Shown here: piece by piece, positions 1-47,437 of the stretch
Layout: every line of letters starts with the position of its first letter
Numbering within the stretch: the first letter of the stretch is position 1
IMG/VR virus record: IMGVR_UViG_3300017963_001986
Coordinates: 1 to 47,437 of that record
DNA length: 47,437 bases
Source of the DNA: a virus
Reading direction: 5' to 3' (one strand)
Position numbers and translations under genes: made by a program
Notes under the pieces: generated by a model
Told to the model about the DNA's origin: nothing
Seen by the model: only the letters and a program-made list of their open reading frames with translations
The model's database searches: none

Positions 1-2
1 TA

Positions 3-578
3 ATGCCGATTGATTATGATTTATCGAAGTTAAAAAAATCAGAGTTGATGCGTTTACACTGGGAATGTCATGATGATGCAAGAATCCATGCTATACAGAC
101 AAAAGAAAAACCTTGTCAATGGATAGTAAAAAAACATATATATATAATCAAAGAAATGAAAAAACGTAATATAGAACATATAGAATATTGTGAACTGGAT
201 AGAATATCGAATGACATTAAAATCAATAATGATGTTTCATTGAAGGGTTTTATTGAAAACTTTCCGGTTGATGAAGTATTGTCATATCCGTTGTTATCAA
301 TTCAGGGGAATAGTGTTTTGAGTGGTATAGATTCAAAAATAGTAATAAATGTCAACTGGCCTGAATATGATACTAAATTCTATGATAAATTAAATGCTAT
401 AGTCGAGAATAGTCTACCTAAATACAAAGACAGAGTTGTTTTTACACCTGATAAGGCGGGACATAAAGACTACTTTTTACCTATAGCAACTTTAAATATA
501 AATAAAGTCCCGTCTGAAAATATGAAAGTTTTAAATATAGATCAAGGATTTTTTGCAAGAGAGAGGGTTAAAAAATGA
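3..578 (+). CDS. hypothetical phage protein, head module
   Basis: 191 residues, not assigned to a function. The first 60 residues are helical and basic, with a Leu/His/Trp pattern (LHWECHDDARIHA) that recalls short helical domains seen in phage head-morphogenesis genes; the rest is mixed alpha/beta. The ATG at base 3 follows TA, so it may overlap the stop codon of an upstream gene outside the window (TAATG); a longer gene cannot be excluded. It overlaps the next gene by ATGA. Its place before the capsid fusion suggests a head role, which is inference only. Confidence 0.6.
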   Translation: MPIDYDLSKLKKSELMRLHWECHDDARIHAIQTKEKPCQWIVKKHIYIIKEMKKRNIEHIEYCELDRISNDIKINNDVSLKGFIENFPVDEVLSYPLLSIQGNSVLSGIDSKIVINVNWPEYDTKFYDKLNAIVENSLPKYKDRVVFTPDKAGHKDYFLPIATLNINKVPSENMKVLNIDQGFFARERVKK

Positions 579-1024
579 TAGTAAATTTAAGTGAAAAGCA
601 AATAAATTCTATTATTGATGGTTGTGTAAAAAAGATGAAAGAAGAGCAGAAAAATAATTTGATGTTTAGAAAGACTGTTCGATTTCATTATATACTTGAA
701 CAGTTAACTGATGAATTAAAAAAAAATGAGAATGTTTTTGATGACGAATATAACAAAGGGTTTTTATTTGGTGATGTAACAAATAACGAGTATCTGAAGT
801 TCTTTTATTCTGCAATAGAGGGTGAAAATTTAAAGACCGATATTGAGTCAGATTTTCCAACTGAATATATTAATAAATATGGCATAATGTTTGAAATGAC
901 TCATGGCATAATGTTTGAAATGACTCATGGTCAAGGAACTTTGCATAGATGTTATTTGAAAAAAGAAGATGAAAAAGAACCTTGTTTAGAAGCTGAATCT
1001 TATAAGTTTGGAGCTATAGAATGA
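575..1024 (+). CDS. hypothetical protein with a recent 8-residue duplication
   Basis: 149 residues, family not recognised. The protein is charged and helical, with a Lys/Glu-rich N-terminus (KKMKEEQKNN). The octapeptide GIMFEMTH occurs twice in tandem near residues 103-118, produced by an exact 24-bp duplication at 881-928, so that part tolerates insertion. It starts in an ATGA overlap with the gene before and ends in an ATGA overlap with the small gene after it, so it belongs to one translationally coupled string. Confidence 0.6.
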   Translation: MIVNLSEKQINSIIDGCVKKMKEEQKNNLMFRKTVRFHYILEQLTDELKKNENVFDDEYNKGFLFGDVTNNEYLKFFYSAIEGENLKTDIESDFPTEYINKYGIMFEMTHGIMFEMTHGQGTLHRCYLKKEDEKEPCLEAESYKFGAIE

Positions 1025-1194
1025 TAGTAAACTGTATATACGCAACAGAAAACGGAAAATGCAACTGTAAGAAAAAGAAACGTGTATTCTTGTTCTTTAG
1101 ACCGAGGTGTTTTATACACGATAATCCTTTTTTAATTTGGCGGTGTGAACAGAGAATATTAAAACAGGGGGCCAAGCATGAACTCGGACAATAA
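1021..1194 (+). CDS. small Cys-rich basic protein
   Basis: 57 residues, short and easily missed. It starts in an ATGA overlap with the preceding stop and runs 17 bases into the next gene. It has five cysteines (5, 14, 16, 30 and 42) and a basic KKKKR stretch at residues 17-21, which could be a small metal-binding fold. The tight coupling at its start supports it; the overlap with the following ATG is a mild argument against. Function unknown. Confidence 0.45.
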   Translation: MIVNCIYATENGKCNCKKKKRVFLFFRPRCFIHDNPFLIWRCEQRILKQGAKHELGQ

Positions 1195-1363
1195 AGAAAT
1201 TAAAATAAGCGATGTAATTGACATACCAGAAACGGCTATCAAAGAAAGCGAAATGAAACTGGGAAAAATAGATTTTCCAATATTGATTCAATATGAGGGA
1301 CGTGTTCATTACAGGCTGGACGTTACGAGTAATGACAGGTTGATATTAACAAAAAAAGATTAA
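1178..1363 (+). CDS. hypothetical small acidic protein
   Basis: 61 residues with an AGGGGG-type ribosome site shortly before the ATG. The sequence is mixed charged and likely a small alpha/beta domain (the end VHYRLDVTSNDRLILTKKD looks like paired strands). Not recognised. It is the last gene before the promoter at 1373. Confidence 0.5.
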   Translation: MNSDNKEIKISDVIDIPETAIKESEMKLGKIDFPILIQYEGRVHYRLDVTSNDRLILTKKD

Positions 1364-1372
1364 AAATAATGC

Positions 1373-1400
1373 TTGACCTTTTATTTATAGGGTGTATAAT
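1373..1400 (+). promoter_or_regulatory. sigma-70 promoter
   Basis: TTGACC at 1373-1378, a 16-base spacer and a perfect TATAAT at 1395-1400. It would start transcription near 1407 and drive the gene at 1472. The preceding AAATAATGC is shared with the promoter at 40081. Confidence 0.85.
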
Positions 1401-1471
1401 ATATCAACAACACAGAAAACCTTCGATGGGTGGTATAGGTTAAACCCTGATTTTTCAGGAGAGGTGAAAAT

Positions 1472-1798
1472 ATGAATTTAAAACAATTAAAAAAAGACAT
1501 TGACAGTTTGCAAGATGATATTGATGGAATTAAAGAACGGATTAAAAATCTTTCTGAAGATATTGAAAAAGAAAAAGAAATACCTTTTGTTGTAGGTGGG
1601 GTGTACTTACAACAGGAACATAATCAATATTGCATTTTGTCAAAAGCTGGTAATGAAAAGTATGACCTGTTTGTATTAGAGCCTATGGAAAGTAACAGGT
1701 ATTTTGGGCGTTGTTATGAAAGTGATTTGATGGGAAAAATGATAAATTCAGATTTTATATATCTCGGTAAATTTCAAGACATATATGAAAGACGTTAA
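1472..1798 (+). CDS. hypothetical coiled-coil protein
   Basis: 108 residues. The first 40 form a heptad-patterned coiled coil (LKQLKKDIDSLQDDIDGI), followed by a beta-rich domain starting near IPFVVGGVY. A strong GGAGAGGTG ribosome site precedes the ATG. It forms a single-gene transcription unit between its own sigma-70 promoter (1373) and the terminator at 1820, so it is regulated separately from the capsid operon. Function unknown; a regulator or early morphogenesis factor is possible. Confidence 0.65.
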   Translation: MNLKQLKKDIDSLQDDIDGIKERIKNLSEDIEKEKEIPFVVGGVYLQQEHNQYCILSKAGNEKYDLFVLEPMESNRYFGRCYESDLMGKMINSDFIYLGKFQDIYERR

Positions 1799-1819
1799 TC
1801 CCATATAGATCTCCTTTAG

Positions 1820-1855
1820 CCCCGTATGGTTCTTGCTTATCCATGCGGGGTTTTT
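1820..1855 (+). terminator. intrinsic terminator
   Basis: CCCCGTATGG (1820-1829) pairs with CCATGCGGGG (1841-1850) with one G-U pair, followed by TTTTT. It closes the unit of the gene at 1472. Confidence 0.9.
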
Positions 1856-1860
1856 ATTAG

Positions 1861-1883
1861 GTATGTGCAAAAAATGCACATAC
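1861..1883 (+). repeat. perfect 9-bp inverted repeat upstream of the capsid promoter
   Basis: GTATGTGCA, a 5-base A loop, then TGCACATAC. It lies 22 bases upstream of the -35 box of the next promoter and behind the terminator. It could be an operator for a dimeric regulator or a second hairpin; there is no T-run after it. Confidence 0.5.
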
Positions 1884-1905
1884 TGAAAAAATATAAAAAA
1901 ACTAC

Positions 1906-1934
1906 TTGACATTGAAATAAATAAGTATTATTAT
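1906..1934 (+). promoter_or_regulatory. sigma-70 promoter of the capsid gene
   Basis: TTGACA (1906-1911), a 17-base spacer, then TATTAT (1929-1934). The -35 box sits in the 13-base string TTGACATTGAAAT, which is also found at 20538 and 29400 and with one change at 29829. Confidence 0.8.
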
Positions 1935-1994
1935 ATATCAAGGAAAAGCCAGCCAACGGATTATTCCAATTAGCCAGCGAACTACAGAGTAGTA

Positions 1995-2014
1995 TCCTAT
2001 AACTCAATATAGGA
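1995..2014 (+). promoter_or_regulatory. hairpin masking the capsid ribosome binding site
   Basis: TCCTATA (1995-2001), a 6-base loop, then TATAGGA (2008-2014): a perfect 7-bp stem whose 3' arm contains most of the AGGAG ribosome site (2011-2015) of the capsid fusion gene. The leader from the promoter at 1906 would carry it. Confidence 0.6.
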
Positions 2015-2025
2015 GTGTGGTCGAT

Positions 2026-4365
2026 TTGGCTTTTAAAATCCACAAATTTAAAGAATCTTTTAATATTTCAGATAATAAAATACCTGATAACGTGATTCTC
2101 AATGATAAGATTTTTTTGCAAGAGGGTAGTAAAGACGGCAAGAAATTCAAAATCATGATAATTGAAACTGGATTATCTAAAAATGGTTTTTATTACCCTG
2201 CAGATGTATTAAAAGAGGCTGTCAACGTTTTTGAGGGTGCTAACGTTTTTGCTTACCAATTCGACAATCAAATTTTAAATCATTTACCCGATACTGCACA
2301 GATCCCGGAAGGATTTTCTAAAAATATAGCCGGGTGGATAGATGACGTCAAATATGAAAAAGTCGGTGTTAAAGAGGGTTTAACAGGAACATTTAATGTG
2401 ACCGATCCTTTTTTTCAGCAGACTTTCAAAAACGCCGTAGAAGGCGGAAATCCTGATTTATTAGGATTTTCAATTGATGCGGATGGTGAGGTCATGCCTG
2501 CAGTATGTGAAGGTAGAAAATGTTTTCAGGTAAAAATGATTGCATCGGCAAACTCCGTTGACATAGTGACATTCCCGTCAGCAGGTGGGAAAATTTTACG
2601 AATGACTGCAAGTGACAGTCGAGGAAAAAACAAAATGGATTTAATGAAAATTCTTGCTGGTTTCCTAAGGGAAAACGCAGACAAATTAACTCTCAAAGAG
2701 GGGGTTAAAATTGAGGATCTTAAAGATGATGAGCTTGTAAAAATGGCAATGTCAGGATTGAAAGAATCTGACGAAGAAGAAACAGAAGACGAAACAGAAG
2801 AAGAAAAAGAAGAAACTAAAGAAGAAACTAAAGAAGAAGATGAAAAAGAAGAACTGAAAGAATCTGATGTCAAAAAATTAATTGAAAGTATTCAGATTAA
2901 AGACACTGACAAAATCAATGATTCCGTAAAATCTTTAATCGCTAAGATGGATGAATCTAAGAGATTAAAAGAATCTGAAAAATTTAATGCTGTTGAAAAA
3001 AAAGTTTCTGAACTTGATGAGGCAATCAACAAGGTTAAAATTCGGGAATCACAGATTGAAATGAAGGCTGTTCTTGAATCTGATAAAGTTTTACCAAAAG
3101 CCGTGAAAGAAAAAATTGAAAAACAGTATTCTGATTCTATCGTAGACATGGACAAACTTAAAGAATCAATCAAAATTGAAAAAGATGTTCTTGCTAAATT
3201 AACAGAATCAGGTGAGGTAAAGGGCATGGGACCAGTTGAAATCGGCAGAGATGCTACAGAATTTAATCAGTTGAGAATGGATTTGATGTTAGGTTACGAA
3301 CCGACAGACGATGAAAAATCTAAATATGACGGTGTTAAACCTTTTGCCGGTATTCGTGAGGCATATGTTCAAATGAACGGCGATGGTGAAGTTACAGGAC
3401 GTTTACAGGAAGCAGTTACTTCTGATTTTCCTGAAACTTTTGGAACATCAATGCATCGTAGAATGTCACAGGAATATAACCGTCTTACAGTAAAAGAATC
3501 ATGGAAGAAAATCATTCATACAGAAAATGTCAAAAACTTCAAACAAAATGATATTATAAGAATCGGTGGTTTCGGAAATTTACCAGTTGTAAATGAAGAT
3601 GCGGCTTATACATCATATAGTTCACCGAACGAAGTTACGGCAAATTACAGCGCCTCAAAACGTGGTAAATTGTTTGCAGTAACACGCGAAATGATCAAAG
3701 GTGATGATTTAAGAGCAATCAAAAAATTCCCGAAAGAGATGGCGTTTGCGGCTAATAGAACGCTTTCTATTTTTGCTTATGATTTACTGCTCAATTATGG
3801 TAGTGGTGCTATTAATGGTGGAACATATCAGCCTGATTCTACAGTTGTATATTCAAGCGGTCACGCAAATACAACTACTGGAAATCTGGACTATACTACT
3901 CTTGATGCGGCTATCACAGCAATAGCAAATCAGGCACAGGCAGACAGTAACGAAACATTAGGTTTAAGGGCTAAATATTTAGTCGTTCCTTATGAACTTC
4001 GTTCTACTGCTAAAATCTTACTTGAATCAGAATCAATTCCACAGGTTCTTACCTCTGGAAATAATGGAAACAATAGAAGTGCTAACCCGAACTATCAGGC
4101 TCTTGAACCTCTTATTGTTCCTGCGTTCTATTTGAGAAGTGATCAGAATAACTGGTACGTGACAGCAGACAAAGCAGACATCGAATCTATCGTTATCGGT
4201 TTTGTTGATGGAAAAGAAAATCCTGAATTATTCTTACAGGATGCTCCTACCGTAGGTCAGGTATTCACAAATGATCGAATCAGATATAAAATACGTCATG
4301 AGTATGGCGGTTGTGTATCTGATTATCGTGGCCTTTATGGTGGACTCGTAGCTGGAATCAGCTAA
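2026..4365 (+). CDS. prohead protease-scaffold-major capsid fusion
   Basis: About 780 residues. Residues 30-195 resemble a serine prohead protease: His89 in LNHLPD, Ser152 in LLGFSIDADGE and the SVDIVTFPSAGG end (numbered from an upstream GTG at 2017). A Glu-rich stretch (250-281) and a coiled coil (282-400) look like a scaffold. From about 415 to the end it resembles an HK97-fold or Mu gpT-type capsid subunit, with a C-terminal pattern (RIRYKIRHEYGG) typical of capsid proteins. The GTG at 2017 lies one base from AGGAG, so TTG at 2026 is the likelier start. The protein presumably assembles, then the protease frees itself and removes the scaffold. A separate portal or terminase is not seen nearby. 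Confidence 0.85.
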   Translation: MAFKIHKFKESFNISDNKIPDNVILNDKIFLQEGSKDGKKFKIMIIETGLSKNGFYYPADVLKEAVNVFEGANVFAYQFDNQILNHLPDTAQIPEGFSKNIAGWIDDVKYEKVGVKEGLTGTFNVTDPFFQQTFKNAVEGGNPDLLGFSIDADGEVMPAVCEGRKCFQVKMIASANSVDIVTFPSAGGKILRMTASDSRGKNKMDLMKILAGFLRENADKLTLKEGVKIEDLKDDELVKMAMSGLKESDEEETEDETEEEKEETKEETKEEDEKEELKESDVKKLIESIQIKDTDKINDSVKSLIAKMDESKRLKESEKFNAVEKKVSELDEAINKVKIRESQIEMKAVLESDKVLPKAVKEKIEKQYSDSIVDMDKLKESIKIEKDVLAKLTESGEVKGMGPVEIGRDATEFNQLRMDLMLGYEPTDDEKSKYDGVKPFAGIREAYVQMNGDGEVTGRLQEAVTSDFPETFGTSMHRRMSQEYNRLTVKESWKKIIHTENVKNFKQNDIIRIGGFGNLPVVNEDAAYTSYSSPNEVTANYSASKRGKLFAVTREMIKGDDLRAIKKFPKEMAFAANRTLSIFAYDLLLNYGSGAINGGTYQPDSTVVYSSGHANTTTGNLDYTTLDAAITAIANQAQADSNETLGLRAKYLVVPYELRSTAKILLESESIPQVLTSGNNGNNRSANPNYQALEPLIVPAFYLRSDQNNWYVTADKADIESIVIGFVDGKENPELFLQDAPTVGQVFTNDRIRYKIRHEYGGCVSDYRGLYGGLVAGIS

Positions 4366-4378
4366 AAATAAATTTAAC

Positions 4379-4409
4379 GGGGTGGGTACATAATGTGCCT
4401 GCCCCTTTT
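4379..4409 (+). terminator. terminator or attenuator after the capsid gene
   Basis: GGGGTGGGTACA (4379-4390), loop TAA, TGTGCCTGCCCC (4394-4405): 12 pairs including three G-U, then TTTT. The short T-run suggests partial termination, which would give more capsid than downstream mRNA. Confidence 0.75.
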
Positions 4410-4420
4410 GGGTATTATAA

Positions 4421-4639
4421 ATGAGATATGAATTAATATATCAATGTGTTTGTGACTGTGGTAATGTTAATATAACGTATGGAATAACTGACGAAGATTT
4501 AGACGTGTACAAAAATAAAAACATACTCGGTGTTTGTGATATTTGTGGTGGCGATTTAAAAAAGAAAAAATTGATCAAAAGAAAAATTGATTCAAATACA
4601 AAAAAAATCATCCCGACAGATGAGGAATTTAATTATTAA
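4421..4639 (+). CDS. small zinc-ribbon protein
   Basis: 72 residues. The cysteine pairs CVCDCG near residues 9-13 and CDICGG near 39-42 form a typical two-knuckle zinc ribbon, followed by a basic tail (KKKKLIKRK). No good ribosome site is visible in front of the ATG, which lies just after the post-capsid hairpin. The stop overlaps the next start (TAATG). Role unknown; small zinc ribbons in head operons are usually uncharacterised. Confidence 0.6.
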   Translation: MRYELIYQCVCDCGNVNITYGITDEDLDVYKNKNILGVCDICGGDLKKKKLIKRKIDSNTKKIIPTDEEFNY

Positions 4640-5388
4640 TGGCTTTAATTGATAATGTTGAAAATTGGAGCAAACTCGAGAGTCAGTCAGGCGGTATTAT
4701 ATCCAGCGAAATAGGTAATGATTATACTCTATTTAATTCCGGTGATGTTTCGTTTCTTTCGGGTAAATTTGGTAATGGTTTTTATTCTCCGACGGCTGGA
4801 GCATCTGCTGGATATGGTGTGGCGAGCGTTAATGACACATTGAAAGATTATGGTGCTATTGAATGTTGGTGGAAGCCCGATTATAATTTAGTTAGCGGTA
4901 TTCCGAGCGATGGAGCAACTCATGATACAATTTCTATTTATCAGGGCGGTTTACATAAATACGGAATTGTGATTCAAAAAACATCCGGAATAGGATTATT
5001 TGTATATAATGTTTCAGTATATACCGCATACGCAAGCACAGGCAATGTAACAGCTGGTACCAATAATCATTTATTGCTTGTATGGGATCGCAATTCAACG
5101 TATCTAAATGGTAGTGTGACAGGTAGAATATATTTGAACGCTATTAAAATAGTTGAGACAACATTGACCGCAGGAGCAGATGCGAATACAGGATGGAATT
5201 CAAATATTAATTTAACGACAGTTAATAATGCAGATGCCGTTATTGACAACATCAAAGTATATCACACAATATCCGAAAGTATTATTACAGATATATTAAA
5301 TAATAGAAATAATGAGGGATTCCCTGTTTCAGTCAAAAGAGCTTTAGCAAACAAATATAATTTTGACAGAGGTTTAACATGCCATTAA
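4639..5388 (+). CDS. LamG/concanavalin-like lectin-domain virion protein
   Basis: 249 residues. Residues 1-225 have the jelly-roll pattern of LamG-like domains: FGNGFYSPTA, then GAIECWWKPDY, then HLLLVWDRN, and a final AVIDNIKVYH strand. This domain is common in phage head or tail decorations and binds glycans or forms a structural shell. It starts in a TAATG overlap and ends overlapping the next gene by 10 bases. Likely an accessory virion protein; binding to a surface sugar is inference. Confidence 0.65.
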   Translation: MALIDNVENWSKLESQSGGIISSEIGNDYTLFNSGDVSFLSGKFGNGFYSPTAGASAGYGVASVNDTLKDYGAIECWWKPDYNLVSGIPSDGATHDTISIYQGGLHKYGIVIQKTSGIGLFVYNVSVYTAYASTGNVTAGTNNHLLLVWDRNSTYLNGSVTGRIYLNAIKIVETTLTAGADANTGWNSNINLTTVNNADAVIDNIKVYHTISESIITDILNNRNNEGFPVSVKRALANKYNFDRGLTCH

Positions 5389-6092
5389 AAAATAATGTAG
5401 CAAGAGAATTACCAGTCATATTAATCGATTCATCTGATTTTTTGACTGGATTGACTGGAAAAGTTTTTGGTGATGTAATTTGTAAATATAGAAAAGACGG
5501 TGCGACATCATGGACTACAAAAACTATAGATACAAATAACTGGAACGAAATAGATAACGGACATTATACAATAGATTTCACTGCCGGAGAAATGGATACA
5601 AATGGTCTGTTTGAATATATAGTTATTGTGAGCGGTGCGATTGATTATTCAGGATTATTCGAAATACGGAATAATACAAATGATGATTTGGATTCCGATT
5701 TAACAAATATAGAAACAAAAATTGATACAATAGATACAAACGTTGATGATCTGCAATTAGACGTTTCGGATGTTTTAGTTGACACGGGAAACATTGAAAC
5801 TAAAGTCGATTCAATTATAACAACGTTATCAACATTGATTTCTGATATATGGTCATATACGACAAGAACATTGACATCGTTTGGTACATTGATTGCGGAT
5901 ATCTGGGCTTATTCAACACGTACACTAACAAGTTTTGGCACTATTATTGCTGATATATGGGCTTATGCGACACGCACTTTAACGGCAGGAACAAAAGACA
6001 CGGAAATTGATTCTATTAAATCGACTGTTGAAGACACGAATACGAAAGTTGATAATATAAAACAGGATAACTTTAATGGCGAGGGTGTATAA
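5379..6092 (+). CDS. coiled-coil appendage protein with three 18-residue repeats
   Basis: 237 residues. The N-terminal 100 residues are beta-rich (a BppU-like type of domain is possible). Residues 103-150 have a coiled-coil heptad pattern rich in D, T, I and V. Three copies of an 18-residue repeat follow at 153-170, 171-188 and 189-205, with core DIWAYSTRTLTSFGT. A second heptad segment ends the protein. Such Trp/Tyr repeats and coiled coils are typical of trimeric fibres. It overlaps the gene before, and the gene after (TAATG). Confidence 0.6.
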   Translation: MPLKNNVARELPVILIDSSDFLTGLTGKVFGDVICKYRKDGATSWTTKTIDTNNWNEIDNGHYTIDFTAGEMDTNGLFEYIVIVSGAIDYSGLFEIRNNTNDDLDSDLTNIETKIDTIDTNVDDLQLDVSDVLVDTGNIETKVDSIITTLSTLISDIWSYTTRTLTSFGTLIADIWAYSTRTLTSFGTIIADIWAYATRTLTAGTKDTEIDSIKSTVEDTNTKVDNIKQDNFNGEGV

Positions 6093-7102
6093 TGAGTGTA
6101 AGACGTGACGGAGCAATTATCAATGAACAACTCGATTTAAGATTTGAGTTGAGATATGACAGGACAGGTTCTTTATTTGATGCCGATAGTGTGACAAAGG
6201 TCGAGATTATAGACACTGATAGCGGGACTATTCTTGAAACAATATTGACTGCAAATATAACGAAAATTGCAACCGGAACATATAAGGTTATTACATCTGC
6301 CAGCTGGAATACATCCAGTCGTAGCATAACAGATAAATGGTATTTTGTTATTGATGGTGTTGAGAATATATTATCAGCATCAACATTTATCAGGTCAACA
6401 TCCAGCCCGACAACAGGAATGGCCTCATATGTTTCACTGGTTAAATTAAAGGTTCAGGATAAAAAGGGCATTTTGAGTGATCCTTCTGATTATGAAGAGC
6501 ACATCAAAGATGCGGTCAAAGAATATTCAAGACGAAAACCATATATAGAAGCGGTCAAGTTGGAAGGTACAGGAAACACATATTTTAATATAACAGACAG
6601 TTTGAATAACTGGGAAAATGATTTTTCGTGGATATTTAAAATAGAATACCCATTGAGTCAAGTACCACCACAATATTTGAATGATAATGCATACGAAGTT
6701 ACAAGAATGGACGATGGGGATATATGGTGCAGATTCCGTGAATATATAGTTCCGAATGACAGTGAGGAGTTTACTGTAAGATTTGCTAAGAGAAATACTA
6801 TTGACGATTCTGGAACTACTGTTCCTGAGTCAGATAAAAATGCCGTTTGTTGTTTAGCCGCCGCTAAATGTTTGAGGTCAATTGCTGATTATTATTTAAA
6901 TACAAATGATCCGACCGTTGATGCGGATGTTGTTTCATACAGAACGAGAGGCGACGAGGCCAGTAGTCGGGCTGATAAGCTGGAGGCTGAATACAACAGA
7001 CAAATAAGACAAAGGTTTACAGGAAAAGTGATTGAACAGGACATGGACGCTTTTTGGAATTATGGAGAGAGTTTCATGTTTCACGATAGAGATATTTTTT
7101 AA
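6092..7102 (+). CDS. putative head-tail connector/adaptor with N-terminal beta domain
   Basis: 336 residues. Residues 1-105 look like an Ig-like beta domain similar in style to the start of the preceding gene. From about 110 the protein is helical, with a pattern common in head-completion adaptors (LVKLKVQDKKGILSDPSDY, then EEHIKDAVKEYSRRKP, and a C-terminal helix with ADKLEAEYNRQIRQR). Position between capsid and tail-completion genes fits a connector. The fusion of a decoration-like domain to an adaptor is unusual. Confidence 0.55.
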   Translation: MSVRRDGAIINEQLDLRFELRYDRTGSLFDADSVTKVEIIDTDSGTILETILTANITKIATGTYKVITSASWNTSSRSITDKWYFVIDGVENILSASTFIRSTSSPTTGMASYVSLVKLKVQDKKGILSDPSDYEEHIKDAVKEYSRRKPYIEAVKLEGTGNTYFNITDSLNNWENDFSWIFKIEYPLSQVPPQYLNDNAYEVTRMDDGDIWCRFREYIVPNDSEEFTVRFAKRNTIDDSGTTVPESDKNAVCCLAAAKCLRSIADYYLNTNDPTVDADVVSYRTRGDEASSRADKLEAEYNRQIRQRFTGKVIEQDMDAFWNYGESFMFHDRDIF

Positions 7103-7114
7103 TGGAGGCAAAAT

Positions 7115-7459
7115 ATGTCAATGATTTTAAGCGTTACCGAAACTTTGGTTAATAATCAATCAATATCGGTTAGTGGTAATACAATCTCGAGAGGGAAATC
7201 TGAACACGAATATTTAATAGCTTATATTAATGTAGGCGGTGTTGCTGGATCAAATACACCTACTATGACGGTTCAATTACAAAGTTCACCCGATAATAAT
7301 ACATGGTATGATGTTGAAAGTTCTGTTGTAATTACATCCGCTGGTCAAAATGTTATACGCAGTAATAATTTTGGAAAATATATAAGATTAAAATATACGA
7401 TCACAGGAATGAATCCTGTTTTTAGTGGCGTCAGTATTATAATCAATACAAAAGGATAA
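7115..7459 (+). CDS. small beta-rich virion protein
   Basis: 114 residues, all beta in appearance (MTVQLQSSPDNNTWYDVESS, then FGKYIRLKYTITG). A GGAGG ribosome site precedes the ATG. Similar short beta sandwiches are found in many phage structural operons and may decorate the capsid. Exact role unknown. Confidence 0.55.
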   Translation: MSMILSVTETLVNNQSISVSGNTISRGKSEHEYLIAYINVGGVAGSNTPTMTVQLQSSPDNNTWYDVESSVVITSAGQNVIRSNNFGKYIRLKYTITGMNPVFSGVSIIINTKG

Positions 7460-7461
7460 AA

Positions 7462-7989
7462 ATGTTTCAAGCGAAAGTAAAAATGCCGAATACTAAATTA
7501 TTTGACTTACGAAATGGGATGGCTGTAATAAAACAGGAGGCGGTCAGGGCAATGAACAGGGCTGTTTCAATTATAGAATCAAATGTAATATCCGAAGCCC
7601 CGGTCGGTGCGACAGGTGATTTAAGAAGTTCTATAAATAGTAATGTGAAATCAACTGGTCAATCCGTCATTGGTATAGTATTTGCGGGAAAACGATATGC
7701 AATGCCTGTTAATGATGGGAGAAAAGCGTCCCCTGTATCGGCAACAGGTCAACTGTCAATTAAAAGATGGGTTGAAAAAAGTTCCGGTGGACGCGCTTTA
7801 TGGTCCTCATTGAGAGCAAAATATCCAAAGATTACGAGTAAACAAGTGGCATTTTTGGTTGCACGCAAGAAGAAACAGAAAGCAACAAAAGGTCAGAAAT
7901 TTTTTGAAAAAGGTTTTGAATTATCTGTACCAGAAATAAACAAGATATTCAAACAGTTTAATATACAGGTAGCGGAGAAATTGTCATGA
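7462..7989 (+). CDS. HK97 gp10-like tail completion protein
   Basis: 175 residues. The order of motifs fits the HK97 gp10 family: an early helix (AVRAMNRAVSIIESNVISEAP), the turn PVGATGDLRSSI, a strand with YAMPVNDGRK, then a basic helical end. It links the head-tail connector to the tail. Only two bases separate it from the preceding gene, and it overlaps the next gene by ATGA. Slightly long for the family because of a Lys-rich insertion near residues 130-150. Confidence 0.7.
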   Translation: MFQAKVKMPNTKLFDLRNGMAVIKQEAVRAMNRAVSIIESNVISEAPVGATGDLRSSINSNVKSTGQSVIGIVFAGKRYAMPVNDGRKASPVSATGQLSIKRWVEKSSGGRALWSSLRAKYPKITSKQVAFLVARKKKQKATKGQKFFEKGFELSVPEINKIFKQFNIQVAEKLS

Positions 7990-8450
7990 CATTAGAAAAT
8001 ATGAAATCGGCAATTAAAACACGGCTTGAGAGTGTCACTGGAATAGGCAATGTTCATACATATAACAGGAATACAGTTGACTGGCAGGAATTTTATAAAT
8101 TATTCAAAGATGCAAATGGACGTATAAATACATGGTTGATATTATGGCAGGGTTTACCAGTATCAGAGATTGAGGCAACAGGCAGCATATTCGTTCGACG
8201 TGAATACAGTTTTAAAATTGTCGGTTTATATTCATTGAAAGATGAAGACAATTCCAGTAATGATTTTGATAATCTTGTTGAATTGATAGTTAATGAATTT
8301 GACGGTACTCGGCAGTTAGGGTCTGGTAGTTTACCACGTTATATTGTGCCTGCAACAACAACGACACCGACGGAACGAATGTTCAGTAATTATTTAGTTC
8401 ATACGATTGAGATTAATTTGACATATGAAGATGATTACGGAACTACATAA
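7986..8450 (+). CDS. putative tail terminator/neck protein
   Basis: 154 residues. An N-terminal helix (LENMKSAIKTRLESVTGIG) and a later helix near residues 95-105 flank beta strands, as in tail terminator proteins that cap the tail tube. Order (gp10-like, this gene, then tail tube protein) matches siphovirus tail operons. The last 26 bases overlap the start of the glycosyltransferase-like gene. Confidence 0.55.
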   Translation: MTLENMKSAIKTRLESVTGIGNVHTYNRNTVDWQEFYKLFKDANGRINTWLILWQGLPVSEIEATGSIFVRREYSFKIVGLYSLKDEDNSSNDFDNLVELIVNEFDGTRQLGSGSLPRYIVPATTTTPTERMFSNYLVHTIEINLTYEDDYGTT

Positions 8451-8988
8451 TACAGGGTCATGTTTGATAATCGGGGGCGGGTGTTCTGTTGATGAATTTG
8501 AATTTTCATTAATACCGTCTGATTGGAATGTCATGGCTGTCAATAGATGTTTTGTGGATATTGATATTGATTATCAGGTATTCGCAGATAAATATTTTTT
8601 GAAATGGATTGACCGTTATCCTATTACAGATGATCGTGTTTTGATTTCACAGTTGAAAGATGATCGGGTTGATTATAACTTTGTTTTTGACCGTGAGGTC
8701 GGATGGTCAAGACATTCAGGGTGTACGGCGTTACAAATAGCCCAGTATATCGGGTTTGATAATATTTATCTTATTGGATATGATTATTATGTATCTGATA
8801 AAATTCATTATTACGAGGGCAAATATAATACTGAAATCACCAAAGCAGAAAGCAAGGCGATTGTCAGTATGTTAAATAAATGGGTTGATGATTTTGACCG
8901 TTTCAAATGGACGGCTAATATAACAAATCTCAATCCAAAAAGTAAATTAAAAAAATTTAAATGTGAGGAGTTAAATTATGTCATTTAG
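8425..8988 (+). CDS. DUF115/GT42-like putative sugar transferase inside the tail operon
   Basis: 187 residues. It has the sialyltransferase/DUF115-type pattern: a nucleotide-binding start (SCLIIGGGCSVDEFEFSLIP, residues 12-31), VMAVNRCF (37-43), then SGCTALQIAQYIG and IYLIGYDYY (about 97-121). The known GT42 and DUF115 enzymes use CMP-sugars or act as glycan or pterin-type transferases. Two in-frame ATGs at 8425 and 8431 could start it; both lie inside the preceding gene. It overlaps the tail tube gene, so it is co-expressed with tail proteins. Family placement is by motif only; catalytic activity is not shown. Confidence 0.55.
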   Translation: MKMITELHNTGSCLIIGGGCSVDEFEFSLIPSDWNVMAVNRCFVDIDIDYQVFADKYFLKWIDRYPITDDRVLISQLKDDRVDYNFVFDREVGWSRHSGCTALQIAQYIGFDNIYLIGYDYYVSDKIHYYEGKYNTEITKAESKAIVSMLNKWVDDFDRFKWTANITNLNPKSKLKKFKCEELNYVI

Positions 8989-9496
8989 TCCAAAAGAAAA
9001 AGACAAATTTTTTCTGGGTGATTTAGACGTTTATATTGACGATGAAACATTACCAGCGTTTTATACTCGTGCTGAAAAGCCTATTCAGTTTACAGCAGAA
9101 TTTGCTGAATTTTTAGAGGGTATTCCACAGACATTAGTTCGTAAAGATTTAATCCGTTTCGGTATGGGTATTTCTTTGAGTGCTATGGAATGGACAGCCT
9201 CAATTTTCCAGTTGGCTCGTGGTGGTACACTTGATGCATCTAACCCGAGTTTTGACAAGTTGGATTATGGTACAGATGTTGTTGAACCCCCAATCAAGAA
9301 ATTTACTTTCGTTGGTACAAGACGTGACGACAAAAGTATTGAGTTTGTAATTTTACAGGGCAAGTCGACCGATTTTCCTGAAATTCCTACAGGTGGAACA
9401 GATTACAACGAAATACCTTTTACAGTCGAAGCATTGGTCGATGAAAGCGAATCGGACACTAACAAGAATCTTGCTTATTGGAAATTTGGAAAATAA
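8978..9496 (+). CDS. major tail (tube) protein
   Basis: 172 residues, beta-rich and close to the usual size of siphovirus tube subunits. The sequence opens with FFLGDLDVYIDDETLP, continues with a strand-rich middle, and ends with IPFTVEALVDESESDTNKN, a typical end for tube proteins. It lies directly before the tail chaperone gene and the tape measure gene, which is the fixed order in such tails. It overlaps the preceding gene by 11 bases and ends in a TAATG overlap. Confidence 0.75.
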   Translation: MSFSPKEKDKFFLGDLDVYIDDETLPAFYTRAEKPIQFTAEFAEFLEGIPQTLVRKDLIRFGMGISLSAMEWTASIFQLARGGTLDASNPSFDKLDYGTDVVEPPIKKFTFVGTRRDDKSIEFVILQGKSTDFPEIPTGGTDYNEIPFTVEALVDESESDTNKNLAYWKFGK

Positions 9497-10038
9497 TGAA
9501 AGAGATAACTTTTGAAGACATCGAGATTCTTAATGAAGAAAAACAGGTGGTTCACATTGGACCAAAGAAAAAACCTGTCGTTTTGGATATGCTGTCAATT
9601 TCACGTTACTATGATATTTTTATACCAAAGTTTCTTGAAATTATACAGCATTTTCAGAGCGTTGTCGGTAATATAACCTTGCCTACAGAGGGCAAAGAAT
9701 ACACCGACAAGGATTTAATGACGAAGTTGTATAATCAAATACAACAGGGTTTATCAAATAAGAAAGCCCGTAGATCGTTTATTAAACTTTTAAAGAGTGT
9801 CGGTTTTATGGGAATGAGTAGGGCGTATTTTGAGAAATACTGCAAAGTCCCGCAAATGATTGATATTTTCGTTCATGTTTACCGATTTAATGTCAATGGT
9901 GTAAAAAAAAAGGTCGAATTAGTGAGAAGTCTGATATTAGATACGAGTCCTCAATCACAGACCTCTATACATACGCCCTCAAAAAAGGCTGGTTTAAAGC
10001 AAGTTCTGAAGCCACGTTACCAACGGTTACCGGATTAA
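9496..10038 (+). CDS. tail assembly chaperone, short form (gpG-like)
   Basis: 180 residues from the ATG in the TAATG overlap at 9494-9498; an in-frame upstream ATG at 9478 is less likely. The protein is alpha-helical and located between tube and tape measure genes, as lambda gpG. Codons 137-139 read A AAA AAG (9906-9912) within a nine-A run, a classic -1 slippery site. Past that point this frame encodes a low-complexity tail (SPQSQTSIHTPSKKAG), whereas the -1 frame stays open to 10175. Confidence 0.7.
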   Translation: MKEITFEDIEILNEEKQVVHIGPKKKPVVLDMLSISRYYDIFIPKFLEIIQHFQSVVGNITLPTEGKEYTDKDLMTKLYNQIQQGLSNKKARRSFIKLLKSVGFMGMSRAYFEKYCKVPQMIDIFVHVYRFNVNGVKKKVELVRSLILDTSPQSQTSIHTPSKKAGLKQVLKPRYQRLPD

Positions 10039-10175
10039 ATATCCCGTTGTTGAAAATTAAATTATTAATGAGGCGGGAAAATGAGTTTGATTTTGCAAAA
10101 CAGGAATATATGGAACGCGAACGCAAGAAACAGGAATGGAAATCAAGAATGAGCCAGCGTAAAAGGATAAAATAA
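9496..10175 (+). CDS. tail assembly chaperone, -1 frameshift form (gpGT-like)
   Basis: Predicted 226-residue product: 139 codons of the zero frame through AAG at 9910-9912, then 87 codons in the -1 frame from 9912 to the TAA at 10173-10175. The -1 segment reads like a real protein (ITDLYTYALKKGWFKASSE, later NEFDFAKQEYMERERKKQEW) and has no start codon near its beginning. It ends exactly at the base before the tape measure ATG. In lambda the gpG and gpGT pair chaperone the tape measure protein; the same role is inferred here. Confidence 0.65.
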
Positions 10176-12518
10176 ATGGCAACAACAACCCAGCGATTAG
10201 AGATAGATTTAATAGTGGACTCAAAAGGGGCAATTACTGGATTAAAAAAATTCAACAAAGCAGTTGATGGAACAGATAAAAATATAAAAGAAACTCAAAA
10301 AACCATGCAGAAGTCCGAGAGTGGACTTAAAAAATTTAAAGCAGGGTGGTTAGCCGTCGCTGGTGCGGTTGTCGGTGTCACAAAAGTATTCTCAATTGGT
10401 ATAAAAAAGGCTTCAGAATTTCAAGAGGTCAACGCTAAATTCGGAACTGTTTTCCGAGGTGTTGAAAAACAGGCCGAGGCAATGGCCAAAGAGTTGGAAT
10501 CAGCTTATGGGTTGTCTGTTATTGAAAGTAGAAAATTTCTGTCGTCAACTCAAGACTTGCTCGTTCCGATGGGATTATCGAGAGAAGCGGCCGCTCAATT
10601 CTCAAGTGAAGTTGCGAAGTTGTCAGTTGATTTAGGTTCATTTAATAATATGCCGACTGCACAGGTTATGGCAGATATTCAATCGGCTCTTGTTGGAAAT
10701 TTTGAGACAACAAAAAAATATGGTGTTGTATTAAATGAGACAGCAATCAAACAACGTATATTTGAAGATACAGGTGTTAAGGTCAAAGGTGTTGTTGATG
10801 CTCAAACTAAGGCGTTAACAGCTCTGAAACTTATTCAGGAAGGGTCGGCTGATGCTCAAGGCGATTTTATCAGGACTCAAGAATCCTTTGCAAATCAGAG
10901 CAAAGTTTTATCATCAAATTTAGAAAATTTAGGGGTTGCTCTTGGTCAAAAGATTTTACCATTTTTAACACCTATCATAAGTAAATTTAATGAATGGCTA
11001 ACCCCTGAAAAAGATTTGACGTCTTTGACTATGGATTTAATAAAATTACAGGGTCAGCATTCAGATGTTGTAAAAAAACTTGAAAAAGCAAGAAAAGATA
11101 ACAACAAACAGGCCGAGAGGGAAGCAAATCTTGATAAAGAATTGATAGAAATAAAAATAGTAGAGAAAATAAGAGATATTAGCTTAAGATATAAAGAACT
11201 TCAATCTAATCAAAAAAGAGTTAATCAGGAGAATGAACTTTTTAAAACACGGTCAGAAAAATTAACAGATGTTTTATTAGAACAGGAAGGGGATATAATA
11301 AAGCTTGACAAGGCGACAAGAGATTATTTAAAAACTGCTGGATTTTGGCTACGGGCAGAGGAGAGTAGAGAAAAGGTATCAAGAACTGCTTCAATATTAG
11401 CGAAAGGGTCAAATGAAAGCAGAATAGAGGCGATTAAATTAACACAGGATGAATCAAGTGCAGTTGATATATACGCTAAAACTTTAAAAGGGCGTAGCGA
11501 TATAGAACAGAAATTAGTATTATTGACAAAAGGATTCGCAGATGTTATAAGAGAAAAGATAAAACTACTTGAAGAAGATACTGAAAAAACAAACGATAAC
11601 ACCAATGCAAAAGATGAAAATAACGGAGTGACAGAAAAAGCAAAAGCCAATCTTGAAGCATTTAATCAGTATATACAGGAAAGTCGAGAAGCGGAAATGT
11701 CTGAAAGAGAGCTTGCTATAGAGAGAGAAAATCAGGCGTATGATCAGGCATTGTTAAATTTAAAAGATAACTTAGATAAAAAACTTATATCACAAAAAGA
11801 ATACAACATAAAAGTCGAACAATTAAACAAACAGCATGAATATAATAAAAATAAAATTTACACAGAAGGTGTCGGTAAAATAACAAAAGTAGAAGCGGAA
11901 AGACGGGAAAAGTCAGAAGAAAATGCACAGGCTTTTAGAGATGCCTGGAATACGGCAATTGGTCAAACAGTATCAAATTATGCACAGGGTATTACAGAAA
12001 TGATATTCGCTGGTGAAATGTGGAGAAAAAACTTTATTGATTTTATGAAAGATATGATAATAGCATTAGGGAAAATGATTGTACAACTATTGATAACAAA
12101 GGCGATAATGGCTTCGCTCGGTGGCATAGGGCTTATATTTGAAGACGGCGGGTTGGTTCCGAAAGCCGAGGATGGTGGTTTGTTATCAGGTGCTTCACAT
12201 GCTCAGGGCGGGGTAAACGTTGAAGCCGAGGGCGGAGAGTATATTGTAAGCAAAAAAAATGTAACATCCGAAACACTGCCATTGTTACATGCAATAAATA
12301 ACGGTTTTAAAGGCACATCAAAAATGGCCGTTGCAAATTCACCATATACAGGATATGCGAATGGCGGAATGGTTGATAATTCTAATAACAGCAAAAGCAG
12401 TGTTGTTACAATAGAGAATATAAATATCCCTGAGACAGATCCACGAGAATTATTAAATGGACTTGTCGAGGCAGGTGATGATATGGGAATTAATTTAATA
12501 AATAGAGGTCAGGCATAA
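10176..12518 (+). CDS. tape measure protein
   Basis: 780 residues, strongly helical. The Lys-rich N-terminus is followed by a hydrophobic segment near residues 58-75 (WLAVAGAVVGVTKVFSIG), long coiled-coil stretches (about 290-400 and 480-590), and a second hydrophobic stretch near 630-660 (MIIALGKMIVQLLITKAIM). It ends with a Gly-rich region typical of lambda-like tape measures. At about 0.15 nm per residue it predicts a tail near 115 nm. The start directly follows the stop of the frameshift product. Confidence 0.85.
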   Translation: MATTTQRLEIDLIVDSKGAITGLKKFNKAVDGTDKNIKETQKTMQKSESGLKKFKAGWLAVAGAVVGVTKVFSIGIKKASEFQEVNAKFGTVFRGVEKQAEAMAKELESAYGLSVIESRKFLSSTQDLLVPMGLSREAAAQFSSEVAKLSVDLGSFNNMPTAQVMADIQSALVGNFETTKKYGVVLNETAIKQRIFEDTGVKVKGVVDAQTKALTALKLIQEGSADAQGDFIRTQESFANQSKVLSSNLENLGVALGQKILPFLTPIISKFNEWLTPEKDLTSLTMDLIKLQGQHSDVVKKLEKARKDNNKQAEREANLDKELIEIKIVEKIRDISLRYKELQSNQKRVNQENELFKTRSEKLTDVLLEQEGDIIKLDKATRDYLKTAGFWLRAEESREKVSRTASILAKGSNESRIEAIKLTQDESSAVDIYAKTLKGRSDIEQKLVLLTKGFADVIREKIKLLEEDTEKTNDNTNAKDENNGVTEKAKANLEAFNQYIQESREAEMSERELAIERENQAYDQALLNLKDNLDKKLISQKEYNIKVEQLNKQHEYNKNKIYTEGVGKITKVEAERREKSEENAQAFRDAWNTAIGQTVSNYAQGITEMIFAGEMWRKNFIDFMKDMIIALGKMIVQLLITKAIMASLGGIGLIFEDGGLVPKAEDGGLLSGASHAQGGVNVEAEGGEYIVSKKNVTSETLPLLHAINNGFKGTSKMAVANSPYTGYANGGMVDNSNNSKSSVVTIENINIPETDPRELLNGLVEAGDDMGINLINRGQA

Positions 12519-15500
12519 TGGCAGAAAAAATACAGATAGATTATGATTTTTTAAAAGAATATTTAGAATCAGATAATAACGTTATAGGTGCGACGACTGA
12601 TTTAACATTACGAACGGTTGAAACAAGTAATGACTCAAACACTAAATATGTTCGTAAATTTGGTACACCGTATGAAATAACACAGGTTACTGATTTAACA
12701 GAACCGAGTTCAAATTTAAATTTTTTAATAAAAACAATTGACGATGAAACTATAGCAGGAAGATTGAACGGGTTTAATTTTAATACTGTAAAAGAAAAAC
12801 TTAATGATAATACAGGTAATAATTCTAATTCTATAGATATAGATTCAAATGGTATAACCCATATTATATATTATGATGATATTTTAAATGGATTGTACTA
12901 TTTAAATAATTTGAATTATATCTGGAATAAAGAATTGATTTTATCATCAAGTTCAATAAATTATAGCAGAATGAGAATTGATTCTAATGATAAAATTCAT
13001 GTTGCTTTAATAAATGAAAATGATGAGGTTATTTATTTAAATAATACTGCAGGTATATGGTCGTCAACTACAGTTGATAATTCTACAACAAATACAGAAT
13101 CAGATATAGATTTAGATTCAAACAATTATGCACATATAGTATATAAAGATTTAGATAATTTAAAAATAAGATATGCAGAAAATACAGCGGGCTCTTTTTC
13201 AAAAACAGAGATAGGTGATTGTGATTCCAGTATAGGAACTTCAATAGCAGTTGATACGTCGAATAAAATTCACATAGCTTTTTCAGACGATTCAGATAAT
13301 CTCGAATATGCCACTAATGCTACTGGTAGCTGGGTTAATACAGATATTTTTACGGCAGGATTAGTCACTGAGGGATTATCAATTGACACTGATTCAAATG
13401 ATTATGCGCATATATCATATTATGATGGTGTTACAGTTCCATCAACTCAGGATTTAAAATATGCAACTAATAAATCCGGGTCATGGGTAGATAGTACTAT
13501 AGATAGTACTGGAGACGTAGGCCGATTTTCATCAATTAATATAGATTCATCTGATAAAGTTCATATTTCATATAATGATTTAACTAATACAAATTTAAAA
13601 TATGCTACAGATACTACCGGCTCTTTTGTTATTTCTGTACTTGATACAGATAATACTGATACAGTAAAATATTCTAATTTAAAAACCGATTCTTCTGATA
13701 GGATCAATGTAGTATTTAATGCTAATGAATTAAGAGCTATATATTCCATCTCTTCAATAACTCTCATTGATTCTAAGGCTATTTACATTCAAGTTGATTC
13801 ATTCGGTGGTGGTACAATGGATACAACCGAAACGATAGATACAGATGTTGACCCGTCAGGATTGACTTTTAACTTCCCAGCGGAAACAATAGCAGATACT
13901 AAAACAGTTGTATATTATTTATCATCAACTACATCAACATATTATAATTCTGATTTAACGATAGGCGGAGACAGACATACTCCGACAGGTACTTCGTCAC
14001 TACCGTATTTTATCGTTCAAGATGCTATAGATGATATAGGCGGGGCGTTTACAATTGTTGAAATATTAGATTCTGCGACATATGAAGAAACATTATTAAT
14101 AAATGATGCAAGCACGGTTTTACAGTCTTCACTCGGACAAACACCAACATTGAAATCTGTTGAGGCAGGGTCAAGAGAAAGCCGGGAAATTTTGCATGAT
14201 GGGAATAATACAGATACTATATATGTTAAAAAAACAGGGAATGATTCAACGGGTGATGGAACATATCAATTACCGTTTTTAACAATACAACATGCACACG
14301 ATAATCTCGGAGGTAAATCATATATTAATATTTTGGATTCTTTAGAATATAATGAGGATTTGGATATTACAAATTCAATAACTTTAGAGCCGGCATATGG
14401 CAATATTCCAATTTTAACAGGTAGTGGAAATAATATGACTATTAATACTGCCAGTGCCATAATATCAGGGTTTAATGTACAATATACAGGTGTATCAACA
14501 TCTATTAATCCCACGTCTGCAGGGCTCGATACTGAAATATATGATTGTTCAATTCAATCAACAACGAACGGAATATTAATTGATTCTGCACCATTTTCAG
14601 GTTTAATAAAAAGAAATGTAATTCAGAAATGTTCGTGGGGAATACGATTAACCGGAACAGATGACGGTTCTGTATTTGATGGGAATGTAATTAGTAGATG
14701 TACATGGGGTATATCATTACTGCCGTCATCTTCACCGTCTGGGTCTGTAATAACAAATAATATAGTATATGACTGTTCTCAAATAGGTATAGAATTAAAC
14801 GGTACGGACAGTGGGACGTGTGAAGATAATACTATTTTCTCAAATTCAAAAGGTCTTAATATTGGAACTTTAACAACTGGATATACAGTAAGAAACATTA
14901 TTTCATATAATAATACAACCTATGATATTGAAGATGAAGGGTCTACACATACAATAACGTATTCGTGTTGGGTCACAAATTCTGGATTTACAAGCGGTGC
15001 TGGGAATGTCAATAGTGACCCTATTTTTTGTAATGATACCGTCACACCGTATAAACTCGGTATAGCGTCTGACTCACCATGTTATAGAACAGGATTGTCT
15101 GGTGCTGATATGGGTGCTGATTTAAAACATCTGGAAATACAAGCAAACGATGTCGTTGTTAATGGTATTATATTCAATGGTGGTGAGTATACAAATAATT
15201 CAATATATCTTGAAGACACCACAAATTACACGGGAATAGAAATAAGATGGTGTGATGTTAAAGAATATCAGGGTATAGGTGTTGACTTATATGATAATGA
15301 TACAAATATAGAATCAATTATATCTAATTGTCTTGTTTATAATAATGGCGATGGTATAAAATGGGCTTACGGTGGCAACTCTTTAAGTGAATCAATAGTA
15401 TATAACAACAGTAAGTTTGGTTTATGGAGCAACTACCTTACATCAACTATTGACCATTGCGTTTTTTATTTAAATCAATATGGTACATATATTGAATCAA

Positions 15501-16600
15501 ATTCAGGAGTTATAACAATAACAAATAGTATATATTATGATAACAGTATATATGGCATTTACTCGGAAATATCAATACAAATAAGTTATTGTTGTATAAC
15601 GGATTCCGTTGAGAATATTGATATCTCTGACTCAAGCAATATTAATGATGATCCGCTGTTTAAAGATTTGACTTCTGGAAATGAAGATTTTCATTTAAAA
15701 TCCGAGTCTGGTGGTTTTTTTATTGAGAGCCCATGTGTTGAATCGGCAAGCGATGGAACTGATATTGGAGCCTATGATACAACAAGAACTATTACAAATG
15801 TATCATGGACTAAATATGTATTAGATGTAAATCCTACTAATATGAATATTGATGCAATGTCAAAAGGGCAGGTTAAATTTACCGATGTATTAGGTGCTCA
15901 ATCGTTATGGGCTAAAGCGCATAAAATATCATTACCTATAAAATGGGCGGATAATAGATACACAACGGAGACTCAAAGGAAAAAAATACAGTATTTGTCT
16001 TCTTTGATTCCGACAAGGGAAAACGGAAAAACAAAATCTGAATGTTTGATTCGTGTACATTTATTACCAACAACATTGATAGATACCGGGACGAGTGCCA
16101 CAATTGATGCAACGGCTAAAACGTTGACAGATTCAACAAAATCGCTGGTTGAAAATGAAATGAAGGGTTTTAATATTGCCGTTAAATTTGATTCCGGGTC
16201 AAATATGGTGATTAACGCCACGGCTAAAACTGGATATGTCAGCGGTGAATCATGGACAGTTAACGAATGGACGGGGTATTTTTTGAAATACAACGGATAT
16301 ACCTATTACATATTGTCAAATACAGCAGATACATTAACTCTGTCAGATCCGCATTCGACGTTAGTTAGTGCGACAATTACATGGTCAATCGAAAAGTATT
16401 TTGAGATTGAAAAAAATACAGATACCGTTTATACTGTTATTGATAATGATAGTGAACTTGTCAGCGGTACTTATGATTACTATGTTGATTTTATAATTTG
16501 CAGGGTGTCTAATTCAAAATTTCAGTACAGTCAACCTATATATAACTACGAAAAAGAACATTGGAAAACAGGATATAGTTTAATGTTGGAGCAGGCTTAA
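12518..16600 (+). CDS. giant tail protein: beta-propeller plus parallel beta-helix
   Basis: 1360 residues. Residues about 100-410 hold repeated units of roughly 45 residues built on a DSNxxxHIxYxD and LKYATNxTGSW pattern (at least six), which suggests a beta-propeller. Residues about 470-1090 have DUF1565/pectate-lyase-like right-handed beta-helix features: GTSSLPYFIVQDAIDDIGG and DGTYQLPFLTIQHAHDN, then short Asn-rich rungs. The last 250 residues form another domain (KWADNRYTTETQRKKIQYL) like distal tail proteins. It overlaps the tape measure stop by one base. Probably the tail tip and receptor or glycan-binding part; enzymatic depolymerase activity is possible but no catalytic residues were identified. 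Confidence 0.65.
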   Translation: MAEKIQIDYDFLKEYLESDNNVIGATTDLTLRTVETSNDSNTKYVRKFGTPYEITQVTDLTEPSSNLNFLIKTIDDETIAGRLNGFNFNTVKEKLNDNTGNNSNSIDIDSNGITHIIYYDDILNGLYYLNNLNYIWNKELILSSSSINYSRMRIDSNDKIHVALINENDEVIYLNNTAGIWSSTTVDNSTTNTESDIDLDSNNYAHIVYKDLDNLKIRYAENTAGSFSKTEIGDCDSSIGTSIAVDTSNKIHIAFSDDSDNLEYATNATGSWVNTDIFTAGLVTEGLSIDTDSNDYAHISYYDGVTVPSTQDLKYATNKSGSWVDSTIDSTGDVGRFSSINIDSSDKVHISYNDLTNTNLKYATDTTGSFVISVLDTDNTDTVKYSNLKTDSSDRINVVFNANELRAIYSISSITLIDSKAIYIQVDSFGGGTMDTTETIDTDVDPSGLTFNFPAETIADTKTVVYYLSSTTSTYYNSDLTIGGDRHTPTGTSSLPYFIVQDAIDDIGGAFTIVEILDSATYEETLLINDASTVLQSSLGQTPTLKSVEAGSRESREILHDGNNTDTIYVKKTGNDSTGDGTYQLPFLTIQHAHDNLGGKSYINILDSLEYNEDLDITNSITLEPAYGNIPILTGSGNNMTINTASAIISGFNVQYTGVSTSINPTSAGLDTEIYDCSIQSTTNGILIDSAPFSGLIKRNVIQKCSWGIRLTGTDDGSVFDGNVISRCTWGISLLPSSSPSGSVITNNIVYDCSQIGIELNGTDSGTCEDNTIFSNSKGLNIGTLTTGYTVRNIISYNNTTYDIEDEGSTHTITYSCWVTNSGFTSGAGNVNSDPIFCNDTVTPYKLGIASDSPCYRTGLSGADMGADLKHLEIQANDVVVNGIIFNGGEYTNNSIYLEDTTNYTGIEIRWCDVKEYQGIGVDLYDNDTNIESIISNCLVYNNGDGIKWAYGGNSLSESIVYNNSKFGLWSNYLTSTIDHCVFYLNQYGTYIESNSGVITITNSIYYDNSIYGIYSEISIQISYCCITDSVENIDISDSSNINDDPLFKDLTSGNEDFHLKSESGGFFIESPCVESASDGTDIGAYDTTRTITNVSWTKYVLDVNPTNMNIDAMSKGQVKFTDVLGAQSLWAKAHKISLPIKWADNRYTTETQRKKIQYLSSLIPTRENGKTKSECLIRVHLLPTTLIDTGTSATIDATAKTLTDSTKSLVENEMKGFNIAVKFDSGSNMVINATAKTGYVSGESWTVNEWTGYFLKYNGYTYYILSNTADTLTLSDPHSTLVSATITWSIEKYFEIEKNTDTVYTVIDNDSELVSGTYDYYVDFIICRVSNSKFQYSQPIYNYEKEHWKTGYSLMLEQA

Positions 16601-16601
16601 T

Positions 16602-17717
16602 ATGGATCCACAGGTTTTATTACTCGGACAAGATCTTTATGCACTGAGAAAAGTGAGCAGTATTTTTAACGTTGAAGAAGAAAAAACTTTCCGTAAAAGC
16701 AAACTTATAACAAATAATTATGTTTTAAATGTTGATAATGAAGATGATTTTTTTACTCCTGATAATCAGGGTTCCATATTTAATGGCGCGAACTGGCGTT
16801 ATTCTGAATTAGAAATTATTGATGAAAATGGTATTGAAATATGGCGCGGTATATTGTGGGACATAGTCAGAAAACATGAAGGGAAAAAGGCGCGGTTGAT
16901 ATTTAAAAACAGTTATTTCCAGTATGGTAATAATGCAATAGTTTACACATCAGCCGACTGGGAAACTCCGGCATCGGCATTTAAAAATATATGTGATCAA
17001 ATAGGATTTACAGAATACAATCAAAAATCGGTTACGACAAGCGATTCATTATTTGACGATAACAACTGTTTTATTAAAATTGATTATACGCAGGCGGATG
17101 GAATTAAATTTATTGAGGCTATTCAAAAAATAGCAGATTTCAGTAATTCCGATTTATATGTTCATTTAGATGAATTGTATTTTGTTCATTGGACACCGTT
17201 CACGGGCGGTGTTAAATTTGAGATTGATGTTGATAAAAAAGGGGTTGACGCGTCAAACAAAGTTAAAATAGCCCCGACGGTTGATAGCCCAGAGAGTACA
17301 TTAATCAACGATTACAGTATTGATTATTATGATAGCAGTGGTACACCCGCGACGGACTCGGCTAATAATAATATCGGTTCTTTGTCACGGTCAAAGTTTG
17401 GTACACATAGTTTATCTGAATTCAGGACTGGGGCCGGAAATCAAATAGTATTCAAAGACAAAACAAGCGCCGTTTATATGGGGGAGAGTTTTATTCGCGA
17501 ATCCCATGTAGGTGATCTCGCAAGAACACCTAACATAAAACAGAGATGTCAACTTTCATTATTTTCGGATCACAAAGATTTAATAACATTAGGAACATTT
17601 GTCAGAATGAATTTTTCAGATGAAAACTGGTCAAATAAAATATATGAGGTTTTTAAATTTAAAATTAACAGGGAAAAAGATCAAATTGATCTGTTATTAT
17701 TCGAGGTTAACGAATGA
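16602..17717 (+). CDS. baseplate hub/tail-tip protein
   Basis: 371 residues. Placed after the large tail protein and with a pattern of baseplate hub proteins: early strands VLNVDNEDDFFTPDN, then ELEIIDENGIEIWRGILWD, a helical middle with ASAFKNICDQIGF and IKFIEAIQKIADFS (the hub fold often has such motifs), and a C-terminal strand region. It probably sits at the tail tip around the tape measure end. Separated by one base from the gene before and overlapping the next by ATGA. Confidence 0.6.
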   Translation: MDPQVLLLGQDLYALRKVSSIFNVEEEKTFRKSKLITNNYVLNVDNEDDFFTPDNQGSIFNGANWRYSELEIIDENGIEIWRGILWDIVRKHEGKKARLIFKNSYFQYGNNAIVYTSADWETPASAFKNICDQIGFTEYNQKSVTTSDSLFDDNNCFIKIDYTQADGIKFIEAIQKIADFSNSDLYVHLDELYFVHWTPFTGGVKFEIDVDKKGVDASNKVKIAPTVDSPESTLINDYSIDYYDSSGTPATDSANNNIGSLSRSKFGTHSLSEFRTGAGNQIVFKDKTSAVYMGESFIRESHVGDLARTPNIKQRCQLSLFSDHKDLITLGTFVRMNFSDENWSNKIYEVFKFKINREKDQIDLLLFEVNE

Positions 17718-18145
17718 GCGAAGTTTATGATTATAAACAGATAGCACATGAACATGATGTATTGAAATCCCGTGTAGATCAGGCATATAGTACAGTGATG
17801 TTTGATAGCACGATTAATATTTATACAAATTTATCCCAGGGAAATATGGGTGCGTGGACTGGAATAGACTTGAGTGCTCATGTTCCATCTAACGTGGATT
17901 CAATCATAGCTCAATTATATTTGCGCCCATCTTCAAACGCGTACTGGAGAGGTCGGCTTTCCCGTACAGGTACAGTAGCTAACGCCAACTTAGATATTTA
18001 TTCGTTTAATATTAATAGATATGTTGTTAATATGGGGCATCAAAAACTATCGTCAACAACGGTTTATTATTTATTCGAGCGATTAAGTGGGGCTGGGTTG
18101 AGTACGGCTCAAATACGATTATACGGATATACAGTTCCAATATAG
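17714..18145 (+). CDS. minor tail or fibre protein
   Basis: 143 residues. A short N-terminal helix with a repeated HEHD type motif (IAHEHDVLKSRVDQAYS) is followed by a beta-sandwich-like domain (WTGIDLSAHVPSNVDSIIAQ and RGRLSRTGTV). This looks like a trimeric fibre tip attached by a coiled coil. No closer assignment. Confidence 0.5.
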   Translation: MSEVYDYKQIAHEHDVLKSRVDQAYSTVMFDSTINIYTNLSQGNMGAWTGIDLSAHVPSNVDSIIAQLYLRPSSNAYWRGRLSRTGTVANANLDIYSFNINRYVVNMGHQKLSSTTVYYLFERLSGAGLSTAQIRLYGYTVPI

Positions 18146-18153
18146 GAGTTAAT

Positions 18154-18786
18154 ATGTGGATATATGTTGATGATATTACAAATAAAGTTTTAGCCAGTAG
18201 CGAATCCGAAACGGCTCAATGCAATGTTGAGGTTGACAGTATTCCATCTGATTTATTCAATGAATCGTATGGGGTATCTCAATATACATATAGCGTGGGT
18301 AATTTTACGAAAATAGGATGTGATTTTTTAACCTGCGCAATTAATGATCAATTTGATGATTGCGATGAAAAATATATGTATTACAGTTTTAACGATTATA
18401 ATTCGCATTATGGAAATTTAAAAACAAATCTTGTCAATAGCAGTCAGACCGGATATTTTGATTTTATTGTTCCGTATGATTTTAATCATGTACACGAATT
18501 AAAATTAGTCGGAATTAATCAGGCAATAGAGACAGCGGAATCTATAACATTGACATCAACATATGCATTAGAGGGTGAGGCATACGATACAAATTCAGAG
18601 ACAGAGGATATTACAATTAATTTTGCAACAGTAGATAAAATTATAGAACTTGATTTAGCAGTTGTATTTAATAATTTAACTGCAAATCATATATGCGGTG
18701 TATCAGTAGCTCATAACTCAATAACGAGCGGAATACATTATATAGGAATCAGAATGAAATATCATGCAGATGAAGATTATTCATAG
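18154..18786 (+). CDS. minor tail or fibre protein, beta-rich
   Basis: 210 residues. The first 30 residues resemble N-terminal domains of tail fibres (MWIYVDDITNKVLASSES); residues 85-205 are beta-rich and recall phage fibre domains with repeated ITINFATVDKIIELDL strands. A GGAG ribosome site precedes the ATG. Likely part of the tail-tip fibre with the gene before it. Confidence 0.45.
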   Translation: MWIYVDDITNKVLASSESETAQCNVEVDSIPSDLFNESYGVSQYTYSVGNFTKIGCDFLTCAINDQFDDCDEKYMYYSFNDYNSHYGNLKTNLVNSSQTGYFDFIVPYDFNHVHELKLVGINQAIETAESITLTSTYALEGEAYDTNSETEDITINFATVDKIIELDLAVVFNNLTANHICGVSVAHNSITSGIHYIGIRMKYHADEDYS

Positions 18787-18796
18787 GAGTATAAAA

Positions 18797-18997
18797 ATGG
18801 AAAACACACGGGATATCGTAATACGAACAGAACAAAAAGTTGACGATATGAGAGAATTGTTAAAAACACATCTTGAAACAGATTGTTCAACACAAAAAGA
18901 ACTTAATGAACATAAACAAAATCATAAATACTGGATTACAACAATGATAGCAATATTTATATTAATATCAGGTATATTAATCGCGGTGGTATCATGA
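18797..18997 (+). CDS. XhlA-like single-span membrane protein
   Basis: 66 residues. Start chosen at ATG 18797 because AGGAG lies at 18785-18789. Residues 1-45 are a helical soluble domain (IRTEQKVDDMRELLKTHLE) and residues 48-64 a membrane span (TMIAIFILISGILIAVV). This is the layout of XhlA/hemolysin-type proteins that work with a holin in host lysis. It opens the lysis block and overlaps the next gene by ATGA. Confidence 0.6.
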   Translation: MENTRDIVIRTEQKVDDMRELLKTHLETDCSTQKELNEHKQNHKYWITTMIAIFILISGILIAVVS

Positions 18998-19230
18998 GAG
19001 TTGAATTGAGATGTAATTCAGATAATTGCAGGTTAAATGGTTCTATTGTCATGACGGATATATGCATGAATGATGTTGTATATATAAGTTCATTTTGCCC
19101 GGCATGCGGTGGATCAATTTATAAATTTATGGGGGTAAAAAATGCAGGTAAAAATAATCAGACTCGAAACACCGAAAGACGTAGAAATATCAGATCAAAG
19201 TCAGGCGACGATCGGGGTAATGTTAGTTGA
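18994..19230 (+). CDS. small zinc-ribbon protein overlapping the DUF5675 gene
   Basis: 78 residues. Cysteines at 7, 12, 24, 35 and 38 (FCPACGG) suggest a zinc ribbon in residues 1-50. The last 30 residues are Arg/Lys/Asn-rich and come entirely from an 89-base overlap with the next gene, so they may be a dispensable tail. It starts in an ATGA overlap with the XhlA-like gene. Not recognised further. Confidence 0.5.
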   Translation: MRVELRCNSDNCRLNGSIVMTDICMNDVVYISSFCPACGGSIYKFMGVKNAGKNNQTRNTERRRNIRSKSGDDRGNVS

Positions 19231-19558
19231 TGGTAGTGTTTTCTGTTATACACTGGAACCGCCGTGGCGTGGTAATGGTGCGGACAGTTGTATTCCGGCA
19301 GGATCATATCAATGTAAAAAATACAGTTCAATGAAATATCCGAAATCATACGAGATTTTAGATGTTCCAAAAAGAAGTAAGATTTTGATTCATGCTGGTA
19401 ATATTGACGACCATTCATTAGGTTGTATTCTGCTCGGTCAGAGTCAAGGATATTTAAGCGGGAAACGCGCGGTATTGAATAGCCGTGTCGCATTTAATAA
19501 ATTTATGGATCGTATGGACGGATATAATTCGTTCGATCTGGAAATAGTCGAGGTATAA
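19142..19558 (+). CDS. DUF5675 family protein
   Basis: 138 residues. The core pattern is typical of DUF5675: YTLEPPWRGN near residue 36, CIPAGSYQCKKY near 50, KILIHAGNIDDHSLGCILLG near 79-98. This family is common next to holins and endolysins in phages; its substrate is not established, though its His/Cys pattern resembles L,D-transpeptidase-like folds. A GGGGGT ribosome site (in the gene before) supports ATG 19142. Confidence 0.7.
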   Translation: MQVKIIRLETPKDVEISDQSQATIGVMLVDGSVFCYTLEPPWRGNGADSCIPAGSYQCKKYSSMKYPKSYEILDVPKRSKILIHAGNIDDHSLGCILLGQSQGYLSGKRAVLNSRVAFNKFMDRMDGYNSFDLEIVEV

Positions 19559-19560
19559 AA

Positions 19561-19896
19561 ATGAAGAAACAAGAAAAATTAAAAATCAAAGTTGAACTTG
19601 ACAATAAAAAAGCGTTGAAAGAGATCAAAGCAATGCAGAAAATTATTGACAAGGCAAATACTGTATTGAAAAAGGATTTCAAAGGAAAATGGATTGACAA
19701 AGTACAAAAAACAATTTTAAAAATGACAGGGTTATTATTTTTGACTTTTATTATCGGTAATTTGCTGGTTATATTAGGGATGATTGATACTCCGAGTTTC
19801 AAAGATTGGTGTCAGGGGTCGATGTATTTATTGATCGGTGGCGGTGTTGTTACTGCTGGCAAGGCGTATAAAGAGAAAATTATTGACAAGGGGTAA
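19561..19896 (+). CDS. holin-like protein with two membrane spans
   Basis: 111 residues. A basic amphipathic N-terminal half (VELDNKKALKEIKAMQKI) is followed by two membrane spans (about residues 55-74 and 85-101: LLFLTFIIGNLLVILGM and GSMYLLIGGGVVTAGKA) and a charged C-terminus. This is a usual layout for a class II holin, and it lies beside the XhlA-like and DUF5675 genes. The separation is only two bases. Confidence 0.6.
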   Translation: MKKQEKLKIKVELDNKKALKEIKAMQKIIDKANTVLKKDFKGKWIDKVQKTILKMTGLLFLTFIIGNLLVILGMIDTPSFKDWCQGSMYLLIGGGVVTAGKAYKEKIIDKG

Positions 19897-19957
19897 AAAT
19901 AAAAAACCCGACCGCAAGCAGTCGGGCAACAATAATTATTGTTTAAAACTTAAGCAT
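19896..19957 (-). ncRNA. putative leftward small RNA in the lysis region
   Basis: A minus-strand promoter (TTGACT at 19991-19986, 16-base spacer, TATATT at 19969-19964) would start near 19957. The RNA holds the palindrome AACAATAATTATTGTT (19943-19928) and then a hairpin CCCGAC, 8-base loop, GTCGGG (19926-19907) followed on the minus strand by TTTTTTATTTTT (19906-19895). It is about 60 bases long with no meaningful reading frame. Read rightward the same hairpin lacks a T-run, so it works only for leftward transcription. It ends at the 3' edge of the holin gene. Confidence 0.6.
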
Positions 19958-19963
19958 TTTAAA

Positions 19964-19991
19964 AATATAACAATTTATTTTCAAAAGTCAA
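19964..19991 (-). promoter_or_regulatory. minus-strand sigma-70 promoter
   Basis: On the minus strand: TTGACT (19991-19986), 16 bases, TATATT (19969-19964). The start TTGACTTTTG has the same form as the phage's rightward promoters at 22911 and 46415. Confidence 0.7.
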
Positions 19992-20019
19992 GTACTTTTT
20001 TATTTTTTTTGGAGGTATT

Positions 20020-20322
20020 ATGAAGAAAAAAATAGCGTGGTATTCATTTCTGTTTTGTGTTGTTGGGATTATATTTTTTGCGGTGAAATTTCTTTTGAAA
20101 AATAAACATCCAAAGGCTCTGAAATTTTTGAACGAGAAATCAAAAAAATACAAAATCAGAATTGAGAAAATCAACAAAGATTTAGAAAAATTAAAACGGA
20201 GTAAAAAAAATGCAGACGATTACAAAGATACTTCTATTAATGATGATATTGATGCTATTCGCAGGAACATCAAAACCAGTAAACGCCGAGACAAACGTAT
20301 TCGTTCCAAAAAGTCTCGTTAA
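20020..20322 (+). CDS. Rz-like membrane protein
   Basis: 100 residues. An N-terminal membrane span (residues 5-24: IAWYSFLFCVVGIIFFAVKF) is followed by a basic, heptad-patterned coiled coil (LNEKSKKYKIRIEKINKDL). This is the layout of an inner-membrane spanin. A strong GGAGG precedes the ATG. Its last 113 bases overlap, in another frame, the start of the next secreted gene, as in Rz/Rz1 pairs. Confidence 0.5.
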   Translation: MKKKIAWYSFLFCVVGIIFFAVKFLLKNKHPKALKFLNEKSKKYKIRIEKINKDLEKLKRSKKNADDYKDTSINDDIDAIRRNIKTSKRRDKRIRSKKSR

Positions 20323-20536
20323 GGAAATGCGGGCTGTTTCAACCAATTATATTATTTGTCAGGATCAAGTTGAAAAATTAGAAAAAAAATGTACTATACA
20401 GAGTAATATGATTGAATTGAAAAATGAACAACTCGAAATTATCGAGGAGTCAACGGACATAAAATATTATATCGGTGCAGGGTTGTTATTCTTAGGTGAG
20501 GTGATAATTATACTCGGAATAATAATTATAATTTAG
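20210..20536 (+). CDS. secreted, C-terminally anchored protein nested with the Rz-like gene
   Basis: 108 residues. A signal peptide (residues 1-26, ending in SKPVNA before ETN), a periplasmic helical part with two cysteines (ICQDQVEKLEKKCT), and a C-terminal membrane span (residues 89-108: GAGLLFLGEVIIILGIII). There is no lipobox cysteine. The layout is like a unimolecular spanin but without lipid attachment; the nested position is like Rz1. GGAG lies about nine bases before the ATG. A lysis role is inferred. Confidence 0.5.
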   Translation: MQTITKILLLMMILMLFAGTSKPVNAETNVFVPKSLVKEMRAVSTNYIICQDQVEKLEKKCTIQSNMIELKNEQLEIIEESTDIKYYIGAGLLFLGEVIIILGIIIII

Positions 20537-20537
20537 C

Positions 20538-20565
20538 TTGACATTGAAATCCATCTTTTTATATT
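20538..20565 (+). promoter_or_regulatory. sigma-70 promoter of the small RNA
   Basis: TTGACA (20538-20543), 16 bases, TATATT (20560-20565). The -35 region has the TTGACATTGAAAT string shared with the capsid promoter. Start is expected near 20572. Confidence 0.8.
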
Positions 20566-20571
20566 TAAACT

Positions 20572-20651
20572 TTCAGGTGCAATCGTGTTACCTACACTAT
20601 GACACACGCACCAATTCACCTCTGAGGGCGGGTTGATCCCCGCCCTTTTTT
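20572..20651 (+). ncRNA. putative small RNA with an anti-Shine-Dalgarno segment
   Basis: About 80 bases between its own promoter and a strong terminator, with no open reading frame. A 5' bulged hairpin pairs GGTG (20576-20579) with CACC (20609-20612) and CGTGT (20584-20588) with ACACG (20604-20608). A single-stranded segment AATTCACCTCT (20613-20623) follows, then the terminator hairpin. That segment is the exact complement of AGAGGTGAATT, the ribosome site of the genes at 20753 and 22955, and also shares TCACCTC with the usual 3' end of 16S rRNA. Hairpin, exposed seed, terminator is the standard layout of bacterial regulatory RNAs. Confidence 0.65.
20625..20651 (+). terminator. intrinsic terminator of the small RNA
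   Basis: GGGCGGG (20626-20632), a 6-base loop, CCCGCCC (20639-20645), with A20625-T20646 extending the stem, then TTTTTT. Confidence 0.9.
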
Positions 20652-20677
20652 ATGCAAAAATAATTTAAAAAAAGTGC

Positions 20678-20705
20678 TTGACTTTTTCTATAATAGTGTT
20701 ATATT
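20678..20705 (+). promoter_or_regulatory. sigma-70 promoter of the regulator/pentapeptide unit
   Basis: TTGACT (20678-20683), 16 bases, TATATT (20700-20705). Start near 20712. Confidence 0.8.
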
Positions 20706-20711
20706 TAATTA

Positions 20712-20731
20712 TAACTAATTAATGTTAGTTA
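20712..20731 (+). promoter_or_regulatory. candidate operator at the transcription start
   Basis: TAACTAA (20712-20718), a 6-base spacer, TTAGTTA (20725-20731): a perfect 7-bp inverted repeat right at the expected transcript start and before a ribbon-helix-helix gene. Autoregulation is a natural guess. Confidence 0.45.
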
Positions 20732-20752
20732 ATAAAAATTGAGAGGTGAATT

Positions 20753-20962
20753 ATGAAAACATTGAATGTGAGTGACGAAGTGCATAACTCGATACTGATG
20801 GCAAGCAAAAAGACAGGATTGCAGATTAACAAGTTGGTTGAGTTATTAGTTACTGTCAACCTTAACTGGATGAATAACCCTGTTAAAGTTGGGGAAAAAA
20901 TGGCAATGGTAACAGTAGGCAACATCAAAGATGCATTTTCAAAAAGTGAGGAAACAAGATGA
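20753..20962 (+). CDS. ribbon-helix-helix-like regulator
   Basis: 69 residues. MKTLNVSDEVHNSILMASKK with a following helix (LQINKLVELLVTVNL) matches the ribbon-helix-helix pattern of small phage repressors and antitoxins. A perfect AGAGGTGAATT ribosome site precedes it. The last 39 bases (20924-20962) are shared almost exactly with the region before the second pentapeptide gene, as part of a tandem duplication. Likely an autoregulator acting at the inverted repeat at 20712. Confidence 0.55.
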   Translation: MKTLNVSDEVHNSILMASKKTGLQINKLVELLVTVNLNWMNNPVKVGEKMAMVTVGNIKDAFSKSEETR

Positions 20963-21392
20963 AAAAACAAATCAAAATAGTATCAAGATTCAATAGTGAT
21001 GAAGTATTAGTATGCGGTAAATATGAAAGTGTGAAAGACTATGTAGAGAAAAACGGTGCAGACTTGGAAGGTGCAGACTTGAGAGGAGCAAACTTGGAAG
21101 GTGCAGACTTGAGATATGCAAACTGGGAAGGATTAAAAAAAATATTACGACAACAATGAGTTTTTATTTGAGATAGTAGAAAGAAATAACAATAAATTTA
21201 CAGTTAAAGAACTCGATAAAATTTCTCAAGCCTATATGAATGATTGGTGTTGGGATAAAATCAAAGAGGCATTTTCAAAAAGTGAGGAAACAAGATGAAA
21301 AAACAAATTAAAATAGTATCAAGATTCGATAGTGATGAAGTATTAGTATGCGGTAAATATGAAAGCGTTAAAGATTGTGTAGAGAAAAACGG
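20924..21392 (+). repeat. tandem duplication, unit 336 bp
   Basis: The 133-base stretch 20924-21056 recurs with few changes at 21260-21392, offset 336 bases. It covers the end of the regulator gene and the start of the pentapeptide gene. The junction lies in ATCAAAGA, which occurs in the regulator end (20924), in the junction (21260) and in the pentapeptide C-terminus (21685), pointing to recombination at short homology. Confidence 0.8.
20959..21298 (+). pseudogene. first pentapeptide-repeat gene, frameshifted
   Basis: The open frame ends after 66 residues at 21159. It holds about five pentapeptides (ADLEG, ADLRG, ANLEG, ADLRY, ANWEG). After a run of eight A (21135-21142) the +1 frame continues with YYDNNEFLFEIVERNN to [10 protein letters not shown], homologous to the C-terminus of the gene at 21295, then ends with the regulator's tail AFSKSEETR at 21298. 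One fewer A would give an intact protein of about 112 residues, so this is a single-base frameshift, or less likely ribosomal slippage. Confidence 0.7.
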
Positions 21393-21777
21393 AGCCAACC
21401 TTCGTGGAGCCAACCTTCGTGGAGCCAACCTTTACGGAGCCAACCTTCGTGGAGCCAACCTTTACGGAGCCAACCTTCGTGGAGCCAACCTTTACGGAGC
21501 CAACCTTCGTGGAGCCGACCTTTACGGAGCCAACCTTCGAGGAGCCAACCTTCGAGAAGCAAAGAATTATTATGATAACCATCAATTTTTCCATGAAATA
21601 GTCAGAAGAAACAACGACGAGTTTACAATTAACGAACTTGGTAAAATAACAAAAGTAATTATGAATGATTGGTGTTGGGATAAAATCAAAGATGTTAAAT
21701 CCTCATTAACGATTTTAAAGAAAGTTGAAAGGTTAGGTTATGATGAATATTTAAAAAGATTTAAGGGGGAGATTTAA
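21295..21777 (+). CDS. pentapeptide-repeat protein
   Basis: 160 residues. A 32-residue N-terminal domain ([20 protein letters not shown]) leads into eleven perfect pentapeptides ([10 protein letters not shown]) at residues 33-87, then a C-terminal helical domain ([20 protein letters not shown]). Pentapeptide repeats form a right-handed quadrilateral helix that can mimic DNA, as in gyrase inhibitors; whether that applies is unknown. The gene overlaps the regulator-derived end of the pseudogene by ATGA. The repeat is coded by almost identical 15-base units. Confidence 0.75.
21391..21555 (+). repeat. 11 x 15-bp in-frame tandem repeat
   Basis: Eleven units of GGAGCCAACCTTCGT or GGAGCCAACCTTTAC. 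After the first two, the units mostly alternate, giving a 30-bp higher-order period. They are contiguous and in frame, so this is not a CRISPR array. Confidence 0.9.
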
Positions 21778-22046
21778 TGAAATCAGAAGAAAAAAGCGTT
21801 GTCATTGAATATGGCGGTTGTAAAATTATGTGTGAAGGTAATTATACACCTGAATATAATACTGGCAATCGCCTTGATCCACCAGATCCGGCAGAGTTTG
21901 AAATCACGTCAATGGAAATAATGGACGGAAATTTGATTGACTTGATGTGTCACATTGATAATGAGAATTATGATTATCATAAACGAGGTTATAAGTTTGA
22001 ATTATTACGTGAATTGACTACATACTGTTTAGATGAAATTGAGTAA
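21777..22046 (+). CDS. hypothetical acidic protein
   Basis: 89 residues, rich in Asp and Glu, with a strand-rich N-terminus (EKSVVIEYGGCKIMCEGNY) and a His/Tyr-containing middle (CHIDNENYDYHKRGYK). One base overlaps the preceding stop (TAATG). The family is not recognised; such small acidic proteins are frequent in early phage regions. Confidence 0.5.
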   Translation: MKSEEKSVVIEYGGCKIMCEGNYTPEYNTGNRLDPPDPAEFEITSMEIMDGNLIDLMCHIDNENYDYHKRGYKFELLRELTTYCLDEIE

Positions 22047-22068
22047 ATCCAAAATAGAGAGGTAACAA

Positions 22069-22239
22069 ATGAAACGTATTTACAACAAAATTAAATTATA
22101 TTTTATTTTAAAAGGAATCAAAGACATTAATTTAATAATGTCAACGGCTGGATTAAAAAGACCAGAGCGGAGAAGATTCTGGAAAGAATTCAAAAACATG
22201 GATAAAGAAAGTATCTTCAAATCTATATATAACAAGTGA
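22069..22239 (+). CDS. small basic protein
   Basis: 56 residues, preceded by AGAGAGGTAAC, a good ribosome site. It is highly basic and helical (RPERRRFWKEFKNMDKES). It lies directly before ssb and may bind nucleic acid, but nothing specific can be claimed. Confidence 0.5.
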   Translation: MKRIYNKIKLYFILKGIKDINLIMSTAGLKRPERRRFWKEFKNMDKESIFKSIYNK

Positions 22240-22249
22240 GGTGTAAAGT

Positions 22250-22648
22250 ATGAGTGATATTAATTCAGTAACAGTCGTCGGACGTGTTGTCGAGAAGCCC
22301 GAGCTCAAATTCGGACAGTCAGGAAATGCAGTAACGAATATTCGTATTGCAAACAACGTTTATCAGGGTCAAGGTAAAGACGAAAAAGTGAATTGGTTTA
22401 CTGTAGTTGCTTTCGGTAAGCAGGCAGAGAATTGTGAGAAGTTACTTGACAAGGGTAAACAAATTGTCGTCGATGGTCGGTTGGACTGGTCATCATGGGA
22501 AACCAAAGAAGGCGACAAAAGAAGTAAAGTGCAAATAGTGGCTAACTCAATCCAATTCGTTGGTGGTGGTAAACAAAACGGTCAATCTGAAAACAGTGAA
22601 GGACGAGAAGTAAAACAAGATGAAATGGGTAATGATATACCGTTTTAA
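22250..22648 (+). CDS. ssb: single-stranded DNA-binding protein
   Basis: 132 residues. OB-fold pattern of bacterial SSB: INSVTVVGRVVEKPELKF at residues 4-21, VNWFTVVAFGKQAENC at 42-57, GKQIVVDGRLDWSSWE at 63-78. The acidic end DEMGNDIPF matches the SSB tip that recruits replication and repair proteins. It coats single-stranded DNA during replication and recombination. A GTGAGGTG ribosome site precedes it and a terminator follows. Confidence 0.95.
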   Translation: MSDINSVTVVGRVVEKPELKFGQSGNAVTNIRIANNVYQGQGKDEKVNWFTVVAFGKQAENCEKLLDKGKQIVVDGRLDWSSWETKEGDKRSKVQIVANSIQFVGGGKQNGQSENSEGREVKQDEMGNDIPF

Positions 22649-22656
22649 TTTCAAAG

Positions 22657-22688
22657 CCCGTGGTCTTAACGGATCACGGGTGCTTTTT
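22657..22688 (+). terminator. intrinsic terminator after ssb
   Basis: CCCGTGGTC (22657-22665), loop TTAACG, GATCACGGG (22672-22680) with one G-U pair, then TGCTTTTT. The loop is the same hexanucleotide as in the terminator at 25216. Confidence 0.85.
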
Positions 22689-22699
22689 GGGAGGCGATT

Positions 22700-22909
22700 A
22701 TGCAGAACGAACATGAAGTTTTAAAAAATTATGTACAGTTTGCGAGTCGAAATATCAAGGCTTTTCGTGAAAGTCAGGATATGATTTCAAAACAGAATAT
22801 CCGACGACTCATACGAGATACACAAAATTTGTCAATGACAACAGAGGACGAATCAATCAAGAGTGGTGCTTCTGATTTGACGAATGCTTTAAGGAATAGT
22901 TTAATTTAA
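22700..22909 (+). CDS. hypothetical helical protein
   Basis: 69 residues, all helical (KNYVQFASRNIKAFRESQD, then RRLIRDTQNLSMTTED). Its GGGAGG ribosome site lies directly after the T-run of the ssb terminator, so its expression depends on read-through or an undetected promoter. Family not recognised. Confidence 0.5.
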   Translation: MQNEHEVLKNYVQFASRNIKAFRESQDMISKQNIRRLIRDTQNLSMTTEDESIKSGASDLTNALRNSLI

Positions 22910-22910
22910 C

Positions 22911-22938
22911 TTGACTTTTGAGTTGAATATATTATAAA
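22911..22938 (+). promoter_or_regulatory. sigma-70 promoter of the exonuclease gene
   Basis: TTGACT (22911-22916), 16 bases, TATAAA (22933-22938). Almost identical over about 30 bases to the promoter at 23803, including an AACTT...AGTT dyad around the -35 box. Confidence 0.75.
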
Positions 22939-22954
22939 TTAAAAGAGGTGAATT

Positions 22955-23806
22955 ATGAAAAATTATATTATTGATGCGTATGGTGCGATATATACGTCTT
23001 ACTATTCGTATATAACAAAACCGATATTCAATTTAAAAGGTGAAAACGTATCTGCGGTTTTCGGGTTTATGGAAACTTTATTGAAATTGATTAAGACGTT
23101 TGATCCTGAAAATCTGGTTATGTGTTTTGACTGCGGTAAATCTGAATACAGGAAAGAATTATACGAAAATTATAAGGCAAACAGAAAACCTATGCCGGAT
23201 GATTTACGTGGTCAGATTGACACTATAAAAGAACTAATTAAATTTATGGGTATTAAAATCGTTGAAGAAAAAGGATTTGAAGCTGACGACACAATGGCTT
23301 ACATTTCCAAAGAGTTGGCAAAAAAAGATGTTGAGTCTTTTATCTTGACAAGGGATAAGGATTTATTCCAATTGATTAATGACAAAATCAAAATACTCCG
23401 GATTTATCATGGAGAGTTTGAAATATTAGACACAGAGTTTGTTATTAATAAGTATGGTTTTTTTCCTAAAAATATTGTTGACTATTTATCCCTGTTAGGT
23501 GATTCATCTGATAATATCAAGGGCGTTCGTGGAATAGGTGAAAAATACGCCACTCAATTGGTAACATATTATAGCACACTCGATAATATTTATGAGTCGA
23601 TTGATTCCATTGAAGACAAAATCAAGAAAAAACTTATTGATGGGAAAGAAGATGCTTATTTTTCAAAGAAACTGGTCGAGCTGAATTTGGACGTTCCGAT
23701 CGATGTTGATTTAAACGATTATAAATTTGATGGTATCGACAACGAAAGTATGATTGACAAGTTAAAAGAAAAAGACATAGGGTCATTAAAAGAATATTTA
23801 ACTTGA
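22955..23806 (+). CDS. 5'-3' exonuclease (PolA N-terminal/FEN type)
   Basis: 283 residues. Metal-binding acidic motifs of the family are all visible: YIIDAYG (4-10), CFDCGKSEYRKELY (57-70), GFEADDTMAY (105-114), ILTRDKDLFQL (128-138), LLGDSSDNIKGVRGIGEKYA (183-202), the last also being the helix-hairpin-helix DNA-binding part. It degrades 5' ends and flaps, for replication or host DNA turnover. No polymerase domain is attached. It has a perfect AGAGGTGAATT ribosome site, the predicted target of the small RNA at 20572. Confidence 0.9.
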   Translation: MKNYIIDAYGAIYTSYYSYITKPIFNLKGENVSAVFGFMETLLKLIKTFDPENLVMCFDCGKSEYRKELYENYKANRKPMPDDLRGQIDTIKELIKFMGIKIVEEKGFEADDTMAYISKELAKKDVESFILTRDKDLFQLINDKIKILRIYHGEFEILDTEFVINKYGFFPKNIVDYLSLLGDSSDNIKGVRGIGEKYATQLVTYYSTLDNIYESIDSIEDKIKKKLIDGKEDAYFSKKLVELNLDVPIDVDLNDYKFDGIDNESMIDKLKEKDIGSLKEYLT

Positions 23807-23830
23807 CTTTTAAGTTGAGTATATTATAAT
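23803..23830 (+). promoter_or_regulatory. sigma-70 promoter
   Basis: TTGACT (23803-23808), 16 bases, TATAAT (23825-23830). It begins on the stop codon of the exonuclease gene. Confidence 0.85.
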
Positions 23831-23860
23831 AAATAAAATTTAATTAAATGAGGTGAAAAC

Positions 23861-24334
23861 ATGAGTGAAAATTTAACAACAATTGAAAATGATGAAGAAC
23901 CAACATCAAAAAAATTGGTTATAGTTGATGGCGTTAAAATGGAACTTGATATGAGAACTGCAAAACTATGTCAAGTCGATGTATTCAAGATTGGTGATGC
24001 TGTAAAGGTTATGAAAACTGATTACAGCACTCCAGAGGTTTATGTTGGTGCTATTGTAGGGTTTGATAATTTCAAAGATAACCCAACAATAACTATCGCT
24101 TATTTAAAAGTTGATTATAATGGTGCTGTAATTGAATTCATTAGTGTTAATAAGAATAGTGAAAATGTGCAAATTTGTAAGGCAAGTGAAGCAGATTTAC
24201 CTTATTCAAAAAGTGATATTTTACAAAAAATTGACAGACAAGTTGAACTAAAAGAACAAGAATTAAAAGATTTAAAACAAAAGAAAAAATATTTCATAGA
24301 CCATTTTGGTAGTTGCTTTAATTTTATGAAATAA
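23861..24334 (+). CDS. hypothetical protein, SH3-like middle and coiled-coil end
   Basis: 157 residues. An acidic N-terminus, a beta-rich middle (FKIGDAVKVMKTDYSTPEVY, then AIVGFDNFKDNPTITIAYL) that could be an SH3-like barrel, and a C-terminal coiled coil (ILQKIDRQVELKEQELKDL). It has its own promoter and precedes the recombination-type gene. Function unknown. Confidence 0.55.
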   Translation: MSENLTTIENDEEPTSKKLVIVDGVKMELDMRTAKLCQVDVFKIGDAVKVMKTDYSTPEVYVGAIVGFDNFKDNPTITIAYLKVDYNGAVIEFISVNKNSENVQICKASEADLPYSKSDILQKIDRQVELKEQELKDLKQKKKYFIDHFGSCFNFMK

Positions 24335-24346
24335 AGAGGTGAAAAA

Positions 24347-25198
24347 ATGACAGAAGAAAAAAAGGACCTTGACGGTCAAATCGTAGCAACAGAGTTGGAA
24401 GTTCAACCGACGAAAGTTGAAGAAAAAGAAATTCAACCAGTCGGGCAACCGCAGACGGCGATCAGTTTATTTGGTACGACGGACCCAGTTCAAGCAATTA
24501 AACAAATGAAAAGAATTGCCGATGCTGTCAAAGATATTATTGTTGAACAGAAACTTTATACCACAATCAGTGGCAAAGGTTATGTTCACTGTGAGGGGTG
24601 GACAACGATGGGTGCTTTACTCGGTGTATTCCCTCAAATTGAAAAAGTTCAAGATTTGTCTATCAATGAAACAGGTGTTAAAAGATATTTGGCTAATTGT
24701 GTAGTTAAAACTCTGGACGGTCGAACATTGACACGTGCTGAAAGCGAATGTTCAAATCAGGAACACAAAAAAAACAAATGGGACGATTATGCGCTTCGTT
24801 CAATGGCAGAAACAAGAGCAATTTCAAAAGCGTTAAGAATAGCTTTGTCATTCTTAATTAAACTTGCCGGATATGAGCCTACACCTGCAGAAGAAGTTGA
24901 TGCAAAATATGTTAATGAAGAAGTTTTGAATGGAAATGGCGATGTTGACGAGGGATTAACAGATTTATACAATCAAGTTCCAAAATCGGACAATGACACA
25001 AACAAAACTTTGTTAATAAAACGAATACGCCATTTAATGACAAAATTAAACATGGACGAAGATTATTTAAACGAGAAAGTACATGACGGCGGTTCTTTGG
25101 GTGGACTAAACGAGGCTCAACTATCACAGATCATGATGATATTAAAAATGAAACACTATGACGGTGTAACAATAAAAAAGATTAAATTCCAGTCATAG
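24347..25198 (+). CDS. conserved phage protein, possible recombination factor
   Basis: 283 residues. A disordered acidic N-terminus (1-40) precedes a conserved core: YVHCEGWTTMGALLGVFPQ (84-102) and ALRSMAETRAISKALRIALS (147-166), followed by AGYEPTPAEEV. This core is familiar from many phages and often sits beside ssb and nuclease genes. A single-strand annealing or DNA-binding role is therefore possible, but I cannot place it in Erf, RecT or Rad52 with confidence. The C-terminal 60 residues form a helical bundle. Confidence 0.5.
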   Translation: MTEEKKDLDGQIVATELEVQPTKVEEKEIQPVGQPQTAISLFGTTDPVQAIKQMKRIADAVKDIIVEQKLYTTISGKGYVHCEGWTTMGALLGVFPQIEKVQDLSINETGVKRYLANCVVKTLDGRTLTRAESECSNQEHKKNKWDDYALRSMAETRAISKALRIALSFLIKLAGYEPTPAEEVDAKYVNEEVLNGNGDVDEGLTDLYNQVPKSDNDTNKTLLIKRIRHLMTKLNMDEDYLNEKVHDGGSLGGLNEAQLSQIMMILKMKHYDGVTIKKIKFQS

Positions 25199-25215
25199 GT
25201 GTTATCCCTTCCAGT

Positions 25216-25239
25216 GGGGTGTTAACGCACCCCGTTTTT
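25216..25239 (+). terminator. intrinsic terminator
   Basis: GGGGTG (25216-25221), loop TTAACG, CACCCC (25228-25233), G, then TTTTT. It separates the recombination-type gene from rtcB, although the rtcB ribosome site follows within five bases. Confidence 0.85.
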
Positions 25240-25255
25240 ATTTGAGGTGTATATT

Positions 25256-26395
25256 ATGAAAGTAATGAAAGGAAAATATAACATTGCAAAAATAATGATT
25301 GATGATATTGATGAAACAACAAAAGAGCAAATACAAGGATTCTTAAATCATCCAGCATTTAAAGGAAAACCGATTGTGATAATGCCAGACTGTCATGCTG
25401 GGATGGGTAGTTGTATAGGATTTACAATGCCATTGAATGATTATGTTATTCCTAATATCGTTGGTGTTGATATTGGTTGTGGTGTGTTGAGTTGTAATAT
25501 TGGTCATGTGGATGTCGACTTGAAAAAACTTGATGAATTCATAAGAAATAATATTCCGCATGGATTCAAAGTACATGATAAACCTAAATATAATGACAAT
25601 TTTTTAATACCAACAATGTCGAGAATATCTGACTCAATAGACTCTAATTATGATAGAAATTGTAAATCAATAGGGACTTTAGGCGGTGGGAATCATTTTA
25701 TAGAACTTGGAATTGATGAAGATGATAATAAATGGTTAACCGTTCATACGGGTAGTAGAAAGTTTGGACTTGACGTTGCTAATTATCATCAACAAAAAGC
25801 CAAAGATTTATTTGATACTATGTTTATAAATAAATCTGATTATAACAAACTTGAATTTTTGCCTTATGATATTGGTGGATTTGATTACATAAAGGACATG
25901 AGGGTTGCTCAACAATTTGCAACGGTTAATAGAAAAATGATAATGGACACAATGTTAAAGTATTTGCTTAATATGGAAATACCTATTGTATTAGAAGATG
26001 TTGAATCCGTCCACAACTTTATAGATTTCAAAGATAAGATTATTCGTAAAGGTGCTGTAAGTTCTTACGAAAATAAAAAATTAATCATACCATTTAACAT
26101 GGAAGATGGCTTAATCATAGGTGTTGGAAAATCAAACCCTGATTGGAACTATTCAGCACCTCACGGTGCTGGTCGTGTTTTATCAAGGAAACAGGCAAAA
26201 CTTAAACTCAATTTAGACGATTATAAAAGGTCTATGGACGAAAAAGGCATATACACTACCTCGTTAAACAAAGAAACGCTTGATGAGGTCAAAGGTGCAT
26301 ATAAAAATAAGAACTTAATAATTAATGCAATAAAAGAAACAGTTGACATTAAACATTTTGTTAAACCATTGTATAATTTCAAGTCTAAAAAATAA
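25256..26395 (+). CDS. rtcB: RtcB-type RNA ligase
   Basis: 379 residues from ATG 25256, which has GAGGTG in front; an upstream GTG overlaps the ribosome site. All key motifs are present: MPDCHAGMGSCIGF (43-56, metal-binding Asp and Cys), VGVDIGCGVLSC (69-80), GTLGGGNHFIE (140-150), VHTGSRKFG (163-171), SAPHGAGRVLSRKQAK (300-315) with the His that is guanylylated in known RtcB. RtcB joins 2',3'-cyclic phosphate and 5'-OH RNA ends, for example in cleaved tRNA. A phage tRNA gene follows 38 bases downstream. Confidence 0.95.
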   Translation: MKVMKGKYNIAKIMIDDIDETTKEQIQGFLNHPAFKGKPIVIMPDCHAGMGSCIGFTMPLNDYVIPNIVGVDIGCGVLSCNIGHVDVDLKKLDEFIRNNIPHGFKVHDKPKYNDNFLIPTMSRISDSIDSNYDRNCKSIGTLGGGNHFIELGIDEDDNKWLTVHTGSRKFGLDVANYHQQKAKDLFDTMFINKSDYNKLEFLPYDIGGFDYIKDMRVAQQFATVNRKMIMDTMLKYLLNMEIPIVLEDVESVHNFIDFKDKIIRKGAVSSYENKKLIIPFNMEDGLIIGVGKSNPDWNYSAPHGAGRVLSRKQAKLKLNLDDYKRSMDEKGIYTTSLNKETLDEVKGAYKNKNLIINAIKETVDIKHFVKPLYNFKSKK

Positions 26396-26396
26396 C

Positions 26397-26424
26397 TTGA
26401 CTTTTTTAGTTTATTGTGTATATT
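26397..26424 (+). promoter_or_regulatory. sigma-70 promoter of the tRNA unit
   Basis: TTGACT (26397-26402), 16 bases, TATATT (26419-26424). The start, near 26431, is nearly the first base of the tRNA. Confidence 0.8.
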
Positions 26425-26432
26425 AAAGTATA

Positions 26433-26505
26433 CTGGATGTGCGTGAGAGGTTAAACGGCTCGGCTTGGGACCGAGAAATCGCAGGTTCGAATCCTGCCAT
26501 CCAGA
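26433..26505 (+). tRNA. tRNA-Pro (anticodon UGG)
   Basis: 73 bases. Acceptor CTGGATG (26433-26439) pairs fully with CATCCAG (26498-26504), discriminator A. D-stem CGT/ACG; anticodon stem CTCGG/CCGAG with loop CTTGGGA, so the anticodon is TGG; T-stem GCAGG/CCTGC with loop TTCGAAT. The CCA end is not encoded, so it relies on host CCA addition. It reads proline codons CCA and, by wobble, CCG. Confidence 0.95.
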
Positions 26506-26521
26506 CTTAAGAGGTGGAAAA

Positions 26522-26665
26522 ATGAAATACGAATACAAAAAGATAAAAGTCAGTTGTAAGACAAAAGACTGCAAGTTTACAGAAAAAACGGTTGAATGCG
26601 ACGATGACAACATGTACAAAAAATGCCCATACTGTAAAAAGGATTTAGTCAAAGAAAATGCTTGA
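26522..26665 (+). CDS. small zinc-ribbon protein behind the tRNA
   Basis: 47 residues from ATG 26522 (AGAGGTGG ribosome site). An in-frame ATG inside the tRNA was rejected. Cysteines at 12, 17, 25, 35 and 38 (KCPYCKK) suggest a zinc ribbon. It is transcribed with the tRNA from the promoter at 26397, so mRNA and tRNA come from one precursor. Confidence 0.6.
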   Translation: MKYEYKKIKVSCKTKDCKFTEKTVECDDDNMYKKCPYCKKDLVKENA

Positions 26666-26689
26666 CTTTCTGTTTGAAAGTGTTTTTAT
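26662..26689 (+). promoter_or_regulatory. weak sigma-70 promoter
   Basis: TTGACT (26662-26667), 16 bases, TTTTAT (26684-26689). It starts on the stop codon of the zinc-ribbon gene and precedes the ParB-like gene. Confidence 0.55.
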
Positions 26690-26706
26690 GTTTATGAGGT
26701 GAATAT

Positions 26707-27837
26707 ATGAAAGAAAAATTAAATGAATTAATCAAAGAACTTGAAACAATGGACGTTGACGAAAAAATGGAAGCGTTAAACAATATTAAAATCAAGTTGC
26801 ATGAAATAAGTCCAATGAAAGACGAACCTGTTGATTGTGTTATATGGGTTAAAAATGACAAAGTTCAAGCAAATACATATAACCCGAATAAAGTCGCACC
26901 GCCCGAAATGGAATTATTAAAAATATCAATAATGGAAGACGGGTATACTCAACCTATTGTAGCATATCCAGTTGATGATTATATAGAAGTTGTTGATGGG
27001 TTTCATAGGAATAGAGTGGGAAAAGAGTGCAAAGAAGTAGAACAACGTGTTAAGGGATATTTGCCTATAGTGTCAATCAGACAAGAGAAGACAGGTAAGA
27101 ATGAACGTATTGCATCTACGATTAGACATAATAGAGCAAGAGGTAAACATCTTGTTGATGCCATGTCTGAAATTGTACTTGAACTTAAAAACAGGAACTG
27201 GAAAAATTCACGTATTAGTCGTGAACTCGGAATGGATGAAGAAGAAATTTTAAGATTATGTCAGATTAGTGGTTTAGAAGATGTATTTAAAGATGAAGAC
27301 TTTTCTAAGTCATGGAATGTTGAAGACAGTCAGGAAGACTTTGAGCCATTGACAGATGAATTGGATAATCAGGAAGTCGAAGAAAACAATTTTCGTACTG
27401 TTAATACAAGTGATCCACAAAGAATTTTTCACACATACGACAAATGGGAATGTTACAAAGCTGGATTTTATGATACTGCAAAAGACGGCTTCACAGCAGA
27501 ACAATTAGAGCAACAAATGGCTGAGTTTTTATGTGATGACAATGCTTTTAGAGAAGCCTTAGAACATGTTATTACAGAATGGAAACACTCATGCGAACAT
27601 TATTTAACTAATAAAGCAATGAACCGTATAGCGTGGTTAGGTCAAGCTTCTACATGTTATGCAAAAGGTATACCGTCAAAATTTCGTGGTGGATGGTTCT
27701 TATTAAATGATGAACAACAGGATAAAGCCAATAATACTGCTTATGAATATTTGAATAAGTGGTTAAAAAATAATGGCTATGAAGAAATAAGTTTTGACGA
27801 AGCAATGAGTATTGGTAGACAGGTGGAAATATACTAA
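26707..27837 (+). CDS. ParB/IbrB-like protein
   Basis: 376 residues. Residues 50-110 have the ParB/sulfiredoxin-type nuclease-fold pattern: VQANTYNPNKVAPPEMELLK, then DGYTQPIVAY, and VVDGFHRNRVG. Residues 140-200 form a helix-turn-helix-like part (MSEIVLELKNRNWKNSRISR). A separate C-terminal domain (about 240-376) is helical and Trp/Cys-rich. It overlaps by one base the PAPS-reductase-like gene; this gene pair matches the IbrB/IbrA (YbdM/YbdN) pair known from E. coli and prophages, where it affects gene regulation by an unclear mechanism. Confidence 0.7.
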   Translation: MKEKLNELIKELETMDVDEKMEALNNIKIKLHEISPMKDEPVDCVIWVKNDKVQANTYNPNKVAPPEMELLKISIMEDGYTQPIVAYPVDDYIEVVDGFHRNRVGKECKEVEQRVKGYLPIVSIRQEKTGKNERIASTIRHNRARGKHLVDAMSEIVLELKNRNWKNSRISRELGMDEEEILRLCQISGLEDVFKDEDFSKSWNVEDSQEDFEPLTDELDNQEVEENNFRTVNTSDPQRIFHTYDKWECYKAGFYDTAKDGFTAEQLEQQMAEFLCDDNAFREALEHVITEWKHSCEHYLTNKAMNRIAWLGQASTCYAKGIPSKFRGGWFLLNDEQQDKANNTAYEYLNKWLKNNGYEEISFDEAMSIGRQVEIY

Positions 27838-29051
27838 TGAATATAAAACAATATCAGAAAGAAAATGTTTTACAGGCTTCACGGGACAGAATAAGTAAAA
27901 TTTTTGACGATTTTGAACGTGTGTATATAAGTTTCTCAGGTGGAAAAGACAGTTCTGTAATGACTCATTTAGTAATGGATGAAGCAATTAAAAGAGATCG
28001 TCAAGTTGGATTACTTATTATAGACCTTGAAGCTCAATATTATGATACTATAAAACATGTTGAACACATGGTTGAGTTATATAAAGATAATATTGATTTA
28101 CATTGGGCCTGTCTGCCTCTATTATTAAGAAATGCAGTTTCTAATTATGAACCACGCTGGACGTGTTGGGATAGTGACAAAAAGGACGTTTGGGTTCGTG
28201 ATATGCCAGAATGTGCAAAAACCGAAAAAGATTATCCGTTTTTTATTCCAAAAATGGAATTTGAAGAATTTATGGTCTTATTTGGAAAATGGTATTCACA
28301 GGGGAAGCGGACTGGTGCATTTATCGGTATACGAGCAGATGAAAGTTTGCATCGGTATAGAGCAATTGCAAGCAGAAAAGAGGGACTACTTCATAAAGAT
28401 TATAAATGGACTACAAAAATATCTAAAAATCTTTATAATATATATCCTATTTATGACTGGAAAACTGAAGATATTTGGGTCTATCATGGTAAATATAGAA
28501 ATAAACCACATAATGAGATATATGATAAAATGAATATGGCCGGAGTTAAATTAAGTCAACAAAGATTATGCCAACCATATGGTGATGATCAAAGACGTGG
28601 ATTATGGTTATATCATATATTAGAACCTGAAACATGGTACAAAGTAGTAGCACGTGTTAATGGCGTAAATAGTGGTGCTTTGTATGTTCGTGAGAACGGA
28701 AATATGACAGGATATAATAAAATAACAAAGCCAGATGGTCATACATGGCAGAGTTTTTGTAATTTGTTGTTAAAGACTATGCCTAAAAAAACAAGGGATC
28801 ATTATTTTTTTAGGTTCAAAAAGTTTATTGCTGGATGGAAAGATAGAGGTTATAATTGTATTCCAGACGAAGCACCTATAGAACTTGAAAATAAATGCTG
28901 GTGTCCGTCATGGCGTAGAATGTGCAAGGTTATTCTGCGTAATGATTATTGGTGCAAGGGTCTTGGCCAGACTCAACCAAAATCAGAAGCATATAAAAAG
29001 TTTAAAGCCATTCAATTAGAACGAAGGAAAAAGAAAAATGAAAAAAGGTGA
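27837..29051 (+). CDS. PAPS-reductase-like/IbrA (DUF3440) protein
   Basis: 404 residues. PP-loop SFSGGKDSS (32-40) binds the ATP or PAPS phosphate; LIIDLEAQYYDT (61-72) and FIGIRADESLHRYRAI (161-176) are conserved parts of the PAPS-reductase fold. The C-terminal half, with DUF3440-type sequence, ends with a Cys/Trp cluster (ENKCWCPSWRRMCKV), possibly metal-binding. It is paired with the ParB-like gene. Adenylation or sulfur transfer to DNA, RNA or a protein is possible, but the reaction is not known. Confidence 0.75.
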   Translation: MNIKQYQKENVLQASRDRISKIFDDFERVYISFSGGKDSSVMTHLVMDEAIKRDRQVGLLIIDLEAQYYDTIKHVEHMVELYKDNIDLHWACLPLLLRNAVSNYEPRWTCWDSDKKDVWVRDMPECAKTEKDYPFFIPKMEFEEFMVLFGKWYSQGKRTGAFIGIRADESLHRYRAIASRKEGLLHKDYKWTTKISKNLYNIYPIYDWKTEDIWVYHGKYRNKPHNEIYDKMNMAGVKLSQQRLCQPYGDDQRRGLWLYHILEPETWYKVVARVNGVNSGALYVRENGNMTGYNKITKPDGHTWQSFCNLLLKTMPKKTRDHYFFRFKKFIAGWKDRGYNCIPDEAPIELENKCWCPSWRRMCKVILRNDYWCKGLGQTQPKSEAYKKFKAIQLERRKKKNEKR

Positions 29052-29364
29052 AAAAAAATTCAACATGAACCAGTCAAAACTTCGATATGGTTTAATCCCG
29101 TTTGAAGTCTTAGAAGATGTTGTCAAGGTTTTAGAAATGGGTGCAAAAAAATACGGGGACGACGACTGGAAACACGTCCCGAATGCATATGCAGAATATC
29201 AAGAATCATTATTACGTCATGTCATGGAATACCGTAAAAAGAATTTTACCGACGATGAATCAGGATTGAGTCATATGGCACATATTGTATGTAATGCCAT
29301 GATGATACTATGGCATGAAAAAAAATTGACATTAATAAATCTGATAAAAGATATAAACGGTTAA
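29038..29364 (+). CDS. dATP/dGTP diphosphohydrolase-like protein (DUF5664/MazZ type)
   Basis: 108 residues. Core pattern KLRYGLIPFEVLEDVVKVLE, then MGAKKYGDDDWKHV, and ESLLRHVMEYRKK with HMAHIVCNAMMIL is the usual sequence of DUF5664 phage proteins of the MazG-like all-alpha NTP pyrophosphatase superfamily. Such enzymes remove dATP or dGTP; in 2-aminoadenine phages the relative MazZ supplies dGMP. No PurZ is seen in this window, so no base replacement is claimed. It overlaps the gene before by 14 bases. Confidence 0.75.
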   Translation: MKKGEKKFNMNQSKLRYGLIPFEVLEDVVKVLEMGAKKYGDDDWKHVPNAYAEYQESLLRHVMEYRKKNFTDDESGLSHMAHIVCNAMMILWHEKKLTLINLIKDING

Positions 29365-29431
29365 TTAAGGCCGTTAAAAACGGCAATATAAAATAAAATT
29401 TGACATTGAAATAAAAAAGAGAGGTGAAAAA

Positions 29432-29815
29432 ATGAAACTAATTTATGTGGCCGGTAAATATACCGGCAAAACTTATTCTGAAATTGACGACAATATCAGA
29501 AAAGCAGAGGCGTTGTCAATCAAGTTATTCCGTGAAGGGTGGGCGGTTATAACACCGCACAAAAACATGGCTCATTACGAGATATATGAAGACGATACTT
29601 TAGATTATCATACATGGCTTGATGCTGATTTTGAGATGTTGAAAAGATGTGATGCTATAATTTTTTTGAAAAACTGGTATGAATCGCCTGGTTCAAGAGA
29701 AGAACATGATTTTTCTGAAAAGGAAGAAATCCCTATATTCTATGAAAAAAACGGTTTGCCGAGTCCTGATGATTTAACTGAAAAAGGTAAGGGATTAAAA
29801 GCCCTGATAAAATAA
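29432..29815 (+). CDS. nucleoside 2-deoxyribosyltransferase-like protein (DUF4406)
   Basis: 127 residues. MKLIYVAGKYTGKTYSEID opens the Rossmann-like fold, followed by ITPHKNMAHYE, a LDADFEMLKRCDAIIFL segment, and SPGSREEHDFSEKE with the typical SxGSRxE motif that binds the ribosyl group. These enzymes swap or remove bases of deoxynucleosides and belong to nucleotide salvage. It fits with the diphosphohydrolase upstream. A GAGAGGTG ribosome site precedes it. Confidence 0.75.
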   Translation: MKLIYVAGKYTGKTYSEIDDNIRKAEALSIKLFREGWAVITPHKNMAHYEIYEDDTLDYHTWLDADFEMLKRCDAIIFLKNWYESPGSREEHDFSEKEEIPIFYEKNGLPSPDDLTEKGKGLKALIK

Positions 29816-29828
29816 TTAAAAAAAGTTC

Positions 29829-29857
29829 TTGACATCGAAATCTAATTGTATTACTAT
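29829..29857 (+). promoter_or_regulatory. sigma-70 promoter of the structured RNA
   Basis: TTGACA (29829-29834), 17 bases, TACTAT (29852-29857). Start is expected near 29864. The upstream box is one change from the TTGACATTGAAAT string. Confidence 0.7.
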
Positions 29858-29863
29858 ATAGTG

Positions 29864-29970
29864 GTATGGTTAGTATTAGATTAGAGTCAAAAATTACGAA
29901 AAATTCAGGCACGGCAACTGGAAGTTCTTTCCACGTACTAACCATACATTTGTTGTCGTGCCTATTTTTT
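29864..29970 (+). ncRNA. structured RNA or switch leader with interlocked helices
   Basis: GTATGGTTAGTA (29864-29875) is exactly complementary to TACTAACCATAC (29936-29947). GGCACGGCAAC (29908-29918) pairs with GTTGTCGTGCC (29952-29962, one G-U), followed by TATTTTTT, a terminator. The 3' arm of the first helix lies in the loop of the second, so the two helices interlock: a pseudoknot or two mutually exclusive states. A small hairpin TGGAA/TTCCA (29919-29933) lies inside. No reading frame is present. The gene at 29986 has its ribosome site just after the T-run. Confidence 0.7.
29908..29970 (+). terminator. terminator hairpin of the structured RNA
   Basis: 11-bp stem (29908-29918 with 29952-29962), then TATTTTTT. 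The large 33-base loop carries the 3' arm of the alternative helix. Confidence 0.7.
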
Positions 29971-29985
29971 ATATAGGAGTAGATT

Positions 29986-30522
29986 ATGGAAAAAAATGTC
30001 TTGGAGTTTTTAAATGAACAGGAAAAAGAAATAGGAAAATATGAGTCTGATTTGTTTTTTATGAATATGATTGATATTATACACGACTATAAAATAAAAT
30101 CACCTATTGAAAAGTTGTTATTTATAGCGTTGAAAAGCATACAGAGGTTTAACTATATAGATAATTTTGAGGCCGATTCCCCAAATCATGTTTATCGTTA
30201 TGGGTTGACTTATGAACCTCAATTTAAAATTGGAAAATATACTGTTGATTTTAAAATTCAATACCATTATAGTTTGAATAGAACCCTTATGTCTAAAACT
30301 ATAATAGTAGAATGTGATGGTCATGAATTTCATGATAAAAATAAAGAGCAAAGAAAATATGAAAAAGAACGTGATCGATTTATAGTAAAGCAAGGATATA
30401 AAATTTTTCATTATACAGGGAGTGAAATATTCAACAACCCATTAGACATCGCGGTTGAAATATTATCATATCTTACAGGAATAGACAAGGATAGCTTTTG
30501 TAAAGATAGCAATATAATTTAG
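29986..30522 (+). CDS. DUF559-like PD-(D/E)XK nuclease
   Basis: 178 residues. Nuclease-core features: SPIEKLLFIAL (Glu, about residue 39), KYTVDFKI (Asp, about 87), KTIIVECDGHEFHDK (about 104-118) and KERDRFIVKQGYKIFHYTGS. This matches the Vsr/DUF559 branch, usually single-strand or mismatch nucleases. The spacing of motifs suggests an active enzyme. It is controlled by the structured RNA upstream, from whose promoter it would be read only if the terminator is passed. Confidence 0.65.
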   Translation: MEKNVLEFLNEQEKEIGKYESDLFFMNMIDIIHDYKIKSPIEKLLFIALKSIQRFNYIDNFEADSPNHVYRYGLTYEPQFKIGKYTVDFKIQYHYSLNRTLMSKTIIVECDGHEFHDKNKEQRKYEKERDRFIVKQGYKIFHYTGSEIFNNPLDIAVEILSYLTGIDKDSFCKDSNII

Positions 30523-30532
30523 GAGTATAATA

Positions 30533-31330
30533 ATGGCAAAAAAACATAGTGGGAAAAATAGGTATATAAATACAAAATTCTGGGATGACACATATATAGT
30601 CGAACTCGATCCATCGGAAAAATTGTTATTTCTTTATTTTATTACAAATCCATTGACTAATATTATCGGTGTTTATGAAATATCATTAAGGCGAATATCG
30701 TTTGATACTGGATTCGACAAAGATATGGTTTTAAGAATATTAGACAGATTTACAAGGGATAATAAAATAAAATATCAAGATGGCTGGATTATAATAAAAA
30801 ACTTTATTAAGAATCAAAAACAGAGTGATAATCCAAACGATAACATAAATAAGGGTATAAAAAACTGTTTAGAAGAGATTCCTGATGATATTAGAAGCAC
30901 CCTTGAAGGCCCTTGGACACCCTCGAACTATAGTAACTGTAATAGTAATATAAATAGTAATAGTAATAGTAAACCGCCTGCGGTTGAGTGTGACAAACAA
31001 ATTAAACATAAATTCAATACTAAAAAACACTTTGAAAAGATATGGAATGTCTATCCACGTAAATTAGGAAAAGATAAAGCATTCGAAAAATTTATCAAAC
31101 AGGTAATATCAGAAGATGATTATAATAATATAAAAATAGCGGTTGAACGATTTAAAAATCATCATATAAAAAAACAAACAAAAATTGATTATATCCCTTA
31201 CGGTAGTTCTTGGTTTAATAAAGACTGGAGAGACTGGGTTTATTATGAAGACCAGCATCTTGAAAAACCAAAAGAATCAATCAAAGAAAAACTAAACTAC
31301 AAAAATACAAAATACGAGGTGATAGAATGA
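30533..31330 (+). CDS. replication initiator/DnaD-like protein
   Basis: 265 residues. Residues 1-95 form a winged-helix type domain (KFWDDTYIVELDPSEKLLF, then GVYEISLRRISFDTGFDKD). A low-complexity Asn/Ser linker (130-145) follows, then a C-terminal helical domain (FEKIWNVYPRKLGKDKAFEK) common in phage replisome organisers. It is followed directly by a DnaC-like loader, so the pair should open the origin and load the host helicase. The linker codes in short TAATAG-type repeats that may mark the origin. Confidence 0.65.
   Translation: MAKKHSGKNRYINTKFWDDTYIVELDPSEKLLFLYFITNPLTNIIGVYEISLRRISFDTGFDKDMVLRILDRFTRDNKIKYQDGWIIIKNFIKNQKQSDNPNDNINKGIKNCLEEIPDDIRSTLEGPWTPSNYSNCNSNINSNSNSKPPAVECDKQIKHKFNTKKHFEKIWNVYPRKLGKDKAFEKFIKQVISEDDYNNIKIAVERFKNHHIKKQTKIDYIPYGSSWFNKDWRDWVYYEDQHLEKPKESIKEKLNYKNTKYEVIE
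30930..30972 (+). repeat. AT-rich short repeats in the initiator gene
   Basis: Several AATAGT/AGTAAT units lie close together inside the replication gene. Lambda-type origins also lie within the initiator gene, so this is an origin candidate; simple coding for the Asn/Ser linker explains it equally well. Confidence 0.3.
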
Positions 31331-31860
31331 GTGAAATAATCGGAGTGTCGAAACGATTCAAGACATACATGGATCAACATAAGAAATTAAAAGAAACGAT
31401 TTTGATTAAGGCTCTTAACAAGTTTAATGAAATTGAAGATCTGCCTGATATGTATTATATTTTCGGTGAACGTGGAAACGGCAAAAGTTTTGCATGTCAA
31501 TATTTATTATACAGACTTTGTTATCATCGTGAATACTGCAAGGGGAAATTTATTACGTTGTCTGATTTGGTTATGGAGTTATACGCGTGTGATTTTAAAG
31601 AACGTGTTAAAGTTGTCAATAATTATAAAGACAAATATAATCTGCTCATAATCGACGAAATAGACAAAGTTAAATTAACAGACTGGAAAGAAGAGATGAT
31701 TTTTAATATTGTCGACGGACGAATGAACAACATGAGAAAAACGGTTTACACGTCGAACATGAGTCCAGACGATTTAACCGAGATTTTAGGAATTAATATA
31801 ATGAGTCGGATTTTGTCGGACGGCAAGGTTCTGGAAAATAAAAGTGAGGTGTTAAGATGA
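31327..31860 (+). CDS. DnaC-like helicase loader ATPase
   Basis: 177 residues. Walker A GERGNGKS (47-54), Walker B LLIIDE (106-111), sensor-like TVYTSNMSPDDLTEILG (about 139-155) and a final arginine-finger region IMSRILSDG. This is the AAA+ core of DnaC/IstB-type loaders, short at the N-terminus. It overlaps the initiator gene by ATGA and the next gene by ATGA. It would deliver the host helicase to the origin. Confidence 0.8.
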   Translation: MSEIIGVSKRFKTYMDQHKKLKETILIKALNKFNEIEDLPDMYYIFGERGNGKSFACQYLLYRLCYHREYCKGKFITLSDLVMELYACDFKERVKVVNNYKDKYNLLIIDEIDKVKLTDWKEEMIFNIVDGRMNNMRKTVYTSNMSPDDLTEILGINIMSRILSDGKVLENKSEVLR

Positions 31861-32240
31861 AAAAACTATCAGACGTTTTAATGAATCCGGAGGGAACTAT
31901 TGCAAAATATGGACAGGGACTGTCTGCCGATATTATCGAGATCATGATTGAAAACCCCAGCTTAGCACATGATATGCAGATGCAGATTGACGGAAAAAAT
32001 GTCATTCAGGACGATGATGGCGTTGACAAGTATTTTCTGCTCAAAGGTGACGGGATAGGTGAGACGTTAGTCCCGATGAAAGACAAATTAGTCCGTGGTG
32101 GTATGTACTGCAATTTTGAGGTGTACACGGAAAATGTTAAAGGTTTTCCGTTGATGAGATTAAGGAAGACCGAAAAGCAGATCACATACCAGCAAGGCGA
32201 CTGGATAACAGACTTTACAAAAGATGGGGGTAAAAAATGA
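31857..32240 (+). CDS. hypothetical protein in the replication operon
   Basis: 127 residues. An N-terminal helical part (LMNPEGTIAKYGQGLSADI) leads into a beta-rich domain (FEVYTENVKGFPLMRLRK). Coupled by ATGA overlaps on both sides, between the helicase loader and a nucleotidyltransferase. Family not recognised. Confidence 0.5.
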   Translation: MKKLSDVLMNPEGTIAKYGQGLSADIIEIMIENPSLAHDMQMQIDGKNVIQDDDGVDKYFLLKGDGIGETLVPMKDKLVRGGMYCNFEVYTENVKGFPLMRLRKTEKQITYQQGDWITDFTKDGGKK

Positions 32241-33019
32241 GTTTACCAAAAGAATTATTAAACAAAAACAAGGGCTTGAATGAATGGTCAATTATAACTG
32301 CTTATCGTGGTTCAATTGCACATGGAATGTATGTTCCAAAATCAGACCCGAACTCAATTGACGACAAGGATATTATGAGTATATGTATTCCGTCGATTGA
32401 TTATTATTACGGCTTGAATCAGTATGGTTCGAGAGGTACAAAAGAAATTATGTTCAATGAGTGGGATGTTGTTATATATGACTTTCATAAATTTATTCGG
32501 TTGTTAATTAAAGGTAATCCGAATGTATTGACAATGTTATGGCTTGAAGACAAACACTATATTAAATTAACTGAAATAGGAAAGCGAATTGTTGATAATC
32601 GTGATATGTTTGTTTCAAAAGATGTTTATTATTCTTTTGTTGGTTATGCCAAAGGTCAATTACATAGAATGACACATGGTGCGAATTTGGGATATATGGG
32701 AGCGAAAAGAAAACAGTTAGTTGAAAAATTCGGTTATGATTGCAAAAACGCCTCACATCTTGTAAGACTTTTAAGAATGGCTGTTGAGTTTATGAATGAT
32801 GGGGAATTGATAGTTGAGAGAAAACACGACGCAACTGAATTGCTTGACATAAAAAAAGGAAAGTGGAAACTTGAAAAAGTAAAACAATATGCAGATCATT
32901 TATTCCAATTGGCAGATTATTCTTATGCAAAATCAGAATTACCGAGATATGTAGACGCCGACAAAATAAATGCTTTTTGTGTCAGCCTGTTACAAGATTA
33001 TTTTGGGGGTAAAAAATGA
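32237..33019 (+). CDS. nucleotidyltransferase (polymerase-beta superfamily, COG3541-like)
   Basis: 260 residues. AYRGSIAHGMYVPKSD (22-37) with IDDKDIMSI (40-48) shows the G-S and D-x-D type catalytic pattern of the polymerase-beta superfamily; WDVVIYDFHKFIRLLIKGN (about 77-95) follows. The remaining part is helical (QLHRMTHGANLGYMGAKRK). This family adds nucleotides to unknown partners and is often carried by phages. It overlaps the genes on both sides by ATGA. Confidence 0.7.
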   Translation: MSLPKELLNKNKGLNEWSIITAYRGSIAHGMYVPKSDPNSIDDKDIMSICIPSIDYYYGLNQYGSRGTKEIMFNEWDVVIYDFHKFIRLLIKGNPNVLTMLWLEDKHYIKLTEIGKRIVDNRDMFVSKDVYYSFVGYAKGQLHRMTHGANLGYMGAKRKQLVEKFGYDCKNASHLVRLLRMAVEFMNDGELIVERKHDATELLDIKKGKWKLEKVKQYADHLFQLADYSYAKSELPRYVDADKINAFCVSLLQDYFGGKK

Positions 33020-33189
33020 TACACGATTTAAGAAAATACTCAACAATGGCAATGAACTATTTAAACGAACGATTAAAACTAAAGCGTCGTCGGTTGTGGG
33101 TGTTGAGATTTAAAGTATTTATCGGAATGTTAATTTTTTACTTGACTTTATATTTCAGCGTGTTATTATTCAATAAGATTTTTAAGTGA
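33016..33189 (+). CDS. small single-span membrane protein
   Basis: 57 residues, starting in an ATGA overlap. A basic N-terminal half (NERLKLKRRRLWVLRFK) precedes one membrane span (residues 35-52: FIGMLIFYLTLYFSVLLF). Its 3' end carries the promoter at 33142. No homology recognised. Confidence 0.6.
   Translation: MIHDLRKYSTMAMNYLNERLKLKRRRLWVLRFKVFIGMLIFYLTLYFSVLLFNKIFK
33142..33169 (+). promoter_or_regulatory. sigma-70 promoter inside the small membrane gene
   Basis: TTGACT (33142-33147), 16 bases, TATTAT (33164-33169). It would start near 33176 and drive the gene at 33199. Confidence 0.7.
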
Positions 33190-33198
33190 GGTGAAAAA

Positions 33199-33675
33199 AT
33201 GACAGAAAAAATCGAACCATTAACATTTGAAGAAAGTGAAGAAAGTGAAGAAAAACAATTTGAAACACCAGTAACCAATGCAAAAAAAATGATATTGCAA
33301 ATCCCTGCATATATCACAAAGTTTGAGTCAATGGCTCACGGTGTATTGAAACTTATTATACATACCCAAGAAGACGTTGACAAAGAAAGTACATTTAAGT
33401 TAATGAAGATGAAAGACCAGTTAGGCTGGTTATCGTTCGTTCAAAGAGAAGTTGACAAACAACAATATGAAATTGAACCACAGGACTTGATTGACTTACC
33501 ACCATTAAACGAAGTTCAATTTGATACAAAGAAAAGTACAAGTCAGCGGTTGCGTGATGTTCTGTTTGTGCAGTACACTAAAAAAGGTGGAAAAAAAGAA
33601 GACTTTGAATTGTGGCGAGTACGAAAAATGGAACGAATAATATCAGCAGAAAAAGAGAAAATCCCACAGGATTAA
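33199..33675 (+). CDS. hypothetical protein
   Basis: 158 residues. A Glu-rich N-terminus (FEESEESEEKQFE), then helical segments (KKMILQIPAYITKFESMA), and a C-terminal part rich in Lys and Arg (QRLRDVLFVQYTKKGGKKED). GTGAGGTG precedes the ATG. Not recognised. Confidence 0.5.
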   Translation: MTEKIEPLTFEESEESEEKQFETPVTNAKKMILQIPAYITKFESMAHGVLKLIIHTQEDVDKESTFKLMKMKDQLGWLSFVQREVDKQQYEIEPQDLIDLPPLNEVQFDTKKSTSQRLRDVLFVQYTKKGGKKEDFELWRVRKMERIISAEKEKIPQD

Positions 33676-33678
33676 ATT

Positions 33679-33921
33679 ATGAAAGACAAATATTTAACAA
33701 TACAAAAACTTATTGACATTTTGAATAAGTGTTCTGATAAAGACGTATCTCCTGTTCAATTCAAGTATAAAAATAAATTTTTGAAAATAGGTAGAATAAG
33801 TGCGTGGGAATTTAGTGCTGATATAGAAATAGAGTTGACAGATGGTAAAGAATTAGATTTTGGATTATTGAAAAGAAGCGCACTAAAAGAGATGGAAGAA
33901 ATTTTAAAGGATACAAAATGA
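33679..33921 (+). CDS. hypothetical protein
   Basis: 80 residues. A helix (TIQKLIDILNKCSDKDV), strands (FKYKNKFLKIGRISAWEFS, IEIELTDGKEL) and a final helix (FGLLKRSALKEMEEILK) suggest a small alpha/beta domain. No clear ribosome site. It overlaps the lytic transglycosylase gene by ATGA. Confidence 0.45.
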   Translation: MKDKYLTIQKLIDILNKCSDKDVSPVQFKYKNKFLKIGRISAWEFSADIEIELTDGKELDFGLLKRSALKEMEEILKDTK

Positions 33922-34514
33922 ACGCAGAAAAAGAAGTGAAAATTTGGCATAAATTAATCCCAATATTTATTTTGACCATTGGTTTGTTGCTTTGGAGTGG
34001 GCTCGAGATTTATAAATATAAAATGTATACAGCTGGAATTAGATTTCTTCAACAATATTATGATTCGTATGAATCGGCAAAAGAAGAAATAGACTCGGCT
34101 GAATATTTTGAGTTGGACTGGTTGAAAACTTCTGCAATGACGATGATTGAGAGTGGTGGACATCGGACGGCACGGTCAAGCGTCGCTTATGGATATAAAC
34201 AATTACACAGGAAATATATAACCGACATCAAAGGTTATGTTCACAAAATAGCAAAAATAAAAATGTCATGCAGTGTGTACTATACTAAGTTCAATATCTG
34301 GGGTGGTAATTTTCTGTTCCGTGATATACTCGACAACATGACAAGCGGCGTTGATAAGAACGATAGATTTAACCGTGCTTTGTTGATTTATAATATGGGT
34401 TATGGCGGGTTAAAGAGGTCACCTCATTACAAAGTTAATTATGCTTATTGTCGTCGCTGGTCACGATGGTACACAAAATTAAAATATGAGTGGGATGATT
34501 TTCCAAAATGGTAA
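33918..34514 (+). CDS. membrane-anchored lytic transglycosylase
   Basis: 198 residues. N-terminal membrane anchor (residues 13-31: LIPIFILTIGLLLWSGLEI), then a lysozyme-like fold with catalytic Glu78 in MTMIESGG, the AYGYKQLHRKY segment (90-100) matching the GLMQ region, and ALLIYNMGYG (about 156-165). It cuts the peptidoglycan glycan strands. The single span without a cleavage site fits a signal-anchor-release type endolysin, but a role in other steps is possible. It lies far from the holin. Confidence 0.7.
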   Translation: MNAEKEVKIWHKLIPIFILTIGLLLWSGLEIYKYKMYTAGIRFLQQYYDSYESAKEEIDSAEYFELDWLKTSAMTMIESGGHRTARSSVAYGYKQLHRKYITDIKGYVHKIAKIKMSCSVYYTKFNIWGGNFLFRDILDNMTSGVDKNDRFNRALLIYNMGYGGLKRSPHYKVNYAYCRRWSRWYTKLKYEWDDFPKW

Positions 34515-34849
34515 GACGAAATAAATACAACAACAAAAAAACAGAATACAACGGGAATATATACGACTCAAAATTAGAGGCGTCGTATGCTCAAGAGCTG
34601 GACATGCGACAACGAGGCGGGGATATTTTAAGATGGTCAGGACAGTTCAAAATGCCGATAGTTGTCAAAGGTCAAAAGATAGGTTTTTACAAAGCTGATT
34701 TTTTGGTTACATATTCTGACGGCATGGAAGAGATTGTTGAGGTCAAGGGCATGTGGACTGCACTTGCAAAGTGGAAATTCAAGATTGTCAAGGCTTTATA
34801 TCCACAGTTCAAATATACAGTAATTACAAAAGATTATTTCAAAAAATAA
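34508..34849 (+). CDS. DUF1064-like PD-(D/E)XK nuclease
   Basis: 113 residues. SKLEASYAQEL (Glu about 23), FYKADFLV (Asp about 63), MEEIVEVKG (ExK about 74-79) and a basic helix pattern are the features of DUF1064 and T7 endonuclease I-like phage nucleases, which may resolve branched DNA. It overlaps the gene before by 7 bases. It closes the replication block. Confidence 0.7.
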   Translation: MVRRNKYNNKKTEYNGNIYDSKLEASYAQELDMRQRGGDILRWSGQFKMPIVVKGQKIGFYKADFLVTYSDGMEEIVEVKGMWTALAKWKFKIVKALYPQFKYTVITKDYFKK

Positions 34850-34850
34850 C

Positions 34851-34878
34851 TTGACTTTTAATTTTAATATTATATGAT
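34851..34878 (+). promoter_or_regulatory. sigma-70 promoter giving a near-leaderless mRNA
   Basis: TTGACT (34851-34856), 16 bases, TATGAT (34873-34878). The start near 34885 lies about three bases from the ATG at 34888. Confidence 0.7.
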
Positions 34879-34887
34879 ATACCATGT

Positions 34888-37140
34888 ATGAAAATTACAT
34901 TCACAGAAAAACAGGAAGATACATTTTATATCGGTCCACGTCGATTGATGTTTCGACCGATGGAAACAAAAAACGAGTCTTCAGAAATTTGTCGATTACT
35001 GTTGGAAAAAAATCCATACAGGGGGTTAGAATTGGATAAGAGTCAAATATCACATATTCAAAAAACGCCAACAGATGTTATAATTGTCATGAAAGACGGA
35101 ACTATAATCAAACAGAGAAAACCTGAAGAAATAAAATATGAAAAAATCGTTCAAAAAATGGATAGAAACAAATTGCAGATTGCATTTTTTATGAAAAATA
35201 TAACGTCGCATTATTCAGGCGGTAGATACTGGGCGTGGTTATTGGCTCATATTATCGGTGAAGATCAAAATACTCAGGTTACGATAATAACAAATACAAT
35301 GCCTCCGTTCGGAGATAGTTTTCGTGAATACGAAAATGTTTTTATTTATTTGGCAGATAAAAATACAGATGTTACAAATATGGGGCGGTATATTCCGTAT
35401 AACGTTTTCGATTATGTTATAGGGGTTCCGATTGAGGGTGGAGTGTCTGCTGAATTGTACGCGAAAAAATGGAAAATCCCATATGCCTGCATGATATATG
35501 AGACGCCGAATTTTGTTCGTGATTATCGAGAGGGTTCAGACTCTAAAGACACATCATTTCAACCATATAGACAACCTATGTTTGACTGTAATGTGTTAAT
35601 CAATAATACTGAAATAGGAAAAGAATACGCCGATAAATGGCTCGGTTTTGTTACTGATAATAATGGCAATACTATTGAAACAGGGTTTGACAAATCAAAA
35701 TCAAAATGGTTATGGAACAGCACAAATACAAAAGTTATTGATAGTGTTGAACAGGAAGCAAATTCGGATCCAAAAACAAAACATGTTATATATATTGGAC
35801 GTGCTGTCACATTCAAAAGACAAATGCATATTGTAAAGGCGTTAAATCAGATAAAAAAATATAACTGGATTATTCATGTGATTAGCGGTGGCGCGAATAG
35901 TTTAGTTCAGGAAATGAAAAATCAGGCTCAAGGGCATGTTTCGATTGAATATCATTCTAAAGTTGATGATTATGAAAAATTCAGAATATTAAAAAAATGT
36001 GATTTGATGTTTTGGTTGACTAATTTTGAGGGATTCGGGATTCCGGCGATGGAAGCTATGCTTTGTGAAAAGATTTGTATATCTTATGAACTGCCGATAT
36101 TGAAACATATTTATGAAAATCATATAGTTTATTGTGATAGAAATAATATTGATGATGTTGTTAAGGCAACAAGAAAATGGATTAAAGACAGTCCTGAAAA
36201 AACAAAATTTATTCAGGAAGCAAAAGATCACGCTTTGAAAATTGCAGATCATGACAGAGTGCAAAAAGATTTTTTTGAATTAATCGGTCGAGAAAAAATA
36301 CAGGAGAAAAAAACTATATCGATATTACATGGAAAAAATCGTTATACTTTTGGGATGATTGTTTGTAACGGAGAGCAGTTTATATACGATAATTTAAAAC
36401 ATATATATGATGTTGCAGATCAGATTATTATTGTTGAGGGTGCTGTTAATGAATTACGTCCATTGATAGGATCATGTACATCTACCGACAGGACTTTGCA
36501 GGTTGCACGTGATTTTATAAACGATTATGATCGAAAAAATAAAAAAATAAAATTATTTACCAGTTCAGATCAAGACGATTGCTGGAACAGTAAAATGGAA
36601 ATGCAAAATCTGATTGCAGAGAATACTGATTGCGAATATTATATAAAACAGGATGTTGATGAATTTTATAATCTTTCAGGATTAATGGGCGAAATATTGA
36701 AATTATCAGAGCAACCGAATAAGATAATGATTAATTACCCGTCGTATCATTTTTGGGGTGACATTAATCATGTAATTAAAGGCGCAAATTTTAACGACAA
36801 ACAAACGAGAGTTTGGAAATGGAATAAAAATTACAGGCATCAAAAAACGTTTAATGTTTTTGTTGACATTAAAACAGGTAATCCGGTCGGCCCGAACAGT
36901 GCCAATACTATCACAGCAGAAGATCATATATTTCATTATTCGTATTTGTATACTAATTACATAAGAAAAACCATTTTGAAATATTATGAAAAAAGGGATC
37001 TTGGTAGTCATTCAGATGTATATGATGCGTTTATGTATCAGGATCCGTCGAGGTTGAAAGACGGTCGTTATGTTGTCGAGGTTGATTTAAAACATCCAAT
37101 TTCAGATGAGCTGTTAAAAAAATATATGAGAGGTAGATAA
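34888..37140 (+). CDS. two-domain glycosyltransferase (GT4-like plus GT2-like)
   Basis: 750 residues. After a 90-residue N-terminal part, residues 90-470 resemble a GT4-type enzyme (HVIYIGRAVTFKRQMHIVKA near 290, FEGFGIPAMEAMLCEK near 380). Residues 475-700 resemble a GT2-type enzyme (FGMIVCNGEQFIYDNL, then IIIVEGAV, and KQDVDEFYN as the metal site). Fusions of two transferases usually build a two-step glycan. The substrate is unknown. No ribosome site is visible and the promoter lies just upstream. It opens the glycan cluster. Confidence 0.8.
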   Translation: MKITFTEKQEDTFYIGPRRLMFRPMETKNESSEICRLLLEKNPYRGLELDKSQISHIQKTPTDVIIVMKDGTIIKQRKPEEIKYEKIVQKMDRNKLQIAFFMKNITSHYSGGRYWAWLLAHIIGEDQNTQVTIITNTMPPFGDSFREYENVFIYLADKNTDVTNMGRYIPYNVFDYVIGVPIEGGVSAELYAKKWKIPYACMIYETPNFVRDYREGSDSKDTSFQPYRQPMFDCNVLINNTEIGKEYADKWLGFVTDNNGNTIETGFDKSKSKWLWNSTNTKVIDSVEQEANSDPKTKHVIYIGRAVTFKRQMHIVKALNQIKKYNWIIHVISGGANSLVQEMKNQAQGHVSIEYHSKVDDYEKFRILKKCDLMFWLTNFEGFGIPAMEAMLCEKICISYELPILKHIYENHIVYCDRNNIDDVVKATRKWIKDSPEKTKFIQEAKDHALKIADHDRVQKDFFELIGREKIQEKKTISILHGKNRYTFGMIVCNGEQFIYDNLKHIYDVADQIIIVEGAVNELRPLIGSCTSTDRTLQVARDFINDYDRKNKKIKLFTSSDQDDCWNSKMEMQNLIAENTDCEYYIKQDVDEFYNLSGLMGEILKLSEQPNKIMINYPSYHFWGDINHVIKGANFNDKQTRVWKWNKNYRHQKTFNVFVDIKTGNPVGPNSANTITAEDHIFHYSYLYTNYIRKTILKYYEKRDLGSHSDVYDAFMYQDPSRLKDGRYVVEVDLKHPISDELLKKYMRGR

Positions 37141-37367
37141 TGGGTTTTGAATTTTATAATTTTTGGAAAAACTATCTAAATTATTGGACGTTATACAGGT
37201 TGCTATTTTTAGTTGATTTATATGATACAACAATAAAGCATGTGGAAATTTGTATTAATATATTGAATATTGATATTTTTGACTTTCAGTTAAATATATT
37301 TAAATACAATTGGACGGTAGGAATAATAATACTAAATTTTCAATTTTTTTGGGGATTTGAAAAATGA
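37140..37367 (+). CDS. hypothetical hydrophobic small protein
   Basis: 75 residues, very rich in aromatic residues and Ile/Leu (FYNFWKNYLNYWTLYRLLFL), maybe a membrane protein. One-base overlap with the preceding stop (TAATG) and ATGA-type overlap with the next gene, so it fits the operon, but it is short and biased by AT content. Confidence 0.4.
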   Translation: MGFEFYNFWKNYLNYWTLYRLLFLVDLYDTTIKHVEICINILNIDIFDFQLNIFKYNWTVGIIILNFQFFWGFEK

Positions 37368-37906
37368 AACAAATAAATACAATTGATTATTGGAACAACA
37401 AATATCAGCACAAATCAACCGGCGGAAAATGGGGAGAGAAGGGATATTATTTTTTACGTGATATTCTACCGAAAAATGAATCATTTACTCTATTGGATGT
37501 TGGATGTGGCAAGGGTGCCGGCATAGGATTTTTGCACCAGTTATTTCCAAAGGGACATATGGAAGGAATTGATTTCTCGGACCACGGAATTAAAATTGCA
37601 CGTGAGAAATTTCCTGTTCCTAATGTGAATTTTCATGTTAATGATGCCTATAAAGTTAAAGGCAATTATGATTATATATTGATGATTGAGGTTTTGGAAC
37701 ATTTCAGGAAACCTAATGATGTAATTGAAAATGCATTGAAAATATGTAATAAAGCAATTTACATTTCTATCCCGATTAATAACTGGCCATGTGATGAACA
37801 TATTTACGCATACGGAGATCCCAAAAAAGCATTCAGTGAATATGGTGCAGTTGAGATTGGCGATATTGACGGAAGAAAAAAAATAAAAATCGAGGTAAAC
37901 AAATGA
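37364..37906 (+). CDS. SAM-dependent methyltransferase
   Basis: 180 residues. Motif I LLDVGCGKGAGIGFLHQL (44-61), then MEGIDFSDHGIKIAREKF (motif II) and YDYILMIEVLEHFRKPND (motif IV region). This is a class I Rossmann methyltransferase of the small type. Substrate unknown; its setting suggests a sugar or glycan precursor. It overlaps genes on both sides by four bases. Confidence 0.8.
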   Translation: MKQINTIDYWNNKYQHKSTGGKWGEKGYYFLRDILPKNESFTLLDVGCGKGAGIGFLHQLFPKGHMEGIDFSDHGIKIAREKFPVPNVNFHVNDAYKVKGNYDYILMIEVLEHFRKPNDVIENALKICNKAIYISIPINNWPCDEHIYAYGDPKKAFSEYGAVEIGDIDGRKKIKIEVNK

Positions 37907-38232
37907 AAAAGAAAAAACAATTTGCAAAAGGTGGTTTAATAGAACAGCCAGTATCATTAACATTTCATTCCGCAGGGTTTGGTGATTTTAGTTTCGATGA
38001 AACAAAACCAGTAGTCTTATATGGAAGTGATGAATTTAATAAGAAACAAAAATTATATATGGCTTATGGTTATGGGTGTAAGAATAAGTCTGAAATATAT
38101 GTGGATAAAAAGGCTTTTCAGGTTGAACTTGAAAAATTAGGAAAAGACAAAGACTGGACTGGTGATATTGTAGGGTTTGAGTTAAAGCCGATATTCAAGG
38201 TTAAGAAAGAAGTCAAGGTGGTTAAAGTATGA
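37903..38232 (+). CDS. hypothetical protein
   Basis: 109 residues. N-terminal basic KKKKQFAKGG, then beta-rich stretches (LTFHSAGFGDFSFDETKPVV). The C-terminus repeats strand-like VKKEVKVVKV. Ribosome site GAGG lies in the preceding gene. Not recognised. Confidence 0.45.
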   Translation: MKKKKQFAKGGLIEQPVSLTFHSAGFGDFSFDETKPVVLYGSDEFNKKQKLYMAYGYGCKNKSEIYVDKKAFQVELEKLGKDKDWTGDIVGFELKPIFKVKKEVKVVKV

Positions 38233-38783
38233 TAGAGATAGTACATGTAGCACCTCGTTTTTGTAGGGAATCTATATTGAGGCATGGACTAAAACCATCA
38301 AAAGTTTTATTAGAGCATCATTTAAAAGTCTTTCATGAAGATAAAATTATTAAAAAAAATAATAATAAGATTTTATATGGATGGGTAAGTAATAATAAAA
38401 ATGATAAATTTATAAAAGATATGATTTTTTGTAAGACGTATATCACTCCGAGAAATAAAATAGCAAACATGATAAAAAATGAGAATCGTTTGAATAATTA
38501 TAAAAAATTATGTAAGAAAAATTTATATTTTACTGACAATATGATTTTTGATGTTTATAGATTCAATGTTAACACTCATTTAATACAAAATTATATTCAT
38601 CTTCAATTTGGAGACGATAATGATATTCATAATACTTTATGTGGTATGCCAACAGAGTTTGAACATGACGATAAGCCTCTGTTTATAACAAAGTATGGGA
38701 TTCCATCAGATGAAATCAATGTAGTCGGTTCAGCAAATTGGTATTTTAAAAATGGGAAAAATCATATAAAAATTATTCATTAA
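38229..38783 (+). CDS. putative ADP-ribosyltransferase-like protein
   Basis: 184 residues. It opens with IVHVAPRFCRESILRHGLKPS, a pattern of ART-like families (DarT, KptA and related toxins), where the His is followed by a helix and GLxPS. The later IFCKTYITPRNKIANM, MIFDVYRFNVNTHLIQNY and DEINVVGSANWYF match the strand and end pattern of those folds. The glutamate that would be catalytic was not identified with certainty. It may modify nucleic acid or a host protein. Placement is by motif only. Confidence 0.35.
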   Translation: MIEIVHVAPRFCRESILRHGLKPSKVLLEHHLKVFHEDKIIKKNNNKILYGWVSNNKNDKFIKDMIFCKTYITPRNKIANMIKNENRLNNYKKLCKKNLYFTDNMIFDVYRFNVNTHLIQNYIHLQFGDDNDIHNTLCGMPTEFEHDDKPLFITKYGIPSDEINVVGSANWYFKNGKNHIKIIH

Positions 38784-38795
38784 GGTGGTTAAAGT

Positions 38796-39863
38796 ATGAA
38801 AATAGTATTCAGTATAGATAACAAACGTAATAAGTTCATGGGTTATGAATCCGACAAACTCGGCGGTGCGTGGTATGTATCAATCAAGTTATGTAAAGAA
38901 CTGGCAAAACTCGGACACCGTGTCTATTCGTTTCAGAATTGCCCTAATGAAGACCCTCAAGGTGAAATGGTTGACGGTGTTAAAGTCGTTCATAGAAAAT
39001 ATTTAAAAGACTTTTTGAGTAAATCTCAAGTTGATGTATATGTCGGTCAAAGAGAAATTCCGATTGTACGGAAAAGATATAATATAAAACAGGTTTATTA
39101 TCATCTACATAACACACCCATGGCAGAACATCCGGGGAAACTACTGGAATGGTTGAAAATTGGAGCGATTGACAAGGTGATTTTCGTTAGTCAATGGCAT
39201 AGCGATTTAGCAAAAAAAATACCGGCACATCAAAAATATGTCATTCCGAACGGTACAGAAAAATTGACAGTCAAAGGACGCAAAAAAAAGAACCGTATAA
39301 TATGGGCTTCAAATCCGACAAGGGGTTTGAAAGTGTTGGCAAAAGAAATATTTCCAGAGGTTAAAAAACAAATACCGAAAGTTGAGTTGCATGTTGCTGG
39401 CGGTCATTCGATTTATGACAGGACACCGAACGAAGCAAATGGACAGGATAAAAAAGATTATTCATGTTTGTATGATGGTGATAAACTGAAAGACGGAATG
39501 TTTCATCATGGTGTATTGAATCAACAGGAACTCGCACAATTCATGCATGATGGGACTTTGTTGGTTTATCCATTGACAAACCGGAGTGAAACAGGCAGCA
39601 TAATAACCGTTCAATCTCAAATGTACTTGACGCCGTGTATAGTCAAGAATGAGTGTGTTTTTCCTGAATTGGTTAACGTGTCAAGAGGTATGGTTTTAAA
39701 TAATCTTGATGTTAATATGTGGATTACGACAATTGCAAATATGCTAAAAGACAACGAACTTTACAAATCAAAAAAAGACGGTTGTAAAAAATGGCGTTCA
39801 AAATACGAATGGAAAAACATAGTAAAAAATGTTGACAAGGATTTTCGGGGGTTTGTTAAATGA
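38796..39863 (+). CDS. GT4-type glycosyltransferase
   Basis: 355 residues. KLGGAWYVSIKLCKELAKLGH (25-45) is the sugar-acceptor loop and helix; IIWASNPTRGLKVLAKEI (about 169-186) and the late GSIITVQSQMYLTPCIV (about 268-284) mark the nucleotide-sugar side. The order suits GT-B retaining enzymes. A GGTGG ribosome site precedes it. Its stop codon overlaps the upstream part of the leader module at 39860. Confidence 0.8.
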   Translation: MKIVFSIDNKRNKFMGYESDKLGGAWYVSIKLCKELAKLGHRVYSFQNCPNEDPQGEMVDGVKVVHRKYLKDFLSKSQVDVYVGQREIPIVRKRYNIKQVYYHLHNTPMAEHPGKLLEWLKIGAIDKVIFVSQWHSDLAKKIPAHQKYVIPNGTEKLTVKGRKKKNRIIWASNPTRGLKVLAKEIFPEVKKQIPKVELHVAGGHSIYDRTPNEANGQDKKDYSCLYDGDKLKDGMFHHGVLNQQELAQFMHDGTLLVYPLTNRSETGSIITVQSQMYLTPCIVKNECVFPELVNVSRGMVLNNLDVNMWITTIANMLKDNELYKSKKDGCKKWRSKYEWKNIVKNVDKDFRGFVK

Positions 39864-39912
39864 GTATAATAAATAAAAATGGAACCCTGGGGTTCCAAAC
39901 GAGGTGAGAAAT
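39860..39912 (+). promoter_or_regulatory. leader module, copy 1
   Basis: TATAAT at 39865-39870 (weak -35), then a leader with hairpin GGAACC, loop CTGG, GGTTCC (39881-39896) and GAGGTGAGAAATG. The stretch is almost identical to copy 2 at 40098. Confidence 0.6.
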
Positions 39913-40039
39913 GGATTTTGTATTATTGACTCTGTATTTATTTAATTTTATTGTTGGTTGTTTTGTAAAACCTTGTAAATTTAGCATGCTTGCAGGGTGG
40001 TTATGTGCGTCAGTAATGGCTTTGCGTGGAATGATATGA
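39911..40039 (+). CDS. 42-residue membrane protein
   Basis: Short, with GAGGTGAG in front of the ATG. Two hydrophobic segments (residues 3-19 FVLLTLYLFNFIVGCFV; 26-42 MLAGWLCASVMALRGMI) suggest a small hairpin membrane protein. It stands alone behind a dedicated hairpin leader. Not recognised. Confidence 0.5.
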   Translation: MDFVLLTLYLFNFIVGCFVKPCKFSMLAGWLCASVMALRGMI

Positions 40040-40080
40040 AAATAATAGCACAAATAAACAAGTTATTAATAAAATAATGC

Positions 40081-40108
40081 TTGACTTTTCATTCGTAATG
40101 AGTATAAT
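40081..40108 (+). promoter_or_regulatory. sigma-70 promoter
   Basis: TTGACT (40081-40086), 16 bases, TATAAT (40103-40108). Start near 40115, four bases before a 16-base perfect palindrome. Confidence 0.85.
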
Positions 40109-40151
40109 AAATAAAAATGGAACCCCGGGGTTCCAAACGAGGTGAAAAAAT
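40098..40151 (+). promoter_or_regulatory. leader module, copy 2 with 5' hairpin
   Basis: GGAACCCCGGGGTTCC (40119-40134) is a perfect palindrome at the very 5' end of the mRNA, followed by AAACGAGGTGAAAAAATG. Copy 1 at 39860 differs at a few positions only. A 5'-terminal stem usually protects mRNA from 5'-end-dependent decay. Confidence 0.65.
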
Positions 40152-40497
40152 GGATTATGAAGACGCATTAAAAGAAGCTGGTGCAGAAGTTCTGTTGTAT
40201 GAGATGTTTGGATCTTATCAAGGTGATTGGTTGGCAAAAGTTAAATATAAAAACGTCGTTGGATGGGTTCATGGTTATTATGGCTCTTGTAGTGGGTGCG
40301 ATGCATTTGAAGCAGAGTTTGATTGGGGTTTTGATGATGAACCAGACTTTAAGGAGAGATTGGCAAAATTTGGACGACCATACCTAAATGATATGCTAAC
40401 ACAAGAGGAAGTGGAAAAAAAGTGTTCTAAAAATTTAGATTGGGATTGCAATGCACAAGAAATGGTTGACTATTTAAAAGAGAATAAAATTAAATGA
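40150..40497 (+). CDS. conserved small phage protein
   Basis: 115 residues from ATG 40150, chosen for the GAGGTGA site; an upstream in-frame ATG lies in the leader. The core VVGWVHGYYGSCSGCDAFEA is a conserved aromatic/Cys cluster seen in small phage proteins, with acidic strands (DWGFDDEPDFKERLAKFG). Function unknown. Confidence 0.6.
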   Translation: MDYEDALKEAGAEVLLYEMFGSYQGDWLAKVKYKNVVGWVHGYYGSCSGCDAFEAEFDWGFDDEPDFKERLAKFGRPYLNDMLTQEEVEKKCSKNLDWDCNAQEMVDYLKENKIK

Positions 40498-41231
40498 AAA
40501 TAATCGCACAAATCAACACATTAAACTCTGCTGAATATCTGTGGTATGTACTCAAATCGATTTATGAACATGTTGACAGAATAGTCATAATCGACGGTGC
40601 GTTCAGTCCGAAAATTAAACCGAGTCAATCAGACGACGACACGTTGAACATCGTCAAAAATTATGAAGACTATGCAAAGAAAATAATATTCGTGCAGAAT
40701 AAAGGTTTTAGCCAGACAGAGCAGAGAAATATAATATTTAAATATACAGAGGGTTTTGACTGGTTGTTTCTGGTTGATGACGACGAAGTATACAAAGATA
40801 TTGATTTGTTGAGAATGCGGAAGTTTTTAGAGAATGAAACAACATCATTTCAGATCACTGGTTATAATTTTGTGAACGATTTTTATCATTATTACGAAAC
40901 ACAAAACATGAGATTGTGGCCGATATATGATGGTATGTATTATGCCGGGCCAAATACAATCAAACATAAAAACGAAAAAATATGTAAATTGTTGACAAAT
41001 AAAACAACCGTTCCGGGCATTATAAGATATCATTATTCATATGTCAGATCAATTGAACGGGTGAGATTAAAAATAAGACAGGTCGAAAGTTATCAGAACA
41101 TCAAAAAATTTCCATGGCAAGTGAACGGCGAATTTGTAAAACGTGATAATATAACATTTAAAAAATTTGACGGTAATCATCCTATATTAATGCATGATCA
41201 TCCGTACAAGGATATAAAATGGGTAAACTAA
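40494..41231 (+). CDS. GT2-like glycosyltransferase
   Basis: 245 residues. MKIIAQINTLNSAEYLWYVL, then VDRIVIIDGAF, and WLFLVDDDEVYKD (about 94-106, metal-binding DxD) form the N-terminal part of a GT-A fold. The following sequence resembles the C-terminal half of the two-domain enzyme at 34888 (NFVNDFYHYYETQ, later YHYSYVRSIERV), so the two may be related. It overlaps the next gene by 13 bases. Confidence 0.75.
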   Translation: MKIIAQINTLNSAEYLWYVLKSIYEHVDRIVIIDGAFSPKIKPSQSDDDTLNIVKNYEDYAKKIIFVQNKGFSQTEQRNIIFKYTEGFDWLFLVDDDEVYKDIDLLRMRKFLENETTSFQITGYNFVNDFYHYYETQNMRLWPIYDGMYYAGPNTIKHKNEKICKLLTNKTTVPGIIRYHYSYVRSIERVRLKIRQVESYQNIKKFPWQVNGEFVKRDNITFKKFDGNHPILMHDHPYKDIKWVN

Positions 41232-41791
41232 AAGAATGGAATGAATATTATAATGAATGGACGGTTGATGATTACAATAGACACGTTCAAGCGGTCAAGG
41301 GGTTTTGCAATCGTGTAATGAGATTTACACCTGATAGAGGTCGGGTTTTAGAGGTCGGTACTGGTTCGGGTCAGATGTCAATATATTTATCCCAACATGG
41401 TTATGAATGTGATGCGATTGATCAGGATAAAAAGGTTGTTGAAAATGCAGAGAAATTGAGTAAGTTGGTAGGTGGAAATTTTATACATTTTTTTCATTCT
41501 GATTTATTCAAATTAGATTTGGATAGATATGGTGGATTATATGATACTGTATTCAGTCAGGGATTATTAGAACATTTTGAAGATATAGAAATCAAAGAAT
41601 CATTCAGAATACAGAAACTGCTTGCCGACGTGGTTGCATTTTCCGTGCCGTTGGATAAATTCGGACATCAAAGCCGGGGCGATGAACGGTTAATGCCAAA
41701 AGAACATTGGCGTGAATTGTGCAGGGGTTACGAGATTTTGCATTGGTCTACATTTTGTGATGAAAAACAATTAATAGGAGTTTTTAAATAA
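41219..41791 (+). CDS. SAM-dependent methyltransferase
   Basis: 190 residues. RVLEVGTGSGQMSIYLSQHG (41-60), then CDAIDQDKKVVENAEKL and the YDTVFSQGLLEHFEDIEIKE segment are motifs I, II and IV of class I enzymes. It is close in style to the methyltransferase at 43249. No target can be stated. It lies between glycosyltransferases. Confidence 0.8.
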   Translation: MGKLKEWNEYYNEWTVDDYNRHVQAVKGFCNRVMRFTPDRGRVLEVGTGSGQMSIYLSQHGYECDAIDQDKKVVENAEKLSKLVGGNFIHFFHSDLFKLDLDRYGGLYDTVFSQGLLEHFEDIEIKESFRIQKLLADVVAFSVPLDKFGHQSRGDERLMPKEHWRELCRGYEILHWSTFCDEKQLIGVFK

Positions 41792-41961
41792 TGCCTGATA
41801 TTACAATGTGTAATAATAAGAGTTGTGTATTAAGAAAAAACTGTTACCGATTTATGGCTAAGCCGAACGAACATCGACAGTCATATTGTTTCTTTAAACC
41901 AACTAATAATAAATGTGAATATTTTTTAATTTTGAGAGGGGCTAAAAATGAACAGTCTTGA
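41791..41961 (+). CDS. small Cys-rich protein
   Basis: 56 residues, starting on the last base of the preceding stop (TAATG). Cysteines at 7, 12, 18, 33 and 42, with CYRFMAKP and SYCFF around them, form a pattern seen in small phage proteins with a CxxxxC..CYRF core; metal binding is likely. Overlaps the next gene by 14 bases. Confidence 0.6.
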   Translation: MPDITMCNNKSCVLRKNCYRFMAKPNEHRQSYCFFKPTNNKCEYFLILRGAKNEQS

Positions 41962-42106
41962 CACGCCAAAAGAACTCCCGAAAAAAGGTATGAAACGATA
42001 TTTCTATTGGTTAAGTGAATTGAACAAGAAAAATCCCATAGGGTATCAGTTGTCGGATTTGGAGATTATTCAATTATCAAAGAAATTGAAAGGGTGGTGT
42101 AAATGA
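41948..42106 (+). CDS. small basic protein
   Basis: 52 residues with GAGAGGGG before the ATG. It is helical and Lys-rich (LPKKGMKRYFYWLSELNKK), and ends in an ATGA overlap with the CgeB-like gene. Not recognised. Confidence 0.5.
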   Translation: MNSLDTPKELPKKGMKRYFYWLSELNKKNPIGYQLSDLEIIQLSKKLKGWCK

Positions 42107-43005
42107 TTAAAAGAAAAATATTACTATATAGCAATCTGGGTGCATATCCAGCGAACAATTATAGAACAGGACTATTGAACACATTAAAACGAGATGCACG
42201 ATTTCAGGTTGAACATGTTAAATGTCATGTTGAGAGTTTTAGAGGTGTATATAATCAATTCAAACCTGATATAGTATTGTCAGTCAAGGGCTGGATTCCG
42301 AAAGACATCAACCACGGTAATTGTAAATTTATACAGTTATTCCCTGATGATCCCGACAAAGTCGACGAAGCGTGTAAACACGTACCAGAGTTTGATTACT
42401 GGTTCACGAATTCTTTTGAAGCGGTTACGTTATATAATAATAATGGATTCCGCGATGTTTTTGTTTGTGGGTTTGCAACAGATGAAAAGTTTACAGAAAA
42501 CATCGAACAAAAAGATGAATTTAAATGTGACATAATGTTTGCCGGGGGTGACGGTCAAAAAAAATATAGATATAAATATCTGAACGCTTTAAAGGGTCTT
42601 GATGTCAGGGTGTATGGTAAATGGTCAAAAGATGTTTATGGCAATCAACATCGAGTTTTGAGAGGTCAAGAATATTTTGAAGCGATAAAATCAGCAAAAA
42701 TAGCGATTGATTTTAATGTGTCTGGAAGTGGGTTTTTCAATGTGAAGACGAAAAGTTTTGAAATCCCAGCAAGTAAAGGAGCAATGATGTTATGTGATCA
42801 GTTTGAAGAAATGGCTCTGTATTATGATTATACATGCGAAGTGGCTGGATTCACGACACCCGAAGATTTACGAATAAAATGTGAATATTTTTTAAAACAT
42901 GAATCGGAGCGTAAAAAATTTGTTGAGCGTGCATATGAAAGATTTATGAACGAGCATACATGGAAAAAAAGACTCGACTTTATTTTTAAAAAGTGTAGGA
43001 TATAG
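42103..43005 (+). CDS. CgeB-like glycosyltransferase
   Basis: 300 residues. LLYSNLGAYPANNYRTGLL, then KPDIVLSVKGW, FIQLFPDDPDK, and DIMFAGGDGQKKYRYKYLNA (about 145-164) followed by SGSGFFNVKTKSFEIPASKG (about 206-225) match CgeB/DUF3880-type GT-B enzymes. A complete length for the family. It continues the glycan cluster. Confidence 0.7.
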   Translation: MIKRKILLYSNLGAYPANNYRTGLLNTLKRDARFQVEHVKCHVESFRGVYNQFKPDIVLSVKGWIPKDINHGNCKFIQLFPDDPDKVDEACKHVPEFDYWFTNSFEAVTLYNNNGFRDVFVCGFATDEKFTENIEQKDEFKCDIMFAGGDGQKKYRYKYLNALKGLDVRVYGKWSKDVYGNQHRVLRGQEYFEAIKSAKIAIDFNVSGSGFFNVKTKSFEIPASKGAMMLCDQFEEMALYYDYTCEVAGFTTPEDLRIKCEYFLKHESERKKFVERAYERFMNEHTWKKRLDFIFKKCRI

Positions 43006-43007
43006 AC

Positions 43008-43256
43008 ATGAGAAAATTTTATGAGTGGATGATTGAAAAAGGATATGCAGACGGAAAATCTTTTGACGGGAAAATGAGAGACTTATTGTATATGAAATGT
43101 GGTTGTTGTAAGAATCGTGTGAGATTTTCAAAACATATGTTAATCGGATATATGATTGAATATTTAAGTCTTAATGGACTTCATGTCAAAAATTATGAAG
43201 GTGACGCAACAGGTTTTTATAATGAATTAGAAAAAATAATTAAGGAAGATGAATAA
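43008..43256 (+). CDS. hypothetical Cys-motif protein
   Basis: 82 residues, helical, with MKCGCCKNRVRF (about 29-40) that may bind a metal, and an acidic C-terminus. It overlaps the next gene by eight bases. Not recognised. Confidence 0.45.
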   Translation: MRKFYEWMIEKGYADGKSFDGKMRDLLYMKCGCCKNRVRFSKHMLIGYMIEYLSLNGLHVKNYEGDATGFYNELEKIIKEDE

Positions 43257-43845
43257 TATGTGGAATTACAAGTATCAATCAGGTAAAAAAGAACATGAGT
43301 TCAACTTCATGGCAAGGGACATTATACTTGACAATGTAGATAATATAGAGTCAACATGTGAAATCGGTGCTGGAACGGGTCAAATGTCAAAATTGATTAG
43401 AGATAAAAAAGAAGTTTACAGTACAATGATTGACAGTTCACAGTCGGCGTGTAATTATATTCGTGAATACTTCATTGATAATGGATATTATTTTGATATT
43501 AAGTATGCCGATATTTTTGTTCATACAAAAGACTATACGGCAGATTTGGTTATGAGTAGCGGTTTGATTGAGCATTTCAAAGGTGATAAATTAAGAGAGA
43601 TTGTCGATATACACAAAAAAATGAGTAATAAATATGTTGCGATAATCGTTCCGAATGCAACCAAAGAGAATATTGAGTTTTCAGCAACGGAAAAATGCAA
43701 ACGTCAATATGGTTATCAGAAACCGATTAGCGAAGACGAATTAAATAGTATGGTAACAGATAAAAATTGGGAGCGGGTTTATAGTAAAGTATTCTATAAA
43801 AACGATAAATTATTAATAGGAATTTATAAAAGGAAAGACAAATGA
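43249..43845 (+). CDS. SAM-dependent methyltransferase
   Basis: 198 residues (start at 43249 or at ATG 43258, MWNYKYQ). STCEIGAGTGQMSKLIRDKK (36-55), AGTGQ as motif I, then DLVMSSGLIEHFKGDKLREI and YVAIIVPNATKEN. A class I methyltransferase of the same type as that at 41219. Overlaps the next gene by ATGA. Confidence 0.75.
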   Translation: MNNMWNYKYQSGKKEHEFNFMARDIILDNVDNIESTCEIGAGTGQMSKLIRDKKEVYSTMIDSSQSACNYIREYFIDNGYYFDIKYADIFVHTKDYTADLVMSSGLIEHFKGDKLREIVDIHKKMSNKYVAIIVPNATKENIEFSATEKCKRQYGYQKPISEDELNSMVTDKNWERVYSKVFYKNDKLLIGIYKRKDK

Positions 43846-44855
43846 AAATATCAATGGTAATAGGGACACGTCCCGACATAATCAAATCATATCCGATAAT
43901 AAATGAAATACAAAAACGAGGTCATGAACTTGTCATTATATATACTGGTCAACATTATTCAGATAATATGAGCGGTGATTTTTTTAAGAGTCTGCAAGTG
44001 CCAGAGCCGAAGTACAAATATGACAAAGAATTTGACTTATTTGAGACTTATGAATTCGTTAAGGATTGTCTTCAAAAAGAAATGCCCGATTTCTGTTTTG
44101 TGGCTGGTGATACTGATACTGGCCTGGTTGGTGCATTCGCATCAAAGGATATGGGAATTGTCACGGTGCATAGAGAGTCTGGGTTGCGAAGTCGTGATCG
44201 TCGAATGCATGAAGAAAAAAACAGAATAATGATTGATCGTGAGGCTGATATAAAGTTTGTACCTACCAAATTACAAAAAGAAAACCTAAAAAAAGAGGGT
44301 ATAACAGATAACGTGTATATAACAGGAAATACAATATCTGATATAGTCTCAATGTTCAGAGGTCAGGTCAAAAAGCAGAAAATGTGTTATGATAAATATT
44401 ATCTTGCTACGTTTCATCGAAAAGAGAATGTTGATAATTTTTTAGTATTTTCAAATTTTTTTAATATGTTAGGTAAACTTGAAAAACCAGTCATGTTGAT
44501 TAAACATCATTACACAATGACACGGATCAAATACGATATAAGAGCATACCCACCAAAAAACATGATGTTAGTTGAACCATGCACGGATTATATTAAAATG
44601 TTGAACTTGATATATAATGCAGAAATGGTCATTACAGATAGTGGAGGTTTGCAAGAAGAGTGTGCCATACTCGGTAAAAAGTGTGTAGTAGTGCGAAAAA
44701 CAACGGATAGACCAGAGACAGTTGAACTGGGTGCGACAGTATTACAAAACCCAGAAGAGACAAAATGGGTTGATTTCAAGTTCAAGAGAAAATGGAAACA
44801 CCCATACGGTGAGAATGTAGCAGAAAAGATGATTGATATTTTGGAGAATTTTTGA
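43842..44855 (+). CDS. wecB: UDP-N-acetylglucosamine 2-epimerase (non-hydrolysing)
   Basis: 337 residues, near the usual size. GTRPDIIKSYPIINEI (8-23), TGQHYSDNM (35-43), AGDTDTGLVGAFASKDMG and HRESGLRSRDRRMHEEKNR (about 110-128) with ITDSGGLQEECAILGKKCVV (about 264-283) are the family motifs. It converts UDP-GlcNAc to UDP-ManNAc, so the cluster can supply its own rare sugar nucleotide. It starts in an ATGA overlap and its stop overlaps the HNH gene. Confidence 0.85.
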   Translation: MKISMVIGTRPDIIKSYPIINEIQKRGHELVIIYTGQHYSDNMSGDFFKSLQVPEPKYKYDKEFDLFETYEFVKDCLQKEMPDFCFVAGDTDTGLVGAFASKDMGIVTVHRESGLRSRDRRMHEEKNRIMIDREADIKFVPTKLQKENLKKEGITDNVYITGNTISDIVSMFRGQVKKQKMCYDKYYLATFHRKENVDNFLVFSNFFNMLGKLEKPVMLIKHHYTMTRIKYDIRAYPPKNMMLVEPCTDYIKMLNLIYNAEMVITDSGGLQEECAILGKKCVVVRKTTDRPETVELGATVLQNPEETKWVDFKFKRKWKHPYGENVAEKMIDILENF

Positions 44856-45226
44856 TGGCATACGACAACCTATTAGCAAAATATATTCATATCAAATGTG
44901 GTCGAGAATGTGAAATCTGCGGTACCGAATACCCAGACGAAACATACATAATGCCAGTTCATATATTCGGCAAAGGCGCATTTCCTAAGTTGCGGTATAT
45001 TGATGATAATATTGTCGGCGGGTGTGACGATTGTCATAAAGGACTTGACGAAAATAAGAACAATTCACAGAAACTAATAAAAAAACGAGTAGCACAAATA
45101 AAAGGGTTTAAAACATACGAACATTTAGAAGAACATCTTTATATATTAAACCGTAATTTACCGCTGGTTAAGAATCAGAATGTCAAAGAATCTATAAATA
45201 AACAAATTAGAGAGGTGAATAAATGA
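44855..45226 (+). CDS. HNH/NinG-like nuclease
   Basis: 123 residues from ATG 44855 (an upstream TTG is not needed). CEICGTEYPDET (19-30), IMPVHIFGKGAFP with the first His, and DDNIVGGCDDCHKGLDE with CxxCH give the two zinc knuckles and HNH core as in NinG/Rap-type recombination nucleases and other HNH proteins. A phage recombination role is likely. Confidence 0.6.
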   Translation: MAYDNLLAKYIHIKCGRECEICGTEYPDETYIMPVHIFGKGAFPKLRYIDDNIVGGCDDCHKGLDENKNNSQKLIKKRVAQIKGFKTYEHLEEHLYILNRNLPLVKNQNVKESINKQIREVNK

Positions 45227-45396
45227 AAAATTTTATATTGAGAATACCAGCTATATTAGCATTTACAGTCGTTTCAGTTTTCATGCCTGTTATAGGATTA
45301 TTCGGAGGTGATTTAAGGAAAAATTACAAAATGTGGTTGATTTTTTATTACAAGGAAATATATTGGAATACTGTAATTAAAGGTGATTACGAATGA
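45223..45396 (+). CDS. small membrane protein
   Basis: 57 residues with AGAGGTGAAT and an ATGA overlap at its start. One clear membrane span (residues 8-27: IPAILAFTVVSVFMPVIGLF), then an aromatic basic end (MWLIFYYKEIYWN). Its stop overlaps the next ATG. Not recognised. Confidence 0.55.
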   Translation: MKNFILRIPAILAFTVVSVFMPVIGLFGGDLRKNYKMWLIFYYKEIYWNTVIKGDYE

Positions 45397-45575
45397 AAAC
45401 GTTGAATCAGATAGAAAAAGAGTATAAAATAACTCGGTACACAATAAAAAAATTAATGAAAGAAAATTATTTAGTTGAAGATTATGATTACGATAGAATA
45501 GATCAGATCAGTAAACCCATAATCAAGTTCAATGAAAATGGTGAAGAGAAAATAAAAGATTATATAAATTCGTAA
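45393..45575 (+). CDS. small helix-turn-helix protein
   Basis: 60 residues. MKTLNQIEKEYKITRYTIKK fits a MerR/excisionase-like helix-turn-helix, followed by YDYDRIDQISKP and a final helix. A DNA-binding phage regulator is likely. A terminator follows 40 bases later. Confidence 0.5.
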   Translation: MKTLNQIEKEYKITRYTIKKLMKENYLVEDYDYDRIDQISKPIIKFNENGEEKIKDYINS

Positions 45576-45614
45576 AATCAGTACAAGGGTAAAATAAGGT
45601 GTTTTTACGAATGG

Positions 45615-45642
45615 GGAATGTTTGAGGACATTCCATATTTTT
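45615..45642 (+). terminator. intrinsic terminator
   Basis: GGAATGT (45615-45621), a 6-base loop, ACATTCC (45628-45634), then ATATTTTT. It ends the long glycan/recombination operon. Confidence 0.8.
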
Positions 45643-45655
45643 ATTGAGGTTGAAA

Positions 45656-45883
45656 ATGAAAATAGAAATATGTAATGAATGTCAAACATGTAACGAGTGT
45701 AATAATGCGCGAAATTATCAAATGAGAAATAGTGATGGGTTGCCTGCTGATAATATGAGACATAGCGAAATATATAATATAATGATAGGAAGTTTTACAT
45801 CTTCTGTATGTAAAAAATGTTTTGGTAAATTGGTTGCAAAATTACGGAGTTTTAATTATGAAAGAAATACAGATAAAACATGA
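45656..45883 (+). CDS. small Cys-rich zinc-binding protein
   Basis: 75 residues from ATG 45656 (GAGGTTG in front); an upstream TTG is weaker. CNECQTCNECNNA (about 6-18) and VCKKCFGKL (about 52-60) form two cysteine knuckles. It overlaps the terminase small subunit start by 26 bases. Function unknown; possibly structural or DNA-binding. Confidence 0.55.
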   Translation: MKIEICNECQTCNECNNARNYQMRNSDGLPADNMRHSEIYNIMIGSFTSSVCKKCFGKLVAKLRSFNYERNTDKT

Positions 45884-46418
45884 ATGGGAAGTTTTTGCAC
45901 GTGAATATGTGAGGGATTTGAAATTTGACAGGAACAGAGCCTATGCGATTGCATACGGAAAAAAGGAAGATGATCCCTGTTTAAGTGCGAATGCATCGAG
46001 GTTATTAAAAAAAGAGGTCGTATCAAAATTGGTACAATCTCTATTGAAAGAACGGTTTAACAATGTTGATTTAGTTCCAGAGGAAATAATCAGCAGGTTA
46101 AAAATGATGATCAGATGGGATATATCAGACGTTGTAGATATATCTGACGGGAAAATAAAAATCAGAGATTTGAAGGAATTAACAAAAGATCAACGATATT
46201 TGATAACCAAAATTCAGGACGTACAGAATGGCGTATCTGTTCATTTCATGGATAGGTCAAAGGCATTTGAATTGCTCGGAAAATATTTTAGATTATTTGC
46301 AGAAAAAATTGAGCATACAGGAACAGTCCATCATGCACCGGAACTTGATCTCGGCAAATTGACGAGCGATGAACTGAGAGAATATCGGCGTATTATAGAA
46401 AAAGCAAAAATTTCTTGA
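45858..46418 (+). CDS. terminase small subunit
   Basis: 186 residues from ATG 45858 (CGGAG in front; an upstream in-frame ATG at 45822 lies in the preceding gene). An N-terminal helix-turn-helix DNA-binding part (HEWEVFAREYVRDLKFDRN, AYAIAYGKKEDDPCLSANA), then a central helix (NVDLVPEEIISRLKMMIRWD) and a final segment (LGKLTSDELREYRRIIEK) match Terminase_2/XtmA-type proteins that recognise the packaging site. The large subunit is not in the window and should lie further right or left in the genome. Confidence 0.8.
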   Translation: MKEIQIKHEWEVFAREYVRDLKFDRNRAYAIAYGKKEDDPCLSANASRLLKKEVVSKLVQSLLKERFNNVDLVPEEIISRLKMMIRWDISDVVDISDGKIKIRDLKELTKDQRYLITKIQDVQNGVSVHFMDRSKAFELLGKYFRLFAEKIEHTGTVHHAPELDLGKLTSDELREYRRIIEKAKIS

Positions 46419-46442
46419 CTTTTGAAACCAGTATTATATAAT
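46415..46442 (+). promoter_or_regulatory. sigma-70 promoter
   Basis: TTGACT (46415-46420), 16 bases, TATAAT (46437-46442). It begins on the terminase stop codon; start near 46449. Confidence 0.85.
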
Positions 46443-46447
46443 AAAAA

Positions 46448-46576
46448 GGGATCGGACAAACTCGGTCTATGGTACGGTGAATAGGTAGGCTATTCGGTTG
46501 AGTGCATCTTTTAAGCCTATACAATAGATGTAGATTAGATGGGTTGCAAGAGTGGGGAATCCTTGCCCGTACCATT
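46448..46576 (+). ncRNA. structured RNA with a tRNA-like cloverleaf
   Basis: No reading frame. ATGGTACGG (46469-46477) pairs with CCGTACCAT (46567-46575), nine pairs, closing three arms: GAATAG/CTATTC (46479-46484 with 46490-46495, loop GTAGG), GCATCT/AGATGT (46504-46509 with 46526-46531), and GCAAG/CTTGC (46546-46550 with 46562-46566). The last arm is directly stacked on the closing stem, as the T-arm is on the acceptor. A T-rich stretch follows. It lacks a TTCRA loop and any regular anticodon arm, so it is not a working tRNA. It starts about six bases after the sigma-70 -10 box at 46442. Confidence 0.6.
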
Positions 46577-46598
46577 TTATATTACATAGGAGGTGAGT

Positions 46599-46763
46599 AT
46601 GAAAACAACTATAATTAGATTAGAATGTGATAAATGCAAAACAACCAAAGAATATGAGGATGGTAATTATTTTGGTGGACACCCATCAAACGGTTGGACG
46701 GAAATTGGTGATTTGATATTTTGTTGTCATAAATGCATAAGTGAATATTATAAAGATAAATAG
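46599..46763 (+). CDS. small zinc-ribbon protein
   Basis: 54 residues with AGGAGGTGA in front. CDKC at 10-13 and CCHKC at 42-46 give two zinc knuckles with a Gly-rich centre (GGHPSNGW). Typical phage microprotein of unknown role. It is transcribed behind the cloverleaf RNA. Confidence 0.6.
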   Translation: MKTTIIRLECDKCKTTKEYEDGNYFGGHPSNGWTEIGDLIFCCHKCISEYYKDK

Positions 46764-46773
46764 GAGGTGAATT

Positions 46774-46896
46774 ATGGAATATAGAGAAGATATTTATCCT
46801 AATTGTAATGATATTGATAAGTTTAGGAATGATTGGAATTATAAAAAAATATTTAAAAAGAAATGGTATTCATTTTTACTGTTTTGGAGGAGGTGA
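46774..46896 (+). CDS. small basic protein
   Basis: 40 residues with a perfect GGAGGTGAATT in front. It starts acidic (MEYREDIYPN) and ends basic and hydrophobic (KKIFKKKWYSFLLFWRR). Its last codons provide GGAGGAGG, the ribosome site of the next gene. Not recognised. Confidence 0.45.
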   Translation: MEYREDIYPNCNDIDKFRNDWNYKKIFKKKWYSFLLFWRR

Positions 46897-46900
46897 GTAT

Positions 46901-47068
46901 ATGGATAAGGTATATTTATGTGCAGATGAATGTGATAATTTTTGCTATAAAGAAAACGAAGATAATTATTATTGTCAATATTATAATGTTGAAATTAAAG
47001 ATTATGAATGTTGTGTTCAATGTTTGAAAGATAACTTAAAGGAGACCCCATGCAAGGGTAGGATGTGA
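46901..47068 (+). CDS. eight-cysteine microprotein
   Basis: 55 residues, cysteines at 7, 11, 15, 25, 37, 38, 41 and 51. It begins with GGAGGAGGTGAGTAT before ATG 46901. The high cysteine number in such a short chain suggests a metal cluster or a disulphide-rich fold. Not recognised. Confidence 0.55.
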   Translation: MDKVYLCADECDNFCYKENEDNYYCQYYNVEIKDYECCVQCLKDNLKETPCKGRM

Positions 47069-47070
47069 GT

Positions 47071-47437
47071 ATGAAAAAATACAAATTATTAAAATATGAT
47101 AGCATAACAGTAAACGGAATCAAGCTATACCGTATTAAAGCGGTTAGAAGTTTTGGTAATGTAATTAAAAATGAGACAGGCGGGTATATCCAATCAGAGG
47201 ACAATTTATCACATGATGGAAATGCATGGGTCTACGAAAATGCAAGGGTCTACGAAAATGCACAGGTTTACGGAAATGCATGGGTCTACGAAAATGCAAG
47301 GGTCTACGAAAATGCACAGGTCTACGGAAATGCACATGTTTACGAAAATGCATGGGTCTACGAAAATGCAGAGGTCTACGAAAATGCACTGGTCTTTGGA
47401 AATGCACAGGTTTACGGATATGCACAGGTTTCCGGAA
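47071..47437 (+). CDS. hexapeptide-repeat protein, cut by the window end
   Basis: At least 122 residues, open at the end. A 50-residue N-terminal domain (LKYDSITVNGIKLYRIKAV, then GGYIQSEDNLS) is followed by hexapeptides NAWVYE, NARVYE, NAQVYG and variants, about 12 copies. This is the repeat of left-handed parallel beta-helices, widely found in phage proteins with the same N-terminal motif. TGTGAG lies before the ATG. Enzymatic activity is not implied, since only the scaffold is seen. Confidence 0.7.
   Translation, partial: MKKYKLLKYDSITVNGIKLYRIKAVRSFGNVIKNETGGYIQSEDNLSHDGNAWVYENARVYENAQVYGNAWVYENARVYENAQVYGNAHVYENAWVYENAEVYENALVFGNAQVYGYAQVSG
47218..47437 (+). repeat. 18-bp in-frame tandem repeat
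   Basis: About 12 units of the type GGAAATGCATGGGTCTAC, with a partly visible 54-bp period (Trp, Arg, Gln variants in turn). They continue to the end of the window. No spacers, so not a CRISPR array. Confidence 0.9.

Follow-up and report, generated by a model that had tools for sequence, protein, structure and literature searches.

The window analyzed here represents an entire viral contig (47,437 bases, 33% GC), and all of the genes followed in it lie on the plus strand. Head and tail genes are succeeded by a lysis block ending at position 20536 and then by early-type genes, including those for SSB, a 5'-3' exonuclease, RtcB, a ParB-like protein and an IbrA-like protein. The stretch separating the final gene of the lysis block from gene 20753 (genes are named by their start positions) contains the putative small-RNA unit described below (Table 1). 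A second record, IMGVR_UViG_3300017971_000588 (G001), represents the same phage, with 99.97% identity over 6 kb, and adds 11.7 kb upstream of the window that includes the terminase and portal genes. No integrase or antirepressor was recognized among the genes examined, which are part of the full gene set.

Several anatomical features proposed for the unit in the initial annotation have held up under closer inspection. The consensus promoter placed ahead of it reads TTGACA-16-TATATT, with matches at 11 of 12 positions, and is among the best in the interval from 18 to 24.5 kb. The terminator, described as strong, has a stem of nine pairs at 20624-20647, seven of them GC, with a T run after it. 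The unit does lack a reading frame, as the sole internal ATG frame spans eight codons (20600-20626) and has no Shine-Dalgarno (SD) sequence. The 80-nt RNA has a predicted fold of -29.8 kcal/mol (z = -4.95), in which the segment AATTCACCTCT, hereafter called the seed, is the sole long unpaired stretch between the stems and is predicted to be 0.97-1.0 unpaired per position (over 96%). An Rfam search with the unit yielded no family at the gathering threshold, and the best sub-threshold matches are unrelated; the near-misses Termite-leu and SraG were dismissed because their scores lie below threshold. DNA and protein searches of annotated phages with the unit and with gene 20753 gave no match. To judge from the Rfam search, the RNA belongs to no named RNA family.

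Table 1. Coordinates of the unit, its potential targets and related promoters in the window
Feature	Position	Strand	Basis or comment
Promoter of MCP, sharing the TTGACATTGAAAT element of the unit promoter	1906..1934	+	sequence
Unit promoter, TTGACATTGAAAT...TATATT; its 13-mer TTGACATYGAAAT is common to the MCP and portal promoters	20538..20565	+	sequence, repeat counts
Putative small RNA, ~80 nt	20572..20651	+	start from promoter spacing, end from terminator (both inferred)
Hairpin 1, GGTGC...GCACC plus inner stem	20576..20612	+	folding, z about -3 for hairpin 1 alone
Unpaired seed AATTCACCTCT, 11 nt, complement of phage RBS AGAGGTGAATT	20613..20623	+	sequence and predicted folding
Intrinsic terminator, GAGGGCGGG-loop-CCCGCCCTT plus T run	20624..20651	+	sequence and folding
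Early-class promoter of gene 20753, CTTGACTTTT-16-TATATT; its transcript lacks the seed	20678..20705	+	sequence
Target 1, SD region AGAGGTGAATT of gene 20753, 11-nt perfect match, -16.4 kcal/mol	20742..20752	+	sequence and pairing energy
First early gene, 69 aa	20753..20962	+	most fold matches (weak E-values) are to ribbon-helix-helix proteins such as CopG, Arc and PutA
Early-class promoter of gene 22955; predicted start ~22944-22946, so that the mRNA would begin at the SD	22911..22938	+	sequence
Target 2, SD region AGAGGTGAATT of gene 22955, 11-nt perfect match, -16.3 kcal/mol; roughly the entire predicted 5' UTR	22944..22954	+	sequence and pairing energy
5'-3' exonuclease gene (PF02739/PF01367)	22955..23806	+	domains
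Weaker 9-nt target ahead of gene 1472	1460..1468	+	
Weaker 9-nt target ahead of gene 24347	24335..24343	+	
Weaker 9-nt target ahead of the ParB-like gene 26707	26696..26704	+	
Weaker 9-nt target ahead of gene 29432	29420..29428	+	
Weaker 10-nt target ahead of a short ORF	45211..45220	+	
Weaker 10-nt target ahead of the ATG at 46774	46764..46773	+	

The perfect complementarity reported between the seed and the sequences before genes 20753 and 22955 was confirmed as 11 exact nucleotides at both ribosome-binding sites (RBSs), and the matches of 9-10 bases claimed at further genes are found at six sites (four of 9 nt and two of 10 nt). At the two perfect sites, a generic 16S rRNA tail pairs with an energy of -11.7 kcal/mol, as opposed to -16.4 and -16.3 kcal/mol for the seed. 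Because the transcript of gene 22955 is predicted to begin at about its SD, the seed would cover the whole leader. The product of gene 20753 has no Pfam or PDB sequence match; the matches of its predicted fold to ribbon-helix-helix repressors are consistent though statistically weak, and on this structural model the protein is probably a ribbon-helix-helix regulator.

The distribution of the matches does not support the earlier suggestion that such an RNA might shut off phage translation in bulk, since the strong ones are confined to non-structural genes. About 10 genes match the seed by at least 8 nt, and none of these is a structural or lysis gene. Matches of at least 7 nt occur at 9 of 42 non-structural genes and at 0 of 22 structural or lysis genes (Fisher p = 0.022), a bias that may partly reflect SD strength, given that the generic 16S tail shows a weaker trend in the same direction, with less stable pairing at the RBSs of structural genes (p = 0.055).

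Two repeated promoter types are present in 59 kb, with sites in the window at 1373, 1906, 20538, 20678, 22911, 23803, 26397, 33142, 34851, 40081, 46415 and 29829. Early-type operons are preceded by CTTGACTTTT-16-TATAAT, and the early-operon promoter element CTTGACTTT has 11 copies in 59 kb where 0.17 would be expected. The 13-mer TTGACATYGAAAT has 5 copies in 59 kb (0.025 expected), among them the promoters of the unit, of the major capsid protein (MCP) gene and of the portal gene, the last of which was found in the 99.97% identical contig G001. The unit promoter carries TTGACATYGAAAT, as do the major-capsid and portal promoters, and is without the TTGACTTTT of early promoters. This points to an RNA that is likely made late, when the structural genes are on. 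However, TTGACATYGAAAT is also found outside the structural block, at 29829 and at 29400 (the latter without a -10 box), which makes the "late" class not secure. The two promoter types perhaps constitute a timing signal or an operator.

Relatives of the phage provide some information about conservation. A search of IMG/VR with the pattern AATTCACCTCTGAGG returned 13 stretches, only one of which holds the unit; this carrier is the same phage at 99.97% identity and is therefore silent on conservation. Scans with the exonuclease, the full MCP and RtcB brought up no relatives of use, and genome contigs gave distant capsid matches only. Two-row and three-row alignments of the MCP and a tail protein uncovered the relatives G002, G003, G055 and G056, and a five-row alignment scan added no further ones. 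The lysis/early junction was compared in the three divergent relatives G003, G055 and G056, with G002 being too short to reach the locus. G003, which shares ~50% amino acid identity with the window phage and is syntenic up to the lysis genes, has in its 3' UTR at this junction ATTTCCTCCGAT directly before a terminator. The anti-SD CCTCCGAT found there differs from the window seed and complements ATCGGAGG of the first early gene of G003, although one other gene equals this one in match length and a further gene has a slightly better pairing energy. Because the G003 junction has no clear promoter of its own and no hairpin 1, only the cis form is common to both phages. At the same junction, G055 and G056 have neither an anti-SD segment nor a terminator. 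The initial annotation would have been refuted by a seed that is base-paired and not conserved, and the outcome on this point is mixed: the seed is predicted to be unpaired, but an equivalent exists in only one of the three divergent relatives, where bases are changed on both partners.

The reading preferred here, to which somewhat less than an even chance is assigned, is that an ~80-nt small RNA would be made late and would pair with early-gene RBSs both in trans and, on read-through mRNA, in cis. Its action as a regulator of the phage's own RBSs is supported by the predicted anatomy, the modeled energetics and the promoter class. From the promoter, terminator, unpaired seed, complementarity and promoter subclass read or predicted from sequence, and from cis pairing predicted in two phages, we infer that the RNA is made, when it is made and that it represses.

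Alternatively, the complementarity might have arisen by chance or be secondary, in which case the locus would be a late-operon terminator accompanied by an incidental promoter, or else a small RNA whose real targets are host mRNAs or something else. The length of the match is unremarkable on its own, as 41 of 1184 plus-strand 80-mers carry a complement of at least 11 nt to some RBS, and for this reason match length was dismissed as a sign of non-chance. The lack of conservation of the layout in G055 and G056 also favors this explanation. The argument against chance resides in the SD-core complement. On the plus (coding) strand of the 59 kb, TCACCTC has just two copies, and CACCTCC, ACCTCCT and CCTCCTT have none. 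Given this near-absence, an SD-core complement within the 80-nt unit is unusual (p ~0.003, uncorrected for the look-elsewhere effect). The TCACCTC copy in the unit lies in the sole long free stretch of the RNA. The full AGAGGTGAATT occurs three times in the window (the seed on the minus strand and the SDs at 20742 and 22944), where 0.05 would be expected, and three copies were reached by no shuffle. A differently spelled anti-SD at the same place in G003 likewise speaks against coincidence. Overall, a chance or secondary origin is unlikely, but it is a contender that deserves serious weight.

Both the preferred reading and a further alternative involve transcripts that read through the terminator. 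On such RNAs, the predicted pairing of the segment with the SD is 0.966 for the window phage and 0.979 for G003, and when the unit was swapped for other phage sequence, equal hiding of the SD was obtained in 0 of 300 cases (window) and 2 of 198 cases (G003). The SD of gene 20753 is predicted to be 0.03 unpaired on the long RNA versus 0.59 on the leader alone; the corresponding predictions for G003 are 0.02 and 0.58, with a longer G003 leader already structured (0.105). On these models, the element common to the window phage and G003 is a pairing of the end of the late operon with the RBS of the first early gene. Similar devices are known for T4 gene e and I-TevI, in which a helix sequesters the SD on long transcripts and the SD is free on those from the near promoter (PMC3014915), and the same trait is seen in prediction for the window SD. 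In T4, however, the timing is reversed, with early transcripts reading through into later genes, so the cis device in the window would be a mirror image. Moreover, the T4 helix is local, whereas here the arms are ~120-270 nt apart and the terminator lies between them.

The segment might even matter solely on read-through mRNA, where it would fold onto the first early gene's SD to prevent expression of early genes from late transcripts, with the terminated 80-nt RNA being a by-product. This proposal benefits from the pairing predicted in both phages, from the fit of the complement to the adjacent gene in both, from a G003 junction without a clear promoter of its own, and from the precedents of T4 genes e, soc, 49 and I-TevI (PMC3014915). 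Yet the strong promoter and independently stable hairpin of the window unit would be needless for a cis device, gene 22955 bears the same 11-nt complement despite having its own promoter, and the terminator should make read-through rare. Action exclusively in cis is regarded as unlikely, to about the same degree as a chance or secondary origin.

In 16S rRNA, h45 precedes CACCTC, and the unit has a hairpin and a 4-nt linker before the same bases. The likeness to the 16S rRNA 3' end noted in the initial annotation is real for the seven bases TCACCTC but does not extend to the linker and hairpin. An anti-SD mimic or decoy, which would imitate that 3' end and bind ribosome-associated factors or mRNAs generally, is very improbable, because the resemblance stops at those seven bases short of the full anti-SD, the hairpin loop and stem are unlike h45, Rfam gave no match with rRNA families included, the bases flanking the core (AATT, T) fit the phage RBS and not 16S rRNA, and the G003 anti-SD is without such a hairpin.

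If the preferred reading of a late RNA acting in trans and in cis is correct, the RNA would be produced from a promoter of the capsid/portal subclass when structural genes are on, and its exposed AAUUCACCUCU would pair with the SD-to-start region of early genes to block 30S loading. The block would be strong at gene 20753, encoding the probable ribbon-helix-helix regulator, and at the exonuclease gene 22955, and weaker at about six others, with the outcome that early translation would be lowered late in infection. In cis, the same segment would mask the gene 20753 SD on transcripts that pass the terminator, and transcripts from the early promoter at 20678, which are without the segment, would stay translatable. 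The addition of a promoter and hairpin in the window phage might have converted an element acting in cis into a free RNA that could also act on further early RBSs with this signature.

The small RNAs c4 (P1/P7) and sar (P22) are phage-encoded and block translation of a phage gene by pairing around its RBS (PMC12197685). Like these, the unit encodes a putative phage RNA complementary to a phage RBS (11 nt perfect at genes 20753 and 22955), and by its sequence it is a discrete unit with its own promoter and terminator, as this type requires. Unlike c4 and sar, which act on one gene (ant) in lysogeny/immunity control, the window seed is complementary to multiple unlinked early genes, and among the genes examined no lysogeny module was recognized. 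The unpaired C-rich segment directed at mRNA SDs also recalls the C-rich sRNAs of Gram-positive bacteria, RsaA and RsaE/RoxS, of which RsaA masks the mgrA SD (PMC3961350). However, these RNAs are bacterial and have C-rich motifs of other sequence, whereas the window seed fits the phage RBS through the base before the start codon, and the unit has no Rfam match to described families of this type. In its proposed multi-gene breadth, the RNA would resemble T4 RegA, a single factor that represses many mRNAs by occupying their initiation regions (PMC3014915), although RegA is a protein and the proposed factor is an RNA.

A more ambitious version of the preferred reading would make this one small RNA, with its complement to the phage's own early-class RBS and its structural-gene promoter, a multi-target translational off-switch for early genes and an RNA counterpart of T4 RegA, with this segment blocking early translation on read-through late mRNA as well. 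This version is doubtful in its entirety. If true, an RNA recognizing an RBS signature common to early genes would help to set the early-to-late switch, which would then not depend on protein or transcription alone. The changes on both partners between the window phage and G003 would then suggest RNA-target co-evolution, and a search rule would follow, namely to screen strands in which SD-core complements are otherwise avoided for copies lying between late promoters and terminators.

A number of other features were observed. Predicted transcription starts coincide with the SD or start codon, or lie just a few bases away, at 22911-22957, 34851-34890 and 40081-40119, leaving predicted leaders of 2-3 nt from the 34851 and 40081 promoters and the SD alone from 22911. 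A 53-nt direct repeat (96%) at 39859-39911 and 40097-40149 holds a -10 box, the 18-nt palindrome TGGAACCCCGGGGTTCCA and the RBS GAGGTGA, and a candidate structured leader at 46450-46585 was folded and showed no significance. Pentapeptide-repeat genes stand in tandem at 20959-21777, with near-identical starts at 20959 and 21295; a third copy is located upstream of the terminase gene in the sister contig (L024), and G001 ends inside that repeat. An RtcB RNA ligase gene is followed by a tRNA-Pro(TGG) gene (25247-26506), possibly forming a tRNA-repair pair against host anticodon nucleases. Positions 26707-29051 contain the ParB-like gene and an IbrA-like PAPS-reductase gene, whose product shares 65.8% identity with a counterpart in Microcystis phage Mwe-JY13. 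Finally, the lysis/early junction of G055 (IMGVR_UViG_3300033150_001986) carries on its minus strand a 77-nt tmRNA-like RNA (L153:7762-7838) that scores 54.3 bits against RF00023 (gathering threshold 47) and was not called by ARAGORN. Both tRNA-like halves are present, and ~308 model positions, corresponding to the mRNA-like region and pseudoknots, are missing; this RNA could be a decoy, a mini-tmRNA or the remnant of an attachment site.
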